Positions 1 to 64,000 of a stretch of DNA of 64,000 nt are shown here, piece after piece (within the stretch, counting starts at the first letter, position 1; every line of letters starts with the position of its first letter). This DNA is from Microcaldota archaeon. GTDB taxonomy: Archaea > Micrarchaeota > Micrarchaeia > Micrarchaeales > Micrarchaeaceae. The notes beneath the pieces were generated by a model. That model saw only the letters and a list, made by a program, of their open reading frames with translations, had not been told where the DNA came from and did no database searches. Where the stretch lies: NCBI GenBank assembly GCA_021799475.1, contig JAJZAJ010000001.1, forward strand, positions 186,001 to 250,000, read 5' to 3'. The position numbers were made by a program, and so were the translations under genes.

Positions 1-3
1 TCG

Positions 4-579
4 ATGAAGGTAGAGGTATTGGAAAATAATCCCGTGACTTTCCGTTTTTCAGTCAAGGGGATTGATACAAACCTAGCTAACGCAATAAGAAGATCATCGA
101 TGGGGATGGTCGAGTGTTTCGCGATAGATTCTATCACGGTTTATGAAAACACGAGCGCCATGTTCGACGAATACATAGCTCATAGGATCGGCATGATACC
201 GATAACCACACCGAGCAAAGGATACAGCGGGACAGATCAAATAATGTTCACATTAGATGTAGTCGGTCCGAAGACGGTTTACTCGGAAGACATGGAGACG
301 CGGGACAAGGAAGTGGGCGTAGCCGATGAACACATACCGATAATAAAGTTAGCTGACGGGCAGAGACTCCGTCTGGATGGAAAGGCAGTAATGCGCCCAG
401 GATCGAAACACGCTAAGTTTTCTCCTGGAATAGTTGCTTATGAGGAAAAAGATAATGCGACATATGAATTCAGCACAGAATCGTTCGGACAAATGCAAGC
501 CAAAGAAATGATTAATAATGCCATCGAAGCAATTAGAGCACACATTAAGGAGCTTCAGAAGGAAGTAAAGAAGCTCTGA
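4..579 (+). CDS. rpoD: DNA-directed RNA polymerase subunit D (Rpo3)
   Basis: This is the archaeal counterpart of bacterial alpha and eukaryotic Rpb3, which starts RNA polymerase assembly by pairing with subunit L. The N-terminal part has the family signature (NLANAIRRSSMGMVE near residues 24-38, then AHRIGMIPI near 59-67) and the C-terminus ends in the dimerisation helix. At 191 residues it is shorter than the roughly 260-residue versions that carry an inserted ferredoxin-like Fe-S domain, and I see no cysteine cluster, so that domain is absent. It heads the usual archaeal rpoD-rpl18e-rpl13-rps9-rpoN cluster. The ATG at position 4 fits the family start, but the upstream region lies outside the window. 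Confidence 0.95.
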   Translation: MKVEVLENNPVTFRFSVKGIDTNLANAIRRSSMGMVECFAIDSITVYENTSAMFDEYIAHRIGMIPITTPSKGYSGTDQIMFTLDVVGPKTVYSEDMETRDKEVGVADEHIPIIKLADGQRLRLDGKAVMRPGSKHAKFSPGIVAYEEKDNATYEFSTESFGQMQAKEMINNAIEAIRAHIKELQKEVKKL

Positions 580-591
580 TTTTTGCTAAAT

Positions 592-676
592 GCGGAGGTG
601 GCAGAGCTTGGTCAAATGCGCTGGATTGAGGTTCCAGTGCCTTAGGGCTGCAAGGGTTCGAATCCCTTCCTCCGCA
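592..676 (+). tRNA. tRNA-Leu (GAG)
   Basis: This is a class II tRNA with a long variable arm. The acceptor strands GCGGAGG (592-598) and CCTCCGC (669-675) pair perfectly and the discriminator is A. The anticodon arm is CTGGA-TTGAGGT-TCCAG with anticodon GAG at 628-630. The T-arm contains GGGTTCGAATCCC. No intron is present. It sits between rpoD and rpl18e on the same strand and is probably cut out of the same transcript. Confidence 0.95.
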
Positions 677-686
677 AGTGATGTTC

Positions 687-1037
687 ATGAATACAATACA
701 GGAAAAAGAAAATGTCAGGGAATGGCTCTCTGTCTTCAGCAGCGCAGCCAAGACCGGCAACTATTCCTCTTTCTACAAGAGGGCATACAATCTGCTTTCC
801 GTTCCATCAAGGAAAAGAAAGGCGGTAACGCTATACAAACTGGACAGATACACGAAAGATGGAGACAATGTGATAGTTCCTGCCAAGCTGCTGTCCACAG
901 GGAAACTGTCCCACAAACTGAACATAACGGTATTGGAATGCTCTTCAAAAGCGGAAGCCGCTATAAAAGCGTCAGGCAGCAGGATAATAGATGTTAAAGA
1001 CATGGTAAAGAACGGGAAAGTGCACCTTATAATTTAA
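687..1037 (+). CDS. rpl18e: Ribosomal protein L18e
   Basis: This is a large-subunit protein found in archaea and eukaryotes (eL18 family). It has the family pattern of a basic helix, then RKRKAVTLYKLDRY near the middle and the VPAKLLSTGKL strand-turn, and ends with a short hydrophobic strand. A GTG and an ATG lie in frame at 678 and 681. I chose ATG 687 because GTGAT sits four bases upstream, matching the leader motif of other genes in this window. It begins ten bases after tRNA-Leu and ends just before rpl13, so it is part of the rpoD operon. Confidence 0.93.
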   Translation: MNTIQEKENVREWLSVFSSAAKTGNYSSFYKRAYNLLSVPSRKRKAVTLYKLDRYTKDGDNVIVPAKLLSTGKLSHKLNITVLECSSKAEAAIKASGSRIIDVKDMVKNGKVHLII

Positions 1038-1047
1038 TGTGGTTTTG

Positions 1048-1503
1048 ATGGAAGTTTCTGAGCTCAAGAGTTACGATATATACGATGGAAAAGACAAAGT
1101 GCTCGGCAGACTCGGCAGCGCTGTGGCAAAGCAGCTCCTGCAGGGCAAAAAAATAGCGATAGTAAACGCAGAACAGATAATCATCAGCGGGAATCTGCCA
1201 GACATAGTACACAAATATAAGACGAGATTAGATCTCAGGGACGGCGCCGACCCGACTCACTCTCCGTACTGGTCAAGACGGCCAGATATGCTGGTCAAGA
1301 GAATAGTGAGAGGCATGTTGCCTTACGACAGGAAATCCGGAAGAAACGCATACAAACAGCTGCGTGTCTTTATAGGGGTACCGGAAGCGCTTAAAGATTC
1401 AAAACCGATAGAATTAAAATCAAAGTCGCCAAAGACACTGTACTCGGGGTATGTGAGCGTAGCGGAACTGACGGAAACCCTGGGATACAACACTCCAACA
1501 TGA
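1048..1503 (+). CDS. rpl13: Ribosomal protein L13
   Basis: This is universal large-subunit protein uL13. The N-terminal DGKDKVLGRLGSAVAKQLL segment and the RRPDMLVKRIVRGMLPYD segment are typical of the archaeal form, followed by an AYKQLRVFIGVPE segment. An in-frame GTG lies at 1039, but ATG 1048 gives the usual N-terminus, about ten residues before the first strand. The gene starts ten bases after rpl18e and ends eight bases before rps9, as expected for one operon. Confidence 0.95.
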   Translation: MEVSELKSYDIYDGKDKVLGRLGSAVAKQLLQGKKIAIVNAEQIIISGNLPDIVHKYKTRLDLRDGADPTHSPYWSRRPDMLVKRIVRGMLPYDRKSGRNAYKQLRVFIGVPEALKDSKPIELKSKSPKTLYSGYVSVAELTETLGYNTPT

Positions 1504-1510
1504 TGATAAC

Positions 1511-2098
1511 ATGACAGAGCCTCAACAGCAAAACCAGCAGCAGAAAAAGACCTCTCAGCCCCAAACTGCAGCAGCCGCACCCGCACCCACACCTGCATCT
1601 ACACCGGCATCTATACCTGTGGACATGGCAGCATCAAACCAAGAAAACCAAGAAAAGAAAAAAACAACAAAGAAGAGGGCACAACCCAAAAACAAAGTAA
1701 TAATGGTTAAAAGCAAGAGGAAGACCTCAGTCGCAAGAGCTTCTCTAAAAGCAGGCTCCGGAAGAATAAGGATAAACGGGGTAGACATAAACGCCGTAGG
1801 ATCGGCCACCTTAAAGAATATTGCGCTAGACCCTATAGAGATATCGCCTACAGCAAGGGCAACAATCAGAAATATAGACATTAAAATAAATGTTTATGGA
1901 GGTGGGCCAAGCTCCCAGACCCAGGCGATAAGGGGTGCGATAGCAAAAGGGCTCGTCGCTTATTCGGATAACCCGGTGCTCAAAGCAGAGTTCATGCAGT
2001 ATGACAGAGTGCTCCTGGTAGACGACCCGAGAAGGGTGGAGCCAAAGAAGTTCGACGGTCCAAAAGCAAGGGCGAGGACACAGACCTCCTACAGATAA
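1511..2098 (+). CDS. rps9: Ribosomal protein S9 with a long low-complexity N-terminal tail
   Basis: The C-terminal 130 residues are small-subunit protein uS9: SKRKTSVARASLKAGSG opens the domain, NVYGGGPSSQTQAIRGAIAKGL is central, and the basic C-terminus ends in TQTSYR, the tail that reaches the P-site tRNA. Unusually, the first 60 or so residues are a Gln/Pro/Ala/Thr tract followed by a Lys-rich stretch, absent from ordinary archaeal S9. The ATG at 1511 follows GATGATAAC, the common leader motif, which supports the long start. An internal ATG near the domain start (1703) is possible but lacks such a leader. Confidence 0.93.
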   Translation: MTEPQQQNQQQKKTSQPQTAAAAPAPTPASTPASIPVDMAASNQENQEKKKTTKKRAQPKNKVIMVKSKRKTSVARASLKAGSGRIRINGVDINAVGSATLKNIALDPIEISPTARATIRNIDIKINVYGGGPSSQTQAIRGAIAKGLVAYSDNPVLKAEFMQYDRVLLVDDPRRVEPKKFDGPKARARTQTSYR

Positions 2099-2160
2099 TC
2101 AAAATGAAAAAAGACAAGACATAAAAGAAGAAATTACGATGCTAATAACGAGTGGTTAAC

Positions 2161-2361
2161 ATGATGATGCCTGTAAGATGCTTCAGCTGCGGAAAGGTTG
2201 TGGCAAGCAAGTGGGACGAATACGACAAGCGTGTGAACCATGAAAAGGAGGAACCCGGCAAAGTGCTTGACGATATGGGGATGAAGCGCTATTGTTGCAG
2301 GAGGATGTTCATAAGCAACATTGAGCTGATAGACGAGTTTATAACCATCGGGAAAAAGTGA
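2161..2361 (+). CDS. rpoN: DNA-directed RNA polymerase subunit N (Rpo10)
   Basis: This is the small zinc-binding polymerase subunit that joins subunits D and L. It has the PVRCFSCGK knuckle at the N-terminus and the YCCRRMF pair further on, the four cysteines that hold zinc in Rpb10-type proteins. The start at ATG 2161 gives the family N-terminus (Met, two residues, then PVRC); a GTG at 2152 is less likely. It follows rps9 and precedes tRNA-Pro in the standard archaeal order. A subunit K gene, often next to it, is not seen here. Confidence 0.94.
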   Translation: MMMPVRCFSCGKVVASKWDEYDKRVNHEKEEPGKVLDDMGMKRYCCRRMFISNIELIDEFITIGKK

Positions 2362-2396
2362 GTGTTTTTATTACATGTCAGGAGAAACAAATCTGC

Positions 2397-2469
2397 GGGG
2401 CCGTCTGCTAGCCTGGTAGGCTTCCACCTTGGGGTGGTGGCGACCCGAGTTCAAATCTCGGCGGTCCCA
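2397..2469 (+). tRNA. tRNA-Pro (GGG)
   Basis: The acceptor strands GGGGCCG (2397-2403) and CGGTCCC (2462-2468) pair with one G-U, and the discriminator is A. The anticodon arm is CCACC-TTGGGGT-GGTGG with anticodon GGG at 2431-2433. The T-arm contains the TTCAAAT loop. It has no intron and lies between rpoN and rps2. Confidence 0.95.
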
Positions 2470-2480
2470 TTGGTGATAAT

Positions 2481-3215
2481 ATGGAGGAAAAAACAAATGA
2501 ACAAGTTAACCCGGAAGAGAAAGGACAGATCCAGCAGCAGGCAACGGCACAGGCAGAGCAATCAGAAAGCTTCCTTGCTCCCCAAAACGATTACTTAGAA
2601 GTAGGAATCCACATAGCGACAAAAGTAAAGAGCGCCGGGATGAAAAGGTTCATATACAAAGTAAGGGAAGACGGGCTTTATCTTCTTGACCTGAAAACCA
2701 TCGACACTAAGATAGCGGTTGCCGCAGCCATGATAGCAAAGCAGAGCCCGAAGGACGTAGTCATAACGGCTTCAAGGATATACGCGATAATTGCTGCGGA
2801 GAAATGCGCAGAAATAATAGGCGCGAATTTCATAAAAGGGCGTGTTACTCCCGGGATATTCACGAACCCGTACAGGAGCGACTATATAGAAGCAAAGCTG
2901 GTCATGATCAGCGATTCACGCAATGAAAAGCAGGCGATAAAGGAGGCAAGCACGCAGAACATACCGATAATAGCCCTGTCAGACACCGACAACTCTACAA
3001 AGTTCATCGACCTGATAGTTCCGGCCAACAACAGGGGAAGGAAATCCCTTGCGTTCATCTACTTCCTAATCGCGAGGGAAGTGCTAAAAGCGAGAGGGGA
3101 AATAAAGAGCAACGAGGAGTTCAAGTACACGCCGCAGGATTTCGAGGCAAAGAGCGAGGGTAAAACAAGCCCAAAGCACGAGACCATCCAGCAGACAGCG
3201 CAGGCAGGCGCTTAA
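2481..3215 (+). CDS. rps2: Ribosomal protein S2
   Basis: This is small-subunit protein uS2 in its archaeal form. The core begins at LEVGIHIATKVKSAGM and includes GRVTPGIFTNP and the IPIIALSDTDN segment that are diagnostic of the family. The N-terminal 35 residues are Gln/Glu-rich and the C-terminal tail is charged; both look disordered. The ATG at 2481 is preceded by GGTGATAAT, which sets the start. The gene closes the rpoD-rps2 ribosomal and polymerase cluster and converges on the prenyltransferase gene downstream. Confidence 0.95.
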   Translation: MEEKTNEQVNPEEKGQIQQQATAQAEQSESFLAPQNDYLEVGIHIATKVKSAGMKRFIYKVREDGLYLLDLKTIDTKIAVAAAMIAKQSPKDVVITASRIYAIIAAEKCAEIIGANFIKGRVTPGIFTNPYRSDYIEAKLVMISDSRNEKQAIKEASTQNIPIIALSDTDNSTKFIDLIVPANNRGRKSLAFIYFLIAREVLKARGEIKSNEEFKYTPQDFEAKSEGKTSPKHETIQQTAQAGA

Positions 3216-3308
3216 CACAGTGAGCAATAAATCCCTCCTTTTTGGGATATGGTATGCCACACCATATCAGCCCACTTATCCCGCTACGATAAATACCTTC
3301 TAACGGAA

Positions 3309-4181
3309 TCAACCGAGCAGCGGAACAAACCAGATTGTTGCCAGCAGGTATGCTAATGCCACAAGCGCCATAGCTCCAAGGCTAAGGTTCCTTGACATGT
3401 CGTAGAAACCCCTGCTCTTCTTTCTCAAGAACCCTAAAGCGACGGAAAGCGCAACAGCATCCGCCACAAGAGTCGGAACCAAGTATATTGCGTTATTCAG
3501 GAAAGGGTACACGAAGAAGAACAGGAATATGCTCAGGAGCACAGACTCAGCATAAAGCACAAGGGCTATAACTGCAGCATTCCTTTCGCTCATGTAGCGC
3601 AAAAGATTCCTCGACTTCCTTGCTTCATCCCCTTTCTTGTCCCGTATCATGCCATGTATCTCTCTCGCCAGGCCTGCCGTGAATACAATCAACGCTATTA
3701 CTATTATGCTTGGAGGAAGCGCTTCAGACACCACATAGCTGCCAAATACGAATGGTATCGCCATGGACAGCGCTATGTACGCATTTCCGGCAAGCACAAT
3801 ATCCTTAAGCCTGTAGCTATAGAAGAACGCGAGCCCGGCAAACACCACAGCTATGAGGAATGCCTGGATGTTTATGAAAAGCGCAGCAGCAATCCCTATC
3901 AGTGCGCTCAGCACCGCAATCCGCAGAGCGCCTTTCCTGCTCACTGCCCCCGCGACAATCGGTCTTTCAAACCTCTTGTTCGCCCTATCCGCCTCGACAT
4001 CATAGTAATCGTTTATTGCGAAAGATGCTGCGCTTATCAATATCGGCGAGGCAATGCTGAGCGCGAGCACTGCGGGTACCGGCAATCCTCTAGAAATGAG
4101 CTCAGCGGCAAGGACTGCAACTACGAGCATAATAGAATGCTCCGACCTCGTGAGCTTCAATACCGCGACAAAAATATTCAT
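3309..4181 (-). CDS. UbiA-family prenyltransferase, probable digeranylgeranylglyceryl phosphate synthase
   Basis: This integral-membrane prenyltransferase has about eight hydrophobic segments. The first Asp motif, NDYYDVEAD (residues 57-65), is present and is followed by RFERPIVAGAVS, typical of the UbiA group that binds prenyl diphosphate through magnesium. A second acidic segment, REIHGMIRDKKGDE, lies in the middle. In archaea the usual member makes the second ether bond of the membrane lipid core by adding geranylgeranyl to GGGP; that role is inferred, since other UbiA enzymes use quinone or heme precursors. It is convergent with rps2 and just downstream of the HerA-like gene. Confidence 0.8.
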   Translation of the reverse strand: MNIFVAVLKLTRSEHSIMLVVAVLAAELISRGLPVPAVLALSIASPILISAASFAINDYYDVEADRANKRFERPIVAGAVSRKGALRIAVLSALIGIAAALFINIQAFLIAVVFAGLAFFYSYRLKDIVLAGNAYIALSMAIPFVFGSYVVSEALPPSIIVIALIVFTAGLAREIHGMIRDKKGDEARKSRNLLRYMSERNAAVIALVLYAESVLLSIFLFFFVYPFLNNAIYLVPTLVADAVALSVALGFLRKKSRGFYDMSRNLSLGAMALVALAYLLATIWFVPLLG

Positions 4182-4271
4182 GAAAACACCGATTCAGCGG
4201 CGTCAATGCGCCGCGACATATCGAATACCGACAAAATACACGAATACACAATATCTCCTATCACATATAAT

Positions 4272-6092
4272 TTATAACCTTCGTCTACAGGCCTGCTTGT
4301 CCGTCGGTATAATGCTGTTCCCGGAGAGGCCACGCACCAACTGCTCATAGGTAACCACTATTATCCTCTTATCCCCTGCCTTCTTCATGTACTCATCAAC
4401 ACAGGTTTCATTTACCACTGCTACTACATAGTCAAACCTGTCAAGCCTGTTGAAGAACATTTTGAATGAATCGTCCAAGTTGCGCCTTCCCGTCTCGTAC
4501 TCAACAGCCACTTTCTTCTTCCCAATATATGCGACAAGATCCGGTTTGGAAGGCCCTCCCGCTATGTAACTCCTAACATTGAACCTCTCAAACTGCTTCG
4601 ATATCTTCAAGACATATGCCTCGTGCTCTATTGTCGGAGCGTATTTGCTGCGCATCAGCCACACCTGCTTGCCATCAATATCGTCAGTAATAAGCCTGTT
4701 TATTGCCTTATCGGCAATCATCCTATCGACAGCGGCAAAATCTCCGCCCAGGAAGGCAGACGCCACCGATTCGAGCACGGGCCTATTAAGGAACTCAAGG
4801 ATTTTGCATTTCGTATCCGCATCTGCTGGCATAACATAGTCATGAACGCCTCTTATCTTAGGGTCTATCGAGTGCACGCTAGGAGTACGGACCATGACAG
4901 GCGATCTCACGACTCCGCTGACAACGACCGCACAATTCTGGCCCAGGTCATTAAGCATCGTCTTTATCGCTTCGGCTTTCCTCGGAGAACAGCCGGATAG
5001 AAGGGAAGCGACATAGTTAACCTCGTGCGGCTCCCTGCTATGGAACGCCACGAAAGCCGCAGCATTTGCCACTATCTGCCTATCGAGCGCGCTTGACAGG
5101 TGCGTCGCCATTATCGCACCAACTCCATATTTCCTGCCTTCTTGTATTATGCTGGCTACCGGCGCTCCGCTATCTGATTGGGCCATAAGGCTCTGCGCCT
5201 CATCCATCATCACGTATAACCTGATCCCTCTTTCCTTCTCATTGTGCTTCATGCTGAAGTACAACCTCCGCAAAAGCTCGTGTATGTATACCTGCCTCGC
5301 CTCGCTGGTGGAGAGGTTCTGCAGCGATATCGAATTTACTCCCTTGAGCAGGCTCCCGAGCGGCACATTGGTCCTGGAGAACGCGGCAAGATTCAGCATC
5401 TCTATCTTGCTCTTCATATTCTGTATTGTTGCTGCTTCCGCGGATGTCCTCGCGTTTTGGGCAAAGACTCCGAGCTCATACACTAAATTTGCTATTGTAG
5501 GTACCTTCTCTATGGCTTTGTCGCCTTTGTTTACCGAGCCGCAGTACTTGTAGATGTATTGGATGCAAGACAGAAGCTTCGATGTCTGTATATGTCCGAG
5601 CCCGAAAACAGAACCAAGGAGCCGTGATACCTCCCAACCTCTTTCCCCTACACTCAGACCGTCAAGGTCAAAGATGTTTACTCCGGCATACTTGGCATCG
5701 TATGCATTCCCTCCAAGCGCCCTTACTGTCCCAAAATGCTCATTATGTGCATCGAACATGATGGCGCTCGTCCCGCTGCGCGCTATATCGCCCAGCAATG
5801 ACCTGAGGAGTGTGCTCTTGCCCATCCCGCTCATCCCTGTTATAATCATATGGGGATTCGGCTCCTCTTCAGGAACGATAAGGCAGGCACCTTCTTCTTT
5901 TCGCCAGCTGCTTTCCAAACTGCTTACTGACATAGTCCTTCCCGAAAAGCTTTGCAGCCTTATCCTCCTTTTCATATCTAATCTTGCTTCCATCTTTCCA
6001 ATATTCAAACAAAATTTTTGCTTTTTTTCTATTTCATTACTCCTTCCTTTAAAGAAGGACTTAGCTAAGTTTTTAATATAAGTCATATCCAT
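4272..6092 (-). CDS. HerA/VirB4-like ATPase with a PD-(D/E)xK-like C-terminal domain
   Basis: This 606-residue protein has a RecA-like motor of the HerA/FtsK/VirB4 class. Walker A is GMSGMGKS at residues 86-93, Walker B is LYVMMDEAQ with the acidic pair at 297-298, and an arginine-rich EGRKYGVGAIMATH segment follows. After a linker, residues 480-585 look like a restriction-endonuclease fold: Glu491 in a helix, KPDLVAYIG with Asp518, then VAVEYETG with Glu531 and Glu533. The usual catalytic Lys of ExK is replaced by Glu, so nuclease activity is uncertain. Such proteins move DNA in replication, repair or conjugation. It has no NurA, Rad50 or pilus partner next to it. Its start is 34 bases from tRNA-Ser on the other strand. 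Confidence 0.8.
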   Translation of the reverse strand: MDMTYIKNLAKSFFKGRSNEIEKKQKFCLNIGKMEARLDMKRRIRLQSFSGRTMSVSSLESSWRKEEGACLIVPEEEPNPHMIITGMSGMGKSTLLRSLLGDIARSGTSAIMFDAHNEHFGTVRALGGNAYDAKYAGVNIFDLDGLSVGERGWEVSRLLGSVFGLGHIQTSKLLSCIQYIYKYCGSVNKGDKAIEKVPTIANLVYELGVFAQNARTSAEAATIQNMKSKIEMLNLAAFSRTNVPLGSLLKGVNSISLQNLSTSEARQVYIHELLRRLYFSMKHNEKERGIRLYVMMDEAQSLMAQSDSGAPVASIIQEGRKYGVGAIMATHLSSALDRQIVANAAAFVAFHSREPHEVNYVASLLSGCSPRKAEAIKTMLNDLGQNCAVVVSGVVRSPVMVRTPSVHSIDPKIRGVHDYVMPADADTKCKILEFLNRPVLESVASAFLGGDFAAVDRMIADKAINRLITDDIDGKQVWLMRSKYAPTIEHEAYVLKISKQFERFNVRSYIAGGPSKPDLVAYIGKKKVAVEYETGRRNLDDSFKMFFNRLDRFDYVVAVVNETCVDEYMKKAGDKRIIVVTYEQLVRGLSGNSIIPTDKQACRRRL

Positions 6093-6125
6093 AACAATAC
6101 ACCTCAGTGCAACCGCACCGAGCGT

Positions 6126-6252
6126 GCCGGGGTGGCAGAAACTGGTTAATGCGCCGGTCTTGAATTTTCAAAATCTCAAGAGCTGATTTGTGATGCGGAA
6201 CAGGCGAACCGGTGCCCTTACGGGCTTTAGGGTTCAAATCCCTACCCCGGCG
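6126..6252 (+). tRNA. tRNA-Ser (TGA) with a 37/38 intron
   Basis: This is a class II tRNA: acceptor GCCGGGG (6126-6132) pairs with CCCCGGC (6245-6251), with discriminator G as in archaeal tRNA-Ser. The anticodon stem CCGGT (6154-6158) pairs with ACCGG (6208-6212). The loop reads CTTGAA then A, giving anticodon TGA at 6161-6163. About 42 bases, roughly 6165-6206, separate position 37 from 38 and form the intron. CTTGA (6159-6163) can pair with TCAAG (6176-6180) in the precursor, consistent with a bulge-helix-bulge. The variable arm is GCCC-TTAC-GGGC. The splicing enzyme is encoded at 11099. Confidence 0.9.
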
Positions 6253-6376
6253 TAATGCTTAAACTCAAAACAGCCGCGGCTTACAGCAGTAGCACTATTT
6301 ACAAAATTCCGACTTGCAGTAAAGAAAATGTAAAATTAATGACAATTTAAATATTTCAAAATCTCTATAGTAAAAT

Positions 6377-7435
6377 ATGGACAGCACTAAAGAAGGAAGG
6401 TTAAAAAACGAGGAAATGGTAGGGCAAGAAAATGTAATCGAAAAGGTAAAAGCGCTTTTGAAATTATTCGATTGGCAGGACATTCCCTCAAACGAAATAC
6501 GGTATCCTTCATGGTATGCGGGCAAGCAGTGCATAACGCTAGCACTTGCTGCGGCAGAAGAGAGGGACTACATTACTGTAAGAAAAGAGATATCTACTAT
6601 AAAATCTCTCATAATGGACGACCTCTGCATAGCTCTGGAGATAAAGGAAGAGGATGAAGACAAAAGACTACTTGCAATAATCCAATCAATCTCGCGCGTA
6701 AGGGCTGAAAAATCGGCCGACGCTGAAAAACAGAAGGACGCCAAAGTGCTGCAGCAGCTCTACGAGGCACTAAGCGAGAGCATCAGTTACCTTGCCTCGT
6801 ATACCCCGGATGTGCTGCAAAACAGCGATACTAAAGCCGAAGCAATGAGTAAAAATGGCGATAACCCTGAGACAAATGCCATAGGTTTCTCACGCGTGCC
6901 GAACTTTTTCGGGGAACAGCCAACACAAACCGATATTACGGAAAGGGCTGCCAGACATGGAGCGGAAGGACATGCTGTTACGGAAGAGCAACACTATCTT
7001 GTTACTGAAAAAGTCAAAGAAGAAAGCAAACTGGATGCAATAGCAAACGAACTCCGGAATAATATAAGCAGAAAAACGCTGGAGCTGGACGAAGCCATAA
7101 CTATACTCGTAACCTTCAAGCCGCAAAACAGGGAAGATGCCGAGATAATAAACAGTGTGATAACGGAATGGGATCGGTATCGGGAAAGGGTGCTTGTAGA
7201 AGGGCATGAGGATAAAGGAAAGATAAGAGATCTTAGCGATACTATAGTCTACCGGCACGCTACGGCGAAAAACGTGTCCCCTGAATTGAAAGAGGCGTTG
7301 AACAGGGCCAACAGGGTAATAGCGCAATACTTGTTATCATTACCTGAAGTGCCTGAAGAAGCAAAGCACGAAGGCGACAAACAAGGGAAAAAGCCGAGAA
7401 TTTCAAGATTATCTAGGTTTATACGTGGCAGGTAA
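6377..7435 (+). CDS. Orphan protein, mostly helical, basic C-terminus
   Basis: I do not recognise this 352-residue protein. Residues 1-140 and 215-320 are predicted helical and rich in Glu, Lys and Ala; the middle (about 150-205) is polar and probably disordered; the last 20 residues are strongly basic (KKPRISRLSRFIRGR). No signal peptide, membrane segment or metal motif is visible. It stands alone between tRNA-Ser and a convergent pair of genes. An AT-rich TATA-like stretch (ATTTAAATATTT, near 6345) lies about 30 bases upstream of ATG 6377, which suggests a leaderless transcript. Confidence 0.7.
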   Translation: MDSTKEGRLKNEEMVGQENVIEKVKALLKLFDWQDIPSNEIRYPSWYAGKQCITLALAAAEERDYITVRKEISTIKSLIMDDLCIALEIKEEDEDKRLLAIIQSISRVRAEKSADAEKQKDAKVLQQLYEALSESISYLASYTPDVLQNSDTKAEAMSKNGDNPETNAIGFSRVPNFFGEQPTQTDITERAARHGAEGHAVTEEQHYLVTEKVKEESKLDAIANELRNNISRKTLELDEAITILVTFKPQNREDAEIINSVITEWDRYRERVLVEGHEDKGKIRDLSDTIVYRHATAKNVSPELKEALNRANRVIAQYLLSLPEVPEEAKHEGDKQGKKPRISRLSRFIRGR

Positions 7436-7594
7436 ATACGCATTGCTACCATGACGGCCTCAGCATTCTAAAAAGAAAGTACGATCGTTTGTATGGCGCT
7501 ATCGTATACGCATTCCTGGATATTTATCAAAGTAAACTTATTTATACTTGACTATAGTCTAAGCAGCTCGTAACATATCATAAGAAAAATAGGG

Positions 7595-8155
7595 CTAAGA
7601 CAAACCCAATTCGATCGCCTTCCTCTCCACCTCGCTTATTACTCCTTCCTTCGCCATTTTCTTGTTTTCCAGGGTGAACGCAAGCGCTTCACGCGTATCT
7701 TTATCATCACCCAGCGCCAGCCTAATCACTTTAGAGAGATCTTTCTCCTTAGCGTATTTCCCGGAGCGCTCAGATGCGGCTCCAAGAGCGGCGCTATAGC
7801 GCATAAGCACAGTTATCTGCGTAAGAGACAGCAGGAACTTCCTTAATCCCTCAAGCCTTTCTACCTTAGATGGATCCTTGACTTCCTTGGCAGGATCTTT
7901 TCCGATAATCTCCTTTTCATACATCGCACGTATTTCGGCTTCATGTTCCACAAGCCTCCTTATCACATAGATATCGCGCTCGGCATCCGGTGAGCTATCC
8001 GGCAGCGTAACAAGCCTTCCGGCAAAGCCTATGCGCCCTGCGGACATCTCGCCGCGCAGCGTCTCAACAGCTTCGAATAGCATCTCCTCCCTAATCCTTT
8101 CAAAAAGGTCGATACACTCCATCCAGGCCGGCATACCTTCAATATCAGAGCTCAA
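7595..8155 (-). CDS. Unrecognised helical protein coupled to the DUF92 gene
   Basis: This is a 186-residue soluble protein that appears entirely alpha-helical, with no cysteines and no membrane segment. Charged residues are spread evenly and a KDPAKEVKDPSK linker sits in the middle. I cannot assign a family. Its ATG overlaps the stop codon of the upstream DUF92 membrane protein by four bases, so the two are probably translated together. Consistent with the pairing, it could be a cytosolic partner of that enzyme, but this is only inferred from gene arrangement. Confidence 0.7.
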   Translation of the reverse strand: MSSDIEGMPAWMECIDLFERIREEMLFEAVETLRGEMSAGRIGFAGRLVTLPDSSPDAERDIYVIRRLVEHEAEIRAMYEKEIIGKDPAKEVKDPSKVERLEGLRKFLLSLTQITVLMRYSAALGAASERSGKYAKEKDLSKVIRLALGDDKDTREALAFTLENKKMAKEGVISEVERKAIELGLS

Positions 8156-8871
8156 AGCATCACTATCGCGATGGAAACAAGTCCTCCGACAACGCTACAG
8201 AAGAAATTCGAAGTGTATTTATTGCCTATTCCAATCTCTTCGAAATAGCCCAGATAAGAGTCGACCACTGTCCCAATAAAGCCCCCCATGCCCGCAGCAG
8301 CAAAAATGAACAGGTAATAGCCTATCACAGCATATCCGCATCCGCCAAGGGAGCAGTTCCATACCATATGCGAGATAAGAAGCGCAACTCCAAACAATGA
8401 GATTATTACCGCGCCAACGAGCCCGGCAAAGCTGCCCAGCAGCGATATGCCGCCAGACATTCCTTTCTTTATTTTCTTAAATGTCACTATTGAGATAGGG
8501 GTGCCGTTGAGGACGCCTATCTCGCTGCTGAATTTATCCGCAGTCACCGCTGCGGCACTGGCTATAAAGCCTACAATCAAAGGCACATAATATGTGCCAT
8601 ATGTATAGTGCAGCAGGTATACCGAAAAGGCAAACAGGAGAGGGCCAAGACCATTTGCTATCACATTTCTAACTCCTCTTGTCTGCTGGTATAACCTAGC
8701 TCTCTTCTTGTACTGTTTCCCGAACCCTGTAACCGCAGCGGACAGGACAAGGAATAGGACCATAACAGCGACAAACAGCATCCCGTATTGCCAACCACCG
8801 AAAAACAGCATCAAAATGGCCATTATCACAGCAAGAGATATGCCCTTTACATCAAGAGTAAACACGTCCAT
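8152..8871 (-). CDS. DUF92 family membrane protein (VTE6-like)
   Basis: This 239-residue protein has six or more membrane segments. The DUF92 signatures are present in order: TRGVRNVIANG near residue 65, ADKFSSEIG near 110, GTPISI, then KGMSGGISLLGSFAG, and DSYLGYFEEIG near 205. The plant member VTE6 phosphorylates phytyl phosphate; the archaeal members probably act on polyprenyl phosphates, which would fit lipid or polyprenol metabolism. Substrate is not shown by the sequence. The start faces radA across a 440-base divergent intergenic region. Confidence 0.85.
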   Translation of the reverse strand: MDVFTLDVKGISLAVIMAILMLFFGGWQYGMLFVAVMVLFLVLSAAVTGFGKQYKKRARLYQQTRGVRNVIANGLGPLLFAFSVYLLHYTYGTYYVPLIVGFIASAAAVTADKFSSEIGVLNGTPISIVTFKKIKKGMSGGISLLGSFAGLVGAVIISLFGVALLISHMVWNCSLGGCGYAVIGYYLFIFAAAGMGGFIGTVVDSYLGYFEEIGIGNKYTSNFFCSVVGGLVSIAIVML

Positions 8872-9313
8872 AGTGCCACTATTCCAACTGGAATATGAAT
8901 TTTCCTGTTTGTTTTCGAAAGGTATTTAAGCCTTTAAAGTTCCTAATTTTACAAGTTCTCTACTGTAAGAAGGTCGTGAAGAACTGGTCGCCTTGCCCGG
9001 GCGTAAAAACCCGGGCACTAATTCTATTCAAATTCCATCCGTCCTATTCATTCCATTCATGGTGTAATTTTCACAGCAAATCCTTGACTATCCTTCAACC
9101 CGGATCATATTATTCTCATTGCCACGAGCGGAATGCGTTCCCACATTCCTATCCTATTTACCTATAAATATTCAACCTTTTATAACTTCTTCAACTCATG
9201 TCGCTAATAACCAGTAAAAGAGCAGCAAAAAGCAATGCGCAACGCAAGCTATTGCAAAGGATTTTATAAGTAGGCTGTACTTATAATACCGATTCTTCTT
9301 ATTCGTGTTTGTT
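8872..9313. other. 440-base divergent intergenic region with a perfect hairpin
   Basis: No gene is supported here. It separates the DUF92 gene (minus) from radA (plus). It contains a perfect 8-base inverted repeat, TGCCCGGG at 8994-9001 and CCCGGGCA at 9010-9017, with an eight-base loop, much more GC-rich than its surroundings. A TATA-like ACTTATAATA lies near 9278-9287 upstream of radA. The hairpin could belong to a small RNA or a regulatory leader; nothing identifies it. Confidence 0.5.
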
Positions 9314-10264
9314 ATGGCAAAGGAGAAAGCAATTAGAGAGCTGGAGGATCTCCCCGGTATAGGCGAAACGTCAGCAGAAAAGCTCAGGGCAGCAGGCATA
9401 GATACTCTAGAGAAGGTAGCTGTAGCTTCCCCGCATGAACTGTCAGAGTTATCAGGGATCAGCGTAGACGCTGCAAAGAAGGCCATAACCGCAGCGCAGG
9501 AGTCTACAACCATAAATTACGAAACAGGGGCAACCATATTCGAGAAGAGGAAAGAGATAGGCAAGATAACCACAGGATCTAAGGATCTGGACGATCTCAT
9601 AGGCGGAGGCATTGAGACGAATGCGATAACCGAAGCATACGGGAAATTCTCCTCGGGCAAATCACAACTGGCGTTCCAGCTGACCGTCAATGTCCAAAAA
9701 CCAAAGAAAGACGGTGGGCTTGAGGGCGCGGCCCTTTTCATAGATACCGAAGCGACTTTCAGGCCGGAAAGGATAGCCGAGCTTGCAAAGGCAGCCGATA
9801 TGGACCCGAACAAGGTTCTCGAGAATATAATGGTTGTAAGGGCAATGACTACAGAACAGCAGATACTTACAGTAGAGAGATCCGATAAACTGATACAGGA
9901 AAAGAACATCAAGCTGGTAATCGTAGACTCAATGACATCCCTATTCAGGGCCGAGTTCGTAGGGAGGGGGGCGCTTTCGGAAAGGCAGCAGAAGCTCAAT
10001 TCACATGTGCACAGGCTGCAGACGCTGGCGGACAGCCATAACCTCGCCGTCTTCATAACAAACCAGGTAATGGACAACCCCGGGATAATGTTTGGCGATC
10101 CTACGACCCCTATAGGAGGCAACGTACTCGCCCATGCAGCTACCACGAGGCTGTATATAAGGAAGAGCAAGGAGGAGAAGAGAATTGTACGCCTGGTCGA
10201 TAGCCCAAGCATGCCTGATGGGGAATGTGTGATAAAAGTAACCCCGGAAGGAATCAAGGACTAA
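9314..10264 (+). CDS. radA: DNA repair and recombination protein RadA
   Basis: This is the archaeal RecA/Rad51 recombinase, which forms filaments on single-stranded DNA and drives strand exchange. The N-terminal helix-hairpin-helix domain (LEDLPGIGETSAEKLRAAG) covers residues 10-65. Walker A is GKFSSGKS at about 110-117 (a variant of the usual GEFGSGKT) and Walker B is KLVIVDSMTSLF. NQVMDNPGIMFGDP and the GGNVLAHAATTR segment that forms the subunit interface follow. Length is typical. I chose ATG 9314 over an in-frame GTG at 9305 because MAKEK is the expected N-terminus. Confidence 0.96.
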   Translation: MAKEKAIRELEDLPGIGETSAEKLRAAGIDTLEKVAVASPHELSELSGISVDAAKKAITAAQESTTINYETGATIFEKRKEIGKITTGSKDLDDLIGGGIETNAITEAYGKFSSGKSQLAFQLTVNVQKPKKDGGLEGAALFIDTEATFRPERIAELAKAADMDPNKVLENIMVVRAMTTEQQILTVERSDKLIQEKNIKLVIVDSMTSLFRAEFVGRGALSERQQKLNSHVHRLQTLADSHNLAVFITNQVMDNPGIMFGDPTTPIGGNVLAHAATTRLYIRKSKEEKRIVRLVDSPSMPDGECVIKVTPEGIKD

Positions 10265-10325
10265 ACAAAACAGGTACTGCCAAGTAACAAGCTATATATC
10301 TAACATTCACATTCATAGCGATACG

Positions 10326-11093
10326 ATGCTATATCTAGTCGGAATAGGCCTGAACAAGGACGACCTGTCCATAAGCGCAGTCGAGCTGTGCAAGCGTTGC
10401 GAAGTATTCATCGAGCGCTTTACTACCTTTATCGATGATGACAGGATGGAATACGTGGAGCGTATGGCCGGAAAGCGCTTCCAAGAGCTATCAAGAGACG
10501 AAATGGAGGAGAACGCGGGAAAGCTGCTGATGAAGGCGAAAGAACACGATGTCGTAATCCTTACTGGGGGAGACCCGCTGATAGCCACAACCCATAAAAT
10601 CCTGTTCATAACAGCAAAGAATCTCGGAATCAAGGTCAAGGTGCACCACGCTCCATCGATACTGCCAGCCATAATGGGCGAGTCGGGGCTGGATTTCTAC
10701 AGGTTTGGTCCAGTATGCACCATATCGAAATGGCAGAGGCACTACACACCCGTATCTTTCTATGAATCGATAAAGAGGAACGAAGAAAACAACATGCATA
10801 GCATAGTGCTCCTGGATTATGACCCGTCAAGGAATTCATCGCTAGAGCTTGGCGAAGCGATCCGTATAATGGAGGAATCAGAAAAGCAGTACAAGGGAGG
10901 GATAATCAATGATGATACCCTTATGTTTGTGATGCACAAGATAGCTATAGAAGGAGAGCAGAAGCTCATAACCACATTGAGGTTTGCGAAAAAACTGCAC
11001 TACGCAAACGGCCCTACGGCGATAGTCATACCTGCAAAGCTCACTGATATAGAGAAGGAGACCCTTGAGAGCATGTACGATTTCAACTTCTGA
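10326..11093 (+). CDS. dphB: Diphthine synthase
   Basis: This S-adenosylmethionine-dependent methyltransferase acts in diphthamide synthesis on elongation factor 2. It has the tetrapyrrole-methylase-like fold: MLYLVGIGL at the start, ILTGGDPLIATTH near residue 80, and GPVCTISKWQRHYTP in the middle, all hallmarks of the Dph5/DphB family. Length (255) is typical. CTATATATC about 30 bases upstream of the ATG is a good TATA box for a leaderless transcript. The gene ends six bases before endA, with which it probably forms an operon. Confidence 0.94.
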   Translation: MLYLVGIGLNKDDLSISAVELCKRCEVFIERFTTFIDDDRMEYVERMAGKRFQELSRDEMEENAGKLLMKAKEHDVVILTGGDPLIATTHKILFITAKNLGIKVKVHHAPSILPAIMGESGLDFYRFGPVCTISKWQRHYTPVSFYESIKRNEENNMHSIVLLDYDPSRNSSLELGEAIRIMEESEKQYKGGIINDDTLMFVMHKIAIEGEQKLITTLRFAKKLHYANGPTAIVIPAKLTDIEKETLESMYDFNF

Positions 11094-11098
11094 TTTTC

Positions 11099-12262
11099 AT
11101 GACTATAATGGTGTTATTCGACGAGAAAGAAAAGACCTTTGTAGCTACAGATCAGTCAACCATGGATGTGCTGCGCAACGGCCATATCGGGCATAGGGAA
11201 GGACAGAGGACAAGCCTATGTACTGAAGAGGGATTGTATCTTATTGATGCCAGGAAAGCCAAATGCACTTCGCTGCAGACTGGGAAGGAAATGAAATTCA
11301 ACGAAATAGCGATGTTGTTCAGCCAAAAAGAAAAATTCATTGCAAGGTATTTCACATACAGGGATTGGAGGGATAGGGGGCTTATGATAAGCCTGCCAGG
11401 GATGATTTCCGGGAGCGGAAAAGCGCCTGTCAAAAAATATCCTGCTTCTAGGACATCCCAGGATCCTGATGCAGCGACCGGGGTGTTTTTCCCAGAAGAC
11501 CTGATAACAATAATAGATGATGAAAAGAGCGGCAGAAGCTTATACGATAAATTCTGGTTCGGACAATACGGGACGTATAAACTAGGGAGCCACGGAAACC
11601 TGAACAAGCTCGATGTATACGAAACCCTGTTCCTGATCGACAACAAGAGGCTGTCGCTGCAAAATGCTGCCCGCGCATCCGTCGCATCTGCCGCATCAGA
11701 AAGGATCAAGGATTTCCAGAAGACATATGAGATATACAAGGATTGGAGAAGCAAAGGATATGTTGTGAAGACCGGGTTCAAATTCGGCATGCATTTCCGG
11801 CTGTACCTGCCCGAGGCGCAGCCAACAGCGAAAGGGGTCAAATGGGCACACAGCAAGCACGTTATCAATGTTTTTCCAAGGGAGGCAAAGCTCATCGCTT
11901 CGGAGTGGGCAAGGGCGATAAGGGTGGCGCATTCCGTAAAGAAGACTTTCATACTAGCCGTACCCGGGAAAAGCAAGAAGAAGAGTTCCGGGATAGACTT
12001 TGTTCTTTACTACAGGAAGGGCGGTTCCGCGGAAGCAATCGAAAATGATCCGCCAAGCTATGCCATGTTATCCTTCGGGGAGGATGAATACATAGGAGGT
12101 GCAGAGCTCTCTGCGGCCATAGATTCGGCAGACAAAATGAAACTCGCGCCAGTCGTTGCGGTTGCCGACAGGGAGACAGCTGTAACATATTACAAAGTAA
12201 ATCGTGTGGAACTATCCGGAAGCAGCTGCGAGTATTACGAAATCGACTGGATGCAGCCATAG
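11099..12262 (+). CDS. endA: tRNA-splicing endonuclease, three-unit (epsilon2-type)
   Basis: This enzyme cuts tRNA introns at bulge-helix-bulge sites. At 387 residues it is about twice the size of the ordinary homotetrameric subunit. An N-terminal unit (1-100) and a second unit starting near KFWFGQYGTYKLG (151-163) precede the catalytic unit at about 205-290, and a beta-rich C-terminal unit follows (295-387). The triad is intact: Tyr236 in MHFRLY, His251 in AHSKHV and Lys281 or Lys282 in RVAHSVKK. A three-unit layout with one active site is the epsilon2 form described from ARMAN archaea. Two intron-containing tRNAs in this window (6126, 47604) are its likely substrates. Confidence 0.9.
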   Translation: MTIMVLFDEKEKTFVATDQSTMDVLRNGHIGHREGQRTSLCTEEGLYLIDARKAKCTSLQTGKEMKFNEIAMLFSQKEKFIARYFTYRDWRDRGLMISLPGMISGSGKAPVKKYPASRTSQDPDAATGVFFPEDLITIIDDEKSGRSLYDKFWFGQYGTYKLGSHGNLNKLDVYETLFLIDNKRLSLQNAARASVASAASERIKDFQKTYEIYKDWRSKGYVVKTGFKFGMHFRLYLPEAQPTAKGVKWAHSKHVINVFPREAKLIASEWARAIRVAHSVKKTFILAVPGKSKKKSSGIDFVLYYRKGGSAEAIENDPPSYAMLSFGEDEYIGGAELSAAIDSADKMKLAPVVAVADRETAVTYYKVNRVELSGSSCEYYEIDWMQP

Positions 12263-12386
12263 AATAATAACAGAGCTCCGCGAAACGGTTTACTGTAGAA
12301 CCCCAAAACAGCGCTTCTGAAGGTCTAAGGGCTTTTGACCGATATCTGTGTTCTGATAAGTGCCATGTTTGAGTTTGGTATAGAGC

Positions 12387-12599
12387 CTACTCTCTTTCCA
12401 TCTTCCTGCGCTCCCTCTGTCTAACCTGATAATCTCTAAAACAATCTGCACAATAAGCATATACCGTCTTACCTTCGTCTTCACTACTTACTTTTATTAT
12501 CGTAGCCCTATTGGTGCAACGTCTATGAGTGTCTGGATAATAATCGCATCTCATCTTTACTTTTAGTGCAAATTTCTTTATTGGATATCGTTTAACCAT
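12387..12599 (-). CDS. Small putative zinc-binding protein
   Basis: This 70-residue basic protein is not recognised. It has MRCDYYPDTHRRCTNRAT, in which two cysteines and a histidine resemble a treble-clef or zinc-ribbon knuckle, followed after 16 residues by YCADCFRDYQ, a second Cys-x2-Cys. The C-terminus is highly basic (RQRERRKMERE), which would suit nucleic acid binding. A later start at the internal Met-Arg-Cys is possible. It diverges from the orphan at 12720, across the region holding three 20-base repeats. Confidence 0.55.
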   Translation of the reverse strand: MVKRYPIKKFALKVKMRCDYYPDTHRRCTNRATIIKVSSEDEGKTVYAYCADCFRDYQVRQRERRKMERE

Positions 12600-12610
12600 G
12601 GCCTCATAAT

Positions 12611-12670
12611 AATAAAACTACAAACAGGTTAATAAAACTACAGGAAAGTCAATTAAACTACAAAGCGGGC
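12611..12670. repeat. Three direct repeats with exact 20-base period
   Basis: AATAAAACTACA occurs at 12611-12622 and 12631-12642, and AATTAAACTACA at 12651-12662. The spacing is exactly 20 bases, about two turns of DNA. The repeats lie between divergently transcribed genes (12599 minus, 12720 plus). This arrangement suggests a binding site array for a regulator, though no protein can be named. Confidence 0.7.
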
Positions 12671-12719
12671 CGAACCGAAACATAGAAATATCTGATAAGG
12701 TGCAGCAAATAATGATTCT

Positions 12720-13640
12720 ATGCAATCACTTAACATACCACAGCGTCAAGATACATCCAGTCTGCATGGCAAAGATGCCGATATAGGGATAGGCAGGGTG
12801 CTGGCATGCATCGACGAATCAGGAGTCAAGATAAAGGCAGCACTGTCCTGCAGCTATACCAGTGCACCATGGCATCCGGCACACTACAAGGCGCTCAGAA
12901 GCAAGATTATTGATGCAAAAGACTGCGTAACTACGCAGCAGACCCTATTCAGAGATTACTATTACACCTGCAAGGATCTGATAAACACCATGTGCTCGGA
13001 GAATCCAGCAAACTGGCAGGCCTCTAAAACCGAGTTCGATAAGATGCTTGTGAAATGGCTCGGGAAGTGGAGCGAGTTATCCGACAAGGCGAACGAATTC
13101 TCGTGTAGCGATGCGTCAAAAAACGATAAAAAATGGCTCAATATCATCGAGCAAATAAGAGTCGAAACTACAAGTATCACAAGCGAAATAAAGCTTGTTT
13201 CCGAGGAACTGAACAGGGTGTACTTGCGCGGCTGCATGGCTATAGGCCTACGCGACCTGTTTGTACTTCCGGGCATGCAAAGGATAAGCGACTATTTTCT
13301 GCCTGCAAAGAATGGTGAGATTGCTTGCACGAACTTCATTTTCAGGTTGGAAAAGGGACAGTACAATGAAATGCGCAAATGGCTCTCGCAATCCCTGATG
13401 AAAATATACAAGGAGTATGGCACGATATGCGGCATATCTCCGGCTCCGGATTGCGGAGGGAGCATAGAACACATAGCCGCTAAAGTATGGCAGTCGAGGC
13501 ACAGTAAGCCAAAACTGATAGGGATAGGGTTCATATGCTATAGGAACCATTCACTGGCAATGAGGGTCATGACATCGCTTCTCAAGGAAGCTATATCGAG
13601 ATACGAATGCAATGATATCCAACAACTAGCAAGGCAGTAG
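12720..13640 (+). CDS. Orphan cysteine-containing protein
   Basis: This 306-residue soluble protein is not recognised. It is rich in Cys (about 13) and Trp for this genome, with cysteines scattered rather than in CxxC pairs, apart from CGISPAPDCGG near residue 240. The N-terminal 25 residues are polar; the rest alternates helices and short strands. No membrane segment, signal peptide or nucleotide-binding loop is visible. It stands alone between the three-repeat region and rpl15e. The ATG at 12720 is the first in frame and gives the only complete reading. Confidence 0.65.
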   Translation: MQSLNIPQRQDTSSLHGKDADIGIGRVLACIDESGVKIKAALSCSYTSAPWHPAHYKALRSKIIDAKDCVTTQQTLFRDYYYTCKDLINTMCSENPANWQASKTEFDKMLVKWLGKWSELSDKANEFSCSDASKNDKKWLNIIEQIRVETTSITSEIKLVSEELNRVYLRGCMAIGLRDLFVLPGMQRISDYFLPAKNGEIACTNFIFRLEKGQYNEMRKWLSQSLMKIYKEYGTICGISPAPDCGGSIEHIAAKVWQSRHSKPKLIGIGFICYRNHSLAMRVMTSLLKEAISRYECNDIQQLARQ

Positions 13641-13748
13641 CAGCGACCTCTAGTATTTTATACCTTTTTGCATCAATCTATCTGCCCACAACCTTGGCTC
13701 TTTTCCTAAAGAACAGGGAAGTCAAAAGGAATAAATTCTGATGATAAA

Positions 13749-14315
13749 ATGACGTTCTACAAAACAATGAAAGGCACTTTCGCAAACGAGTACAAGACAA
13801 GATCCGACGAGTACAAGACAAGGCTTTCACTCTGGAGCTCGCAGCCCTCAGTATCGAGAATCGATAAACCGACAAACATAGCGAGGGCAAGGGAGCTCGG
13901 ATACAAGGCAAAGCAGGGAGTTGTCGTCGTAAGAGTCAGGGTGCTCGGTGGAAAGAAAAAGAGGCAGCAGGCCGGCGGAGGGAGGAAGCCGTCGAAATCA
14001 GGAAGGTTCTTCTCAAGGCAGAAATCCCCACAGTCGATTGCGGAGGAAAGGGCAGCCACGAAGTTTTCCAACTGCGAGGTAATGAACTCATATTTCGTTG
14101 GCGAAGCCGGCACAGAGAAATACTTCGAAGTGATTATGCTCGACAGGACAAGCCCAGTCGTGCTTTCGGATGCGCAGTATTCGCAAGTAGTGCGGCAGAA
14201 GGGGAGGGCATCGAGAGGTCTTACTTATCAAGGAAGGAAACACAGGGGAATCAGGAACAAGGGCTTTGGGACAGCTAGGTTCAGGCCGTCAAAGAGAGCC
14301 AACAACAGAGGCTAA
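13749..14315 (+). CDS. rpl15e: Ribosomal protein L15e
   Basis: This large-subunit protein is shared by archaea and eukaryotes (eL15). It has the family N-terminus (MTFYKTMKGTF), the RIDKPTNIARARELGYKAKQG segment, the GGGRKPSKSGRFF stretch and the C-terminal GLTYQGRKHRGIRNKG. Length 188 is normal. The ATG follows TGATGATAAA, the leader motif common here. In many archaea this gene heads a run leading to RNase P, exosome and Brix genes; here it is followed directly by the duplicated helical-repeat genes and then Brix. Confidence 0.95.
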   Translation: MTFYKTMKGTFANEYKTRSDEYKTRLSLWSSQPSVSRIDKPTNIARARELGYKAKQGVVVVRVRVLGGKKKRQQAGGGRKPSKSGRFFSRQKSPQSIAEERAATKFSNCEVMNSYFVGEAGTEKYFEVIMLDRTSPVVLSDAQYSQVVRQKGRASRGLTYQGRKHRGIRNKGFGTARFRPSKRANNRG

Positions 14316-14339
14316 TCGCTTCACGCTGCTTTTCCGGCA

Positions 14340-14427
14340 GCCGCAGCGTATGTATCTGCGATAAGTTCCCGATCCATTCGCGATATTCAGCAACATTGAC
14401 GTAATATCCGGGGAAACGGACAGATAG
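14340..14427 (+). pseudogene. nuoD 3'-end fragment (copy 1)
   Basis: The last bases of nuoD recur here: TTCGCGATATTC and then GACGTAATATCCGGGGAAAC and the terminal GACAGATAG match the true gene end at 41097-41149 with a few substitutions and a small deletion. The reading frame is not continuous with any start, so it is a dead copy. The following 135 bases also match the nuoD 3' flank, up to the TATA region of the repeat gene. Confidence 0.85.
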
Positions 14428-14559
14428 CACATTCTCCATCAGCAGCCGCGAGCCAGTAAAATCAAAAACTACTAAAGAAGTAAAGGCAAATAATCTGTAT
14501 TTATTCCCATTTTTACTGGAAGGCCAAAACCACATTTCCCGGAGAAACCCAACCCATAG

Positions 14560-14604
14560 CAACAATTATATATTATATGGAACACCATTCACTGCAGTGG
14601 TAAT
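14560..14604 (+). promoter_or_regulatory. Repeat-gene A promoter: TATA box and CACTGCAGTG palindrome
   Basis: An ATTATATATTATA TATA box lies at 14566-14578, about 30 bases upstream of the start codon. The perfect palindrome CACTGCAGTG (14590-14599) sits six bases before the ATG, so it overlaps the expected transcription start or the translation start site. The same arrangement precedes all four members of this gene family. Confidence 0.7.
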
Positions 14605-15441
14605 ATGCCTGACAAAACAGCCTTGGCGGATCAGCAGAAACTCGTGGCACTTATAGATGAGCTGACTCCAGACGCGAGAACAACAGCACTGAAAAGAGCA
14701 GAAGAGATAGGACTGCTTCCCAGTAATAAAACTACGACTGCAGAAGCATATGAGAAGAAGGGAGAGTATGCCTCTGCAGCCAAAATCTGGCTACAATTAG
14801 ATAACAAAGACAGAGTCGCAGCATGCGCGGAAGCATATGAGAAAGGTGGGTGGTACGCCAACGCCGCAGAAATCTGGCTACAATTAGATAATAAAGACAG
14901 AGCAGCATTATGCGCAGAAGCATATGAGAAGAAGGGAGAGTATACCGTTGCCGCAGAAATCTGGCTACAATTAGATAAGAAAGAAAAGGCAGCGAAAGCA
15001 TATGAGAAGAGGGGATGGAATGCCTCTGCCGCAGAAATCTGGCTACAATTAGATAAGAAAGAAAAGGCAGCGGAAGCATATGAGAAAGGGGGGTTGTATT
15101 CCAATGCCGCAGAAATCTGGCTACAATTAGATAAGAAAGAAAAGGCAGCGAAAGCATATGAGAAAAGGGGATGGTATACCGCCGCAGCAAAAATCTGGCT
15201 ACAATTAGATAATAAAGACAGAGTTGTAGTATGCGCGGAAGTATGTGAGAAGAAGGAAGAGTATGCCTCTGCCGCAGAAATCTGGCTACAATTAGATAAT
15301 AAAGTGAAGGCAGCGGAAGCATATGAGAAAGGTAGGCGGTACACCGACGCCGCAACGATATACAAGATGCTGGGAAACGCTCGAAAAGAAGCGGCGCTTG
15401 TGGAACTGGCGGCGCTGCTCCGCGATCAAAATAAATCATAG
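14605..15441 (+). CDS. Helical-repeat (TPR/SNAP-like) protein A
   Basis: This is a 278-residue cytosolic protein of tandem two-helix repeats, the shortest of four paralogues here. It has a shared N-terminal cap (about 45 residues, with LIDELTPDARTTALKRAEE), about seven repeats of the form YEKxGxYxxAAxIWLQLDNK, and a C-terminal cap with ATIYKMLGNA. Repeats are 29 residues when the linker contains CAEA and 26 when it is shorter, both under the 34 of classical TPRs. No signal peptide or membrane segment is present. Such solenoids usually bind proteins; the partner is unknown. Nucleotide identity between repeats is very high, pointing to recent expansion or gene conversion. Confidence 0.85.
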   Translation: MPDKTALADQQKLVALIDELTPDARTTALKRAEEIGLLPSNKTTTAEAYEKKGEYASAAKIWLQLDNKDRVAACAEAYEKGGWYANAAEIWLQLDNKDRAALCAEAYEKKGEYTVAAEIWLQLDKKEKAAKAYEKRGWNASAAEIWLQLDKKEKAAEAYEKGGLYSNAAEIWLQLDKKEKAAKAYEKRGWYTAAAKIWLQLDNKDRVVVCAEVCEKKEEYASAAEIWLQLDNKVKAAEAYEKGRRYTDAATIYKMLGNARKEAALVELAALLRDQNKS

Positions 15442-15489
15442 AAGGAGCATCCCATGTTTTGGGATACATGCGCAGATGGCTAAGGGCCG

Positions 15490-15601
15490 GATCCCTGGGT
15501 TCGTAAAATTGCCTCATTGTGCAAACTGTCATCGGCACTAAGTTCTCGACCTGTTCGCGATATTCGGCAGTGACGTAATATCCGGGAAAACGGACAGATA
15601 G
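15490..15601 (+). pseudogene. nuoD 3'-end fragment (copy 2)
   Basis: This second remnant lies between repeat genes A and B. It matches nuoD from the codons for SIRSPGF onward (about 41025-41149) and keeps GACCTGTTCGCGATATTC and the terminal GACAGATAG, with frame-breaking deletions. It is joined on its left to the 3' flank of gene A (ATGGCTAAGGGCCGG), giving a duplication junction near 15490. About 135 bases of matching nuoD 3' flank follow. Confidence 0.85.
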
Positions 15602-15737
15602 CACATTCTCCATCAGAAGCCGCGAACCAGTAAAATCAAAAACTACTAAAGAAGTAAAGGCAAATAATCTGTATTTATTCTCATTTTCTGCCGGAAGATA
15701 AAAGACACCGCATTTTCCAGAGAAACCCAATCCCTAG

Positions 15738-15782
15738 CAACAATTATATATTATATGGAATACCATTCACTGCAGTGGTAAT
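15738..15782 (+). promoter_or_regulatory. Repeat-gene B promoter: TATA box and CACTGCAGTG palindrome
   Basis: The same layout as in front of gene A is present: a TATA stretch near 15742-15755 and CACTGCAGTG at 15768-15777, six bases from the ATG. The 341-base gap between genes A and B otherwise holds only the copied nuoD remnant and its flank. Confidence 0.7.
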
Positions 15783-16808
15783 ATGCCTGACAAAACAATC
15801 CTAGCTGACCAGCAGGAACTAATAACACTTATAGATGAGCTGACTCCAGACGCGAGAACAACAGCACTGAAAAGAGCGGAAGAAAAAGGACTGCTTCCCA
15901 GTAATAAACCTGAGGCTGCAAAAGCACATGAGAAGAGGGAGCAGTACGCCGCCGCCGCAGAAATCTGGCTACGATTAGACAACAAACCCAAAGCAGCAGC
16001 ATGCGCAGAAGCATGTGAGGAAGGCGAGCAGTATGCCGACGCAGCAAAAATCTGGATACAATTAGGCAGCAAACCCAGAGCCGCGTTATGTGCAGCAGCA
16101 TACGAGGATAGAGGGCTGCATATCTCTGCCGCCAAAATCTGGCTACAATTAGACAACAAACCCAGAGCAGCAGCATGCGCAGAAGCATGTGAGGAAGGTG
16201 AGTGGTACGCCGACGCCGCCAAAATCTGGCTACAATTAGACAACAAACCCAGAGCAGCAGAAGCATACGAGAAAAGTGGGTGGTATAACGCCGCAGCCAA
16301 AATCTGGCTACAATTAGACAATAAAGAACGGGCAGTATCATGCGCGGAAACATATGAGAAGAGGGAGCGATATGCCGACGCAGCAGGAATCTGGCTACAA
16401 TTAGACAACAAACCCAGAGCAGCATTATGCGCAGAAGCATGTGAGAATAAGGGACAGTACGCTGATGCAGTCACAATCTGGCTGCTGTCGGGTAATAAAC
16501 CCAGAGCAGCATTATGCGCAGAAGCATATGAAAAGAAGGAGTGGTATTTCGCCGCCGCCAGAATCTGGCTAGAATCAGACAATAAAGAAAGAGCAGTATC
16601 ATGCGCGGAAGCATGCGAGAAGAAGGAGCAGTATGCCGACGCCGCCAGAATCTGGACAAAATTAGACAACAAACCCAAAGCAGTATCATGCGCAGAAGCA
16701 TCTGAGAAGAAGGGACAGTATGACGCTGCTGCAGAGATATACAGGATGCTGGGAAACGCTCAAAAAGCAGCAGCGCTTACTAAACTGGCAGCGCTGCTCC
16801 GTGATTAA
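15783..16808 (+). CDS. Helical-repeat (TPR/SNAP-like) protein B
   Basis: This 341-residue paralogue of A has the same N-terminal cap (TILADQQELITLIDELTPDA), about nine two-helix repeats and the C-terminal cap AAEIYRMLGNAQKAAAL. Most units are the 29-residue form with ACAEACEE or ALCAEAYE linkers. Its repeats have drifted more than those of C and D (for example TIWLLSGNK, RIWLESDNK, RIWTKLDNK). It lies in tandem with A and is followed by a broken pfdB and a second piece of nuoD. Function unknown; a protein-binding scaffold is likely from the fold. Confidence 0.85.
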   Translation: MPDKTILADQQELITLIDELTPDARTTALKRAEEKGLLPSNKPEAAKAHEKREQYAAAAEIWLRLDNKPKAAACAEACEEGEQYADAAKIWIQLGSKPRAALCAAAYEDRGLHISAAKIWLQLDNKPRAAACAEACEEGEWYADAAKIWLQLDNKPRAAEAYEKSGWYNAAAKIWLQLDNKERAVSCAETYEKRERYADAAGIWLQLDNKPRAALCAEACENKGQYADAVTIWLLSGNKPRAALCAEAYEKKEWYFAAARIWLESDNKERAVSCAEACEKKEQYADAARIWTKLDNKPKAVSCAEASEKKGQYDAAAEIYRMLGNAQKAAALTKLAALLRD

Positions 16809-17042
16809 AGTAAATCATAGAAGGAGCATCCATGTTTCGGGATATCTGTGTAGATGGCTAATGGCCGATTAGTTAATTAGGCGCAATCCATGTGCCACAA
16901 TGACGCAATTATAATATTTCGCTTCCTATATTCACTAGTTTCTAAATGATACCTATGGAGAAACTTACCAGGGGCTACCGGATGATACGGGAACAGCTGC
17001 GATACTGATGATGCAGAAAGAGCGGTTCAGCATGCAGAATTC
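16809..17042 (+). pseudogene. pfdB 5' fragment with upstream flank
   Basis: The 146 bases after gene B match the region between gene D and the intact prefoldin gene (42651-42781), including GGAGCATCC and ATTTCGCTTCCTATATTCAC. From ATG 16955 the copy encodes a prefoldin-beta N-terminus (MEKLTRGYRMIREQL) but lacks a 15-base stretch and meets TGA after 17 codons. It ends near 17042, where the sequence switches to a nuoD piece. This is a dead copy made by duplication. Confidence 0.85.
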
Positions 17043-17162
17043 AGCATGCCGATAAGGCTTATAGGCCCTCCAGCAAAACCCCATGCTGTAATTATGAGCA
17101 GGGAGCTGCAAAAAGGGGAAGGAATAGCATACATTGTGCCGGACTGGCAAACAAATGGATGA
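17043..17162 (+). pseudogene. Internal nuoD fragment (copy 3)
   Basis: From 17046 the sequence reads MPIRLIGPPAKP and continues about 38 codons matching nuoD residues from the intact gene at 40902-41005, ending at TGA 17160-17162. It begins exactly where the pfdB fragment stops, so a pfdB-to-nuoD junction is preserved, as expected from a head-to-tail array of nuoD-repeat gene-pfdB blocks. Its end overlaps the start region of the Brix gene. Confidence 0.85.
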
Positions 17163-17170
17163 GGGTCAAC

Positions 17171-17503
17171 ATGCCTCTAATAACCCACTCTAGAAAAGGA
17201 GACGATCTATACGCGCTCTGCAGGAGCATATCAAGGCTTTTTGATGAAGCGGTAGCGGTACGGAGGGGCACGAAGACGGTAAAACGATTGGCGGAAGTGG
17301 CGGAGAGGGAGGGGTTTGCCAAAGTAGTGCTCATAGAGAACAGGAGCAAAAGCAAATCTACCATAGTAACAGTCTTGACAAAAGAAGGAGGAAGGCTAAG
17401 ATGGGGAACTACATACATTATAAAACGAAAAGGGAAAAGCATACATATAACGGATATGGGTGGCAACGATGCAAAGAATGAGTTCAAAAACGAGGCAGAG
17501 TGA
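17171..17503 (+). CDS. Short Brix-domain protein
   Basis: Brix proteins act in ribosome assembly. The N-terminus PLITHSRKGDDLYALCRSI, the AVRRGTKTVKRLAEVAEREG segment and the following KVVLIENRSKSKSTI strand follow the archaeal Brix pattern (TSRKP..., RG..S...). At about 110 residues it is clearly shorter than the 150-180 typical of archaeal members, so the C-terminal half is reduced. I chose ATG 17171; the upstream ATG at 17159 lies in the nuoD remnant. It overlaps Pcc1, its usual archaeal neighbour, which supports the call. Confidence 0.65.
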   Translation: MPLITHSRKGDDLYALCRSISRLFDEAVAVRRGTKTVKRLAEVAEREGFAKVVLIENRSKSKSTIVTVLTKEGGRLRWGTTYIIKRKGKSIHITDMGGNDAKNEFKNEAE

Positions 17504-17768
17504 GTTCTACGCGCTGGTCAAGATGCGCAAGAAGGCCGATATCGACTACATGAAGATAATAGGCAGCGTAAAAGCGCGCCTGCGCAGCGCGCCGAAGGTA
17601 AGCGAGGGAAGCAGAACAATAACGATAGAGATAGAGGCAAAAGACCTGTCAGCCCTGAGGAGTGCATTCAATGTCCTGACAAGGGACATGGAGGTAGTGA
17701 AAAACACCGAGGAAGCGATTGAAACACACAGACATCCGGAGTGTTCCGCAAAAAACAAATATTTATAA
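17469..17768 (+). CDS. pcc1: KEOPS complex subunit Pcc1
   Basis: Pcc1 is the dimerising subunit of the KEOPS complex that makes the t6A base in tRNAs reading ANN codons. The central strand-helix TITIEIEAKDLSALRSAFNV, followed by RDMEVVKNTEE, matches the small Pcc1 fold, in which an Asp/Ser-Leu-Arg-Ala helix is conserved. The gene overlaps Brix by 35 bases. The start may be 17469, 17478 or GTG 17460. Kae1 and Bud32, its partners, are at the far right end of the window. Confidence 0.7.
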   Translation: MQRMSSKTRQSEFYALVKMRKKADIDYMKIIGSVKARLRSAPKVSEGSRTITIEIEAKDLSALRSAFNVLTRDMEVVKNTEEAIETHRHPECSAKNKYL

Positions 17769-17874
17769 ATGCGCACCAGCAATATATAATCCGCTACCGG
17801 TGGTGAACCGCTAGCAGATCCCAAGGCACAGCCTTATTTTCCGACGACGGGATGCAAAGTGCCATAGTCAGTAT

Positions 17875-18855
17875 ATGACTAAAGCAGTGTTAACAATGGT
17901 AAAAGGCTCGATGCAGTATTGGCCCCACAGAAGGGCGCGAAAACGGCTTCCTAGGTTGAGGAACCATTCACCTTCAGCGGAGCAGCTTTCCAATATCATC
18001 GCATTCAAGGCAGGCATGACTCATGTAATGATAACTGATGACAGCAACAGCCCGTCAAAGAACATGGAGATAATGAGGCCATGCACTGTCTTAGAGATTC
18101 CAAAGATGGAAGTATACGGCATCAGGGCATACGGCAAGGACGGGATAACGGGATACACAACGGCAAAACAAGAAGTGCTGCACAAAGGCACCGCACAGAA
18201 GATAAATATAAAGAACGTCAAAACCGACGAAAGCAAGCTGGATTCGCTCAAGAACAACGCAAAAGAATTCTCAAAGATATCTGCACTGATAGTGGCTTAT
18301 CCAAAAGAGCTCAATGTGGAGCAGAATCATCCCTTGAGATTCGAGTCGCCAATAGGAGGAAAAACGATACAGGAGCAGCTGGACAATGCAGCAAAACTGC
18401 TCGGCAAAACCATAAGGATATCGGAGTCCTTCAAGAACGGCGAATTTGTGGATGTATCATCAATATCAATAGGGAAAGGCTGGCAGGGGGTCATAAAGAG
18501 GAGGAACCTGTCGATGCACAGGAGAAAGGCAACGGGAAAGAGGAGACACTCAGCAACCCTGGGTTCGTTCGGAGACCACAAAGTAAGATGGACAGTGCCG
18601 CAGGCAGGGCAGATGGGATTCAACTACAGGACGGAGCACAACAAGAGGATACTTAAAATGGGAGCTAAGGAAGATGTTGAAAGCATAAATATGTCCGGAG
18701 GGTTCAAAAACTACGGTCCTGTCAGAAGCGACTTCGTCGTAATAGACGGATCCGTTCCAGGGCCGGCGATGAGGCTGGTAAGGATAAGGAAATCAATAAG
18801 GGAGAGGAACGCAGCAGGGATAAAAGAACCCAAGATAAGCTACATAGCAAAATGA
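17875..18855 (+). CDS. rpl3: Ribosomal protein L3
   Basis: This is universal protein uL3, which reaches the peptidyl transferase centre. The archaeal N-terminus SMQYWPHRRARKRLPR, the AFKAGMTHVMITDD strand, the GKGWQGVIKRRNLSMHRRKATGKRRH loop and the C-terminal VIDGSVPGPAMRLVRIRKS are all present. A later start at ATG 17896 would give the more typical short N-terminus. A TATA-like CAATATATAATCC at about 17780-17792 suggests the promoter, leaving a leader of roughly 60 bases with potential base pairing around ACCGGTGG. This opens the S10-type ribosomal operon. Confidence 0.95.
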   Translation: MTKAVLTMVKGSMQYWPHRRARKRLPRLRNHSPSAEQLSNIIAFKAGMTHVMITDDSNSPSKNMEIMRPCTVLEIPKMEVYGIRAYGKDGITGYTTAKQEVLHKGTAQKINIKNVKTDESKLDSLKNNAKEFSKISALIVAYPKELNVEQNHPLRFESPIGGKTIQEQLDNAAKLLGKTIRISESFKNGEFVDVSSISIGKGWQGVIKRRNLSMHRRKATGKRRHSATLGSFGDHKVRWTVPQAGQMGFNYRTEHNKRILKMGAKEDVESINMSGGFKNYGPVRSDFVVIDGSVPGPAMRLVRIRKSIRERNAAGIKEPKISYIAK

Positions 18856-18908
18856 TGATGTAAGAGAACTGGATAAAGTTAAAGCATAACGATTATAATA
18901 AAACACCG

Positions 18909-19727
18909 ATGATCATGGCAACGGCCGAAATAATGAATCTGCAGGGGAGTCCGCAAGGTAAGCTTGAGCTGCCGGAAATATTCCAGGAGCAGATAAGGGA
19001 AGACTTGATAAGAAGGGCAGTGGTAGCGGAGAACACTCTGCGGCTGCAGCCAAAAGGCCATTATCCACTGGCAGGGATGAATACGACAGCCAGGTATTAC
19101 GGAGCGATGAACTCCTATAGGTCAGGAAGGCATATGGGAGTGGCGATACGGCCGAGGCAAAAACTTGCCGGAGGCAGGCAGGGCCAGGTCAGAAGGATAC
19201 CTTCTGCAGTCAAGGGCAAGAGAGCACACCCGCACGTAATCGAGAAGAGGCTTATAGAGGAGATTAACAACAAGGAGTACCAGAAGGCCATAAGGAGCGC
19301 AGTGGCCGCGACAGCGCATAAAGAATTGGTAAAGCTCCATCACGGCGCTGAGATAGCTCCATTCGTTCTATCGAACGACGTAGAGTCTGTAAGGAAGACG
19401 AGCGAGGTGGCCGCAATCCTGGAAAGGCTGAAGATGTCGGAGGACTTAAGGAAGTCAAAAAACGGCTCATTGAGGAAGGGACAAAGGAGGCTTTCGCACA
19501 GACGGCACTTTAGGAGGAGCATTCTCATAATAGTCAAAGAGGATAAAGGAATCGTCAAGGCAGCACGCAATATCCCGGGAGTGGACGTATGCACGACCAG
19601 GAACCTTACTGCATCGCTGCTCGCGCCGGGAGGTGTCGCAGGAAGGGCAACGGTATGGAGCGAGAATGCAGTGAGCGCGGTTTCAGATGAGGTGCAGAAG
19701 CTAACGCTCAGAAGGCAAGAGCAATGA
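18909..19727 (+). CDS. rpl4: Ribosomal protein L4
   Basis: This is uL4 in its archaeal form. The long loop YYGAMNSYRSGRHMGVAIRPRQKLAGGRQGQVRRIP and the AGGVAGRATVWSE end are diagnostic. The first in-frame ATG is 18909; ATG 18915, six bases on, is equally plausible. It follows rpl3 after 53 bases and precedes rpl23, the standard order. Confidence 0.95.
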   Translation: MIMATAEIMNLQGSPQGKLELPEIFQEQIREDLIRRAVVAENTLRLQPKGHYPLAGMNTTARYYGAMNSYRSGRHMGVAIRPRQKLAGGRQGQVRRIPSAVKGKRAHPHVIEKRLIEEINNKEYQKAIRSAVAATAHKELVKLHHGAEIAPFVLSNDVESVRKTSEVAAILERLKMSEDLRKSKNGSLRKGQRRLSHRRHFRRSILIIVKEDKGIVKAARNIPGVDVCTTRNLTASLLAPGGVAGRATVWSENAVSAVSDEVQKLTLRRQEQ

Positions 19728-19805
19728 ATATGAGGAAGCGGCGCAGTAAAGAAAAAGCAAAAGGAACAAAACAAACAAAGAAATAAAACGTAAAACGTGA
19801 GAAAA

Positions 19806-20057
19806 ATGTCAGCACTGAAATACCCGCTTGCAACAGAAAAGGCAATGTCCTTCATAGACAGGCACAATCTGATAACTTATGTGGTGGACTTCAGGGCAAC
19901 GAAGCAGGAGATAAAGAAAGAGTTCGAAAGCACATTCAACGTCAAGGTGTCAAATGTGCGGACCGTAAACATGCCGAACAACCTGAAGAAAGCATTCATA
20001 AAGATAGCAAAGGGATATAAGGCAAGCGATGTCGCAGCAAAGCTGAAGATAGTGTAA
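19806..20057 (+). CDS. rpl23: Ribosomal protein L23
   Basis: This is uL23, at the exit of the peptide tunnel, where SRP and other factors bind. ALKYPLATEKAMSFID is the family start, and FNVKVSNVRTVNMPNN the conserved loop; the length of 83 residues is normal. An in-frame GTG occurs nine bases upstream at 19797, but ATG 19806 fits the family better. A spacer of about 75 purine-rich bases separates it from rpl4. Confidence 0.94.
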   Translation: MSALKYPLATEKAMSFIDRHNLITYVVDFRATKQEIKKEFESTFNVKVSNVRTVNMPNNLKKAFIKIAKGYKASDVAAKLKIV

Positions 20058-20115
20058 AGTATAAGGATATGGGATAGATGCAGAAGGAACAGGAAAAAAG
20101 GAAAATGGTGTCAAA

Positions 20116-20832
20116 ATGGGAAAGAAATTGAGGCAGCAGAGAAGGGGCAAGGGGTCCCTGGCATACACAAAGGCACCGGGCACGTTCGACATCAGCGTAA
20201 AATACGAGAAAAAAAGAGACAAGGAGCTTAATGGAGAGGTAGTCGAGCTGATAAACCATACGGGTCACACTGCACCGTTAATGAAAGTGGTGTTCGAAGA
20301 TTTTACAACAGTGCACCTTGTAGCTCCGGAGGGAATAAAGATAGGTGACAAGATACACATAGGACCGAACGGGGTATATTCAATAGGCAGCGTAGTGAGG
20401 CTGGGAGACATACCTGAGGGAATCCCTGTATACAATATAGAAACGATGCCCGGCGACGGAGGGAAAATGGTAAGGAGCGCCGGAAGCGCTGCTTATGTGG
20501 CAGCGCATACCGGTGCAAGCACCACTGTCATGCTTCCTTCGAAATCCAGCATCACATTGAACAATGAGTGCCGTGCGCAGCTGGGAGTCTGCGCTGGCGG
20601 AGGGATGGTGGATCTGCCGATAATGAAGGCAGGCAAAGCGCACTACATGTGGCATTCCGTAAACAGGACTTGGCCGGTATTGAGGGGCGTGAAGATGAGT
20701 CCTGTTGACCACCCATTCGGAGGCAAGCAGCACCACAAAGGAAAGAGCAGCATGACGAGCAGGAATGCACCGCCAGGAAGGAAAGTGGGGCACATAGCCG
20801 CATCACGGGTCGGCAGGAAGAAGAAAGGATGA
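20116..20832 (+). CDS. rpl2: Ribosomal protein L2
   Basis: This is uL2, essential for subunit joining and peptidyl transfer. It has the archaeal N-terminus GKKLRQQRRGKGS, the EGIPVYNIETMPGDGGKMVRSAG segment, and the highly conserved GVKMSPVDHPFGGKQHHKGKS containing the His important for activity. Length 238 is typical. ATG 20116 is the only reasonable start. It overlaps no other gene and ends four bases before rps19. Confidence 0.97.
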   Translation: MGKKLRQQRRGKGSLAYTKAPGTFDISVKYEKKRDKELNGEVVELINHTGHTAPLMKVVFEDFTTVHLVAPEGIKIGDKIHIGPNGVYSIGSVVRLGDIPEGIPVYNIETMPGDGGKMVRSAGSAAYVAAHTGASTTVMLPSKSSITLNNECRAQLGVCAGGGMVDLPIMKAGKAHYMWHSVNRTWPVLRGVKMSPVDHPFGGKQHHKGKSSMTSRNAPPGRKVGHIAASRVGRKKKG

Positions 20833-20836
20833 TTAG

Positions 20837-21229
20837 ATGGCAGAGAGAATCGCTTACAGGGGAAAGTATTCCGCAGACCTTACAGGTCTTGGGACTGACG
20901 AGTACGTAAAGATGCTCAAGTCAAGGCAGCGGCGCAGCATAAGAAGGAATGCCATCAAGTACAGGAAGCTTGTGGCAAAGGCGGCAGAAGCAAAAAAGAG
21001 CAACAGCCAGAAGCCGATAAAGACACATGTAAGGGAAGCGGTGATACTGCCACAATGGATAGGCATGAAATTCTCTGTCCACAACGGAAAGGAGTTCAAG
21101 GAGCTGGTGATACAGGCCAACATGCTCGGCCACAGGCTCGGAGAATTCGCGTTCTCTACAAAGAGGGTGCAGCACAGCGCGCCTGGAATAAGGGCTACAA
21201 GAGGGAGCAAGTTCCTAGCGGTGAAGTAA
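20837..21229 (+). CDS. rps19: Ribosomal protein S19
   Basis: This is uS19 of the small-subunit head. The core is recognised by THVREAVILPQWIGMKFSVHNGKEF, then LGEFAFSTKRVQHSAPGI at the C-terminus. The first 40 residues are basic, as in archaea. The stop codon TAA is immediately followed by the ATG of rpl22, so the two are closely coupled. Confidence 0.96.
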   Translation: MAERIAYRGKYSADLTGLGTDEYVKMLKSRQRRSIRRNAIKYRKLVAKAAEAKKSNSQKPIKTHVREAVILPQWIGMKFSVHNGKEFKELVIQANMLGHRLGEFAFSTKRVQHSAPGIRATRGSKFLAVK

Positions 21230-21976
21230 ATGACCATGAAATATTCGTTCAACAGGAGCCGCGAAGGCGTCATCTTCTCGAACATGAAGGATATAAATGC
21301 CAGTTTCAAAGATCTCGGAGCAGTCTGCGCCTCGATAAGGTATAAGAGCGTTCCAATGGCGCTTGCCGATCTCGACGGAGTGGTAAACGAGGGAAAGGCG
21401 GTGCTGTACAGGAAGCATAACAAATACATGGGTCACAGGCACGAGCTAGGAGGGAAGAAGGGCAGGTTCCCGATAAAATGTGCGATGATAGTCAGGAAGG
21501 CTCTCGTAAACGCAGCGGCAAACGCAAGAAACAAGGGATTCATGCCTGAGATGATGTTCGTGGTCCACAGTTCAGCGAACAAGACGATGATCCGGAGGAC
21601 GGGGCCATCGAAAGGGGCGCTGTTCACATTATCATCATATTACGGATACCAGCCAGCAAGATCCAGCGATCTTGAATTCGCAAGAGTGGAGCTGGGAATC
21701 GCGACTCCCGACGCAAAAGGGTTAAGCGACAACATGAAGCACCAGATAAAGAGGTTCGCAGCAATAGAGAAGAAATACGGGAAGAAGCAGAAGCTTCCGG
21801 AACAGCTGAAGAAAAAAGGCATAAAGCTACTGCAGAAGAAAGAGGATAAGAAGGAAGCAAAGGAACAGCCTACAAAGCCGGAAGCCGCGAAAAAGCCGGA
21901 AGCGAAACCGGCAGAGACACAAAAGAAGGAACCGGGCGTGCAGAAGCAGCAGGCTCCCGAGGCAAAAAAAGCATAA
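21230..21976 (+). CDS. rpl22: Ribosomal protein L22 with a charged C-terminal tail
   Basis: This is uL22, which lines the peptide tunnel. The first 155 residues carry the family core: ALADLDGVVNEGKAVLYRKH, the GRFPIKCAMIVRKALVNAAANAR helix, and the SSANKTMIRRTGPSKG region. The last 60 or more residues form a Lys/Glu/Pro/Ala/Gln tail that looks disordered and is not a usual part of L22, similar in character to the S9 N-terminal tail. An ATG at 21236 is an alternative start. Confidence 0.94.
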   Translation: MTMKYSFNRSREGVIFSNMKDINASFKDLGAVCASIRYKSVPMALADLDGVVNEGKAVLYRKHNKYMGHRHELGGKKGRFPIKCAMIVRKALVNAAANARNKGFMPEMMFVVHSSANKTMIRRTGPSKGALFTLSSYYGYQPARSSDLEFARVELGIATPDAKGLSDNMKHQIKRFAAIEKKYGKKQKLPEQLKKKGIKLLQKKEDKKEAKEQPTKPEAAKKPEAKPAETQKKEPGVQKQQAPEAKKA

Positions 21977-21995
21977 ATGATGTACGAGTGATGGA

Positions 21996-22619
21996 GTGGC
22001 AATAGAGAGGAAATTCATAGACAATGCTATAGTCAAGCTGAAGATTTCGAATTACCTGAAGAAGGAACTGGTGCGTGCCGGCTTCTCAAGGGTAGAGATC
22101 CAGAAGACTCCTGTATTAACGAGGATTACGGTATACGTGCTGAGCCCAGGCAAGGTAATAGGGAGAGGAGGAAGCACGATAGATACTCTTACTGAAACTA
22201 TAAGGAAGAATTTCGCAGTGAACAATCCGCAGATCAATGTTATGGAGGTGGAGAACAAGATGCTTGAGCCACTGTTAGTAGCAAGGGATATCTGCGAGAA
22301 GTTCGAGCGGGGCCTTAACGCAAGGAAGATAATACAGTTCGCGCTGCGCATCATAATCGAAAACGGCGCACTTGGTGCTGAGATAATCGCGAGCGGAAAG
22401 CTCAAGGCAAAGGGTGCAAAGAAGTCGCAGATACGCAAGAGCATCGGCTACATACCGAAGGCAGGAAATGTAACAGAGCTTGTCAGGGAAGCATCTGTTA
22501 CCGCATACCCGAAATATGGCGCCATAGGCGTCAAGGTGCGCATAGTTCCCCCAGGAACCAAGTTCCCTGACAGAGAAATAGGCAAGATAGAGATACCGAA
22601 GGCTATACTCAACGCCTAA
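21996..22619 (+). CDS. rps3: Ribosomal protein S3
   Basis: This is uS3, at the mRNA entry channel. A type II KH domain is clear: ITVYVLSPGKVIGRGGSTIDTLTE at residues 45-70 contains the GxxG loop. The C-terminal domain includes AKGAKKSQIRKSIGYIPKAG. It starts at GTG 21996; no in-frame ATG fits. The ribosomal run stops here, although in most archaea rpl29 and the spc genes follow. Confidence 0.96.
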   Translation: MAIERKFIDNAIVKLKISNYLKKELVRAGFSRVEIQKTPVLTRITVYVLSPGKVIGRGGSTIDTLTETIRKNFAVNNPQINVMEVENKMLEPLLVARDICEKFERGLNARKIIQFALRIIIENGALGAEIIASGKLKAKGAKKSQIRKSIGYIPKAGNVTELVREASVTAYPKYGAIGVKVRIVPPGTKFPDREIGKIEIPKAILNA

Positions 22620-22785
22620 TGCACGCATAAATGGCGTCCGCGCATTCGCACTGCCACGGCACAAGAGAAGCTCACACGGGTCAAGCAAAAGCACTCCTCT
22701 TACCGGTAAGATATGCCATCCATCAGCCAGGACGCTTTCCATACCTGTATGGTCTGGCATCCTCTCCTATCTGAAGGATAGGTAA

Positions 22786-23517
22786 TCATTTGCCTGTGTT
22801 ATTTTTTCTGTAGTGCTTTCTGTGCGTCTCAGGTATGCCGAAATCGAGTACCTTGTTGGCCTCAAGGAAATCCCTTACCATTTGGGCAAGCACGAAGTGC
22901 CCTGTCGGGTTCGGATGGAGCCCATCCTCAAGAAGCGAGAGATACTCCATCTCCATGAACCTGTCGAAGACCTCGAGGAAAAGCACCCTCCTCTTCCTGC
23001 AGATTCCCTTTATTATGCCATCGTATTCCTTGATATCGCTGTTCCTGTATGCAAGGTCATCGTCCCATCCCACCGGCACCGACTTCTCCTCATCCACAGG
23101 CGTAGGGCCTATGAACACCACGACATCCGCATGTTTCCTTGCTATATCTATAAGCCTGTTCACGTTCTTAGCAAAAAGCTCCTTCGGCACACGGTTCTCG
23201 TCCTTCTTGAGAAGCACCGTGGAGTCGTTTAATCCGATGGCGAAGATGGCCATGCGTTCCTGCACCACATTCGCATATCTCCTGGACGTCATCTCAGCTT
23301 CCACTCTCTTGAGTATACCATCGGTCGTGTCATCTACGACACCAAGATTATAGATGAAGTAAGCCACCCGGTCGTCGATCAGATTCTTCACGTCGATAGG
23401 CTGGCGCAGTTTCTGCACCCATCCCCCGTTGTTGTCCCAGGCCCCGTAAGTGATGCTGTCGCCAAATATCATTACCTCGACTATCTCGGTATCCGACATC
23501 CCAGTGAAGCTGATCAA
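22786..23517 (-). CDS. SGNH/GDSL-family hydrolase
   Basis: This is a 243-residue esterase- or lipase-type hydrolase. The four blocks are present: FGDSITYG with the nucleophile Ser21, Gly59 in YNLGVV, GLND with Asn97 of the oxyanion hole, and DGLHPNPTGH with Asp198 and His201. There is no signal peptide, so it is probably cytosolic. Substrates in this family include acetyl esters, thioesters and lysophospholipids; none can be chosen from the sequence. A start at the internal ATG (position 7) is possible. It converges on rps3. Confidence 0.85.
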   Translation of the reverse strand: MISFTGMSDTEIVEVMIFGDSITYGAWDNNGGWVQKLRQPIDVKNLIDDRVAYFIYNLGVVDDTTDGILKRVEAEMTSRRYANVVQERMAIFAIGLNDSTVLLKKDENRVPKELFAKNVNRLIDIARKHADVVVFIGPTPVDEEKSVPVGWDDDLAYRNSDIKEYDGIIKGICRKRRVLFLEVFDRFMEMEYLSLLEDGLHPNPTGHFVLAQMVRDFLEANKVLDFGIPETHRKHYRKNNTGK

Positions 23518-23635
23518 AGCACCTATGACTGGGAATAGAGCGCTGATAGTTTCTAAATAGCTTTTGGTTTCAATACTGCAGCCTTTTTTATAATAACGGA
23601 ACTCTATGATTTATTGTAAAATTTCCAGGTAGTGC

Positions 23636-23800
23636 CATAATCGCCGTTTCGATAGCACGGGAAGAGAAAGCAGGCCATAAACCTGCCCCTTGTGCTAAAG
23701 AGTGGCATCAGCATAGGCGCACGGCTGAGCCCCGGGATCGAACCTGCAAGATAAGGGGTTATGCGCAAACCCCTGTCCTACACAAGCTTATTAAGCTTTA
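23636..23800. other. Structured element with tRNA-like 3' half
   Basis: This lies in the 334-base gap between the hydrolase and aglB. On the plus strand TGCCA pairs with TGGCA, GCAC (23654-23657) with GTGC (23691-23694), and GCAGG (23669-23673) with CCTGC (23681-23685), making a long nested hairpin. To its right, the minus strand reads like a tRNA 3' half: GGGGTTTGCGCATAACCCC, a short variable region, then GGTTCGATCC. The T-stem has two mismatches and no acceptor 5' strand is found, so it is not a normal tRNA. It may be a small RNA or a decayed tRNA gene. Confidence 0.35.
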
Positions 23801-23851
23801 ACCAATACAATTGATTCAGGCTTTTGTCTTATTTACTTTTCAGATGGTAAA

Positions 23852-26800
23852 ATGTTCGAGATAATAGTATCGGCACTTATCGCATTCCTGTCGATGATGA
23901 TTCCAGGGTATCTGCTGGCCCTTGCACTGCTCAGGAAGACGGGGCTCAGCTCGGTAGAGATAGCAGTAATGGGGTTCATATTCGGCCTGATGGCACCCAC
24001 TACACTGACATGGATCGAGTCATATCTTATCCCCATCTCGTCGTTCTTCTCTTTCTCTCTGGGGCTCTTTGAGATAAACGCTGCGCTCCTTACTGTCATA
24101 GGGATATTACTGTGCTGGAAGCAGGGAGTATTCAAGAATTTCAAGGCAGAGATCCTGCAGAGCGGCGTTTCTATGCCGAAAGTGAACAGCTGGATCTGGA
24201 TACTGCTCCTTATAATGGTGCTTCTTACTTTCATAACAAGGCTGCAGAGCATATATACTGCGCCGACATTTTTCGAGTTTGATCCCTATTTCGACATGGC
24301 AGACGCACAGTCAATACTTACATTCGGGAACCAGATGCTTAACGATACTGCCGCATGGCCGGTAGCGCCCGCAGGGACAAACCACAGGATACAGCCGTTA
24401 GTCCCGTACATAGAATCATACTGGTACAGCCTGTACACCAGCGCTTCAGGAACATCTGCGCAGACGTTCAGCACCACGCTGATGAGCTATGTCGGAGGCA
24501 TATACCCTCCAATAGCCGGTGCCCTGCTGGTGTTTGTTGTCTTTATGCTGATATACAGGGAATATGACCCGTATCTGGGCCTCCTAGCCGCAGGCTTCAC
24601 TGCCACCATGCCTATATTATACGCGACATTCATGGCCGGAGAGCAGCTGGTAGAACCATGGGGCATCTTCGCCCTATTCTTCTTTGCCGCTGCGTATCTT
24701 TTAGCTGTTAAGAATCCCAAAAGCTACAGGCTGGCCATACTTGCAGGGATAGCATTTGCATCAAACTTCCTGGGAGCCCATTATTATACGGTAACCGCGG
24801 GAGTTCTTGCAGCGTATATAATGCTCCAGGGAGTTATAAGCGTAGTGCGCGGAGACATGAAAATAGATTTCTACAAGATGAATGCCGTAGTCCTTGCGGT
24901 CATAGCGGTATTTCTGGCATTCTACCAGCCTTATCAAGCAACGCTGACAGGCAGGATATCCTCAATACTCGGCCTACCTCTGATACTATCGCTGCCTCTC
25001 TTCTCTCTTATACTTGTAGCTGTGATGGATTACGTGCCCAGACTTCTGCACAAGAAGGGCATAGTCAAGAGCATGAACGCCATAACGAGGCTCTCTTTCG
25101 TGGCGCTTATAATCCTCTTAGCTGTTATAGTAACATTCACGACATCGCTGGGCAATTCGCTGCAGAGCTACATAAATCTCGGTACCAGGTTTACCACTCC
25201 GTCGAGTCCCCTGTTCATGACTGTAGAAGAGTACATACCGACAGGGCTAGGGTATAACTTCGCAGCCAATGGCCTCGGACTAATAGCTTCAGGCATCAAC
25301 AGCGCCCCGCTGCTTGTCTGGGTGATATCCGCCCTCGCGCTGCTGTTCCTGGCAATAAGCATCTGGTATAGGAAGAACAACACCGCAATAATGTATATGG
25401 CAATCGCCCTGCCGCTCATGGTGGCCGGGTTCTCCGAAGTGAAGTACCTGCCGCATTTCGGCGTAGCGTTCATACTGTTCTTCGTGATAGTCCTTGGCGA
25501 GATCCTTGTGCTGACGGAACACGGGCTTGGCACAAAGAGACCAAACACATCGGAGATATCGGCCGAGCAGTCCGGAAGCGCTCTAAACGAGAAGAAGGAT
25601 ACCGATAAGCTGAAGATGTACCGATATGTAATATATGCGATAGGCCTGTTCTTCTTTTCCGCAATACTCTCTTTCCTGTTCATCTTATACGTGATATTCA
25701 AGAAGATGGTCGGCTCGAAAAGCACCTATATGTGGGGCCTTTTCGTCATATTCCTGCTTATAGAGATCGTGGCTACTATAGCGCCATTGTCCAGCGGAGC
25801 CGGAGGCTTTGTGATGGGAGAGAGCCTCTCGTTCCTCCAGTCCATGTCGGCGCTTGCACAGTCAGGAACGCCACAGCAGCAACTCTGCTCATCCTTGGCG
25901 AACCAAGGGAGCACGATAGGATACACAGACTACTGCAACCAGATACCCCAGTATTGGCTTAATGCGATGTCGTGGCTGAATGCAAATGTCGGGCCTGCAG
26001 CGCCAAGAGTGCTGGCATGGTGGGACTATGGAGACTGGATAAACTGGTTCGGTAACACCAATGCTGTATTAAGAGGGGATAATGCTAATGCCCCGGAGGA
26101 TTACGCTACCGCGGCGCATTTCGTGCTCGGCACGAATGACGGCTACGGTCCAAGCACGCTGGCAAACTTCATGAACGGAAACCAGACAAAGTATGTGCTT
26201 TTCGACCAAGACCTGATATCGAAGTGGCAGGCGCTCGATTTCCTTGGATGCATACGTTCGAACGGTACGTCATACAATGCTGCGATCGCTGCGGGAGCAT
26301 CGCAGAGCCCTCCTGCCCCATTCCTGCTTGGCACCTCACAGTGCGAGCTGAGCCACGACCCGCAATTCACTCTAGTGCCTTATTCCGCACTTGTGCCGAC
26401 CAACCAGAGTTTCCAGAGCCTTTCTGACTACTGCAATATGACGGTGGCAAACCAGACATTCATAAAATCATACCTGCTGACAGGCAACAACTTCTCCAGC
26501 GCGCCTGTATGCGTCAGCGGCATCCCGAACAGGAACGGCGTCCTTAAGATATATAACCAGAGTGGCAAAGCGCTAAACGCAGTCATCCAATCAAATTATT
26601 ATGAAGGCATAGTGAACCTGGGAGGACAGCCTTACGTAGAATATCTTACGATATATCTGCCGAACACTGCAAACGGGATCATAAACGATGCGCCTTCCCA
26701 GTTCTACAACTCAAACTACTACAAAGGATTTGTGCTCGGCAAACTCCCCGGCTTTACCGAAGTGTATCCTGCAAACGCAACAGGTCTGATAAATTATGTC

Positions 26801-26914
26801 AACGGAACATGGCCTGTAAGGATATACGAGCTCAACAACTTCACCGGTTCACTGCCTCCGATCGCGACGAAGCCAAACTATATCCACAACAACTATACTA
26901 TGCCAGGAGCATGA
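23852..26914 (+). CDS. aglB: Dolichyl-phosphooligosaccharide--protein glycosyltransferase (AglB/STT3)
   Basis: This is the single-subunit oligosaccharyltransferase that transfers a lipid-linked glycan to Asn in surface proteins. About 13 membrane segments fill residues 1-640, with a 60-residue loop near 560-590; the extracellular globular domain follows. WWDYG, the sequon-binding motif, is at 723-727 and is followed by GDWINWFG. EFDPYFDMAD at 142-151 corresponds to the first catalytic loop, although the N-terminal part is about 100 residues longer than usual. At 1020 residues it is large. The product fits the many sequons in the surface protein at 33663. Confidence 0.93.
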   Translation: MFEIIVSALIAFLSMMIPGYLLALALLRKTGLSSVEIAVMGFIFGLMAPTTLTWIESYLIPISSFFSFSLGLFEINAALLTVIGILLCWKQGVFKNFKAEILQSGVSMPKVNSWIWILLLIMVLLTFITRLQSIYTAPTFFEFDPYFDMADAQSILTFGNQMLNDTAAWPVAPAGTNHRIQPLVPYIESYWYSLYTSASGTSAQTFSTTLMSYVGGIYPPIAGALLVFVVFMLIYREYDPYLGLLAAGFTATMPILYATFMAGEQLVEPWGIFALFFFAAAYLLAVKNPKSYRLAILAGIAFASNFLGAHYYTVTAGVLAAYIMLQGVISVVRGDMKIDFYKMNAVVLAVIAVFLAFYQPYQATLTGRISSILGLPLILSLPLFSLILVAVMDYVPRLLHKKGIVKSMNAITRLSFVALIILLAVIVTFTTSLGNSLQSYINLGTRFTTPSSPLFMTVEEYIPTGLGYNFAANGLGLIASGINSAPLLVWVISALALLFLAISIWYRKNNTAIMYMAIALPLMVAGFSEVKYLPHFGVAFILFFVIVLGEILVLTEHGLGTKRPNTSEISAEQSGSALNEKKDTDKLKMYRYVIYAIGLFFFSAILSFLFILYVIFKKMVGSKSTYMWGLFVIFLLIEIVATIAPLSSGAGGFVMGESLSFLQSMSALAQSGTPQQQLCSSLANQGSTIGYTDYCNQIPQYWLNAMSWLNANVGPAAPRVLAWWDYGDWINWFGNTNAVLRGDNANAPEDYATAAHFVLGTNDGYGPSTLANFMNGNQTKYVLFDQDLISKWQALDFLGCIRSNGTSYNAAIAAGASQSPPAPFLLGTSQCELSHDPQFTLVPYSALVPTNQSFQSLSDYCNMTVANQTFIKSYLLTGNNFSSAPVCVSGIPNRNGVLKIYNQSGKALNAVIQSNYYEGIVNLGGQPYVEYLTIYLPNTANGIINDAPSQFYNSNYYKGFVLGKLPGFTEVYPANATGLINYVNGTWPVRIYELNNFTGSLPPIATKPNYIHNNYTMPGA

Positions 26915-27031
26915 CTGTTTTGCCCAGCCAAAAGCAGTCATTTCAGGACTTTCTTCCTTCCCTCCCGGCGCAGAGATTTTCAAAGCCAAACGTTATAAAT
27001 AGCTTTTCCCGTAAAGGTTTATGCTTATGAT

Positions 27032-27106
27032 GGGCTCATAGCTCAGCCTGGTTAGAGCGCTGGTCTTATAAGCCAGATGTCGTGAGTTCAAATCTCACTG
27101 GGCCCA
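27032..27106 (+). tRNA. tRNA-Ile (TAT)
   Basis: Acceptor GGGCTCA (27032-27038) pairs with TGGGCCC (27099-27105), discriminator A. The anticodon arm is CTGGT-CTTATAA-GCCAG, anticodon TAT at 27067-27069. D-arm GCTCAGCCTGGTTAGAGC and T-arm TGAGTTCAAATCTCA are regular, and there is no intron. A TATA-like CGTTATAAATAG lies at about 26991-27002. Most archaea read AUA with a modified CAU anticodon, so a UAU isoleucine tRNA is unusual. Confidence 0.93.
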
Positions 27107-27296
27107 TTTCTGCATAGGCGCAGGCAAAAATACGGGCAACGGAACAATAAGATATCCCGCTGAACGGATTCATTTTCCTTTCATTCTCTTTATCCTTCTC
27201 TTCTTCCTATCCCTCACTTGACGGTATTTTGACATTAAGGCACCATACAGCATTTCGCCAGCAAGGTATAAATATATTCAGGCACTCACATGAAGC
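27107..27296. promoter_or_regulatory. Intergenic region with pyrimidine tract and TATA box
   Basis: A pyrimidine-rich run covers roughly 27170-27220 (CATTTTCCTTTCATTCTC and onward), just after a tRNA gene and possibly ending its transcription. GGTATAAATATATT at about 27264-27277 is a strong TATA box about 25-30 bases before the ATG at 27297, suggesting a leaderless transcript. Confidence 0.55.
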
Positions 27297-27998
27297 ATGG
27301 CAACAAGAGAAAAGCACACCCGCACGGAAAAGAAACGGCACAAGGAAAATCTCACAGCTCAAAATGCCCTGCTGGAAAGTAAAAATATAAGTACCGAAGA
27401 CATAAACGAGTTCGTAGAGCAGTCCACAACGGAAGGGGCCAGCGGAGATGAAATACTGGAACTGCTTCTAAGCAGGAAAGACAAACTTATAACTGCATTA
27501 GGAAAGAATCCGAATAACGAAGAGGATAGGAAGGAATTTGAGGACGCAGTACGCCTTATAGTTTTCTTTTACACGCAAACAGGAGAGCAGCCAGATATTA
27601 GCAGGAGAAAGCCAAACAGGCAGAAAGCAGAGCCCTCGCCCATATATGCTCTTAAGAAAGAGCAAGAGTACCAGTTAGGCTCCCGTATGGATATAGATGT
27701 GCACATACACCGCTCAACTCATCCTATATCAGCAATTTTAAAGAAAGATGAGCCTAAACGGCTAGAGATCCCTGCAGACACAAATGCTCTGCTCAGGCTC
27801 GGCGATCTAGATGGCTATCTGAGAGCCGCAAGCAAAGCCGGAAAAGGCATAAACGACATGGTGGACGATATTGTCAAGACCGGCAAGGATACCGTATTGG
27901 CTGTGCTGGTCAAGGAGCACAGTATCCTAAATCCTTCTGATCTGAGAGCGATAATATTAGAGAAGCTGCGCACTGTCAACAACGGGCAGGCAGCGTAG
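27297..27998 (+). CDS. Orphan soluble protein
   Basis: I do not recognise this 233-residue protein. The first 20 residues are very basic (REKHTRTEKKRHKEN), residues 25-100 are helical and acidic, a polar stretch (100-140) carries RRKPNRQK, and the C-terminal 90 residues (from RLEIPADTNALLRLGDLDGYL) look like a compact helical domain. No cysteine, membrane segment or nucleotide-binding loop. The start is supported by the TATA box 25-30 bases upstream. It is followed by another orphan at 28068 with its own promoter. Confidence 0.65.
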   Translation: MATREKHTRTEKKRHKENLTAQNALLESKNISTEDINEFVEQSTTEGASGDEILELLLSRKDKLITALGKNPNNEEDRKEFEDAVRLIVFFYTQTGEQPDISRRKPNRQKAEPSPIYALKKEQEYQLGSRMDIDVHIHRSTHPISAILKKDEPKRLEIPADTNALLRLGDLDGYLRAASKAGKGINDMVDDIVKTGKDTVLAVLVKEHSILNPSDLRAIILEKLRTVNNGQAA

Positions 27999-28067
27999 TG
28001 ACCGATAAAAGGACACCCATAAATGCAAACTCTTTATAACTCAAATACGTAATTACTGCTGAGGACC

Positions 28068-28400
28068 ATGGTGGCAACGAAGATAAATTCAAATTCTCTT
28101 CCGCATGATAGTCAAACAGAGGAAATATCCGCAAGGATAAGGAAACTCGCATTACAGGATGTGCCTATTTTCGAAGGCAGCGACGAAGCAGCCGAGAAAT
28201 GCCGGCAACTATACGAATCATTCGGTTCCATAGCGATAGACCTTCTGGAACGCAATGATATAATCGGAAATAAGATATTGGTTCTCTTTAAGGAAAACGC
28301 TGATGACAAGACGAAAGTATTTGCCGCACTTTCCGGGATGCATGGCGCAGAAGAACCAAGCGAAAAGAATGATATTGGCAGGGCGGGGCAATACTCGTAA
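28068..28400 (+). CDS. Small orphan helical protein
   Basis: This 110-residue acidic protein is not recognised. It is predicted mostly helical (EISARIRKLALQDV, then SDEAAEKCRQLYESFGSIAIDLLE) with flexible ends. CTTTATAACTC about 35 bases upstream resembles a TATA box. The ATG at 28068 is the first in frame. It is convergent with the RNase P subunit gene. Confidence 0.6.
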   Translation: MVATKINSNSLPHDSQTEEISARIRKLALQDVPIFEGSDEAAEKCRQLYESFGSIAIDLLERNDIIGNKILVLFKENADDKTKVFAALSGMHGAEEPSEKNDIGRAGQYS

Positions 28401-28463
28401 CATGAATCAATAGCGGCCAAACAGCCATCACAATACAAACAATACGATAACGCAATATAACTA

Positions 28464-28757
28464 TCAATAAGGCAGCCTGTTCTCTTTTTTGCATCTTGTA
28501 CAAGTGTATAGAACATATCTCTTCGAGCTGACAAGCCGCACGACGCAGTTCTTTCCCGGGGACATCAACATCCCGCACCCCCTGCATATCCTCTTCTTTA
28601 TCTCCTTCGGGAGCGGTACCTTGTAGTGAAGGCTTATACGTTTCATCAGTCTGCTATACCTAAGCGCGAGCTTTTCATCATTTTCCTTTTCGGCAAGCGA
28701 AGCCAGAGACACAATCCTCTCCTTCGCAATATCTTTCACTATCGATGAATTCTTCAT
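28464..28757 (-). CDS. rnp4: RNase P protein component 4 (Rpp21)
   Basis: This is a protein subunit of the RNase P ribozyme that trims tRNA 5' ends. An N-terminal pair of helices (AKERIVSLASLAEKE and ALRYSRLMKRISLHYKV) is followed by a zinc ribbon with Cys58, Cys61, Cys86 and Cys89 (CRGCG and CTRCKKENR). The link segment VPLPKEIKKRICRGCG matches Rpp21/Rpr2 closely. Length of 97 is typical. It is probably co-transcribed with the downstream-oriented neighbours on the minus strand. Confidence 0.9.
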   Translation of the reverse strand: MKNSSIVKDIAKERIVSLASLAEKENDEKLALRYSRLMKRISLHYKVPLPKEIKKRICRGCGMLMSPGKNCVVRLVSSKRYVLYTCTRCKKENRLPY

Positions 28758-28807
28758 TAAAATCAGGCATTTAGGGAATCAAGACGGGATTGATCGAACA
28801 GGCAATT

Positions 28808-29338
28808 TCATATGACACCGACGCGCTGCAGCATCTTCGGCAGCGACTCATCAAGACCGTTCGAATCTCTTATCGTTATTATATTTTTGTCAATCTCTAT
28901 CTTTTCTTTTGATGGAATGCCGTGGAATAGCACCACCATCCGTGCAGTGTCCTCGTCTGCAGGCATTGCTATCTTCTTATCTTTTATCACATTGGCCCTC
29001 GCGATAATTTTCACAGCGTTACCCATGGCACATATGTACCTGTTGCTGTTGTTAAACAGCAATATCATATCTAAAAGCGGCCTGTATTCATACATACGGG
29101 AACTTTCGATTCCAGAACCGTCTATTATCATAAGGCCGTCATAATCTGAGCTCCTTACGTCATTAGCGTTAACATCAGGCTTGTATACTGCTCCGTGATA
29201 GCCCTCGCATTCTCCCCTGCTGTAGCTCCCTACTCTGTACTCTATATTCCATCTATTGAAAAAGAGTTTTACCATCGCAAGGCTCTCGTCCTTAAAGTCT
29301 TTCGGAGCTATAAGAATCAGGAATCTCATTATTATCAA
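28808..29338 (-). CDS. DJ-1/PfpI family protein
   Basis: This is a 176-residue glutamine-amidotransferase-like fold. FLILIAPKDFKDESL opens it with a Glu at position 18, YDGLMIIDGSGIES forms the central strand and YICAMGNAVKIIARAN carries Cys103 at the nucleophile elbow. The usual His after the elbow is replaced. Members act as peptidases, chaperones, deglycases or glyoxalases; the role here cannot be decided. It lies between PCNA and Rpp21 on the same strand. Confidence 0.8.
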   Translation of the reverse strand: MIIMRFLILIAPKDFKDESLAMVKLFFNRWNIEYRVGSYSRGECEGYHGAVYKPDVNANDVRSSDYDGLMIIDGSGIESSRMYEYRPLLDMILLFNNSNRYICAMGNAVKIIARANVIKDKKIAMPADEDTARMVVLFHGIPSKEKIEIDKNIITIRDSNGLDESLPKMLQRVGVI

Positions 29339-29395
29339 TAAAGTTTGGACAGCAGTTTCTTTATATCTTGCTTTCTGGCAGGCCTTCCTGAAGCA

Positions 29396-30142
29396 TTAAT
29401 TTTCCATATATGGCGCCAAGAAGTAACTGAGCTCCGCATCCCCTATCTTATAATTGACCTTTATCGGTTCCTCGCTCTTCAGCGACAGCGAAACGGACGA
29501 GTCGACAGGGCATGCGCTTATTATCCTATCAAGATACTCGAGATTGAATGTGGCGGAAGACGCTTTTGTGACTTCCAGCTTTTTCAGCACGTCTGTATTG
29601 CCTTCGTGCTCTTCCTCTAACTCTCCTGCATCTCCTTTTGCAACCACCATGAACGCATTCTTGTCGGTCTTGAAGCCTATATAAGTGGAAAGAAGGTTCG
29701 CATCCTTCAAGATGTTCTTGAGATAATCTCCTTTCATCTCAACTAAGCTCTCAAATGCTATCTTGGGCTCCTTGTCCGACTCTTTCTTAACATCAAGGAT
29801 CGGCAGTTTATACCTTCTCCTGCTGTTGTTTTGTCCTATGAACTCAATCGCAAGCTTGTTGCCGCTATCCTTCATAAGGAGCTGTTCACCGTCTCTTGCC
29901 GTGGCAAGTATCTTGCTCAGGTTGTCTATATTGAGACCCACGGCTGATGGCTTTTCAACATCATATTTGGAAAACGCCTTGCTCGGCATAGAAAAGGATA
30001 CCATGCTTATTCCAGAAGGATCCATCGCCTTAAGCATTATCCCTTCTTTGGATATATTGAAAGTCCCCTCGTCAACGAGGCTGACTATCGATTCAACACA
30101 GTTCTTCCAATATCTCGCATCATCTATCTTTATCTCGAACAT
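29396..30142 (-). CDS. pcn: DNA polymerase sliding clamp PCNA
   Basis: PCNA rings hold replicative polymerase, ligase and FEN1 on DNA. The 248-residue length and two-domain repeat are typical. SKEGIMLKAMDPSGISMVSF near residue 30 and the C-terminal KVNYKIGDAELSYFLAPYMEN are signature segments; the interdomain loop region lies near residues 118-130. An acidic insertion (ELEEEHEGN) sits in the second domain. The start is preceded on the minus strand by GGTGAT, the common leader motif. Confidence 0.95.
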   Translation of the reverse strand: MFEIKIDDARYWKNCVESIVSLVDEGTFNISKEGIMLKAMDPSGISMVSFSMPSKAFSKYDVEKPSAVGLNIDNLSKILATARDGEQLLMKDSGNKLAIEFIGQNNSRRRYKLPILDVKKESDKEPKIAFESLVEMKGDYLKNILKDANLLSTYIGFKTDKNAFMVVAKGDAGELEEEHEGNTDVLKKLEVTKASSATFNLEYLDRIISACPVDSSVSLSLKSEEPIKVNYKIGDAELSYFLAPYMEN

Positions 30143-30326
30143 ATAATCACCACAGGATATGCACTATTGTTATGTTGTAAAGGAATTTAAAGGTATATCG
30201 CCTTCCCTTGTAAATCTAACTCCAGGTCAACATGCGAACAGCCAACCTGCTCGATCCGCAGGGAATGCCGTTGCCAATTCCAGGCTAAAAACCGCTTAGC
30301 CTCACAATATCTAACAAGTAGGAAGA

Positions 30327-30399
30327 TGGGGCTGCCGAGATTCGAACTCGGATCACCGCGACCCGAACGCGGTAGTCTGCCAGGTTAGCTTACAGCCCC
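30327..30399 (-). tRNA. tRNA-Pro (CGG)
   Basis: Read on the minus strand, acceptor GGGGCTG (30399-30393) pairs with CAGCCCC (30334-30328), discriminator A. The anticodon arm is CCGCG-TTCGGGT-CGCGG, with anticodon CGG at 30363-30365. T-arm CCGAGTTCGAATCTCGG is regular. No intron. Its acceptor and D-arm are almost the same as those of tRNA-Trp at 47604. Confidence 0.95.
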
Positions 30400-30469
30400 A
30401 GCTGACTACATTATCTACTAAAAGAATAAAAGACGCACTAATACGTGCAGAAATCGCAAAATCTATGCA

Positions 30470-30730
30470 TTATATAAATCGAAACTTGGGCTGAGGGCTC
30501 TTCGGGGCATTATCCCACGGATTCCTGTCCTCTATCTGCGGCTGTGCAACTCCGCATTTCCTGCTGAATATTATGCACTTCTCATGCAAATCCCTTGCCA
30601 GCCTATCCTTATGGTCCGTATATCTGGTCAGTGCCTCAATTTTCCAGTCATGAGCATCACGGCTGTTTTCTTTTCCAGGCACCTCCTCCTTCCTTAGCAA
30701 TGAACATTTGTTCTCTGTCATGGTCCGCAT
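30470..30730 (-). CDS. Small hypothetical protein
   Basis: This is an 86-residue polar protein with no recognised domain. Residues 25-60 may be helical and contain two cysteines; the C-terminus is Pro/Asn-rich. It lies upstream of tRNA-Pro(CGG) on the same strand. An AT-rich stretch (GATATTTAAATAAAG, near 30751-30765) sits about 25-35 bases before the start and could be a promoter, but the coding evidence is modest. Confidence 0.4.
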   Translation of the reverse strand: MRTMTENKCSLLRKEEVPGKENSRDAHDWKIEALTRYTDHKDRLARDLHEKCIIFSRKCGVAQPQIEDRNPWDNAPKSPQPKFRFI

Positions 30731-30847
30731 TCAATTCACTATAGATATAGCGCGGATCGAGATATTTAAATAAAGCGAAAAATAGAATAATTTCAAACAA
30801 ATATTGAAAAACTGTAAATGCCAGCCGAACCGTAATATTTTCCGTAT

Positions 30848-31201
30848 TCAGGCTGCATTCTTTGCGATATCCGATATTGCCGGAATGTTCACGTCATGCC
30901 CAAGCATGGCCTCATATCCTATGTAAAGGCCGAAGAGCCATGCCAGCAGCCAGAAGAGCGACAACACCCATCCCCAGAAGAAAAAGAACAGCCCTAGCGT
31001 CACAGCGAATATCGCAACAAGTACGTAGTAGACAATTATTACCGCTATGCCGTAGATTATGGATTGTATTCCATGGAACTTAAGCCTCTTGTCCTTGTCC
31101 CCATATGCGAAATAGACGAACAGCCCGGAAAGCACCGGGATTATGTACGCAAGTATAAACATTATCTTATCGTCATCTTTCTTCGGAGCAGCAGCCATCA
31201 A
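30848..31201 (-). CDS. DUF4870/Tic20-like membrane protein
   Basis: This 117-residue protein has three membrane helices and a short cytosolic N-terminus. The pattern KFHGIQSIIYGIAVIIVYY after the first helix, and a C-terminal WLFGLYIGYEAMLGHDVNIPAISDIA, follow the DUF4870 family (YxAxxGxxxxIPxIxDxA). The function is unknown; members are widespread small membrane proteins. It is transcribed in the same direction as the Yip1-like gene upstream but separated from it by a terminator-like hairpin. Confidence 0.75.
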   Translation of the reverse strand: MMAAAPKKDDDKIMFILAYIIPVLSGLFVYFAYGDKDKRLKFHGIQSIIYGIAVIIVYYVLVAIFAVTLGLFFFFWGWVLSLFWLLAWLFGLYIGYEAMLGHDVNIPAISDIAKNAA

Positions 31202-31288
31202 TACACCAACAAGAGCTGGGAACCGAAAGTATAAATAGGTAGCGGATATGCAGCAACAAAATCCGCTCCAGAAACTAATGATGAAAAG

Positions 31289-31338
31289 GAAAAACAGAAA
31301 GGAAAAGAAAATAATTAAATGGCCTGCATGTGCAGGCC
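31289..31338 (-). terminator. Hairpin with T-rich tail after the Yip1-like gene
   Basis: GGCCTGC-ATGT-GCAGGCC (31321-31338) is a perfect 7-base stem. On the minus strand it is followed by a T-rich run (ATTTAATTATTTTC and on to about 31289). It begins 28 bases after the stop of the minus-strand gene at 31366, exactly where an intrinsic terminator would lie. Confidence 0.6.
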
Positions 31339-31365
31339 CTGCTCATTGCATTGCCTTTGCAGTGC

Positions 31366-32067
31366 TTATGGCGGTGTGGTGTATGTCGGTATCGTTGGTA
31401 TCGTGTACGTCGAGTAACCTCCAGGTACGCCACCGCTCACTCCTCCAAGGCCAAGCCCTGAAAGCGCCGCGAGAGAGCTAAATCCGATTACGGCGAATAT
31501 TATTATGCCGATTATCAGCCATATAGCCCATACCGCAAAAGCCTTGCCTTTCGTGATTCCGTGCTGATTTGCCAGCGCAGTCACGAACACGTAGATGCTC
31601 CACAAGCCGAATATCCCTATTATCAGCGCTCCGATTATTGGTATGACAAAAAGCCATATTACTCCTATAACCGCCATCGTGCTATATACCGAAGCAGTCA
31701 GCGTTGCGCTGTATCCATTCTTGAACCATTTCAGGATCACACCTCCAACAAGCTGGTAGAGTGCAGCCTGTATCAGAAGGCTTATTGGAACCGCAATCCA
31801 GAATTCAACAATAGCGATTATTACAAGGAACACTATAGCCAATCCTCCTAATCCTACACCAACTGCTCCCAGCCCTGGCACTAAACTAAGCACTGAAGAA
31901 GCCAAAAACGCAACTATTGCGCCAAGGACTATGAAGAGCACAACAGGCACTATTGAAAACATATAATACATTTTCAACGAGTCCCCTATACTCATCTTCT
32001 TCCCGGTATTCTGTGCAGGGTGCAGAATCGCATTAAACCCGCTCTTGAAGTCTCCGATGAAACTCAT
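31366..32067 (-). CDS. Yip1-domain-like membrane protein
   Basis: This 233-residue protein has five hydrophobic segments after an amphipathic N-terminus (FKSGFNAILHPAQNTGKKMSI), the usual start of archaeal Yip1/YIF1-like proteins. The segment order, with a short charged region ITKGKAFAVWAIW before the fifth helix, matches that family. The Gly/Ser/Thr/Pro-rich tail is low-complexity. The function of archaeal members is unknown. Its divergent upstream region holds the copied nuoD 3' flank and the promoter of repeat gene C. Confidence 0.7.
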   Translation of the reverse strand: MSFIGDFKSGFNAILHPAQNTGKKMSIGDSLKMYYMFSIVPVVLFIVLGAIVAFLASSVLSLVPGLGAVGVGLGGLAIVFLVIIAIVEFWIAVPISLLIQAALYQLVGGVILKWFKNGYSATLTASVYSTMAVIGVIWLFVIPIIGALIIGIFGLWSIYVFVTALANQHGITKGKAFAVWAIWLIIGIIIFAVIGFSSLAALSGLGLGGVSGGVPGGYSTYTIPTIPTYTTPP

Positions 32068-32124
32068 CTAATTCACCATTCTAATAAGTTCTGATAAGGT
32101 TATTAAATGTATGTGTTGTGCAGT

Positions 32125-32260
32125 TCCGCGAACCAGTAAAATCAAAAACTACCCAAGAAATAAAGGCGGATAACCTGCTTATTTATTCTCATTTCCCGGA
32201 GAAACCCACCCCTCCACAACAATTATATATTATACAGAACACCACTACTGCAGTGGTAAT
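32125..32260 (+). repeat. Copied nuoD 3' flank and promoter of repeat gene C
   Basis: From about 32125 (CCGCGAACCAGTAAAATCAA) the sequence matches the 3' flank of nuoD and the corresponding flanks of genes A and B, with some deletions. The nuoD coding end itself is not included. A TATA stretch lies at about 32221-32233 and ACTGCAGT at 32247-32254, seven bases before the ATG. The left boundary of the duplicated block in this copy is therefore within the nuoD 3' flank. Confidence 0.8.
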
Positions 32261-33517
32261 ATGCCTGACAAAACAATCCCAGCTGACCAGCAGGAACTAA
32301 TAACACTTATAGATGAGCTGACTCCAGAGGCGAGAACAACAGCACTGAAAAGAGCGGAAGAGATAGGACTGCTTCCCACTAATAAAGCTGCGGTTGCGGA
32401 AGCATATGAGAAGAAGGGAGAGTATGTCTCTGCCGCCAAAATCTGGCTACAATTAGACAACAAACCCAGAGCAGTATCATGCGCAGAAGCATCTGAGAAG
32501 AAGGGAGAGTATGTCTCTGCTGCCAGAATCTGGCTACAATTAGGTAACAAAAACAGAGCCGCAGTATGCGCAGAAGCATCTGAGAAGAAGGGGTGGTATG
32601 CCAACGCCGCCAGAGTCTGGCTACAATTAGATAATAAAGATAGAGCTGCAGCATGCGCGGAAGCATGTGAGCAGGAGGCATGGTATGCTGACGCCGCAGA
32701 AATCTGGCTACAATTAGATAACAAAGACAGAGTTGCAGCATGCGCGGAAGGATATGAGCAGAAGGCATGGTATGCCGCCGCAGCAGAAATCTGGCTACGA
32801 TTAGGTAACAAAGAAAAGGCAGCGGAAGCATATGAGAAGACGAGAGATTATATCGACGCAGCCAAAATCTGGCTACGATTAGGTAACAAAGAAAAGGCAG
32901 CGAAAGCATATGAGAAGAAGGGATGGTACGCCGACGCCGCCAAAATCTGGCTACAATTAGATAACAAAGACAGAGTTGCAGCATGCGCGGAAGCATATGA
33001 GAAGAAGGGAGAGTATGCCGCCGCAGCCAAAATCTGGCTACAATTAGATAACAAAGACAGAGCTGCAGCATGCGCGGAAGCATATGAGAAGAAGGGAGAG
33101 TATGCCGCCGCAGCCAAAATCTGGCTACAATTAGATAACAAAGAAAAGGCAGCGAAAGCATATGAGAAGAATGAGTGGTATATCGACGCCGCCAAAATCT
33201 GGATACAATTAGATAATAAAGTTATGGCAGCGAAAGCATATGAGAAGAAGGGAGAGTATACCTTAGCCGCAGAACTCTGGCTACAATTATATAAGAAAGA
33301 AATGGCAGCGAAAGCATGTGAGAAGAATGGATTGTATGCCGCCGCAGCAGAACTCTGGCTACAATTAGGTAACAAAAACAGAGCCGCAGCATGCGCGAAA
33401 GCATGTGAGAAGAATGGATTGTATGCCGACGCCGCAACGATATACAAGATGCTTGGAAACGCTCAAAAAGCAGCAGCGCTTACGAAACTGGCTGCGCTGC
33501 TCCGCGATCAAAACTAA
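32261..33517 (+). CDS. Helical-repeat (TPR/SNAP-like) protein C
   Basis: This 418-residue paralogue has the shared N-terminal cap, about 12 two-helix repeats, and the ATIYKMLGNAQKAAALTKL cap. Two linkers alternate, ACAEAYEKKGEY (29-residue unit) and KAAKAYEKKGWY (26-residue unit). Repeats 7 to 9 are almost identical in DNA as well as protein, so unit gain or loss by recombination is likely. Two late repeats have AAELWLQL in place of AAKIWLQL. No export signal. It stands away from the nuoD-pfdB locus, with a copied upstream flank but no copied downstream flank. Confidence 0.85.
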   Translation: MPDKTIPADQQELITLIDELTPEARTTALKRAEEIGLLPTNKAAVAEAYEKKGEYVSAAKIWLQLDNKPRAVSCAEASEKKGEYVSAARIWLQLGNKNRAAVCAEASEKKGWYANAARVWLQLDNKDRAAACAEACEQEAWYADAAEIWLQLDNKDRVAACAEGYEQKAWYAAAAEIWLRLGNKEKAAEAYEKTRDYIDAAKIWLRLGNKEKAAKAYEKKGWYADAAKIWLQLDNKDRVAACAEAYEKKGEYAAAAKIWLQLDNKDRAAACAEAYEKKGEYAAAAKIWLQLDNKEKAAKAYEKNEWYIDAAKIWIQLDNKVMAAKAYEKKGEYTLAAELWLQLYKKEMAAKACEKNGLYAAAAELWLQLGNKNRAAACAKACEKNGLYADAATIYKMLGNAQKAAALTKLAALLRDQN

Positions 33518-33662
33518 TAATAAATAAGCAGACCTAGGCAACTGAGCAATACATACATCCCGTTAAGATGCTGCAAAGATAAACACATGGAATGCGGCGG
33601 GTATACTATTGTATCCCGCACTACTGGTTTTTATTCTTTCCTTATGTTTAATTATTGAGTTT

Positions 33663-35009
33663 ATGTCAACCGTTTCCAGGAAGATTCCATCCAAAGCGCC
33701 AGCGCAGCCTGCGGCCCATACTGCACTTTCCCTAAAGGCAATTCTGGCAATTGCGGTTCTAGTGGCAGTGATAGCCGTAACAGCATATGCGCTTAGCGGC
33801 GGGTTCCACTCACAAAATAAAGCAGGATCAGGCGCGCCCGCAGCGATAAACGGGACGCTTTCACAAGGAAATCTCAATGCCTATGCTCTGTCATCTCTTG
33901 CTTTGAACTATACAAAAAGCCAGTCACAGTTCCATGTTAACTACAGCGGCGAAGGAAAAGTTTCCGGCACTGGGCTGCTGAGCATCGTGTCGTATTCCAT
34001 GCCGATAGCGGTAAAATACTCAAAATACGGCAAGGATTCTAGATTCGACATAAACATTACAAACATCCCTTTCATAAACAGCATCTATATAGGGCTGATA
34101 AACGATTCGTCCGGGATTTTCAGCTGCTTAAACATGAATCTTTCAAGGTCAATGCTCAATATAGCCAACACATCCAACCAGACGTTGCAAAATATCACAC
34201 ACACTTCCTGCTATAAAGGAAATGCCAATTCTACTTCTGCAACGAGTTCGAATGCGCCGGCGAACGTTTCAGCATTCGACACTACGGGGCTCTCTTCCGA
34301 GCAGCTCAAGCATATGCGCATAAACCTAACAGAGGAAGTGCAGAGCACCTATGATGGAATGCAATGCACTTTCATATCAGGGACATTTTCGCACATATTC
34401 GGTGCGCTGGCAGAGCAGGAACAGCAGGGAGCGCAGCAGCAGAATTCCATATCTGGAGGGAATACGAGTGCGGGAGGCAAGTTCTCCATGTGCATATCAA
34501 ACCAGTACTATATCCCTCTTACATTCAATGCGTCTGTTACCCCTACATCACAAACCCAGTCAAACTACGGCAACGGATCCATATCACTGGGACTGGATAT
34601 GGCAGTCACATCAATAGGCCCAACAGCATCAGACTCATATATAACATCTTTGCCCGGACCTGTTAAGAATAGCACAGGACAATCTAATTACACAAATAGC
34701 GTTCCACAGAACAACAGCTTCATGGAGAACGTTACCTTCACTGTGCCAAGGGCATCGGCAGCGGCAAACAGCCCGGTCATGAATCTCAACGGCACAGTCT
34801 ATACTTATGGACAATTCCCATTCACAGAGACAATAGACGAATTCGCCGTATACAATTACACGATATACAATGCCTCTTTACTCCCATCTGTCACATATGA
34901 CTCCACCGGAACAACTTCGATACTGAATGCGAGTATAGGCGCAACGGAAGGGGCATCTGTCAACGGATACTATAATTTCATATCAGATGGGATGGCAGCC
35001 GCGAGATAG
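33663..35009 (+). CDS. Membrane-anchored, sequon-rich surface protein
   Basis: This protein of about 448 residues has a short basic N-terminus (STVSRKIPSKAPAQ), one membrane segment (ALSLKAILAIAVLVAVIAVTAYAL) and a long Ser/Asn/Thr-rich outer part. About twenty Asn-X-Ser/Thr sequons are visible (NYT, NYS, NIT, NDS, NLS, NQT, NVS and others), so it is a likely substrate of AglB. Five cysteines lie outside. No enzyme motif is seen. I chose ATG 33663; a TTG at 33609 would add 18 hydrophobic residues. It follows repeat gene C but has no clear link to it. Confidence 0.75.
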   Translation: MSTVSRKIPSKAPAQPAAHTALSLKAILAIAVLVAVIAVTAYALSGGFHSQNKAGSGAPAAINGTLSQGNLNAYALSSLALNYTKSQSQFHVNYSGEGKVSGTGLLSIVSYSMPIAVKYSKYGKDSRFDINITNIPFINSIYIGLINDSSGIFSCLNMNLSRSMLNIANTSNQTLQNITHTSCYKGNANSTSATSSNAPANVSAFDTTGLSSEQLKHMRINLTEEVQSTYDGMQCTFISGTFSHIFGALAEQEQQGAQQQNSISGGNTSAGGKFSMCISNQYYIPLTFNASVTPTSQTQSNYGNGSISLGLDMAVTSIGPTASDSYITSLPGPVKNSTGQSNYTNSVPQNNSFMENVTFTVPRASAAANSPVMNLNGTVYTYGQFPFTETIDEFAVYNYTIYNASLLPSVTYDSTGTTSILNASIGATEGASVNGYYNFISDGMAAAR

Positions 35010-35070
35010 CATGTCCGACTGTCCGACAGCGCTACCGCTGTCACATATCTGCAATTAGAAACTGAGCAAG

Positions 35071-35781
35071 TCATATCTTATTGATTTCCGCACCGCGCTT
35101 TGGCATGGGTGCCACTACATGCTGCATGTGCAGGTAGCTGCCATCAGAAATCGATTTTCTTCCAGCGGGATTATTCCCTCTGGCTATCCCTATGCTTCCC
35201 TTAACTTTGTGCTGTTCTGCTCTGGAGAGCGCAGGGAAAGCTCTCGGTACAGGGAGGACTGGCGGCTTCGAAACGCCGCGGGCCCATTCCACCAACACTA
35301 TCGTCCTTGCGGACTCTGTCGATAGTCCCTTTCCATCGCAACATCCGGACATCCTTGCGTAGAGGGCATCCATATCGGAATTTGGTCCGTTGGCGCACTT
35401 TCCAAGCTGAATGATAAGGCTAAATCTAATGTCCCTGCGGTTCTTTTCTATCAAATCAAGCCACCGCGATACAGCGCCGTTCTCCCTCCTTGATAGCGCC
35501 AGGAGCGATGATGACATAAGGTCCAAGGCCGCCGGGTCATATCCATTCCTGAACATACTTACTATCCTTGATATCTCTTTTATGCGGGTGTCCCTTGGGC
35601 ATAGCTCGGCCATGCCGGCAATCCTCAGAACTGCATTGCTGATATGCGATGGTCCTTCAGGATGCTTCAAAATCAATTCGCGCTCAAATCCTACGAGGGT
35701 TTCAATCCATGCGCAGTCCGCACTCTTTTCTGTGCCACTTCTCTCCTTGTTCCTCATATCTGTTTTAGATATAGCAGTCAT
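35071..35781 (-). CDS. Orphan soluble protein
   Basis: This 236-residue protein is not recognised. Residues 25-150 are mostly helical (ETLVGFERELILKHP, MSSSLLALSRREN, RFSLIIQLGKC), and the C-terminal 80 residues are basic and proline-rich (KPPVLPVPRAFPAL, then GRKSISDG). Two adjacent cysteines occur near residue 147. No membrane segment. It converges on the surface protein gene and diverges from the methyltransferase gene. A TATA-like TAGATATTTATAG lies just upstream of its start. Confidence 0.6.
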   Translation of the reverse strand: MTAISKTDMRNKERSGTEKSADCAWIETLVGFERELILKHPEGPSHISNAVLRIAGMAELCPRDTRIKEISRIVSMFRNGYDPAALDLMSSSLLALSRRENGAVSRWLDLIEKNRRDIRFSLIIQLGKCANGPNSDMDALYARMSGCCDGKGLSTESARTIVLVEWARGVSKPPVLPVPRAFPALSRAEQHKVKGSIGIARGNNPAGRKSISDGSYLHMQHVVAPMPKRGAEINKI

Positions 35782-35937
35782 GCAAATACCGGAAATCTGA
35801 TAACAAGCTAGATATTTATAGACAGCCTTTTACAGATGCAGCCGCCGCATATGAATTCGTCATTCCGCGATTGAGGGAAACAATAGGGGATACAAAGAAA
35901 AATGCAAATATATTAAAGCAAAAAGGAAAATCGATCC

Positions 35938-36495
35938 ATGGGAACTAAGGCCATACGTATAAAAAATTGCGATGGAGTGTACGCTCCGGAAGAGGATTCC
36001 TACCTCATTGAAGAAGCGGTAAGAAAGTACGCATATGGGAAAACCCTGGACATCGGGACCGGCACCGGGATACTGGGAATAGCAGCGGCCCAGGAAGGAT
36101 GCGATGTGACATTCTCCGATATAAATGATAAGGCATTGGAGTGTGCACGCATAAACGCAAAGGAAAACGGAGTGCGCGGCAGGTTTATCGAATCTGACTT
36201 ATTCAAAAACATCCAGGGTAAATTCAATACGGTAATTTTCAATCCTCCTTATCTGCCGCCTGACGGGAGAAGACAGACACCAATGGATACGGCTACTTAC
36301 GGAGGAATGAACGGTAGAGAGATAATTGACAGGTTCCTGAGAGAATACCTATTACATGTAGAAGACGACCATGTCATTCTGCTGCTCGAGAGCTCCCTGA
36401 ACGGATATACGAAGGACACCGATGCAATGAATGCAGAGATAGTATGTAGGGGGAGTCAGTTTTTTGAAGAGCTCGTAGTCCTCAAATTTAAATAA
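35938..36495 (+). CDS. HemK/Mtq2-type protein glutamine methyltransferase
   Basis: This S-adenosylmethionine-dependent enzyme probably methylates the Gln of the GGQ motif in release factor aRF1. Motif I is LDIGTGTGILG (residues 37-47), the acidic FSDIND is at 59-64, and the catalytic NPPY is at 102-105 followed by LPPDG. At 185 residues it lacks the N-terminal helical domain of bacterial PrmC, as archaeal and eukaryotic Mtq2 do. It precedes the complex I cluster on the same strand but with its own AT-rich upstream region. Confidence 0.88.
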   Translation: MGTKAIRIKNCDGVYAPEEDSYLIEEAVRKYAYGKTLDIGTGTGILGIAAAQEGCDVTFSDINDKALECARINAKENGVRGRFIESDLFKNIQGKFNTVIFNPPYLPPDGRRQTPMDTATYGGMNGREIIDRFLREYLLHVEDDHVILLLESSLNGYTKDTDAMNAEIVCRGSQFFEELVVLKFK

Positions 36496-36536
36496 GCCTT
36501 TTTATTGTTTTCCTTACAATATGGCTACGTGGTCGG

Positions 36537-37307
36537 ATGTTTGATATTTTTACGTTATTCAATCCTATCTCTTTTTTAAATTCGTTCCAGATCTTGCAGG
36601 CTTCAGGATCCGCCCAAACCTACGTAACTGCAGGTTCTGTCTATACGGAACAGACAATAACCGTACTGATACAGCTCCTTATGGTCCTGGCAGTATCGAT
36701 GCAGATAGCAAGGGGATACTTCCTAAGGATACTGAAAAAATTTACTTTAAGGCTCGCAGCGGATATATGGTGGCTGCTGTTCATACTGCTCAGGGATGCA
36801 AGCATATTCCTGATACTATTCTTGGGAGTGTCGCTCTTCTGGCCAGGCACATACCAGGACTATCCTGTAGCGGTCCCTTTTATGCCATTGGCGATAGACT
36901 TATTCGCGATAGCTTTGGTAATACTGCTAGTAAAGGATACGGATGAGGAGCCGAAATACAATTCCCTCCTTACCATTCTCGTGGTTGCCGGCGCATTCCT
37001 GTACATCATGGGAACCGTCTTCGTCACGGAAAGCGCAGTCTTCCTCACCACTCTGCCTCCGACGGTTTCGCTGAGCACCAGCAACCCATGGGGCTTCTTC
37101 AATGCATACTTCAACTCGCAGAACGATCCCACACTGGCCATATATAGCTTCTATATAACATTCGGGATACTGCTTTTGGCAGGGCTTGCCGCAATAGTCT
37201 CATCATTCACACAGCCTGCAGGAGTTCCAAGGAGCAAGATACAGACTCCTCCAAAACCAATAGTCAAGCAGGCGCCACCTCCTGCCCAGCCACCGCAGCA
37301 AAAGTGA
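36537..37307 (+). CDS. Membrane protein of the complex I cluster
   Basis: This 256-residue protein has about six membrane segments and a proline-rich cytosolic tail (KPIVKQAPPPAQPPQQK). I do not recognise it as NuoH, J, K, L, M or N. An amphipathic segment around FLRILKKFTLRLAADIWW lies between the first two helices. It ends four bases before the nuoI-like gene, so it is in the same transcript and may be a lineage-specific membrane anchor or subunit; this is inferred from position only. Confidence 0.7.
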   Translation: MFDIFTLFNPISFLNSFQILQASGSAQTYVTAGSVYTEQTITVLIQLLMVLAVSMQIARGYFLRILKKFTLRLAADIWWLLFILLRDASIFLILFLGVSLFWPGTYQDYPVAVPFMPLAIDLFAIALVILLVKDTDEEPKYNSLLTILVVAGAFLYIMGTVFVTESAVFLTTLPPTVSLSTSNPWGFFNAYFNSQNDPTLAIYSFYITFGILLLAGLAAIVSSFTQPAGVPRSKIQTPPKPIVKQAPPPAQPPQQK

Positions 37308-37311
37308 AAGC

Positions 37312-37752
37312 ATGCCGTACAAGTTCACTTTCGATGATAACATATGCATACAATGCGGAATGTGCGGCGATGTATGCCCGGTCAACGCCCTTGATTTTAC
37401 CAGGCCGAGGCACAAGAACGTGGAAGACAGCCGCTACACCGACGACGTCACTCTAGATATGACGGAGTACCCAATACAAGTCAGCAAGTGCATAGGCTGC
37501 ATGATATGCCCGGAGGAATGCCCCGTTTCATGCATAACCATCCTCCCAGCAGACAAAGAGCCAGCATATGCGCAAAGACAGGGCCCGATATTCTCAGAGG
37601 AGCCGACAAAAGATACATTCGAGCTCTCGAAATACACGAAAATAAGGCCTACAAAGGTAAAGGTGAAGGATCCCTGGGGGCATGTATATGTCTACATACC
37701 GAAAAGAAGGAAGTCTCAGACCGAAACCCTGGAAGAAAGCGACATGCGCTGA
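37312..37752 (+). CDS. nuoI: Complex I NuoI-like ferredoxin subunit
   Basis: This protein carries two 4Fe-4S clusters that pass electrons within NADH-quinone oxidoreductase-type complexes. The cluster motifs are Cys12-x2-Cys15-x2-Cys18-x3-Cys22-Pro and Cys60-x2-Cys63-x2-Cys66-x3-Cys70-Pro. The spacing of about 40 residues between them is longer than in small ferredoxins and fits NuoI-type subunits. The C-terminus includes a DPWGHVYVYIPKRR tail. It starts four bases after the membrane protein and precedes nuoA. Confidence 0.85.
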   Translation: MPYKFTFDDNICIQCGMCGDVCPVNALDFTRPRHKNVEDSRYTDDVTLDMTEYPIQVSKCIGCMICPEECPVSCITILPADKEPAYAQRQGPIFSEEPTKDTFELSKYTKIRPTKVKVKDPWGHVYVYIPKRRKSQTETLEESDMR

Positions 37753-37826
37753 TATGATGCCGTCACTAAGCAGCTACAAGAAAGAAAGTATAAAAACAAC
37801 ACCTCTGTATAGTAATCGGTGGCTCT

Positions 37827-38183
37827 GTGAGTTACGATTATGCGGCTATACTGATATTCGCACTGTTCGCCGTGTTCGTTCCAGTATCATTCCTTATTAC
37901 CTCGAAGATGCTCCGGCCCAAGAGCCGCCGCAACAGCGTAAAGAACGCGCCATATGAGAGTGCCGAGGAAACCATCGGCGAAAGCAGGGATGTAGAAAAC
38001 GAGTACCTGCCTTTCTTCGCGCTGTTCCTGCCTTTCGAGATAATCGCAATAGTCATTTTGTTATGGGCCACCGGTTCCAGGAGCATCCTTTATATGCCGG
38101 ACATGATGGTAATAGGGCTTGCCGTCTTCTCCGCGCTCTTCGCCCTGATAGGGTATCGTTTCGCAAGTGATAAGAATGTCTGA
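37827..38183 (+). CDS. nuoA: NADH-quinone oxidoreductase subunit A
   Basis: This small membrane subunit has three helices. The loop after the first carries LRPKSRRNSVKNAPYESAEETIGESR, close to the family consensus, in which PYESG is followed by a Gly and Arg, and YLPFFALFLPFEIIAIVILLWA is the second helix with the conserved Phe-Glu. The start is GTG 37827. It overlaps nuoB by eight bases at the chosen nuoB start. Confidence 0.88.
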   Translation: MSYDYAAILIFALFAVFVPVSFLITSKMLRPKSRRNSVKNAPYESAEETIGESRDVENEYLPFFALFLPFEIIAIVILLWATGSRSILYMPDMMVIGLAVFSALFALIGYRFASDKNV

Positions 38184-38835
38184 GATATCGGGTATGGTTG
38201 CAGCAGACTATGAGGCTGTAATGCCTTACTCGAAGGAGCGCTTCGCCAATGCGGAACGCCAGATGAGCGAGCTGGTAAAGAGTTCAATGCAGGGGAGGAA
38301 AGAGCCTGTCAATGCAATGTTTACCAGGATGAGCGATATCTCGAAGATGATGTCGAAAGGTCTACTTAATTGGGGGAGGACAAATTCATTATGGCCCCTC
38401 CAGTTCGGGCTGGCCTGCTGTGCGATCGAGCTGATGGATTTTGGAGCGGCGAGGATGGATGCAGAGCGCAAAGGGTTCCTCCTTTTCAGAGCCACGCCGA
38501 GGCAGTGCGACGTTATGCTGGTTGCGGGCTGGGTGACGAAGTCAGTAGTCCCGAGGATAAAGCGGCTGTACGAGCAAATGCCGAGCCCGAAGTATGTAAT
38601 CGCATTCGGGGAATGTGCAACCTGCGGCGGACCGTGGTGGGAGAGCTACAATATAATAAAAGGGATAGATCAGGTTCTGCCAGTAGACGTCTATGTGGCA
38701 GGATGCCCTCCGAGACCCGAAAACCTGTTTGCGGCACTGATGAAGTTGCAGGAAAAAGTGAGTGGTAAACTTGCTGGAGATACAGAAAAAGGACTTAGTG
38801 AGAACATTAGAAGAGCTGAAGGGAAAACACTTTGA
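38176..38835 (+). CDS. nuoB: NADH-quinone oxidoreductase subunit B
   Basis: This subunit holds the N2 Fe-S cluster, the last carrier before quinone. The ligands are the adjacent Cys81 and Cys82 in GLACCAIELMDF, Cys147 in FGECATCGG and Cys177 in VAGCPPRPENL. The first 55 residues are extra to the usual core and helical. ATG 38176 is preceded by GTGATAAGA, the standard leader. The last 74 bases overlap nuoC, whose start codon is GTG 38762. Confidence 0.95.
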   Translation: MSEISGMVAADYEAVMPYSKERFANAERQMSELVKSSMQGRKEPVNAMFTRMSDISKMMSKGLLNWGRTNSLWPLQFGLACCAIELMDFGAARMDAERKGFLLFRATPRQCDVMLVAGWVTKSVVPRIKRLYEQMPSPKYVIAFGECATCGGPWWESYNIIKGIDQVLPVDVYVAGCPPRPENLFAALMKLQEKVSGKLAGDTEKGLSENIRRAEGKTL

Positions 38836-39166
38836 TTATCTAAAGAAGATAACCGCGGTGGACTACCTGACGTACTTGGAAGCAGTGTATATGCTGTACA
38901 ACATAGAGGAAAAAAAGGACGAGATAGTTAAGGTGAAACTGGAGCTTCCCACAGACAAAAAGTCACGATTATCCCTGCCTACTGTAATGCATGTGTACAA
39001 GTCAGCCGACTGGTACGAGCGAGAGCTCCAGGAGATGTTCGGCATAATGATAGAAGGCAGGGATGTGCAGAGGCTGCTGCTGGAGAACTGGAATGGGATA
39101 GATTATCCGCTAAGGAAGAGCTTCGAATGGGGGAAGGATTACAGGAAAGAGGGTGAAACGGAATGA
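38762..39166 (+). CDS. nuoC: NADH-quinone oxidoreductase subunit C
   Basis: This is the 30-kDa-type subunit of complex I. SADWYERELQEMFGIMIEG is the family signature and is followed by RLLLENWNGIDYPLRKSF. At 134 residues it is a short version. The start is a GTG within nuoB. Its stop codon TGA overlaps the ATG of the pilin-like gene (ATGA at 39163-39166), which means coupled translation of a complex I subunit and a surface protein. Confidence 0.92.
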   Translation: MVNLLEIQKKDLVRTLEELKGKHFDYLKKITAVDYLTYLEAVYMLYNIEEKKDEIVKVKLELPTDKKSRLSLPTVMHVYKSADWYERELQEMFGIMIEGRDVQRLLLENWNGIDYPLRKSFEWGKDYRKEGETE

Positions 39167-40047
39167 AATCACAGTCAGCAATGGAATATCTCATGACGTA
39201 CGGTTGGGCAATACTCATCATCGCGGTTGTATTGGGAGTGCTGTTCCAGCTGGGAGTCTTTTCCGGCAGCGCGCTGACGCCGAAGGCGCAGCCCGGAAGC
39301 TGTCTAGTTCTGAGAATTGCAGGACAGGTCTCTCTGGAAGGAGAGTGTCAGGGGCAGTTGCCGGAGTATGTTGCGCATTTCAATGGTGTAAATGCTGAAG
39401 TATCAATATCTGCAAACGAGTTGGAAACAGGAGAGGTAACGAATGGCGGGAGCAACAAAGTTACTATCACCGCATGGGCGGCGTCGAACGTGATTGCAAC
39501 AGGAGTGCAGGCAGACATCGTGCACTATGGCTATAATTCTGAGTGTACTTCGATTGATAACAATATGGAATTTGTAATGGCTCAAACCGGAATTGGAGCT
39601 CATACAATAATAGACTGTTCCAACATGCAGGAGTTCCCTGATTCGGCAGGCGTCTGGAGATTCTATGCGATGGAAACTGACGGTTCGAATGAGATAAGCT
39701 ACGCAGGTTATGGAGGTACTATCAACGGAGGCACAGTCGAGGCGATAACCCATGTAACACTACCAGCTGCATCGCCGCTCAGCATAGGTGCATCTGGCCC
39801 ATTTGCCAATTATTTCAACGGAAGCATCGCGAACGTGCAGATATACAACACTTCTCTCTCATCGAATGAGCTCGCCGCGCTTTATCAAGAAGGCATCGGC
39901 GGCGCTCCTATCAACATACAGAACCTTGTTGGCTGGTGGCCGCTCAACGGCAACGCACAGGATTACTCAGGAAACAACAATAACGGGCAGATTAGCGGAG
40001 GAGTAAGCTTCAACAGCAGCTGGCAGAGCGGGTATACGCCACCGTGA
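39163..40047 (+). CDS. Class III signal-peptide pilin-like protein with LamG-type domain
   Basis: The N-terminus MKSQSAMEYLMTYGWAIL, followed by a hydrophobic helix, is the class III signal of archaeal type IV pilin-like proteins, cut before the QSAMEYL segment by a prepilin peptidase such as EppA. The outer part of about 250 residues contains four cysteines and a C-terminal jelly-roll of LamG/concanavalin type (FNGSIANVQIYNTSLSSNEL and LVGWWPLNGNAQDYSGNNN). A few sequons occur. Its start overlaps the nuoC stop and its stop lies four bases before nuoD, so it is fully inside the complex I operon, an odd place for a surface protein. Confidence 0.85.
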   Translation: MKSQSAMEYLMTYGWAILIIAVVLGVLFQLGVFSGSALTPKAQPGSCLVLRIAGQVSLEGECQGQLPEYVAHFNGVNAEVSISANELETGEVTNGGSNKVTITAWAASNVIATGVQADIVHYGYNSECTSIDNNMEFVMAQTGIGAHTIIDCSNMQEFPDSAGVWRFYAMETDGSNEISYAGYGGTINGGTVEAITHVTLPAASPLSIGASGPFANYFNGSIANVQIYNTSLSSNELAALYQEGIGGAPINIQNLVGWWPLNGNAQDYSGNNNNGQISGGVSFNSSWQSGYTPP

Positions 40048-40051
40048 TACT

Positions 40052-41149
40052 ATGGGGCTGATGAGAATAAACGTTGGACCAATCCACCCAAGCACGCATG
40101 GTGTGCTAAGACTTGTCGTAGACGTGGATGGCGACACGATAAAAAATGTAGAGCCCCATATAGGATTCCTTCACAGGGGCGTAGAGAAACTCTGTGAAAC
40201 CCGCATGTACATGCAAAACCCTTCTTATTTCGAGAAGCTCGACTACATATCGCCATTGAGCTGGGATGAGATATATGTGTCGGCAGTAGAACAGGCACTA
40301 GGCATCCCGGTCAAGGAAGCGGCACAGTGGGTGCGCGTGATACAGTTAGAACTCCAGAGGATAGCAAATCACCTCCTCTGGATAGGCACTCTATGCAACG
40401 ATATAGGCCAGATGTTCACAACCTTCATGTGGGCATTCCGGGACAGGGCGCAGGTGCTTAAGCTCCTGGAAGATGTTTCCGGAGGCAGAATGTTCTACGT
40501 ACACCTCAGGCTCGGAGGCTTTCAGAGACCCCTGCCACCGGATTTCGCAGAAAGGACATACAACCTTACCGATTACCTGGAAAGGAACGTGCTGCAATAC
40601 CGGGATGTCCTGGACGAGAACCCGATATTTACTGAGCGACTGAGAAACGTAGGTGCGATAAGCGAACGGGATGCGATAGACTATGGGGTAACCGGACCAG
40701 TGCTGCGGGCCTCGGGAGTAGCAGAGGATGTAAGGAAGAGCAAGCCATATTATGTGTATGACAAGCTCGATTTCAGCATACCTACGGGAACAAGGGGTGA
40801 CAGCCTCGACAGGTATAAAGTTAGATATAGGGAGATATTCGAGAGCATAAAGATAATCAGGCAGTGCCTTGACATGATGCCAAATGAGGGCGACATAGTC
40901 GGCATGCCGATAAGGCTTATAGGCCCTCCAGCGAAACCCGATACTGTAATTGTGAGCAGGGAGCTGCCAAAAGGGGAAGGAATAATATACATGGTGCCTG
41001 ACAAGCAGCGGCCTTACAGGGTATCTATAAGATCCCCCGGATTCATAAACTTGGCGGCATTGCCTAAGCTGTCTGTCGGAGCTAAGTTCGCCGACCTGTT
41101 CGCGATATTCGGCAGCCTTGACGTAATATTCGGGGAAACGGACAGATAG
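40052..41149 (+). CDS. nuoD: NADH-quinone oxidoreductase subunit D
   Basis: This 49-kDa-type subunit forms the quinone pocket together with NuoB. Diagnostic segments are GPIHPSTHGVLRLVVDVDG (quinone-site His-x2-Thr-His), IGFLHRGVEKLCE, ELQRIANHLLWIG, and the C-terminal DVIFGETDR. Length 365 is normal. It is preceded by GTGATACT before ATG 40052. Downstream, its 3' flank is the source of the copied blocks found at 14340, 15490, 17043 and 32125. No nuoH or later genes follow. Confidence 0.96.
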   Translation: MGLMRINVGPIHPSTHGVLRLVVDVDGDTIKNVEPHIGFLHRGVEKLCETRMYMQNPSYFEKLDYISPLSWDEIYVSAVEQALGIPVKEAAQWVRVIQLELQRIANHLLWIGTLCNDIGQMFTTFMWAFRDRAQVLKLLEDVSGGRMFYVHLRLGGFQRPLPPDFAERTYNLTDYLERNVLQYRDVLDENPIFTERLRNVGAISERDAIDYGVTGPVLRASGVAEDVRKSKPYYVYDKLDFSIPTGTRGDSLDRYKVRYREIFESIKIIRQCLDMMPNEGDIVGMPIRLIGPPAKPDTVIVSRELPKGEGIIYMVPDKQRPYRVSIRSPGFINLAALPKLSVGAKFADLFAIFGSLDVIFGETDR

Positions 41150-41324
41150 CACATTCTCTATCAGCAGCCGCGAACCAGTAAAATCAAAAACCATACAAGA
41201 AATAAAGGCAAATAATCTGTTATTTATTCCCAGTTTTGCAGGAAGGTCAAACGCATTTTCCGAAGAAACCCACTCTCCCACAACAATTATATATTATACA
41301 GAACACCACTACTGCAGTGGTAAT
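41150..41324 (+). promoter_or_regulatory. nuoD 3' flank and promoter of repeat gene D
   Basis: These 175 bases match the flanks of genes A, B and C and appear to be the parent copy. CAACAATTATATATTATA (41281-41298) is the TATA region, and ACTGCAGT (41311-41318) lies seven bases before the ATG. No other gene is present. Confidence 0.7.
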
Positions 41325-42650
41325 ATGCCTGACAAAACAATCCTATCTAATCAGCAGGAACTAATAACACTTATAGATGAGCTGACTCCAGACGCGAGAA
41401 CAGCAGCACTGAAAAGAGCAGAAGAAAAAGGACTGCTTCCCAGTAATAAACCTGAGACTGCAGAAACATATGAGGAGGAGGGGTGGTATGACTATGTCGC
41501 CAAAATCTGGACATTGTTAAGCAACAAACCTAGGGCAGCAGAAGCATACGAGAAAGGTGGGCGGTACACCGACGCAGCAAAAATCTGGCTACAATTAGAC
41601 AACAAACCCAGAGCAGCAGAAGCATATGAGAAGAAGGGGGAGTATTTAGATGCAGCTAAAATCTGGCTACAATTAGACAACAAAGAAAGAGCAGTAGCAT
41701 GCGCGGAAGCATATGAAAAGAAGGAATTGTATTATACTGCCGCCAGAATCTGGATACAATTAGACAACAAACCCAGAGCAGCAGAAGCATATGAGAAGAA
41801 TGGAGGGTATGCAGACGCAGCCAAAATCTGGCTACAATTAGATAACAAAGACAGAGTCGCAGCATGCGCGGAAGGATATGAGAAAGGGGTGCGGTATGTC
41901 GACGCCGCAGAAATCTGGCTACAATTAGACAACAAACCTAGAGCTGCATTATGCGCGGAAGCATGTGAGAAGAATGGATGGTACACCGACGCAGCCAAAA
42001 TCTGGCTACAATTAGATAATAAAGTGAAGGCAGCGGAAGCATATGAGAAGAATGGAGGGTATGCAGACGCAGCCAAAATCTGGCTACAATTAGATAACAA
42101 AGACAGAGTCGCAGCATACGCGGAAGCATGTGAGAAGAATGGATGGTACACCGACGCAGCCAAAATCTGGCTACAATTAGATAACAAAGAAAAGGCAGCG
42201 AAAGCATACGAGAAGAGTGGGCGATGTGCCGACGCAGCCAAAATCTGGCTACAATTAGATAACAAAGAAAAGGCAGCGGAAGCATACGAGAAGAGTGGGC
42301 GATATGCCGCCGACGCCGCAGAAATCTGGCTACAATTAGACAACAAACCCAGAGCAGCAGAAGCATACGGGAAAGGCGGGTGGCATACCAATGCAGCCAA
42401 AATCTGGCTACAATTAGACAACAAACCCAGAGCAGCAGAAGCATACGAGAAAAGTGGGCGGTACGCCGACGCCGCCAAAATCTGGCTAGAATTAGACAAT
42501 AAAGAACGGGCAGTATCATGCGCAGAAGCATATGAGAAGAGGGAGAGGTATGCCGACGCCGCAACGATATACAGGATGCTAGGAAACGCTCAAAAAGCAG
42601 CAGCGCTTACGAAACTGGCGACGCTGCTCCGCGATCAAAATCAATCATAG
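41325..42650 (+). CDS. Helical-repeat (TPR/SNAP-like) protein D
   Basis: At 441 residues this is the longest of the four paralogues, with the shared N-terminal cap, about 13 two-helix repeats and the ATIYRMLGNAQKAAALTKL cap. Units alternate between the CAEA linker (29 residues) and the short linker (26 residues). One unit carries an extra two residues (RYAADAAEIW). The core IWLQLDNK is nearly invariant. It sits between intact nuoD and intact pfdB, and broken pieces of both flank paralogues A and B, so this is probably the founder locus. No export signal; a protein-binding scaffold is the reasonable guess. Confidence 0.87.
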   Translation: MPDKTILSNQQELITLIDELTPDARTAALKRAEEKGLLPSNKPETAETYEEEGWYDYVAKIWTLLSNKPRAAEAYEKGGRYTDAAKIWLQLDNKPRAAEAYEKKGEYLDAAKIWLQLDNKERAVACAEAYEKKELYYTAARIWIQLDNKPRAAEAYEKNGGYADAAKIWLQLDNKDRVAACAEGYEKGVRYVDAAEIWLQLDNKPRAALCAEACEKNGWYTDAAKIWLQLDNKVKAAEAYEKNGGYADAAKIWLQLDNKDRVAAYAEACEKNGWYTDAAKIWLQLDNKEKAAKAYEKSGRCADAAKIWLQLDNKEKAAEAYEKSGRYAADAAEIWLQLDNKPRAAEAYGKGGWHTNAAKIWLQLDNKPRAAEAYEKSGRYADAAKIWLELDNKERAVSCAEAYEKRERYADAATIYRMLGNAQKAAALTKLATLLRDQNQS

Positions 42651-42781
42651 AAGGAGCATCCTATGTTTCGGGATATCTGTGCAGATGGCTAAGGGTCGGT
42701 TAATTAGGCGCAATCTATGTGCCACAATGACGCCCTTATAATATTTCGCTTCCTATATTCACTGGTTTCTAAGTGATACGT

Positions 42782-43120
42782 ATGGAGAAACAGGAGTTGG
42801 AGAAACTTACCAGGGACTACCAGATGATACAGGAACAGTTGCAGGGGCTGGCGATGCAGAAAGAGCAGTTCAACATGCAGAAGATTGAGCAGAAAGAGGC
42901 TCTGTCAGAGATAGAGAAGGCTACTGGAAAGATATTCATCGCTCTCGGTGGCGTACTGGTTGAGACGAGCAAGGAAGAAGCAATTGCAAAACTCAAGGAG
43001 CGCCAGGAGTCTACCGATATGCGGCTGTCCATCATCGGCAGGCAGCATGAGGAGGCGGTAAAGAAAGAGAAGAGCATGCGCGATGAGATAACAAAGGCAC
43101 TGCAGGGTTCAAAAGCGTGA
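42782..43120 (+). CDS. pfdB: Prefoldin beta subunit
   Basis: Prefoldin is a jellyfish-shaped chaperone that hands unfolded proteins to the thermosome (encoded at 54838). The coiled coil at both ends (MEKQELEKLTRDYQMIQEQL and the C-terminal QESTDMRLSIIGRQHEE) flanks the beta hairpin with KIFIALGGVLVETSKEEA, a family hallmark. ATG 42782 follows GTGATACGT. A broken copy of the first part is found at 16955. It is followed within five bases by the DHH gene. Confidence 0.93.
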   Translation: MEKQELEKLTRDYQMIQEQLQGLAMQKEQFNMQKIEQKEALSEIEKATGKIFIALGGVLVETSKEEAIAKLKERQESTDMRLSIIGRQHEEAVKKEKSMRDEITKALQGSKA

Positions 43121-43124
43121 GCAA

Positions 43125-44117
43125 ATGAAGAAGCTGGAGTTCGACAAGCTTGTCGAAACGCTAAAAGACCTTACCGGTAAGAGGGTGCTAATAACCTTCC
43201 ATTCTGTTGCTGACACCGATTGCGTGTCATCCGCGTTCGGTCTCAAGCTGCTACTGAAAAACGCTGAGCTTGCTACGCCAGATATAGTGACTGCCAACTC
43301 AAGGAGAATATTATCAACATTTGGATTCGACCCTGAAACCGTATCGGTAAAATTCGACAATGACGCGGAGGCAGTTGTGCTTGTAGATGTGAATAATTTT
43401 GATGACTGCGGGCAGTTTGCGCAGAGGCTCAAAGATTTCAAGGGAACGGTGCTGATAATAGACCATCACATCAATTTCGATATAAACTCTGATAATGTCC
43501 TTGCCTACAACCGCGAATCGTACAATTCAGCTACAAGCATAGTGTACGAAGTCCTGAAAAACACGGGTATCACGATTGACGCGAACATGGCCAAATTGCT
43601 GGCGGCAGGCATAATATCTGACTCTGCAGAGCTGCAGAATGCATCAGGGCAGACGCTTCTCCAGCTTGGCACACTGCTCACGATAGCAAATATGGATTAC
43701 CCTTCGATTACAGCTAGCATAACGCATGTATCGGATCCGGAAGCCAGAAAGCGCACAATCAACGACCTGCAGGAAGCTACGGTCGAGGTGGTGCAGGGGC
43801 TTCTGTTCATGCACGGCATGGCACACGCACATGCAAACCTCGCAGCGGATCATGCGATAAAAATAGGTGCTGACCTGGCGCTATTCAGCGCAGAGAACGA
43901 AAGAGAAGTATCTTTCTCGGCAAGATTAAGACCTCTTCTGGATAAGGAGCGCAACCTGCACCTTGGGGCGATAATGAAACGGCTCGGACCAATAATAAAT
44001 GGATCGGGAGGAGGCCACCCATGTGCGGCGGGGGCATACGGTCCGCTGAAAGAGCGGGCGCGCGATTTCATCGATATGTTCATAACAGAGATAACTTCAA
44101 ACATTTCAGTCAAGTAA
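43125..44117 (+). CDS. DHH-DHHA1 phosphoesterase
   Basis: This manganese-dependent phosphoesterase is related to RecJ and nanoRNase. Motif I is FHSVADTDCVSS with Asp30 and Asp32, the DHH triad is at residues 113-115 (LIIDHHINF), and the DHHA1 substrate-binding GGGHPCAAGA is near the C-terminus. Likely substrates are short oligonucleotides or cyclic dinucleotide products, but the sequence does not tell which. It is typical downstream of pfdB in archaea, which supports linkage. It ends just before a purine-rich spacer. Confidence 0.88.
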   Translation: MKKLEFDKLVETLKDLTGKRVLITFHSVADTDCVSSAFGLKLLLKNAELATPDIVTANSRRILSTFGFDPETVSVKFDNDAEAVVLVDVNNFDDCGQFAQRLKDFKGTVLIIDHHINFDINSDNVLAYNRESYNSATSIVYEVLKNTGITIDANMAKLLAAGIISDSAELQNASGQTLLQLGTLLTIANMDYPSITASITHVSDPEARKRTINDLQEATVEVVQGLLFMHGMAHAHANLAADHAIKIGADLALFSAENEREVSFSARLRPLLDKERNLHLGAIMKRLGPIINGSGGGHPCAAGAYGPLKERARDFIDMFITEITSNISVK

Positions 44118-44285
44118 ATGCAGGGAACCGCGCATAGCAAAAGAAAAAAAGAAAAAGAGAAAGAAGAAAGAATAAAACAAAAGGAAAGACGGGAGAAAAC
44201 GGAAAAGGAGGGAAAGGGGAAAACAAGGACGAAAAGTGCCATATATGAAAATAGCGATACTCTCAGACCTGCACCTTGGGTATGA
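44118..44285 (+). CDS. Possible Lys/Glu-rich small protein
   Basis: A 55-codon frame opens at the ATG directly after the DHH stop (TAAATG) and runs through a nearly pure purine tract (44136-44235). It would encode a Lys/Glu/Arg-rich peptide (SKRKKEKEKEERIKQKERRE) and overlaps the first 41 bases of mre11. No homologue is recognised. It may be only a purine-rich leader for mre11, so the call is tentative. Confidence 0.25.
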   Translation: MQGTAHSKRKKEKEKEERIKQKERREKTEKEGKGKTRTKSAIYENSDTLRPAPWV

Positions 44286-45462
44286 CAGGTTTGGTGAAGA
44301 TGCATATACGCAGGCCAGGAGCGCTCTCGAGCTAGCATGCGAATCCGCAGATGCGGTGCTCATACCTGGTGATATCTTCGACAAGAGAAATCCAAAACCG
44401 GAGACGATAGCGCAGGCGATAAACATGTTCAGGGAAGCAGCAAGGCGCAAATGGAGGGCCAAAGTCTCGAGTTTCAAAAGCGTTGACGGAAGAAATGCCT
44501 TCACAGATGCGCCAATAATAGCAATACCCGGGACGCACGAGCGGACTTCTGAAGGCAGCGAAAACGCCCTATCTCTGCTCGGGCTGGCAGGTCTTCTTGT
44601 AGATGCAGGCGAAGCCGATGTGATAATAGACGACGGGAAAGAAAAGATACACGTATTTGGCCTCGGCGGCCTGTCAGAAGAACGGGTCAGGGAGTCTCTT
44701 CAGAAACTGCAGCCTAAACCTGTAAGCGATGCTTTCAATATATTCATGTTCCACCAATCAACATACGAGCTCCTACCTTTCAGCGACGATTTCATACATA
44801 ACGAGGAGCTTCCGAAAGGATTCGATCTTTATGTCGACGGGCACATACATAGCAGGCAGGAGCTGCAGGTCCATGGCAAGAAGTTGCTGATTCCGGGAAG
44901 CACTGTGCTTACCCAGCTCAAGGAAGGCGAGCAGGAGCCAAAAGGGATTATTGTCTTTGACACGCGAGAGCAGTCTTACTCATTTATGAAGATAAACTCA
45001 AGACGGTTCGTCTGTAAGGCTATAGAAGCTGAAGGAGCAAAGCCAGCGGAGCTCATGGAAGCGTGCGACAAAACTATAAAAGAACTGCTTTCGGATGGAG
45101 GGAGCGGGGCGGACAGGCCGATAATAAGGATTGTCCTGCGCGGGAAACTGACAAAAGGATTCACCAATACCGATATGGATGCCAGGCGGATATCTTCAAA
45201 GTATTCCGGAAAGTGCTTCCTCGAGATAGATACCTCGAAACTCAGGAGCGACGACAGCGAAAAAAGCATTGCAGATATACGCGACAGCAAGATGGACGGC
45301 GTATCTATAAAGGAAGCCGGAATAAACGCTTTTATCGAAAACCTGAAGCAGCACGGATTTGACAATACTATCGACGCAAAGAAACTGTTCGAGATACTCT
45401 CTTCGCAGTCAAAAAAAGAAAAAATGATGAAGGAGGCGAACGAGCTTCTTCTTGGGCAGTGA
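44245..45462 (+). CDS. mre11: DNA double-strand break repair nuclease Mre11
   Basis: This metallophosphoesterase has the manganese ligands of Mre11 in order: SDLHLG (Asp8, His10), GDIFDKRNP, the IPGTHER motif (where GNHD is common, here Thr replaces Asn), FMFHQS and VDGHIHSRQ, then GSTVLTQL. The C-terminal 150 residues form the capping and Rad50-binding region. Rad50, usually next to it, and NurA are not in the window; the HerA-like protein at 4272 is unlinked. An in-frame GTG lies at 44236; ATG 44245 gives the standard MKIAILSD start. Confidence 0.9.
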   Translation: MKIAILSDLHLGYDRFGEDAYTQARSALELACESADAVLIPGDIFDKRNPKPETIAQAINMFREAARRKWRAKVSSFKSVDGRNAFTDAPIIAIPGTHERTSEGSENALSLLGLAGLLVDAGEADVIIDDGKEKIHVFGLGGLSEERVRESLQKLQPKPVSDAFNIFMFHQSTYELLPFSDDFIHNEELPKGFDLYVDGHIHSRQELQVHGKKLLIPGSTVLTQLKEGEQEPKGIIVFDTREQSYSFMKINSRRFVCKAIEAEGAKPAELMEACDKTIKELLSDGGSGADRPIIRIVLRGKLTKGFTNTDMDARRISSKYSGKCFLEIDTSKLRSDDSEKSIADIRDSKMDGVSIKEAGINAFIENLKQHGFDNTIDAKKLFEILSSQSKKEKMMKEANELLLGQ

Positions 45463-45499
45463 GAACCGGAAGCGCCAGACTATGCCCTAAAAGACCTAT

Positions 45500-45766
45500 T
45501 TACTTCGCTTTAGCGCCCTTGGATTGTGCAGCGGCATGCTGCACTTTTTCTTTTATCCCAAGAGACTTGTTGACAAGCTCCTTGTTGCTGATATCTATTA
45601 TTTCATTCAGGAATTCGAGATGTGCAGGATTGCACCGCCTTTCCTTCTGCCTCTCCCCGCTTATTATTTTTATATTGCCCTTTCCATCCACTGCTGTTAT
45701 TACAGCACGGCTTCCAGCATCCCGCCCTAACTTCTTTATGCATATCCTTCCAACCTGGAGCAACAT
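45500..45766 (-). CDS. rpl14e: Ribosomal protein L14e
   Basis: This is an archaeal and eukaryotic large-subunit protein with a KOW-like SH3 barrel. LLQVGRICIKKLGRDAGSRAVIT is the family start and RRCNPAHLEFL the C-terminal signature of the barrel. The last 25 residues are Lys/Ala-rich. It lies on the minus strand, downstream of rpl34e, in an order common to archaea. Confidence 0.9.
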   Translation of the reverse strand: MLLQVGRICIKKLGRDAGSRAVITAVDGKGNIKIISGERQKERRCNPAHLEFLNEIIDISNKELVNKSLGIKEKVQHAAAQSKGAKAK

Positions 45767-45814
45767 TTTTTCACCTTAAAGAATAATATTATGACAACCG
45801 GCAATATCTACGGA

Positions 45815-46132
45815 TCAGTGGGCGACAAGCTGCAGCACATACCTCCTCTGCCCTATACTTATATCATTCAGCTTGATATCTCCCTGTTCAACCCTGCTCT
45901 GCAGCTTTATGACATCGGAAGTGCATCTTGCACACAGAACTCCCCCAAATAGCCTGCTGTTGGTCCTTCTGCTTCTTCCTCCATTCAGGCTTATGCCATT
46001 GAGCTCATTCCTGCAGATGGCGCAATGCGGTTTTGAGTTTGCCGCCCTCCGGTAGTGGATGACGTTTCTTCCGCTCTCTGTCACCCTGTGCGCCTTCCTA
46101 AAGCTTCTCGATCTGTGCATTGGTTTTGGCAT
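45815..46132 (-). CDS. rpl34e: Ribosomal protein L34e
   Basis: This zinc-ribbon protein of the large subunit (eL34) has MPKPMHRSRSFRKAHRVTES at the N-terminus, VIHYRRAANSKPHCAICRNEL with the first CxxC, and FGGVLCARCTSDVIKLQ with the second. Length of 105 is slightly above the archaeal average of about 90. It is the first gene of a pair with rpl14e, 48 bases away. It diverges in sequence but clearly keeps the family pattern. Confidence 0.92.
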   Translation of the reverse strand: MPKPMHRSRSFRKAHRVTESGRNVIHYRRAANSKPHCAICRNELNGISLNGGRSRRTNSRLFGGVLCARCTSDVIKLQSRVEQGDIKLNDISIGQRRYVLQLVAH

Positions 46133-46260
46133 TTACTGCGCCTGTAGAACAGAAAATAAGCTGTTTTACCGCTAAGTATCTGTAGGGAAACTTATTTAGA
46201 GCTTGTTTTTAGCCCTATTCCGCCATCTGCTTACCCTATACTGCTGTTTCGCCTCAGCTC

Positions 46261-47505
46261 TTACCCTCTCTTGTATCTTACTCCTTTATATGAGAACATG
46301 ACCCCTATGGTAGAAACTATGTTTGTGAACAGGATAACCAGGAATATCGTATCCAGGAATCCTGGGATTAAGATACCAAGGCTTAGCGGCACTGTCGCAA
46401 TTATCGCAGGAGACAGTCCTCTTGATATGTTGGAGAAGACCAAGCGCTCCTCAGCCCTCCGTTTAGCCTCATCAGCAGAGAAGTATTTTCTCAACATCGG
46501 CGAGAATATGTAACGCACGAGGAATATCAGAACCACTATGATAACTGTGGCAAGGACTGTGCCAAATGTTATGTTTTTAAGGTTGAGCAGCACGCCGATG
46601 TAAACGAAGAAGAAAGTACTGGCGAAGAAAACGATCTCACGCTGGTAGTTCCTTATGTGCTTGACCTGGTTCCCTATCGAGATGCTTTTCCAGAACCCGT
46701 CCTTGCTCTTCTGCGCATATGCTCCCATGTTCGCGAAGGCGAGACCGAATACGAATACTGTTATGGCCCCGCTGATTCCCATCCATTCAGCAATCCCGTA
46801 AGCAGCGACCACCATGGTAAGAGTGAGCATCCAGCTGTAGCTCATGCCCTGTTCCTTATACCTGTTCAGAATATAGAGCCAGAAGAACGCGGATACGATG
46901 CCAAGCAGTATGGATCCGAATATCTCGGTAAATATGAAACTGCCTATCTGCAACGTGCTGTTGACAGGATTGACGATAAATCCCAAGAGTATCAGTGGAA
47001 CTATAAGCTGCAGCATATCGGTAGCGATACCCTCATAAAGCAAGACGGTCTTGAGTTCAGCTCTAGCCGATACGAGTTTCATCAAAGTCGGGACAATCAT
47101 TGTGCTGGTTCCAGAAAGAGCGAAGCCGAATGCAAATGCCTCCAAAAGAGTCCAGCCAAAAATAAAGTAGCCGGCAATAGATATCAGGATTCCAGTAACA
47201 ACCGCATTGACAAAAGTGAATTTCGTGGCTATCGCTATTACGTCACCAAGTTTGCTGATTTTCATGTTTAGCCCAACGTCAAACAGGATGAACGCTATTG
47301 CTATGGCTGATATGTACGGGGTAGCGAGAAGGAGGAAACTGCCATTCCCTATGTTTACCAGGTGCAGCACTGGCCCTACAACGGCGCCAAGCACCATCAG
47401 GGGCAGAACACTGCTTATCTTAAACTTGTAGAACATCGCATTTATTATGAAGCCGATGAATGCTACTGCGGCGAAGAAGATGAACAATATTGATACGGAC
47501 AGCAT
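46261..47505 (-). CDS. Cation/proton antiporter (CPA2, KefB/NapA type)
   Basis: This 414-residue membrane protein has about 12 helices. The ILFDVGLNMKISKL segment near residue 95 is the conserved end of helix 3, ALSGTSTMIVPTL matches the crossed-helix region, and YEGIATDMLQLI carries the Asp of the ion-binding site (one acidic residue, suggesting an electroneutral exchanger). It lacks a C-terminal RCK domain. Its likely role is Na+ or K+/H+ exchange; ion choice is not shown. In an acidophilic setting it would help pH balance, but that is inference. Confidence 0.88.
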   Translation of the reverse strand: MLSVSILFIFFAAVAFIGFIINAMFYKFKISSVLPLMVLGAVVGPVLHLVNIGNGSFLLLATPYISAIAIAFILFDVGLNMKISKLGDVIAIATKFTFVNAVVTGILISIAGYFIFGWTLLEAFAFGFALSGTSTMIVPTLMKLVSARAELKTVLLYEGIATDMLQLIVPLILLGFIVNPVNSTLQIGSFIFTEIFGSILLGIVSAFFWLYILNRYKEQGMSYSWMLTLTMVVAAYGIAEWMGISGAITVFVFGLAFANMGAYAQKSKDGFWKSISIGNQVKHIRNYQREIVFFASTFFFVYIGVLLNLKNITFGTVLATVIIVVLIFLVRYIFSPMLRKYFSADEAKRRAEERLVFSNISRGLSPAIIATVPLSLGILIPGFLDTIFLVILFTNIVSTIGVMFSYKGVRYKRG

Positions 47506-47603
47506 AATATATCACTACTATGTAACAGCAAAGATTTTATCCTGAACGGTCACAGAGCACCGCGCTCCGTGAGGATACAATAAGCATGCCGTAAAGCCAA
47601 ACC

Positions 47604-47745
47604 TGGGGCTGCCGGGATTTGAACCCGGATCAGCTGGTTGCTTCATATCATAATCGAAATTCCAGATTCTCATCATCGCGTTTCCGCTCATATCTAACTA
47701 TAAATATCTGGAGCCAACTGCACTGCCAGGTTATGCTACAGCCCC
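47604..47745 (-). tRNA. tRNA-Trp (CCA) with a 69-base intron
   Basis: Read on the minus strand, acceptor GGGGCTG (47745-47739) pairs with CAGCCCC (47611-47605), discriminator A. Anticodon stem GTTGG (47718-47714) pairs with CCAGC (47637-47633). The loop is CTCCAG then A; anticodon CCA is at 47711-47709. The intron runs 47707-47639 between positions 37 and 38. It contains ATGATGA (47676-47670), a good box C, and TCTGGA, complementary to the anticodon loop TCCAGA. Euryarchaeal tRNA-Trp introns often serve as box C/D guides for this tRNA. The mature length is 73. Confidence 0.92.
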
Positions 47746-47821
47746 TTTTGTATCGACACGTTAATTCATTCAACAGCTATTTATTACTTCCTGACCATAA
47801 CCAAAGGACGGTTGCATTTGT

Positions 47822-48412
47822 ATGTTTTTCTTACCTGATCAGACTGGCATAAACATCTGGGCATTCCAGCTCATGAAGAGCATTGCAAGCCCTGCCCTGA
47901 ATACCTTCCTGTCATATTTCGCGGAGAGCTTCTACATAGTGCTGCCTCTTGTCATAGTGTATTTGATACTAAAGAAAGAGAAGAGCGTCTATGCATTCTC
48001 GGCATCGCTTTTCATCCTGTTTGCTGTAAGCTATATACTGAAGCTCCTGTTCCAGGAGCCGCGTCCATGCACCATGAGCGACCTTTCATGGATAAACAGC
48101 GTATCATGCGAATCAGGTTTCTCTTTTCCAAGCAATCACGCCGTAGTTTTGACAGGACCAGCAATCTTTCTGGGAAAATACAGGGTGCTCCAGGCGCTTT
48201 ATATAATATGGATGCTGCTTGAGCTGTTCGGCAGAGTATACCTGGGGCAGCATTATCTGACGGACGTGCTGGCCGGCGCCGCGATAAGTATTATAATATC
48301 TGCAGTGATATACAGGTATAGGGAATTCATACTAAAGATCGCTAGGTTTTTCAGGATAACATTCCTGACAGAAGGAATGCCAGGAAGCAGAGAAGGACAA
48401 GCACAGGTGTGA
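47822..48412 (+). CDS. PAP2-family membrane phosphatase
   Basis: This six-helix phosphatase has the three signature motifs: KLLFQEPRP (motif 1), PSNHA (motif 2) and [16 protein letters not shown] (motif 3), which together form the active site facing outside. Such enzymes dephosphorylate lipid phosphates or polyprenyl diphosphates; recycling of the dolichol carrier used by AglB is a reasonable role but is inferred. It ends five bases before the DUF929 protein and likely forms an operon with it and the glycosyltransferase. Confidence 0.88.
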
Positions 48413-48416
48413 TAAT

Positions 48417-49211
48417 ATGGCTCTAACAAAAAAGACAAAAATAGCGATAGTGGTCATAGCGGTAATAGCAATAGCTATAGTAATAGTAGCCAACATGTTC
48501 TCCGGGCAGAACCTTTCTCCTTTCATAAACAAGCCCGTCAATATGACGCAGATTTCCGATCTTGAATCGATAGCCGCAAACAGCACTCTTGCTGCTGCTG
48601 TCGGTCCAGGCATAGCCACTTTCCCGAAGAATATAAGCGGTGCAGCACCCCTAAAATTAGGAGGCAAACCGGAAGTCCTGTACATGGGTGCAGAATACTG
48701 CCCCTTCTGCGCCGCAGGCAGATGGGGATTGATAATAGCGCTAATGCGCTTCGGCACATTCTCCAACCTGCATTATATGATATCTTCGACAGATCCCTCC
48801 GAACCTTACAGGGGGACGGCTACCTTCACATTTGTAAATTCAACGTATACGAGCCCATCGGTAGCGTTCGTTTCAGTAGAGACGGAGGATCAGCAGTACA
48901 ATCCACTCCAGACACCGAACAGCTCCCAGATAAATATCTTTAACCAGTACAATTACGCACAGGGAGGCATCCCTTTCATAGATTTCGGTAATATGTCGGT
49001 GCTCGCGGGCGCAGACTATTCCCCCGGGCTAATAAACGGGAATAACTGGGGGCAGATAATAGCAAACCTGTATAACCCTTCATCACCGATGTCGCAAGGC
49101 GTAATCGGCAGCGCCAACATCTTCACCGCAGAAATATGCAAGGAGACGAACATGAGCCCTTCATCCGTATGCGGACAGCCGTATATAAAGAAACTGCTTT
49201 CATCCCAATGA
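48417..49211 (+). CDS. DUF929 thioredoxin-like membrane-anchored protein
   Basis: This 264-residue protein has an N-terminal membrane anchor (residues 8-26) and an outer domain with [13 protein letters not shown], a thioredoxin-like CxxC at Cys95 and Cys98. The spacing matches the archaeal DUF929 family, thought to act in disulfide chemistry outside the cell. A second Cys pair near the C-terminus ([15 protein letters not shown]) may be a structural disulfide. Several sequons suggest glycosylation. The ATG at 48417 follows GGTGTGATAAT. Confidence 0.85.
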
Positions 49212-49220
49212 GAGGTTTGC

Positions 49221-49925
49221 ATGAATAAGCCAGAAGTAAGCGTCATCATACCCACTCTCAACGAGGAACGCTATATATTAAACACCCTAAAGGGCCTGCA
49301 GCGCCAGACGTTCAAGAATTTTGAGGTGTTAGTGAGCGACGGAGGAAGCAAGGACAGAACCGTTGCAATAGCAAGGAGATACGCAAAGGTGGTAATAAAG
49401 AAAGGCGCAGGGGTAAGCAAATCGAGGAACATAGCTGCAAAGTCGGCAAAGGGAAAACTCCTTATATTCATAGATGGAGACACAAAACCATCGAGGAGGC
49501 TTGTCGAGACTTACCACAATGCGGTAAAAGGCAAGGTAATCGCGGCAACAGGGCCGATATATCCATTGGAAAAGACAAAGAGGAGGGTGCGGTATGCATA
49601 TAAGTTCGTCACAGTCGACCTTATCAAGCTATCAATAAAAGCAGGTTTTCCATCTCTTGTCGGGTCAAACTTTGCAGTATCTAAAAAAGTGTTCGACAAA
49701 GTCGGCGGCTTCAACGAAAAATTCGTTACTTCTGAGGACTGGGATCTTGCGCAAAGGGTCAAGCATTATGGCAAGATCGTTTACCTGAAGGATGCGCTGG
49801 TGCACACCAGCGCAAGGAGAGTGTTTGCATGGGGTCTAAAGAATTATACCCTATATACTGTGGACAACATAATGCGATATTATCTGCTGAAGAAGCCGAA
49901 TTCCGATTATGAGAAGGTCAGATGA
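49221..49925 (+). CDS. Family 2 glycosyltransferase
   Basis: This 234-residue enzyme has the GT-A fold: VSVIIPTLNEERYI at the N-terminus, VLVSDGGSKDRTV for the nucleotide sugar, and FIDGDTKPS with the Asp-x-Asp metal motif near residue 91. SEDWDLAQRVKHYG supplies the catalytic-loop ED. A short hydrophobic C-terminal patch suggests membrane attachment. Polyprenyl-linked sugar transfer for glycan assembly is likely given the operon with PAP2 and DUF929 genes. The last 50 residues are basic and poorly conserved. Confidence 0.87.
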   Translation: MNKPEVSVIIPTLNEERYILNTLKGLQRQTFKNFEVLVSDGGSKDRTVAIARRYAKVVIKKGAGVSKSRNIAAKSAKGKLLIFIDGDTKPSRRLVETYHNAVKGKVIAATGPIYPLEKTKRRVRYAYKFVTVDLIKLSIKAGFPSLVGSNFAVSKKVFDKVGGFNEKFVTSEDWDLAQRVKHYGKIVYLKDALVHTSARRVFAWGLKNYTLYTVDNIMRYYLLKKPNSDYEKVR

Positions 49926-49981
49926 CCATACTCTCTTTGGCTATTCATGAACGTGCCTGACATCATACGCTCCGCATTCTT

Positions 49982-49999
49982 CGATAAGATCTCTTATCG
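49982..49999. terminator. Inverted repeat between convergent genes
   Basis: CGATAAGA and TCTTATCG (8-base arms, two-base centre) lie 57 bases after the glycosyltransferase stop and 91 bases from the stop of the OB-fold gene. A second palindrome, TCATCCTAGGATGA, lies about 35-45 bases further on. Either could end transcription from both sides; neither has a strong T-run. The rest of this 164-base gap has nothing else. Confidence 0.35.
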
Positions 50000-50089
50000 T
50001 GGTCATCAAGGCGGCAGTCTTCTCTCTAACTTCTCATCCTAGGATGAAAAGATTCAGCAAAAGCAATTACTGGTTCTATCCCAGCAAGT

Positions 50090-50440
50090 TCAGTATTCGT
50101 CGCTAGGTGCCTCATCCGCAGGCGGTTCAGTCGCAGCAGAGCCATCACCCTTGCTGATTACCTTTATCTTTCCGAATTTCCCTGTAGAGAGCTGCGGGTT
50201 TCCCCTGAATTCATTGACGTAACCGTTCGATATCTCTATCACATCTCCCTGGTTGACTGTGCTTATGTCATTGCCCCAGAGTGACATCGGTATCTGCCCG
50301 GAGTCGTCCTTGAGTACTATGTTAGCAACGTTCAGCCTCTTGCCAAACTTCGTAACCACTTCCCTTGTCTCGTCTTTCTGCACAACTGTTCCTTGGACGG
50401 TGACGCCGCTGGCGCCTGCCCTAAGTTCGCTTATTTTCAT
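50090..50440 (-). CDS. Single-stranded DNA-binding protein, OB fold
   Basis: This 116-residue protein has one OB fold with an acidic C-terminal tail (ADEAPSDEY). VTVQGTVVQKDETREV, ANIVLKDDSGQIPMSLWGND and GDVIEISNGYVNEFRGNPQLS follow the RPA/SSB pattern of archaea. The acidic tail probably contacts repair partners, as in bacterial and crenarchaeal SSBs. It is encoded alone, with a short AT-rich upstream region shared with the divergent gene at 50652. Confidence 0.85.
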   Translation of the reverse strand: MKISELRAGASGVTVQGTVVQKDETREVVTKFGKRLNVANIVLKDDSGQIPMSLWGNDISTVNQGDVIEISNGYVNEFRGNPQLSTGKFGKIKVISKGDGSAATEPPADEAPSDEY

Positions 50441-50595
50441 TCATACACCGTATTAAGAGTAGAGAATCCTACTGTTTTGTCTAGGCTATTATGAAGAGCA
50501 AACTTATTATAGCTTTTCCGTCCGCGCAGCATCTGGATATATCATAAAACAAGAGGTAGCCACCGATTCAAAATTACAATATCCTGTCATAAAAT

Positions 50596-50622
50596 TGAAA
50601 ATTTTCATATGATATAAATATC
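50596..50622 (+). promoter_or_regulatory. Palindrome and TATA box upstream of the 82-residue gene
   Basis: TGAAAATTTTCA (50596-50607) is a perfect 12-base palindrome immediately followed by GATATAAATATC (50611-50622), a good TATA box. The palindrome could bind a regulator next to TBP or simply be the AT-rich BRE side. The ATG lies about 30 bases on. Confidence 0.5.
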
Positions 50623-50651
50623 TGGAAAGCCGTATTATAATAGGCGATATA

Positions 50652-50900
50652 ATGCGCACAAAAATGAAGGAGCCAAATGAGATGACAGTACTAAGCACGG
50701 GAAAGCCGGAAGTTGACCGTAGCGTTGCAGATACACTCCGTAATCACGGCCCTCACGCAGCGATAGAGATATTGAGGAGGAATAGCTGCTTTTTACCAGC
50801 CGCAGAACTGGCGCTGGAGACGGGAGAGTTGCCATGGGCTGTCGAGCTGATGAACAGGGGATTCGGCAACACAACAAAAAGCAGCACGCAAAAAGCGTAA
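50652..50900 (+). CDS. Small orphan protein
   Basis: This 82-residue protein is not recognised. The middle (DRSVADTLRNHGPHAAIEILRRNSCFLPAAELAL) looks like two or three helices, with a possible solenoid-like AAELAL-ETGELPWAVELM unit. Ends are polar. The TATA box about 35 bases upstream of ATG 50652 supports expression. It precedes the Mrp-like gene but has a separate promoter region. Confidence 0.5.
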   Translation: MRTKMKEPNEMTVLSTGKPEVDRSVADTLRNHGPHAAIEILRRNSCFLPAAELALETGELPWAVELMNRGFGNTTKSSTQKA

Positions 50901-50958
50901 CACTGCTAAAATAAACAGCGGTTGCTAAGAATTTATATCTTCACGTTAAAATAACTGC

Positions 50959-51831
50959 ATGGATGGTTCTGAGAAGCACGAGCGGCATGAGGAAGAACAC
51001 ATACACAGAAACACGCTACATGATCCGCAGCAACACCAACACCATCAACCACAACAGCAACAAGGAATGCACCCATCTTTCCTAAGGGTGCTGGAGCAGA
51101 GGAAGAGGATAAAGGAACGCCTCAAGTCTATAAAACACAAGATAGGGGTGTATAGTGCGAAAGGCGGCGTAGGTAAGACTACCATAGCAATGAATTTAGC
51201 ATATACTCTATCGAAAAAGGGATTCAAAGTAGGGCTGCTGGATGCAGATGTAGACTGCCCGAACATAACGATGTTTCTTGGAATAGAAGGTGCAAAGATA
51301 GACAATCATGCTCCCTTGATGCCGGTGGAGCATATGGGTGTAAAGGTAATATCGACAGGCATGCTTGTCGACGAGCTGAAAAAGCCAATAATCTGGCGCG
51401 GGCCTCTGGTAACAAAGATGCTCGGAGACTTTTTCGAGTATACTGACTGGGGAGAGCTTGATTATCTTATTGTCGACCTGAGCCCCGGGCTAAGCGACGG
51501 TCCTCTGACAATAATGCAGCTGCTGGATCTTGACGGGTTCGTGCTTGTGACTACGCCTGAAAGAGTATCTTCGCTTAATGCAACAAGATCCGGAAGGATG
51601 GCAAAGAAGCTGAACATGGCGGTTCTGGGAATGGTGGAGAACATGTCAGCCGGAAAACCCAGCGCAAGCACTCTGGAAGCGGCGAAGGAGCTAGGTACGG
51701 AAGTTATAGGCACGGTTGACAGGACACAGGCAATCGCGTCGGCCACCGATTCCGGGAAAATACAAGTAATGGAATATGACAATATAGCAGCGGAGTTCGA
51801 CAGGATAGCAGAAAGGCTTATCGGCAGATAG
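50959..51831 (+). CDS. Mrp/NBP35-like P-loop ATPase
   Basis: This is an iron-sulfur-carrier-type ATPase. The deviant Walker A KGGVGKTT (68-75), GLLDADVDCPNITMFLG and the DLSPGLSDGPLTIMQLL switch region are clear. The N-terminal 40 residues are His/Gln-rich (HHQPQQQQ), unusual and possibly metal-binding. The CxxC that binds a bridging cluster in Mrp, expected after VENMS, is missing (ENMSAGKPSAST), so scaffold activity may be lost or different. It lies in front of the convergent 824-residue gene. Confidence 0.85.
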   Translation: MDGSEKHERHEEEHIHRNTLHDPQQHQHHQPQQQQGMHPSFLRVLEQRKRIKERLKSIKHKIGVYSAKGGVGKTTIAMNLAYTLSKKGFKVGLLDADVDCPNITMFLGIEGAKIDNHAPLMPVEHMGVKVISTGMLVDELKKPIIWRGPLVTKMLGDFFEYTDWGELDYLIVDLSPGLSDGPLTIMQLLDLDGFVLVTTPERVSSLNATRSGRMAKKLNMAVLGMVENMSAGKPSASTLEAAKELGTEVIGTVDRTQAIASATDSGKIQVMEYDNIAAEFDRIAERLIGR

Positions 51832-51885
51832 CCAACTCTCGTGACACGAGTCAAGCCTTAACGCGCAACCATTTTAGCTTCTTAT

Positions 51886-54360
51886 CTAGTCCTTCTTCGT
51901 TTGCCGTAACAAGACCGGCGAGCGCTCTCCGCTGAGGATTCCATCCAGCCGCACGAGTTCCGCATAGAATGATTCCGGAGACAGTGACGAGATTGCTCCG
52001 AACATGCGTTTACTTTGGTTTATCCCATATCTTGCATGCGTAATCTCTTTTATTCTGTAATGCGCCTCTATTGTTTCGTTTATGCTACCAATCGCATGTT
52101 GAAGATTCCTCAACTCCGTCAAGTACTTATAGTAAAAACTGCGTGCGTCCTCGTAGGCCAGATTACCGGATTCCTTTCTCTTATGCACTTCTTTTATTGA
52201 TTCTTCCATTTTATCGAGATATCTATTAAATTGCATCAGGCCAGTATTTCCCGAATCTTTTCCGGTGTCGTCATCGCCATCGCCTGCCCTGAGCAGGTCT
52301 TTATTCCTGTTTATACCGAGGAGCTCTAACGATATGCCTCCGACAGCCTCCTTTACTGCCGTTAGTTCCCGGATGCTTGCGAGCGGCATCGGGCACAGCC
52401 TGTGCTCCAGCATGTGCTGAATTGCGGCTGTAGCAGGTGTATAATCTAATCCCTTTACTAAATCTGATTGCTTGGATGCTCTGTCATCTGTCTGCGCGCC
52501 TTCAGTAATGCCGTAATGCCATTTGTCCATGCTGTGCAGCAGCTTAGAACAGGATTGGCAGTCCTCCATATACCCTTCCATGTAGAATAGAGGCATATCC
52601 TTGGCTATATTCAACTCTTTCTTCATGTTATCAAATGCGTCCTGGAGCTGTTTGCCTGACCTGTTCAAGTTTCCTGTTACAGCCAATAAATTTTTTACCG
52701 AAACGGAGAACTGCTCTAGAGAATTTAGGAAAAGGATGTCGTAATGGCTGATGTTTTTAGCCGGTTCTGCGTCTAGAACCGCATGGCAGCATTCCAATAT
52801 CTTGTCTTTATTATTTATGCTGCTAAATAGGCTCTCGAGCATGTCCATCGAGGAAATTATTTTAGGTATGTCCCACACCGTATCAATTATCTTTTCTATA
52901 CTTGTCAATACTTCGTCAATTCCCCGCGTGTTGTGCTTGTTGTACTCTTTTACTTGCTTATAGATTTTGGTTACTAACCCACTTTTTGCAATCTGAACAG
53001 CTATCCAATAATCCGCAGAGTTCCTCAGAGACCGAAGTGCCGCGATCCCTGATAAAACAACATCACTTGATGATAATACGACGTCTATATAACCATTATG
53101 CATCGAATACGGATTCGTCTGCTTATAACAGCGCAGGTTGTAGCACATAGTATCAATTCTCTCTACAGACGCGCTACGCAGAACCATTATCACGCTTTCC
53201 GGGGACGGAATACTGTCTGGAAAATCTGTTTTAGACCAGGCGTTGAACGTTTGATTTTCGCAAAGCGGTGCGAGGACCGTTAACGCAGCAAACAGGTTTT
53301 CGTAGTCTCTTGACGCGCGTAACGGCTTTGGGTTTCTAGTGTAGTAACTTGAAGCAATCAGGGAACCTATATCAATTCTGCCATCTGCAAGGAGCATTTC
53401 TTCGCAAACAAGTATTTTGCGTAAGCGCTTCTTTGCCAATACCGGAGCAGAAAAAGATACTCTATCATCCGCACGGCCAACGATTCGTAGCCCAACAGGG
53501 TCGTTGTAGTACTTGTTTTTTATATCTATTATTTTCCCGAGAATGGCTTTGAACCACTCCTCCTTTTTCATCTTTTCCTTCGCGTCATCTATATAAGTAG
53601 CTATTATACGGAACCCCTCTTCTATGGCTTCAATATTGAAATTCAACTCTGCATGATGCTGCCTAAAGAACAGCTCCGAACCCCTTGTCCTTATATCAAG
53701 GACTTTTGAAGTAGCAAAAGAATCATAATATTTTTTTAGATATCTGTAAAAGTATTCGGAATCCATCTTCGAGTCAACATCCGCAATGCAGCCGTCCAAT
53801 ACTTCAAGGAACCTCTTTCTATTGCACTCTTCTAATACCATTGCCATTTCAGCAGGGCATGAATCAGACGAGAACAACAGTTTTGCGCCTGCCGCCTCTG
53901 CTTCGTATCGGACCTTTTCTATGCTATCCAGTATCTTCAGCTCAAGGTCTCTAGCCACTTGTTTTTCCTTCTCCTGCCCCTCTGTGTTCCCTGCGCCCAC
54001 CCTTACCTTCCGTATCTTCAGGGATCTTAGCAGGTAGTGGAGATCGTCAAATACTATTATTTCCGGAACGTTCTCCGTTCCTATCGTATAAAAGGAGAGC
54101 CTCCCGTCCTCAAGCAGCTGCTTGTCAAGCTCATATATCTTAGTAGGAACCTCTGATGCAAGATACTTGAACAGGTATGTCTTGCCGCTGCCAGGGTTTC
54201 CGATCACTAAACCTGCGCCTTTTCCGATAAGCGCCGGAAGGAAAAATAGCTTCGCTGGGATCCTCTCAAAACATTCTACAGGATCCGGCTCGTACTCAGC
54301 CCGTCCTACCGGGTTGGACTTGGCTTGCAATACTTCTGTGTTTATCTGCTTGTCGACCAT
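51886..54360 (-). CDS. Large orphan P-loop ATPase
   Basis: This is an 824-residue protein, not recognised. A single P-loop is clear: LVIGNPGSGKTYLFKYL with Walker A at 54-61, and PEIIVFDDLHYLLRS with Walker B at about 100-106. LLFSSDSCPAEM near residue 165 may be sensor 1. The remaining 600 residues are mainly helical, with several charged coiled-coil-like stretches and an acidic patch (GDGDDDTGKDSG). No transmembrane segment. It resembles AAA or STAND-type ATPases in layout, but no family can be named. It is monocistronic, with a 477-base divergent region before the thermosome gene. Confidence 0.75.
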   Translation of the reverse strand: MVDKQINTEVLQAKSNPVGRAEYEPDPVECFERIPAKLFFLPALIGKGAGLVIGNPGSGKTYLFKYLASEVPTKIYELDKQLLEDGRLSFYTIGTENVPEIIVFDDLHYLLRSLKIRKVRVGAGNTEGQEKEKQVARDLELKILDSIEKVRYEAEAAGAKLLFSSDSCPAEMAMVLEECNRKRFLEVLDGCIADVDSKMDSEYFYRYLKKYYDSFATSKVLDIRTRGSELFFRQHHAELNFNIEAIEEGFRIIATYIDDAKEKMKKEEWFKAILGKIIDIKNKYYNDPVGLRIVGRADDRVSFSAPVLAKKRLRKILVCEEMLLADGRIDIGSLIASSYYTRNPKPLRASRDYENLFAALTVLAPLCENQTFNAWSKTDFPDSIPSPESVIMVLRSASVERIDTMCYNLRCYKQTNPYSMHNGYIDVVLSSSDVVLSGIAALRSLRNSADYWIAVQIAKSGLVTKIYKQVKEYNKHNTRGIDEVLTSIEKIIDTVWDIPKIISSMDMLESLFSSINNKDKILECCHAVLDAEPAKNISHYDILFLNSLEQFSVSVKNLLAVTGNLNRSGKQLQDAFDNMKKELNIAKDMPLFYMEGYMEDCQSCSKLLHSMDKWHYGITEGAQTDDRASKQSDLVKGLDYTPATAAIQHMLEHRLCPMPLASIRELTAVKEAVGGISLELLGINRNKDLLRAGDGDDDTGKDSGNTGLMQFNRYLDKMEESIKEVHKRKESGNLAYEDARSFYYKYLTELRNLQHAIGSINETIEAHYRIKEITHARYGINQSKRMFGAISSLSPESFYAELVRLDGILSGERSPVLLRQTKKD

Positions 54361-54837
54361 TGCTATCGTCTACTTTCGCACATGCGATACATTTGCTTTG
54401 ATTCCGGTTTCGTAGTTAGAAGTGAAGCCGCATATAATATTTATACGTTTTGAGGTCAAGATATGCTTTGTTAATAAATTTGTTCTGCTCATGAAGTGGA
54501 TTTATTAACTATTTTATTTGACAAAGTCAAAAACTCCCTCATATCCGCATAATAGTTCAGATATGTTTTCTAGTTCATGTGCCGCATCTGTTTTTGCGCG
54601 GTTGTCATGCGGCGCTCTTTCCTGAACGCGTTCTGTAAGATGCAGCATTCAAATATTATACAAACTACATAATTATTGCAAGCTCCTGCTATTCACACAA
54701 TCTTATCTTTTATATAAAGGAACTAATTATCTACATAACATTTTTATACTTTAAATAGGAATTAAACTCAGGATTCTATTTAGCAGACGCCAACAGGAGT
54801 TTGCGCAAGTTTCTATTAATCTACTTTAAGTGATAAT
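54361..54837. promoter_or_regulatory. 477-base divergent region with a 10-base inverted repeat
   Basis: No gene is visible. GTTAATAAAT (54470-54479) and ATTTATTAAC (54500-54509) form a perfect 10-base inverted repeat with a 20-base spacer, so arm centres are 30 bases apart. CATATAATATTTATACG (54431-54447) could be the TATA box of the minus-strand gene. On the thermosome side, TTTATATAAAGG (54710-54721) and TTTTTATACTTTAAATAGG (54740-54758) are two TATA-like stretches. Heat-shock control of the thermosome is likely, but no known heat-shock regulator site is recognised. Confidence 0.55.
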
Positions 54838-56496
54838 ATGGCAGAAAATCAACTGGGAGGACAACAGGTAATAGTACCCGAAGGATCGTCAAGGGTAATC
54901 GGAAAGGACGCGCAGAGGATAAACATAATGGTCGCGAATGCGGTAGCGAATGCGATCAAGACCACGCTTGGCCCGAAAGGGATGGACAAGATGATGGTCA
55001 GCGACCTTGGCGACATAGTAATAACAAACGACGGTGCAACTATATTGCAGGAAATGAATGTCGAGCACCCAATAGCAAAAATACTGGTTGATGTGGCGAA
55101 GACGCAGGACAAAGAAGTCGGAGATGGAACCACGAGCGTCGTCATACTTGCCGGAGAGCTGCTCAAGGGAGCGGGAGAACTGATTGAACAGGGGATCCAT
55201 CCGACCACTATAATAAGAGGCTACAAGATGGCTTCCTCCAAGGCTTCAGAAATACTTTCGGAAAAGGCGAAAAGCGTAGATGTAAACGATGATGCAACAC
55301 TGCAGAAGATAGCCATGGTGTCAATAGGATCAAAGAACATTGGAGATGAAGCGATAAAGCAGCACATAGCCAAGATAGTCATAAAGGCAATAAAGCAGGT
55401 CATGGAGAAGACAGGAAATAAGTATGTCATAGACCATGATTTCATAAAGGTCGAGAAGAAAGTCGGTGGCAGCATAGCTGATACGGATCTGATTGATGGC
55501 GTGCTGATAGACAAGGAGATTGCCCATCCGAACATGCCAAAGAGCGCGCTAAACCCGACGATAGCCCTGCTGGATGTCGCCCTAGAAATAGAAAAAACGG
55601 AGACTGATGCAAAAATAGAGATAACAAGTCCGGAGCAGATGCAGGCATTCCTGCAGCAGGAGGAGCGCATGCTCAAGGACATGGTAACTAAGATAACGAA
55701 GAGCAAGGCAAACGTCATATTCACACAAAAAGGAATAGACGATGTGGCGCAGCACTACCTCGCAAAGGCAGGAGTGATTGCGGTCAGAAGGGTAAAGAAA
55801 TCGGATATGGAGAAACTCGCCAGGGCTACGGGTGCAAAGATAGTCACAAGCATCGAGGACCTGAATACATCTGATCTAGGATCCGCGGGAAGAGTTGAAG
55901 AGAGGAAGATATCTGGAGAGCAGATGGTCTTCATTGAGAAGTGCAAGAACCCGAAGAGCAGCACGATACTTGTAAGGGCAGGATCAGCACAGGTTGCCGA
56001 TGAGGCGGAAAGGTCGATCAACGACGTAATAGGTGCGGTATCAAGCGCCATAGAGCTTGGGCTCTACGTGATAGGCGGAGGAGCGATAGAGATAGATGTA
56101 TCTAACGGCGTCAGATTATACTCGAGCGAGGTCGGTGGAAGAGAGCAGCTGGCAATAGCGAAGTTTGCGGACGCTCTAGAAGTAATTCCAAGGACATTGG
56201 CAGAGAGCGCAGGAATGGACGCAATAGATACGCTGGTACAACTGAGGAGCAAGCACAAGTCAAAGGAGGGATCATCTTACGGGGTAGATATATTCTCGTC
56301 AACGGTAGGAGACATGGCTAAGCGCGGAATATTCGAGCCGCTTAAGGTCAAGACGCAGGCCATCTCATCTGCGAGCGAGGCTGCAGAGATAATCCTAAGA
56401 ATAGACGACATGATAAGCGCCCGCAGCAGACCTGGAGGAGGGGCAGGCGGAATGCCGGGAGGTATGCCCGGCGGCCACATGCACGAAGGAGAATAA
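54838..56496 (+). CDS. thsA: Thermosome subunit (group II chaperonin)
   Basis: This ATP-driven protein-folding chamber subunit has the standard three domains in 552 residues. LGPKGMDKM and [12 protein letters not shown] near the N-terminus and the phosphate loop [12 protein letters not shown] near residue 90 form the ATP site. The apical domain lies between about 215 and 370, with the helical lid. A Gly/Met-rich C-terminal tail ([16 protein letters not shown]) is typical. It is preceded by GTGATAAT. Prefoldin (42782) is its partner in protein delivery. Confidence 0.97.
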
Positions 56497-56550
56497 GCAT
56501 CCAAACCATCAATCCATCAGAAATAAATAAGGTTGCTACCATTCTTACTT

Positions 56551-57177
56551 ATGGCAGATTCTCCTTCACTGATGAGCTACGATGCGGCGCAGAAGCTTGC
56601 TGCTAAATATGGGATAAAGCCAATAAAAAGCCAGTATGTAGCGAGCGCCGATGAGGCGGTCAGGTTCTCGGAAGGCAAGCCGATAGCACTGAAGGGCATA
56701 ACTCCAAAGGCTATTCACAAGAGCAGGAACGGGCTTGTCTCACTTAATCTGTATAATGAAAAGATGATAAGGGACTCTTTCTCCGATCTCTCAAAAAAGC
56801 TCGCAAAATTGAAACCTTTCAAGATACTGGCACAGCGGATGGCTGCATCCGGTACAGAAATAATCATAGGCGGAAAGGTCGACCCTCAGTTCGGAAAGAT
56901 GTTAATTCTCGGCCTAGGCGGCATATATGTCGAGGCATTCAGGGATTTCGCACTTAGGGTCTGCCCGATAACCGGACGCGATGCGCATTCAATGATATCA
57001 CAGCTCAAGTCAAGGAGTGTGGTCGCGCCCGACAAGGAAACCGAGCGCATGCTGGAGGATCTGCTGGTAAGGGCGTCCAAGCTGTTTATGGGCAGCAATG
57101 CGGCCGAGATGGATTTCAACCCGATAATAATCCATGACGCAGGATATGATGCAGTCGACATAAGGATAATGGTGTGA
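56551..57177 (+). CDS. acdB: ADP-forming acyl-CoA synthetase, beta subunit
   Basis: This is the ATP-grasp small subunit of acetyl-CoA synthetase (ADP-forming), which makes ATP from acetyl-CoA at the end of fermentation. LMSYDAAQKLAAKYGIKPI opens the ATP-grasp domain, IALKGITPKAIHKS is the nucleotide-binding strand and AEMDFNPIIIH carries the metal-binding Asn. I chose ATG 56551 over a TTG at 56533. It is separate from the alpha subunit, which begins four bases later. Confidence 0.9.
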   Translation: MADSPSLMSYDAAQKLAAKYGIKPIKSQYVASADEAVRFSEGKPIALKGITPKAIHKSRNGLVSLNLYNEKMIRDSFSDLSKKLAKLKPFKILAQRMAASGTEIIIGGKVDPQFGKMLILGLGGIYVEAFRDFALRVCPITGRDAHSMISQLKSRSVVAPDKETERMLEDLLVRASKLFMGSNAAEMDFNPIIIHDAGYDAVDIRIMV

Positions 57178-57180
57178 TTC

Positions 57181-58590
57181 ATGGCAAGAAAGACGAAAAG
57201 TATAAGCGGCGTGGATCTGACCCAAATAATAAAGCCAAGGAGCGTCGCTGTAATCGGCGCATCGGAAAAAGAGGAAAAAGTAGGTCATGTGATAATGCAG
57301 AATTATCTCGACGTAGGGTTCCAGGGACCGATATATCCGATAAACATCAAGGCACAGGAGAAGATAATGGGGATACAAGCGTACAAAAGCATTCTTGACG
57401 TGAAAAAACCTGTCGATCTTGCCGTAATAGCGGTTCCGGCAGAAGCAGTTCCGCACGTACTAGAGCAATGCGGCAAGGCGAAGGTAAAAGGAGCTGTAAT
57501 AGTAAGCGGAGGTTTCGAGGAGGTGGGCAGGAAGGATCTGCAGGATGCAATAAAAACAATATCCAAAAAATACAGGCTGCCATTCATAGGCCCGAACTGC
57601 CTCGGCATAATGGATCCGAGATCAAGGAATGATACCCTGTTCCTGCCTACATCGAAGATAGACAGGCCAAAGATAGGAGGAGTGAGTTTTGTATCGCAGA
57701 GCGGCTCGGTCGGAAGCTCAACGCTCGATCTGATAAGCGGGGAAGGATTCGGCCTTGCACATTTCATATCTTATGGAAATGCTGCTGTTGTGGACGAGGT
57801 TGACATACTGAACTATCTTGCTGACGACCCGGAAACGAGAGTGATAGTATTCTACTTAGAAGGAGTGCAGCGCGGGAAAGAATTCATAGAAGTGGTAAAG
57901 AAAGTTACGGGAAAAAAGCCTATCGTGATACTCAAGGGGGGAGAAACCCCTTCCGGAGTGTCCGCCGCGCATTCACATACAGCTGCGCTTGCCGGAAGCT
58001 ACGAGGCGTACAAAGCCGTCTTCAGGCAGTTCGGCCTTACTGTTGCTGAGGAGCTTGAGGAGCTGCTCTACTATGCCAAAGTATTTGAAACACAACCACT
58101 TTCTACCGGAAACAGAATAGCCATAATAACAAACGGAGGTGGTCACGGTGTAATAGCAACAGATGCGTTGTATAGGAATGGGCTTATGCTCCCAAACCTA
58201 TCAAGGGAAACGGAAAAATCCCTCCGCAAGGCGATGCCCAAAATCGTCAATATCGCAATGCCTATGGACCTCGGAGGAGAAGCTGACGCAAAGCGGTATC
58301 AGGCTGCGCTTGAGATACTGGAGAATGATCCAAATGTTGACGGTTTCATGGTAATAACTCTTTTCCAGACTCCTGGCGCCGATGAGTCTTTGGCGAGCGC
58401 TATCGCGAAGTTTGCCACTGGAAGGAAGAAACCGGTTGTCGCGGTCAGCACCGGCAGCACATACACAAGGTCGCATGTGTCGATAATGGAAGCATCAGGG
58501 ATACCTGTATATGAGTCCCCAACTGCAGCGGCAAAGTCCCTGTCCGCGCTTATAGAATACTCAAGGTACAAGGAGGAATCCGCAAAATAA
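57181..58590 (+). CDS. acdA: ADP-forming acyl-CoA synthetase, alpha subunit
   Basis: This is the CoA-binding and ligase subunit, partner of the previous gene. RSVAVIGASEKEEKVGH is the CoA-binding Rossmann domain, FIGPNCLGIMDP and VSFVSQSGSVGSSTLD follow, and GVSAAHSHTAALAGSYEAYK carries the catalytic His that is phosphorylated. Length 469 is typical. ATG 57181 follows GTGATTC. Together with the beta gene it forms a two-gene operon, the usual split form in archaea with fermentative energy metabolism. Confidence 0.95.
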   Translation: MARKTKSISGVDLTQIIKPRSVAVIGASEKEEKVGHVIMQNYLDVGFQGPIYPINIKAQEKIMGIQAYKSILDVKKPVDLAVIAVPAEAVPHVLEQCGKAKVKGAVIVSGGFEEVGRKDLQDAIKTISKKYRLPFIGPNCLGIMDPRSRNDTLFLPTSKIDRPKIGGVSFVSQSGSVGSSTLDLISGEGFGLAHFISYGNAAVVDEVDILNYLADDPETRVIVFYLEGVQRGKEFIEVVKKVTGKKPIVILKGGETPSGVSAAHSHTAALAGSYEAYKAVFRQFGLTVAEELEELLYYAKVFETQPLSTGNRIAIITNGGGHGVIATDALYRNGLMLPNLSRETEKSLRKAMPKIVNIAMPMDLGGEADAKRYQAALEILENDPNVDGFMVITLFQTPGADESLASAIAKFATGRKKPVVAVSTGSTYTRSHVSIMEASGIPVYESPTAAAKSLSALIEYSRYKEESAK

Positions 58591-58608
58591 TAGGGAAAAA
58601 GTGATAGA

Positions 58609-59922
58609 TTGATAAAGATAGGCAGGAAGACGAACGATATAATAAAAAGAGACAAAAAAATAATGTTCACAACGACAAGAGAGCATTTTCCGTTCGTCGT
58701 TGCCAAAGGAAACGGCGACTACGCATATGATGCTGAAGGCAACAGGTTCATCGACTTTACCACTTTCATAGGGGTATACTCATTCGGGGTAAATGCAAAC
58801 AGCGAAATAAGAAGTGCGGTAAAGGCGCAGGTGGACAGGCTGATGCATCCTGCGTTCCTGGACTTTTATTCAGAGTTGCCGGTCAAATTTTCCGAGGATC
58901 TTGTCGGAATGATGCCGCGAGGATTCGGTAGGGTATTCCTTTCAAACTCCGGCACAGAGGCGAATGAGGATGCGATAAAGCTTGCCAGGATTTTTACCAG
59001 GAAAAGCTATATCGTCAGCTTCTATGGCGCTTTTCACGGCAGGAGCCTCGGATCATTGGGACTTACCGCAGCAAAGACCGCACAGAGGGAAAATTTCGGT
59101 CCTTTCCCCAATGTCGTGCATTCGATATTTCCGAATCCCTACAGGTATGAAGGCACTCCGGAAGAATGTGCGACGAACGCAATAGAACATCTTGAGAAAA
59201 ACATACTGAAAAAGGAGTACTCAAACAGGGAAATTGCTGCTGTGTTCATAGAGCCCATACAGGGAGAAGGGGGCTATATAGTACCGCCAAAACTGTTCAT
59301 CAAGGAGCTACGGAGGGTATGCGACGAAAATAGTATCCTGTTGGTATCGGATGAAGTGCAGGCAGGATACATGAAGACAGGGAAATTCCTGGCATTGGAT
59401 AATTTCGGAATTACTGCGGATATATACACCATGGCAAAGGCGCTCGGCGGAGGACTCCCTATCGGAGCAACAATCGCAAAAACGTCACTGGGAGATACGC
59501 CTTCGGGCTCCCATGCAGGGACATTCGGAGGCAACCTTCTTGCTATAGCGGCAGCACAGGCATCGCTCAACTATGTCAAGCGGAACATGAAAAGCCTGCA
59601 ACTTCAGGTGAAAGAGAAGAACAGGTATATGATGAAAAGGCTTGTCGAATTGCAGGAAAATTATGAGATAGTGGGAGACGTCAGGGGCATAGGTCTCATG
59701 CTCGCAGCCGAGTTCGTAAAAAACAAGAGGACTAAAGAGCCAGCGGTGAAGGAGCGCGACAGGATCGCTGAGCAAAGCTTCTACAATGGCCTGCTGCTTC
59801 TGCCTGCAGGTGATTCTTCAATAAGGCTGATCCCTCCAATAACCATTTCAAAGGAGAACCTTGAGAAGGGGATGGATATATTTGAGGACGCGATAAAATC
59901 AGAAAGCAAGGGGAAAGCGTAA
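58609..59922 (+). CDS. Class III aminotransferase
   Basis: This PLP enzyme belongs to the ornithine/4-aminobutyrate aminotransferase group. NSGTEANEDAIKLAR, FIEPIQGEGGYIVPP, LVSDEVQAGYMKTG and MAKALGGGLPIGA with the PLP Lys277 are present. The archaeal members closest in sequence include broad-specificity transaminases and amino acid racemases, so substrate is open. The start is TTG 58609, three bases after GTGAT, exactly the leader spacing seen for ATG genes here. It follows the acyl-CoA synthetase operon by 18 bases. Confidence 0.88.
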   Translation: MIKIGRKTNDIIKRDKKIMFTTTREHFPFVVAKGNGDYAYDAEGNRFIDFTTFIGVYSFGVNANSEIRSAVKAQVDRLMHPAFLDFYSELPVKFSEDLVGMMPRGFGRVFLSNSGTEANEDAIKLARIFTRKSYIVSFYGAFHGRSLGSLGLTAAKTAQRENFGPFPNVVHSIFPNPYRYEGTPEECATNAIEHLEKNILKKEYSNREIAAVFIEPIQGEGGYIVPPKLFIKELRRVCDENSILLVSDEVQAGYMKTGKFLALDNFGITADIYTMAKALGGGLPIGATIAKTSLGDTPSGSHAGTFGGNLLAIAAAQASLNYVKRNMKSLQLQVKEKNRYMMKRLVELQENYEIVGDVRGIGLMLAAEFVKNKRTKEPAVKERDRIAEQSFYNGLLLLPAGDSSIRLIPPITISKENLEKGMDIFEDAIKSESKGKA

Positions 59923-59932
59923 GACATGCATT

Positions 59933-60271
59933 TTACATCTTTCCAGCCGCATCTATTACCGGTTTGCTTGCGGCAATCCTGTCAATCTGCGCGGGAACGC
60001 GTTTTCCCGCAATGGCGGCCCTTACAGCAGGTTCTTCAAGCCTATTCTTTAGTATAAAGTCACAAAGCGATTTTATTTCTTTGGAATAAGACATTTTGAG
60101 GTATTTATTTACTGCCGGCTGGGTTATCATGAGTTTTTTCGCGATTTCCGTCTGGGAGATATTCTTCCTATCAAGTGAGTGCACAACAGCCGCTCTTGTA
60201 GCCGGGATAGTTATCCTGAACAGTCTGCCGCAATCAAGATAATTTTCTCTAAACTTACTTTTCTTCTCCAT
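59933..60271 (-). CDS. Predicted helix-turn-helix regulator (COG2522-like)
   Basis: This small regulator has the pattern IPATRAAVVHSLDRKNISQTEIAKKLMITQPAVNKYL, in which ISQTEIAKKLMITQPAVNKYL is a clear helix-turn-helix. The position of an RAAV/RAII segment before it matches the COG2522 family of archaeal predicted transcriptional regulators. Targets are unknown. I chose ATG 60271; it then overlaps the upstream gene by 17 bases, so the two are coupled. It converges on the aminotransferase gene. Confidence 0.8.
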   Translation of the reverse strand: MEKKSKFRENYLDCGRLFRITIPATRAAVVHSLDRKNISQTEIAKKLMITQPAVNKYLKMSYSKEIKSLCDFILKNRLEEPAVRAAIAGKRVPAQIDRIAASKPVIDAAGKM

Positions 60272-60908
60272 CATCAAGCCCAAGCGCATTCTTTATGCTC
60301 TTTGTTATATCCTTCGGCATCTTCAGTGTAATCTTTGGCATCTCTATATTCGGCATAGACAGCTTTCTTGACTGCTGGGCTTTTTGTGGCTGTTTCTGTT
60401 CTTGTTCCTGCTCAACGGCTTCTTCGTCTCCAAGCCCGAGCAAAGACCTAAACCCTCCAGAAGTTTTTCCTTCTGCCTTCTGCTGCTTGTATTGCACCCT
60501 CATATCCTTTGCCGGCAGTTCTGCCCTCTGTCTAGATGCTGTCTTGTAGTCTCCGCCAAGCCATCCGTGTATTATCGATACCGTCTGGGCTCTTGTGGAC
60601 TTCTGGCTGTCGATTACGATGATGTTTGCACCTGCATCCTGTGCAGCTTCCTCCGCGTCTTCAGAATCCTTGCAGGCAACGGCCCTGAACCGGGAGTTCT
60701 TATTTGCCTGTATTGCAAAATTTTTCGCCTCGCTGCATATCACAACGGCGGAATCGCTCCCGTCCATATTTGATTTCAGGTCCGCGAGCAAGTCCTTCTG
60801 GTCCTTTTCGGCCGTTTCGCTTATTATACCGGAGTTCCCGCTGCTGTTTATGACATTAGCGGCAAGGATTGCGCGATCTGCATCATCGCTTATTATATAT
60901 ATTCTCAT
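60255..60908 (-). CDS. RpiB/LacAB-fold-like protein with a disordered tail
   Basis: Residues 1-110 from ATG 60908 follow the ribose-5-phosphate isomerase B layout: MRIYIISDDADRAILAANVI at the start, VVICSEAKNFAIQANKNSRF where catalytic enzymes have CGTGIGMSIAANK, then RAVACKDSEDAEEAAQDAGANIIVID. The catalytic Asp/His of SDHAG and the Cys of CGTG are changed, so it is probably not an isomerase. The C-terminal 100 residues are Gln/Glu/Lys-rich and end in a basic repeat (MPKITLKMPKDITKS). It is coupled to the helix-turn-helix gene. Call rests on pattern similarity only. Confidence 0.6.
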   Translation of the reverse strand: MRIYIISDDADRAILAANVINSSGNSGIISETAEKDQKDLLADLKSNMDGSDSAVVICSEAKNFAIQANKNSRFRAVACKDSEDAEEAAQDAGANIIVIDSQKSTRAQTVSIIHGWLGGDYKTASRQRAELPAKDMRVQYKQQKAEGKTSGGFRSLLGLGDEEAVEQEQEQKQPQKAQQSRKLSMPNIEMPKITLKMPKDITKSIKNALGLDDGEEK

Positions 60909-61019
60909 CAAAAACACTTCAACTGTCGTCGCACATGTATAAGTATGCTGAACAAGGATTAATAACCTTAACGCTTCAATAGTCATTACGGTTATAGATT
61001 AGCCGCACAACGTGAGACA

Positions 61020-61250
61020 ATGCGAGGAAAGGAAACTATAGTAGTATGCGATCAGTGTGGCAGGAAAGTACCTAGGAACAAGGGCGTGGCTTTCGAAAAA
61101 GGAATAAGCTTCAACACAGGAATGAACACCACGCAGGATGTCCGCTTCTTTGAAAAAAGGAAGGTATATTACTGCATAAGCTGCGCCAAGCACAGGGGCA
61201 TATTCGAAAAACTAAAGAGACAAGCGATGAAGAAATCCGAACAAGTGTGA
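61020..61250 (+). CDS. rps26e: Ribosomal protein S26e-like
   Basis: This 76-residue zinc-binding protein matches eS26: VVCDQCGRKVPRNKGVAFEKG with Cys10 and Cys13, and KVYYCISCAKHRGIFEK with Cys52 and Cys55. eS26 binds mRNA near the exit channel. It is common in TACK archaea, Asgard archaea and eukaryotes but missing from most Euryarchaeota. The N-terminus is shorter than in crenarchaeal versions. It is followed four bases later by a membrane protein gene, in one operon. Confidence 0.8.
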   Translation: MRGKETIVVCDQCGRKVPRNKGVAFEKGISFNTGMNTTQDVRFFEKRKVYYCISCAKHRGIFEKLKRQAMKKSEQV

Positions 61251-61254
61251 GTCT

Positions 61255-62307
61255 ATGACGCTCAACCCGGACGATCTCCTGATCTTCAAAGAAAGGGAAG
61301 AGTCCGGCAAGAAACGCAAGAAGGACCATCCTGTCTCGCCATCAAAGATAATAGAGGAGGCAGAACCGCAGCAGCAGCCGCTACCACAGCAGCGCACACG
61401 CGAAGGGCAGCAACAAAAAACGGTTGAAAAACAAGAAACCTCGCGGAGCGCAGAAATTAAAATTACAAGACAAACACCGCAGCCAAAACCACAGCAAGAG
61501 CGCCAGCCTCAGCAGTATCAGCAGCCGCAATCACAGCGTATCGAGCCAATCACTGTTGCCCCTGAAGTCGGGGAGCAGGAGATGCGCGCCGCTGAGATGG
61601 AGATGACTCCCGAAGGCAGAAAGAAGGAAGAAAGACTCAGGATAAAGGGCAAAAAGCTGCGTGCCTCTGAAAGCAGGAAGATTGCAGCCAGAATGAACTG
61701 CGACATCCATCCTTGGAGAACGGCTTATGCTATATGTGATTACTGCAAGCGCCCTTTTTGCTATGAAGATATAATGGAATACAATGGGGCATATTATTGC
61801 CTAGAGGATATAGACAAAGTATCACATGAGATGCGGCAGAGCATGGAAGTAAAGTACACCAGGCTAAGCTTTCTGTCAGCACTATGTTTCCTGATGGTGC
61901 TTATTGTATTCATATACTTCCAGGGAAGCTCACTGCTGTCTCTGGCAAGCACGCTGCATAAATCAGGGCTACAGGCGATCAATCTAGGCGCAGGGCTGTA
62001 CAACGTAATTCTAATCATAGCTCTCCTCCTATCCCTTATGTCTTTCTCTTCAGGCATAATGGTGATGCTTTCATCACGCAATAGCTTCAAAATGAGTGCC
62101 GTATCAGGCATAGCAATCGTTATCCTGTTCAGCTACCTATACCTAAACACCCTTGCAATTCTATATGGAGTAATAGCTGCATTGTCATTTATCGGCCTTG
62201 TAAGCCTTGCATACTCAAAGGTATCGCTGGAGGAGCTTCCCGATGAGGAATTTTTTGCGTCAGGAGTAGTTCCGCCGGCAGAGCTGGCAAACGGCAAAGG
62301 GATATAG
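61255..62307 (+). CDS. B-box zinc finger membrane protein
   Basis: This 350-residue protein has three parts. Residues 1-120 are Gln/Pro/Glu-rich and probably disordered. Residues 149-180 have MNCDIHPWRTAYAICDYCK, RPFCYEDI and YYCLEDI, a B-box type zinc finger (Cys-x2-His ... Cys-x2-Cys ... Cys-x2-Asp). Residues 200-330 contain four membrane helices. A cytosolic, metal-bound finger next to a small membrane domain is seen in uncharacterised archaeal and bacterial proteins. No function can be named. It is co-transcribed with S26e. Confidence 0.75.
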   Translation: MTLNPDDLLIFKEREESGKKRKKDHPVSPSKIIEEAEPQQQPLPQQRTREGQQQKTVEKQETSRSAEIKITRQTPQPKPQQERQPQQYQQPQSQRIEPITVAPEVGEQEMRAAEMEMTPEGRKKEERLRIKGKKLRASESRKIAARMNCDIHPWRTAYAICDYCKRPFCYEDIMEYNGAYYCLEDIDKVSHEMRQSMEVKYTRLSFLSALCFLMVLIVFIYFQGSSLLSLASTLHKSGLQAINLGAGLYNVILIIALLLSLMSFSSGIMVMLSSRNSFKMSAVSGIAIVILFSYLYLNTLAILYGVIAALSFIGLVSLAYSKVSLEELPDEEFFASGVVPPAELANGKGI

Positions 62308-62343
62308 CCGCATATAGAAGCAAAACTCCGCAAAAGTGATACA

Positions 62344-62922
62344 ATGCCAAAAGTATTGAATGTAGAGGAAAGCAAACGGATAATCCCACACTACGAGAGC
62401 GCGCTGAAGATCGCGCTCCGCAGCGACTGCAAAGAGGCACAATTCGGCGCGGTGATATTCCACAAAGAATCGGTGCTTGCAGAAGGGGTAAACCATATCG
62501 CAGAAGCATTTTCGGGAAAAGAATGCTCGCTTGATTGCCCAAGGAGAAGGATGCCGCAGTTGAGAGGAGGAGTTGGCGCGGAGCTCTGCATCGCAACACA
62601 TGCCGAGGAGGAAGCGGTAAACAATTTCAGGAACCTGCCGGAAAGACCAGGAAGAGAGATAGAGGAAAACTCTCTCATGGTGGTGGCAAGGCTCAAGGAA
62701 AGGAGACAGGTGCTTCCTGATACGATTGCATATGTGCGCTGCACTCTGTGCGCGAAGAAACTGAATGAAACAAACCTGGCGGGAATATTGTTTCCGAAAT
62801 CGGATGCGGGCGGGATAACCTTCTCGTATTTTACCAGAAAGGAATTCGCCGTCTTATCTGCAAAAAACCTTGCGGAAAAATGGATAGAACTATTTCCGTT
62901 TCTAGCTGCGTCTAAGCCGTAA
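62344..62922 (+). CDS. Cytidine/dCMP deaminase-like protein
   Basis: This 192-residue protein has the zinc motif of nucleoside deaminases: THAEEEA (His86, Glu88) and YVRCTLCAKKLNE (Cys133, Cys136). The usual PC before the first Cys is RC, and a 45-residue insertion containing a Cys pair (KECSLDCPRRR) and a polar stretch separates the motifs. The substrate may be cytidine, dCMP or a tRNA base; the sequence does not tell. It stands just downstream of the B-box gene and converges on bud32, overlapping its 3' end by 11 bases. Confidence 0.8.
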   Translation: MPKVLNVEESKRIIPHYESALKIALRSDCKEAQFGAVIFHKESVLAEGVNHIAEAFSGKECSLDCPRRRMPQLRGGVGAELCIATHAEEEAVNNFRNLPERPGREIEENSLMVVARLKERRQVLPDTIAYVRCTLCAKKLNETNLAGILFPKSDAGGITFSYFTRKEFAVLSAKNLAEKWIELFPFLAASKP

Positions 62923-63526
62923 GCAGGCTTCTTGACTGATACCTGCCCCTCATCTCTATCTCCTTAAGCCTTTTTATGACGGCGCTCCCGCTGCTGCCGG
63001 ATTTTTCAACGTATTGATTAAGGAACTGCACATATTCCCTCTTTTTTACGGATCTTTTCATAAGCAGCAGATCCAGCGCGAATTCCTCATCGGAATTTCC
63101 CGTGTCGGAAAGCCCAAAATCTATAGCCCATACTACTCCAGATCCATCAACAAGAAGATTGGCCGGAGTATAATCACCATGGTTTATCCCGAGCGAGTGG
63201 AGCTTTGCCAGAAGGCCGCCGGCCTGAACAAATATGTCTCCAAGGTTCCTGCGATGGGCTGAAGAGAGCATGCTGCTGAGCAGCTCTCCTTTTATGTATG
63301 TCATGACTATAGCGTTCCCGCGCACCATGAGGAGCATGGGCACGGCTGCCCCTCCTCGCGAGGCGAGAGCCATTATCCTGGCTTCTTTCTTTGTCCTTTC
63401 CTCCCTTATCTCTCTATCAAGCTCCTCATTCCTGTAAGCCTTGCGAACCCTGTCCTTTACTACCGCGTCTATCCCGAGCAGCCTTTCCCTGTATACCTTT
63501 GCCTCAGCCCCTTCCATTATTTCCAT
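62912..63526 (-). CDS. bud32: KEOPS kinase Bud32
   Basis: This small atypical protein kinase and ATPase is needed for t6A formation together with Kae1. GAEAKVYRERLLGIDAVVKDR is the N-terminal lobe with the nucleotide Lys, RKAYRNEELDREIREERTKKEARIM the long helix, NHGDYTPANLLVDGSG the catalytic loop and AIDFGLSD the magnesium motif. Length of about 205 is typical. In many archaea it is fused to Kae1; here it is separate and its start lies inside the kae1 stop region. The start may be ATG 63526 or 63517. Confidence 0.93.
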   Translation of the reverse strand: MEIMEGAEAKVYRERLLGIDAVVKDRVRKAYRNEELDREIREERTKKEARIMALASRGGAAVPMLLMVRGNAIVMTYIKGELLSSMLSSAHRRNLGDIFVQAGGLLAKLHSLGINHGDYTPANLLVDGSGVVWAIDFGLSDTGNSDEEFALDLLLMKRSVKKREYVQFLNQYVEKSGSSGSAVIKRLKEIEMRGRYQSRSLLTA

Positions 63527-64000
63527 CCTACCATCGCCCTGTCTACTCTATACCTCTGGTCTATAGTGCACTCCCCAATGCGCGCCTGCTGTCCTGCTTT
63601 TATCATCTTCTCGGCCACAAGCGCTATCATGGCGCCGTTATCGGCATTAAGGTCGTTTGGCGCAGTGTACACTTTACAGCCATGCGCCTCGGCCATCAGG
63701 GAGAGCATCTCCTTCAGCCTTGCACTTTGCGCCACACCTCCGGAAAGCAGCACGTTTTTCTTCTTCTTCAGCAGAAGCGCTCTCTCAGTAGCTTCGCAGA
63801 GCATGGCAAACGCGGTTTCCTGCATGGAGAACGCCACGTCTTTCGCGCTCCTGCTCTGCAGCATCTTTATAGAATGCGTAAGAAGGCCGGTAAAGGTAAA
63901 ATCCATCCCTTTGACCGTATAAGGCATCATGAAGTACTTCCCTCCCTCCGCCAGCTTCGCAACGCTGGAGCCCCACGCAGGGTTGAGCTTTGCCTCCCTG
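63517..64000 (-). CDS. kae1: KEOPS subunit Kae1 (C-terminal part, window edge)
   Basis: This is the C-terminal part of the tRNA threonylcarbamoyladenosine synthase subunit; its N-terminus lies beyond position 64000. MPYTVKGMDFTFTGLLTHSI, VLLSGGVAQSARLKEML and NADNGAMIALVAEKMI are the ASKHA-fold signatures; the two N-terminal His ligands are not in the window. The stop codon overlaps the start of bud32, so the two subunits are coupled. The frame is open to the window edge. Confidence 0.93.
   Translation of the reverse strand, partial: REAKLNPAWGSSVAKLAEGGKYFMMPYTVKGMDFTFTGLLTHSIKMLQSRSAKDVAFSMQETAFAMLCEATERALLLKKKKNVLLSGGVAQSARLKEMLSLMAEAHGCKVYTAPNDLNADNGAMIALVAEKMIKAGQQARIGECTIDQRYRVDRAMVGWK

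Follow-up and report, generated by a model that had tools for sequence, protein, structure and literature searches.

A rotated copy of the nuoD-pfdB locus carries two repeat-protein genes in a micrarchaeal genome

An insert at the rpl15e junction and its source

The window analysed here is a 64-kb stretch (C3:186001-250000) of the 814-kb, three-contig genome of a Microcaldota archaeon. In it, the gene for ribosomal protein L15e (rpl15e, 13749-14315; PF00827, E=5e-50) is followed on the same forward strand by a small conserved ORF (MPLITHSRK..., 17171-17503). A "Brix-like" label given to this ORF was a mere reading and was dropped, as Pfam returned no family for it. In nine congeners of the same genus the rpl15e stop lies 2-23 bp from the next ORF (MPYITFSRN...), versus 2855 bp in the present genome, and because the two genes nearly abut in all nine, positions 14316-17170 represent a 2.85-kb insert at an ancestral gene junction. 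Such an empty ancestral acceptor site is among the features of dispersed duplication through a circular intermediate.

The insert holds two repeat-protein genes, A and B, set among pieces of nuoD and pfdB, and all of its annotated parts read on the forward strand. It begins with a nuoD 3' end (14354-14426, corresponding to donor positions ~41075-41148), for which homology is secure from ~14354 and a possible weak leftward extension to ~14340 is marginal (shuffle p about 0.08 for 14340-14353). The 5' non-coding or promoter region of gene A follows (14427-14604), which is of the type found at gene D and is 91.8% identical to D with seven gap events and 92.1% identical to B with two; gene A itself (14605-15441) encodes a 278-aa protein, recognised by its ORF and repeat structure as a TPR-like solenoid, and its D-type 3' non-coding sequence (15442-15489) can be followed by BLASTN and local alignment up to donor position 42699. 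A second nuoD 3' end (15490-15600, donor 41031-41148), with four gap events and a broken frame, then precedes the D-type 5' non-coding region of gene B as aligned (15601-15782), gene B (15783-16808; 341 aa, assigned on the same grounds), and a D-type 3' non-coding stretch corresponding to the pfdB leader (16809-16954; 93.1% to donor 42651-42781). The block closes with a pfdB 5' end (16955-17039, donor 42782-42882) carrying a 15-bp deletion and an internal nuoD piece (17041-17144, donor 40899-41002) carrying 10 substitutions. In local alignment to the donor, the four pieces are 89% (before A; one gap event), 85% (before B; four), 87% (pfdB; two) and 90% (right-hand nuoD; none) identical.

The first-pass annotation had placed nuoD 3' ends at 14340-14427 and 15490-15601, a pfdB 5' end at 16955-17042 and an internal nuoD piece at 17043-17162, and had proposed a BLASTN comparison of the block with the donor region. 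All four pieces are recovered, although the last ends at 17144 and not at 17162. Self-BLASTN of the 64-kb window pairs 14354-15303 with 15531-16499, 14362-15329 with 41083-42049, 15493-16673 with 41035-42188, 15915-17039 with 41778-42882, and 17041-17144 with 40899-41002 (104 bp, 90.4%, E=2e-34). The decay that had been read into the neighbour-gene pieces is evident: the nuoD frame is lost in both 5' relics, and the right-hand piece fits the same status since most of its substitutions change amino acids. The pieces are therefore relics of some age, and an assembly chimera, the refuting possibility raised beforehand, is disfavoured, because chimeric joins would be near-identical to their source, whereas these are 10-15% diverged and frameshifted. 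Apart from the intact donor, no nuoD coding fragment was found outside the A/B block in the whole genome.

On alignment, the source of the block is the nuoD-gene D-pfdB locus on the forward strand. Here nuoD (40052-41149; PF00346, E=3e-79), whose nearest named relatives, at 79% identity, group the genome with Candidatus Micrarchaeota, and pfdB, encoding prefoldin beta (42782-43120; PF01920, E=7e-12, with the Pfam match on a 42773 start), are both intact and enclose gene D (41325-42650; 441 aa). In 23 of 44 Micrarchaeota loci nuoD and pfdB lie -1 to 108 bp apart, and a DHH-family gene usually comes directly after pfdB, as it does at the donor locus. Since the nuoD-pfdB adjacency is ancestral, gene D is itself an insertion into an old operon. 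The locus had been called the founder; because A and B carry nuoD and pfdB relics it did found their block, but its standing as founder of the whole family is unproven. The nuoD-pfdB gap (41150-42781) resembles an insertion hot spot, because its cargo differs among Micrarchaeota loci (L085, L092, L093, L106, L108, L112, L124): a VapC-like PIN gene occupies it in L106, a pilin-LamG gene in L124, and ORFs of ~270 aa in L085, L092 and L093. The gene to the left of nuoD (39163-40047) encodes a protein with a pilin signal peptide and a LamG domain and belongs to a large family of about 18 or more loci in C1 and C3, several in tandem, whose members are alike over ~210 bp at either end (about 75-89% identical in DNA) around unmatched middles; the family is a cassette-like one of surface proteins and is possibly variable.

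The repeat-protein family

The genome contains six copies of the repeat gene, of which A to D lie in the window, E on the minus strand at C3:257.4-259.0 kb and F at C3:106.9-108.1 kb. Copy C (32126-33522, forward strand; gene 32261-33517) has no nuoD coding or pfdB sequence and retains ~135 bp of D-type 5' flank, with ~50 bp of D-type flank from 19 bp past the nuoD stop in D coordinates. The proteins, of 278-524 aa, combine a unique N-terminus of ~43 residues with 26- or 29-residue repeats. Gene D matches the Pfam profile TPR_GEMI5 (1e-13), an IFT144 profile is also matched (1e-8), and the structure predicted for D is a continuous alpha-solenoid (pLDDT 89.5). Its best PDB matches include TPR chains; TM-scores against complete solved chains are low, which limits the support to the local fold of the repeats. 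The product is thus predicted to be a TPR-like alpha-solenoid of tandem helix-turn-helix repeats. In its helical-pair repeats of 26 or 29 residues and its predicted continuous solenoid the family is like the TPR domains of Gemin5 and IFT proteins; unlike those proteins, it has no WD40 or other domain, bears the unique 43-residue N-terminus and occurs in this genome only among those searched. No relatives were found in 13 congeners or in 84,980 GTDB genomes and IMG/VR, and 84 other genomes of the taxonomic family gave only weak generic matches, in two genomes. Among the genomes searched, the family is seen only in this species.

Each copy has its own left and right limits, and a search for empty sites at C, E and F met neighbours too variable for a call. 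About 38 bp before the start codon (41288-41324 at D; TATATATTATACAGAACACCATTCACTGCAGTGGTAATATG, with the palindrome CACTGCAGTG) are the sole flank common to all six copies and are probably the promoter. The D-type 5' region extends over ~108 bp in F and ~38 bp in E, and neither copy carries nuoD or pfdB sequence; their flanks nest inside that of D, an arrangement compatible with either direction of copying and with E or F being older. Copy C probably left D later than A and B did, because its non-coding DNA is the most similar to that of D (91% identity versus 86% for both A-D and B-D). The proposal that the block records how the gene family spread thus stands for A and B, and for C by its flank, but does not extend to E and F.

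Internal junctions and the relation of A to B

Expressed in donor coordinates, the block runs from ~41075 (or perhaps 41050) to 42699 with gene A, then from 41031 to 42882 with gene B, and last from 40899 to 41002. The B unit is therefore circularly permuted, running from 41031 to 42882 and resuming at 40899, and the two ends of a 1984-bp donor segment (40899-42882), as delimited by BLASTN and alignment, are fused inside the insert at 17039-17042. This is where a clean pfdB-to-nuoD junction had been noted, at about 17042. Mapping of the joints and of their microhomology, proposed in advance, finds that pfdB and nuoD share 3-5 bases where they meet, either GCA or CATGC according to how they are aligned, and that a direct duplication of TTCAGCATGC lies close by in the 17026-17052 junction region of the forward strand, arranged as TTCAGCATGC-AGAA-TTCAGCATGC. 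At the A|B joint (42699|41031) at most 1-2 shared bases can be read from the sequence. Neither joint showed a stretch of homology of the length that homologous recombination needs, in keeping with a circular intermediate, for which microhomology or small indels are expected. The outer ends of the insert fall close together in the donor, at 41002 on the right and 41031-41075 on the left, 28-73 bp apart, although the edges are decayed; the extreme ends (14316-14335 and 17145-17170) yielded no relic homology passing shuffle tests, so that the integration joints are unreadable.

Genes A and B are sisters in their non-coding DNA. Across the shared 5' non-coding region A and B agree against D at 16 sites, versus 7 and 7 for the other two groupings (p=0.019), and A and B are separated by two gap events, versus 7 and 8 for A-D and B-D. 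Both nuoD relics also carry TTC>TCC, the altered position being T in each of the 10 congener nuoD genes. The short 3' flank of A is no closer to B (85%) than to D (88%). Either A and B were doubled after insertion, which is probable, or they were homogenised; because the shared changes lie in relic and non-coding DNA, the doubling or homogenisation came after nuoD had ceased to function in the copy. Gene conversion among the copies could imitate a sister relation of this kind. In the N-terminal coding region the signal flips, B grouping with D and C, and A with E and F (3:2:13; Fisher p=0.003). Since the grouping changes between non-coding and N-terminal coding DNA, gene conversion moves sequence between these dispersed copies, which makes a simple tree of the genes untrustworthy. 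The six genes are mosaics: in A the promoter region goes with B and the coding start with E and F.

Routes to the rotated order

The block is almost certainly a dispersed duplicative insertion from the gene D locus in rotated order. As to how it arose, we place about even confidence in a model by which a ~2-kb segment of that locus was joined end to end into a circle, reopened elsewhere, inserted and then duplicated locally. Under this model, no more than a few bases were shared where the two ends of the donor piece (40899-42882) were joined, the product being most likely a circle. That circle would have opened elsewhere, close to the 3' end of nuoD (about 41003-41060), and gone into the junction of rpl15e with the gene downstream. 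Local duplication of the inserted gene at the 42699|41031 junction would then have produced A and B. The hitch-hiking fragments of nuoD and pfdB may have decayed because they were useless, both repeat-gene frames having stayed open, and later gene conversion among family copies may have replaced the coding start of A or B. The physical circle, the end-joining and the placing of insertion before duplication are inferred. The fusion of the donor ends within the copy and the apparent near-adjacency of the copy ends in the donor together match the signature published for circular intermediates, here limited to one locus. The same order would also be left by serial template switching or by a transient tandem array at D.

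Serial template switching of the MMBIR/FoSTeS type, which has been considered a possible insertion step elsewhere (PMC7450558), is an unlikely but credible rival. A break after rpl15e would have been patched by repeated copying from the D locus (41050 to 42699, 41031 to 42882, then 40899 to 41002), with microhomology jumps between the tracts. The two unlike internal junctions, the scarcity of homology and the micro-duplication at 17026-17052 would all fit such a process; however, it predicts neither the derived changes shared by A and B nor the near-abutting ends.

About as unlikely is amplification of nuoD 3'-gene-pfdB 5' in tandem at the native locus, followed by movement of a slice to the rpl15e site, collapse of the native array, and loss of the first pfdB|nuoD junction, between A and B, through a ~315-bp deletion. 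Duplications in tandem arise commonly and collapse easily, and one repeat unit would explain all three pieces in order. However, no array remains at D, and successive units of an array should meet at the same junction, whereas 42699|41031 differs from 42882|40899, making the extra deletion necessary. The close outer ends would require a chance coincidence, expected for 3-7% of random slices of an array with a 1984-bp unit, a figure computed post hoc and of modest weight. In addition, the derived changes common to A and B in relic and non-coding DNA would have to arise before or during amplification, or to spread by later homogenisation. The first-pass annotation had favoured a head-to-tail array; the head-to-tail, rotated order holds, but an array of identical units is unneeded. 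Given the unlike junctions and the sister relation of A and B, permuted insertion with local duplication afterwards is at least as economical.

Carriage of the gene by a transposon, integrase or casposon-like element is very improbable. The genome does hold a single Y1 transposase-like frame and three matches to tyrosine recombinases, of which one falls below the cut-off, yet these lie on another contig or more than 150 kb away, none in the block, and standard excision circles reopen at their closing point and so yield no permutation. The differing limits of the copies are unlike an element with fixed ends. As had been stated at the outset, neither the block nor its surroundings show a transposase; terminal or inverted repeats were not found near the junctions, nor is a target duplication evident in or around the block. 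The Y1 (IS200/IS605-type) frame is short (C3:369012-369176) and is the sole PF01797 match in the genome. Least credible is an assembly or binning artefact, for although genes rich in repeats are known to mislead assembly, the copies differ by 10-25% and have independent frameshifts, the flanks of the empty site match those of congeners and the contig spans 438 kb.

In prokaryotes, dispersed copies of a gene are usually ascribed to transposons or horizontal transfer. The nuoD and pfdB scraps settle, for one dispersed copy in a streamlined archaeon, what the donor was, which way copying went and where the joints lie, and they point to circle- or repair-based copying. Beyond the circle-and-reinsertion model for this block, we tentatively suggest that short extrachromosomal circles may spread genes in small DPANN archaeal genomes by microhomology end joining, transposase-free, leaving rotated scraps of neighbours as a genealogical record. 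A search of the literature, covering open-licence papers, found no archaeal case of duplication through a circular intermediate and nothing relevant on TPR proteins or duplicated genes in Micrarchaeota; if the suggestion is true, the block would be the first archaeal example of circle-spread genes in the literature searched. Whether species-specific repeat-protein families in DPANN expand by such copying is now testable.

Duplication through a circular intermediate is already known in eukaryotes. Its criterion is a flip from A-B/C-D to B-A/D-C with microhomology and short indels, as described for human segmental duplications (PMC7450558); tilapia vasa bears the signature of circular-DNA-mediated duplication (PMC3245284), and cattle KIT translocations via circular DNA are described by Durkin et al. 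(2012), as cited in PMC7450558. The A/B block resembles these cases in being a distant copy, rotated internally, with the donor ends fused inside, the copy ends apparently near-adjacent in the donor and only a short shared sequence at the joint. The eukaryotic examples span 20-575 kb and some of their joints are base-exact, whereas the block is archaeal, about 2 kb long, decayed and marked by a second local duplication. A further parallel is region B of Zygosaccharomyces bailii in wine yeast, whose inserts are circularly permuted with 2-3 shared bases (PMC3053389). That region occupies several sites in differing permutations and has a demonstrated replication origin, whereas the A/B block is permuted at one site; in both, the integrated copies are circularly permuted with little or no homology at the breakpoints.

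Follow-up and report, generated by a model that had tools for sequence, protein, structure and literature searches.

An isoleucine tRNA gene with the anticodon UAU in a Micrarchaeota order in which TiaS was not found

Background

In most archaea, AUA is decoded as isoleucine by tRNA-Ile2(CAU), whose anticodon receives agmatidine through the action of TiaS. According to a 2022 paper, prokaryotes generally do without the more direct solution, a tRNA bearing the anticodon UAU, since U34 in modified form would read AUG as well (PMC8879553). This fidelity problem is a real one, since a UAU version of haloarchaeal tRNA-Ile, described in a review, carried cnm5U and bound AUG too (PMC7694415). A 2018 survey reports tRNA-UAU in two of 167 archaeal genomes and suggests that it was absent from the archaeal ancestor (PMC6000648), and another paper lists the same two archaea together with 17 bacteria (PMC8450103). 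In these papers Nanoarchaeum equitans and Korarchaeum cryptofilum represent two isolated, species-level gains; each has a UAU gene and no tRNA-Ile2(CAU) (PMC8450103, PMC6000648). The K. cryptofilum gene contains an intron, and its product best matches the tRNA-Ile(GAU) of the same species (PMC6000648). Among bacteria, Mycoplasma mobile has a UAU gene and has lost the C34-modifying enzyme; an unmodified U34 and changes to its IleRS and ribosome have been shown there or inferred from experiment (PMC4014445).

The system described here belongs with these. A micrarchaeal genome contains an intact tRNA-Ile(UAU) with an isoleucine-type body, and neither tRNA-Ile2(CAU) nor the TiaS domain PF08489 was found in it, a combination resembling that of N. 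equitans and K. cryptofilum, whereas the agmatidine system, with a TiaS gene and a third CAU tRNA, was not found in this genome. As in K. cryptofilum, the UAU tRNA is close to the tRNA-Ile(GAU) of its own genome, here with 64 of 75 positions identical, but the gene under study lacks an intron. M. mobile offers the same pairing of a UAU gene with a lost C34 enzyme, although that system is bacterial and its U34, IleRS and ribosome have been approached by experiment. Eukaryotic tRNA-Ile with a Psi-A-Psi anticodon is likewise encoded with UAU, and the intron that is frequent at position 37/38 in relatives of our micrarchaeon adds to the likeness; the differences are the intronless copy in the window and the failure to find a TruA/Pus1-family enzyme in the genomes searched.

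The UAU type is already known, and what is new is its clade-wide extent: it spans an order and reaches contigs bearing other DPANN names. No report of UAU decoding as a trait of Micrarchaeota or DPANN was found in the open-licence literature, as far as its accessible text extends; tRNA databases may list the genes. Three aspects appear useful, namely the extent across the clade, the role as reader of the main isoleucine codon, and the absence from our searches of the usual U34 enzymes. A UAU tRNA is the norm in one Micrarchaeota order, where it serves the commonest isoleucine codon and where TiaS, Elp3 and TruA were not found in the genomes examined for each. How U34 can accept A and reject G within the split Ile/Met box, an old question, thereby becomes testable in archaea that rely heavily on UAU.

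Results and discussion

The tRNA-Ile(UAU) gene and the tRNA complement of its genome

The window, the whole stretch of 64,000 nucleotides that was analysed, corresponds to positions 186001-250000 of contig 3 in a micrarchaeal assembly of 814,392 bases (three contigs, 95.3% complete). Its features, and related loci elsewhere in the genome, are collected in Table 1.

Table 1. Coordinates of the features discussed; those prefixed C1 or C3 refer to contigs 1 and 3 of the assembly, all others to the window
Feature	Location	Strand	Remarks
tRNA-Ile gene, anticodon UAU	27032..27106	+	75 bases, intronless, no encoded CCA; ARAGORN, Rfam, cloverleaf check
Anticodon loop CUUAUAA	27065..27071	+	anticodon UAU at 27067-27069
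TATA-like stretch, TATAAATA / GTTATAAATA	26992..27001	+	about 30 bases upstream of tRNA-Ile(UAU); by eye
Thermosome subunit gene	54838..56496	+	test of codon meaning; AUA in 45 of 59 Ile codons
ORF of 1020 aa	23852-26914	+	directly before tRNA-Ile(UAU)
Two AUA-poor long ORFs	32261-33517; 41325-42650
tRNA-Trp(CCA)	47604-47745	-	69-base intron
Pair of tRNA-Ser genes, read as UGA and CGA	6126-6252 (+); C3:65984-66109		introns very similar
tRNA-Ile(GAU)	C1:167083-167157
Initiator tRNA, CAU	C3:184141-184215
Intron-bearing CAU tRNA	C1:155085-155202
Partial tRNA copies	C3:400944-401004; C1:4794-4877; C3:6217-6275; C1:209046-209115

ARAGORN predicts a tRNA-Ile (tat) at 27031-27107, and the Rfam tRNA model RF00005 matches the 75-base gene with 71.2 bits (E 1.5e-13). 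The cloverleaf is complete without an intron, with two G-U pairs (gene positions 5:70 and 33:41), U33 and A37 in the anticodon loop and A as the discriminator; a misread anticodon or a hidden intron is ruled out, as all pairs form in the intronless reading. The preliminary description had recognized a tRNA-Ile with a UAU anticodon at this place, and the two programs and the full cloverleaf confirm it. The body of the molecule is of the isoleucine type because it is identical to the tRNA-Ile(GAU) of the same genome at 64 of 75 positions, versus 36 of 75 for the initiator tRNA; the gene most likely originated by copying, either from tRNA-Ile(GAU) or from an isoleucine tRNA ancestral to both. The TATA-like stretch ahead of the gene, picked out by eye, is likely a putative archaeal promoter element. 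The long ORF directly upstream has no Pfam match, and its isoleucine codons are strongly biased (60 AUA, 1 AUU, 20 AUC).

RF00005 gave 52 matches in the whole genome, 48 of them over the cut-off, and all 52 were read individually. They include two isoleucine tRNAs, one GAU and one UAU, the latter being the copy in the window. CAU anticodons occur in two tRNAs only: an initiator, recognizable from its A1-U72 pair and from an anticodon stem with three G-C pairs, and an intron-bearing tRNA that must be the elongator tRNA-Met. A third CAU tRNA, as tRNA-Ile2(CAU) would be, was not found among the 52 matches, and a scan for intronless CAU loops across the tRNA loci of the genome returned the initiator as the sole match.

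Usage and meaning of AUA

Isoleucine codons were counted across the window in 66 ORFs that do not overlap one another (at least 100 aa, chosen by length rather than by gene calling). AUA accounts for 899 of 1391 (64.6%), against 310 AUC and 182 AUU, which bears out the earlier statement that AUA is favoured here. In the same ORFs A occupies 27% of third positions, and GUA makes up 31% of valine codons. With AUA at 65% of isoleucine codons, tRNA-Ile(UAU) therefore serves the main isoleucine codon. The two AUA-poor long ORFs in the window have scattered Pfam matches only and may be spurious or repetitive.

The meaning of the codon was examined in the thermosome subunit gene by comparison with the solved structure 1q3r. 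Opposite its 45 AUA codons stand Ile in 22 cases, Val in 11, Leu in four, Met in three and other residues in five, so that Ile or Val faces 33 of the 45; opposite its 19 AUG codons stand Met in 10, Leu in five, Ala in two, and Ile and Val in one each. The residues facing these codons in the thermosome indicate that AUA means Ile and AUG means Met. A reassignment of AUA is ruled out for this protein, whose AUA codons lie mostly opposite Ile or Val.

Search for TiaS

The search for TiaS relied on one domain, TiaS_FLD (PF08489), which gave 0 matches in the genome that contains the window. A single gene missing from a 95%-complete genome is weak evidence alone, and the claim rests instead on the absence throughout the phylum: PF08489 was over the cut-off in 0 of the 164 genomes of the order and in 0 of the 301 genomes of Micrarchaeota, whereas four archaeal control genomes were positive. 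The lack of this domain from 301 genomes therefore marks a lineage without TiaS. Its sole sub-cut-off match, of 15.6 bits in another micrarchaeal genome, is no TiaS remnant, the protein being an aconitase. The preliminary description had named tiaS and a functional tRNA-Ile2 as the two genes whose presence, with the UAU gene unexpressed, would speak against direct reading by UAU; both were sought across the full genome and neither was found, the CAU tRNAs being the initiator and elongator tRNA-Met only.

Distribution in Micrarchaeota and beyond

An exact pattern covering the D-arm and anticodon of the UAU tRNA is present in 176 of 301 Micrarchaeota genomes, made up of 141 of the order's 164 genomes and 35 of the 137 from elsewhere in the phylum; the reversed pattern, as a control, gave 0 matches among the rows listed. 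A looser search of 74 of the 102 non-matching genomes outside the order returned some match in 37, and in 20 of the 74 this took the form of TCTTATA with one to three mismatches in the D-arm. A UAU tRNA-Ile without TiaS also occurs in the relatives of our micrarchaeon, so it is no rarity but a feature of the lineage. A further pattern, YTTATAA...GTTCRA, looked for in 49 genomes, was not counted, as the matches were mostly AT-rich and the reversed control was at least as frequent.

Across contigs of GTDB species, at least 110 stretches match the UAU pattern. Their labels name Micrarchaeota (at least 44), Woesearchaeota (at least 15), Nanoarchaeota or Nanoarchaeia (at least 13), Diapherotrites or ainarchaeum (at least 12), Pacearchaeota (at least eight), Aenigmatarchaeota (at least three), Marsarchaeota (at least three), other archaea (at least seven) and bacteria (at least five). 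The TiaS counts cover Micrarchaeota genomes, and the matches in other groups are known from the UAU pattern alone. Contigs with bacterial labels (Parcubacteria, Akkermansiaceae, Verrucomicrobiaceae and WPS-2; loci L094, L098, L111, L160 and L162) carry UAU tRNA matches whose D-loop is archaeal in style.

One genome outside the order (G178, 100% complete) yielded 41 Rfam tRNA matches, from which both a UAU tRNA and an elongator tRNA-Met are missing. Many of its tRNAs contain introns, at least one of them apparently in the T-loop, and its tRNA set is evidently undersampled, since the elongator tRNA-Met is missing as well and the tRNAs are intron-rich.

Introns in the tRNA-Ile(UAU) of relatives

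Within the order 41 loci were sampled, as far as possible a single one for each genus; an intron interrupts 25 of them at position 37/38, 15 are intronless and one is undecided. Elsewhere in the phylum all 19 sampled loci have an intron. The calling procedure over-reads one intron (L241) and produced two 7-base artefacts (L109 and L156).

Most of the 19 introns from outside the order begin with the 5' motif [TC]GRC-N3-YTCTRRYACA, also seen at L093, L096, L110, L136 and L139, often with ACA after it. The motif is complementary to the 3' strand of the D-arm in the same tRNA, giving a long alternative hairpin in whose loop the anticodon would sit. A run of at least seven pairs with the D-arm occurs in 15 of the 19 introns outside the order, against 4.96 expected from shuffled introns, in a set that was not selected for pairing but whose members are related to one another. 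Within the order the figure is four of 25 (3.34 expected), and in the named set it is 30 of 71 (15.75 expected). In an alignment of 18 sequences, 91.5% of the 234 pair cells form, versus 50% or fewer when the partner is slid, a figure biased upwards because the 18 rows were picked for pairing from 43. In both variable columns of the D-arm the changes are matched on the partner side, C-G replacing U-A in four sequences and in one; cells changed on both sides number five, against 2.0 in shuffles, a value reached in eight of 500. Introns of tRNAs of other isotypes show no excess (17 of 83, 16.2 expected), which gives a rough background only, as ARAGORN assigned several UAU tRNAs to other isotypes and so contaminated this control.

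A search of 15 of these loci against Rfam with E up to 0.5 returned tRNA matches only, apart from one chance-level match far below its gathering score, and inspection of the introns by eye disclosed no convincing box set of an H/ACA or C/D guide.

Reading AUA while sparing AUG

The gene, the tRNA set, the lack of TiaS, the preference for AUA and the spread among relatives are direct observations, and the reading they favour is that the UAU tRNA-Ile very probably decodes AUA by Watson-Crick pairing, in place of the tRNA-Ile2(CAU)/TiaS agmatidine route that is absent from the lineage. In this scheme the tRNA would be expressed, charged with isoleucine by the IleRS of the genome, and would pair through its UAU anticodon with AUA but not with AUG. 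The IleRS gene encodes 1043 aa and scores over the ileS cut-off; its nearest neighbours among solved structures are long IleRS enzymes, for example 8c8w and 1ile, followed by 9w01. A published IleRS determinant for UAU (Taniguchi, 2013) reportedly sits in another IleRS type. U34 is most likely plain, or bears a small modification that depends on neither Elp3 nor TruA, and misreading of AUG would most likely be prevented by the elongator tRNA-Met(CAU), as a competitor for that codon, together with the ribosome, as reported for M. mobile. The absence of Elp3 and of the TruA/Pus1 family from the genomes searched (detailed below) leads us to infer an unmodified U34, or one modified by another route, with discrimination taking place on the ribosome.

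The strongest of the competing readings borrows the eukaryotic solution, with pseudouridine (Psi) at positions 34 and 36 sparing AUG through a Pus1-like, intron-dependent enzyme. The eukaryotic Psi-A-Psi is made by Pus1 and requires the intron. With it eukaryotes read AUA only, according to the 2022 paper (PMC8879553), and the frequency of introns in the order and their presence in every locus sampled elsewhere in the phylum would suit such a requirement. We nevertheless regard this reading as unlikely: the window copy is intronless, and PF01416, which covers the TruA/Pus1 family, with guide-RNA and TruD/Pus7 routes falling outside it, was found in 0 of 21 genomes including this one, against 12 of 14 control genomes.

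The pairing between intron and D-arm invites a bolder proposal, in which Micrarchaeota and other DPANN would possess a further solution to AUA, a UAU tRNA that needs no agmatidine, Elp3 or Pus1-type chemistry. An ancestral intron would pair with the D-arm so that a hairpin loop offers U34-A35-U36 to a modifying enzyme, and the lineage of the window would have shed the intron and spare AUG by other means, for instance the ribosome. We offer this as a speculation with rather long odds against it.

A degree of dual reading, in which the tRNA would decode AUG alongside AUA and the lineage would tolerate isoleucine at some methionine codons, is improbable too. That none of TiaS, Elp3 and the TruA/Pus1 family was found in the genomes searched would fit such tolerance, but AUG stands at conserved methionine positions of the thermosome, where Ile faces one such codon, in a comparison of one protein that would still admit low-level misreading.

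It is very improbable that U34 carries cnm5U or a comparable modification of the Elp3 type, such as other archaeal tRNAs with U34 have. Elp3 starts the cnm5U pathway. According to the review, haloarchaea do place cnm5U on a UAU mutant of tRNA-Ile, and the enzyme for cnm5U is named there as unknown, but the tRNA so modified is the one that bound AUG as well (PMC7694415). Of 60 relatives, this genome among them, none had an Elp3 (TIGR01211) match over the cut-off; two matches of 23-27 bits were weak and partial.

Lastly, the three contigs and 95% completeness of the assembly would leave room for a tRNA-Ile2(CAU) and TiaS in a gap, with the UAU gene as a pseudogene or decoy, but given the perfect cloverleaf, the tRNA pattern shared by 141 of the order's 164 genomes and the want of TiaS over the cut-off throughout the 301 genomes, we consider this scarcely credible.

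Other tRNA loci

The tRNA on the minus strand of the window, labelled Gly(ccc) by ARAGORN, reads as tRNA-Trp(CCA). Its intron contains TGATGA-like stretches similar to the box C/D guide of archaeal tRNA-Trp introns. ARAGORN labels both tRNA-Ser genes Ala; their very similar introns suggest a gene duplication in which the intron was kept. The partial copies listed in Table 1 are 3' parts of Glu, Leu and Asn-like tRNAs, with CCACCA following the Glu one, and look like integration-site remnants or pseudogenes.
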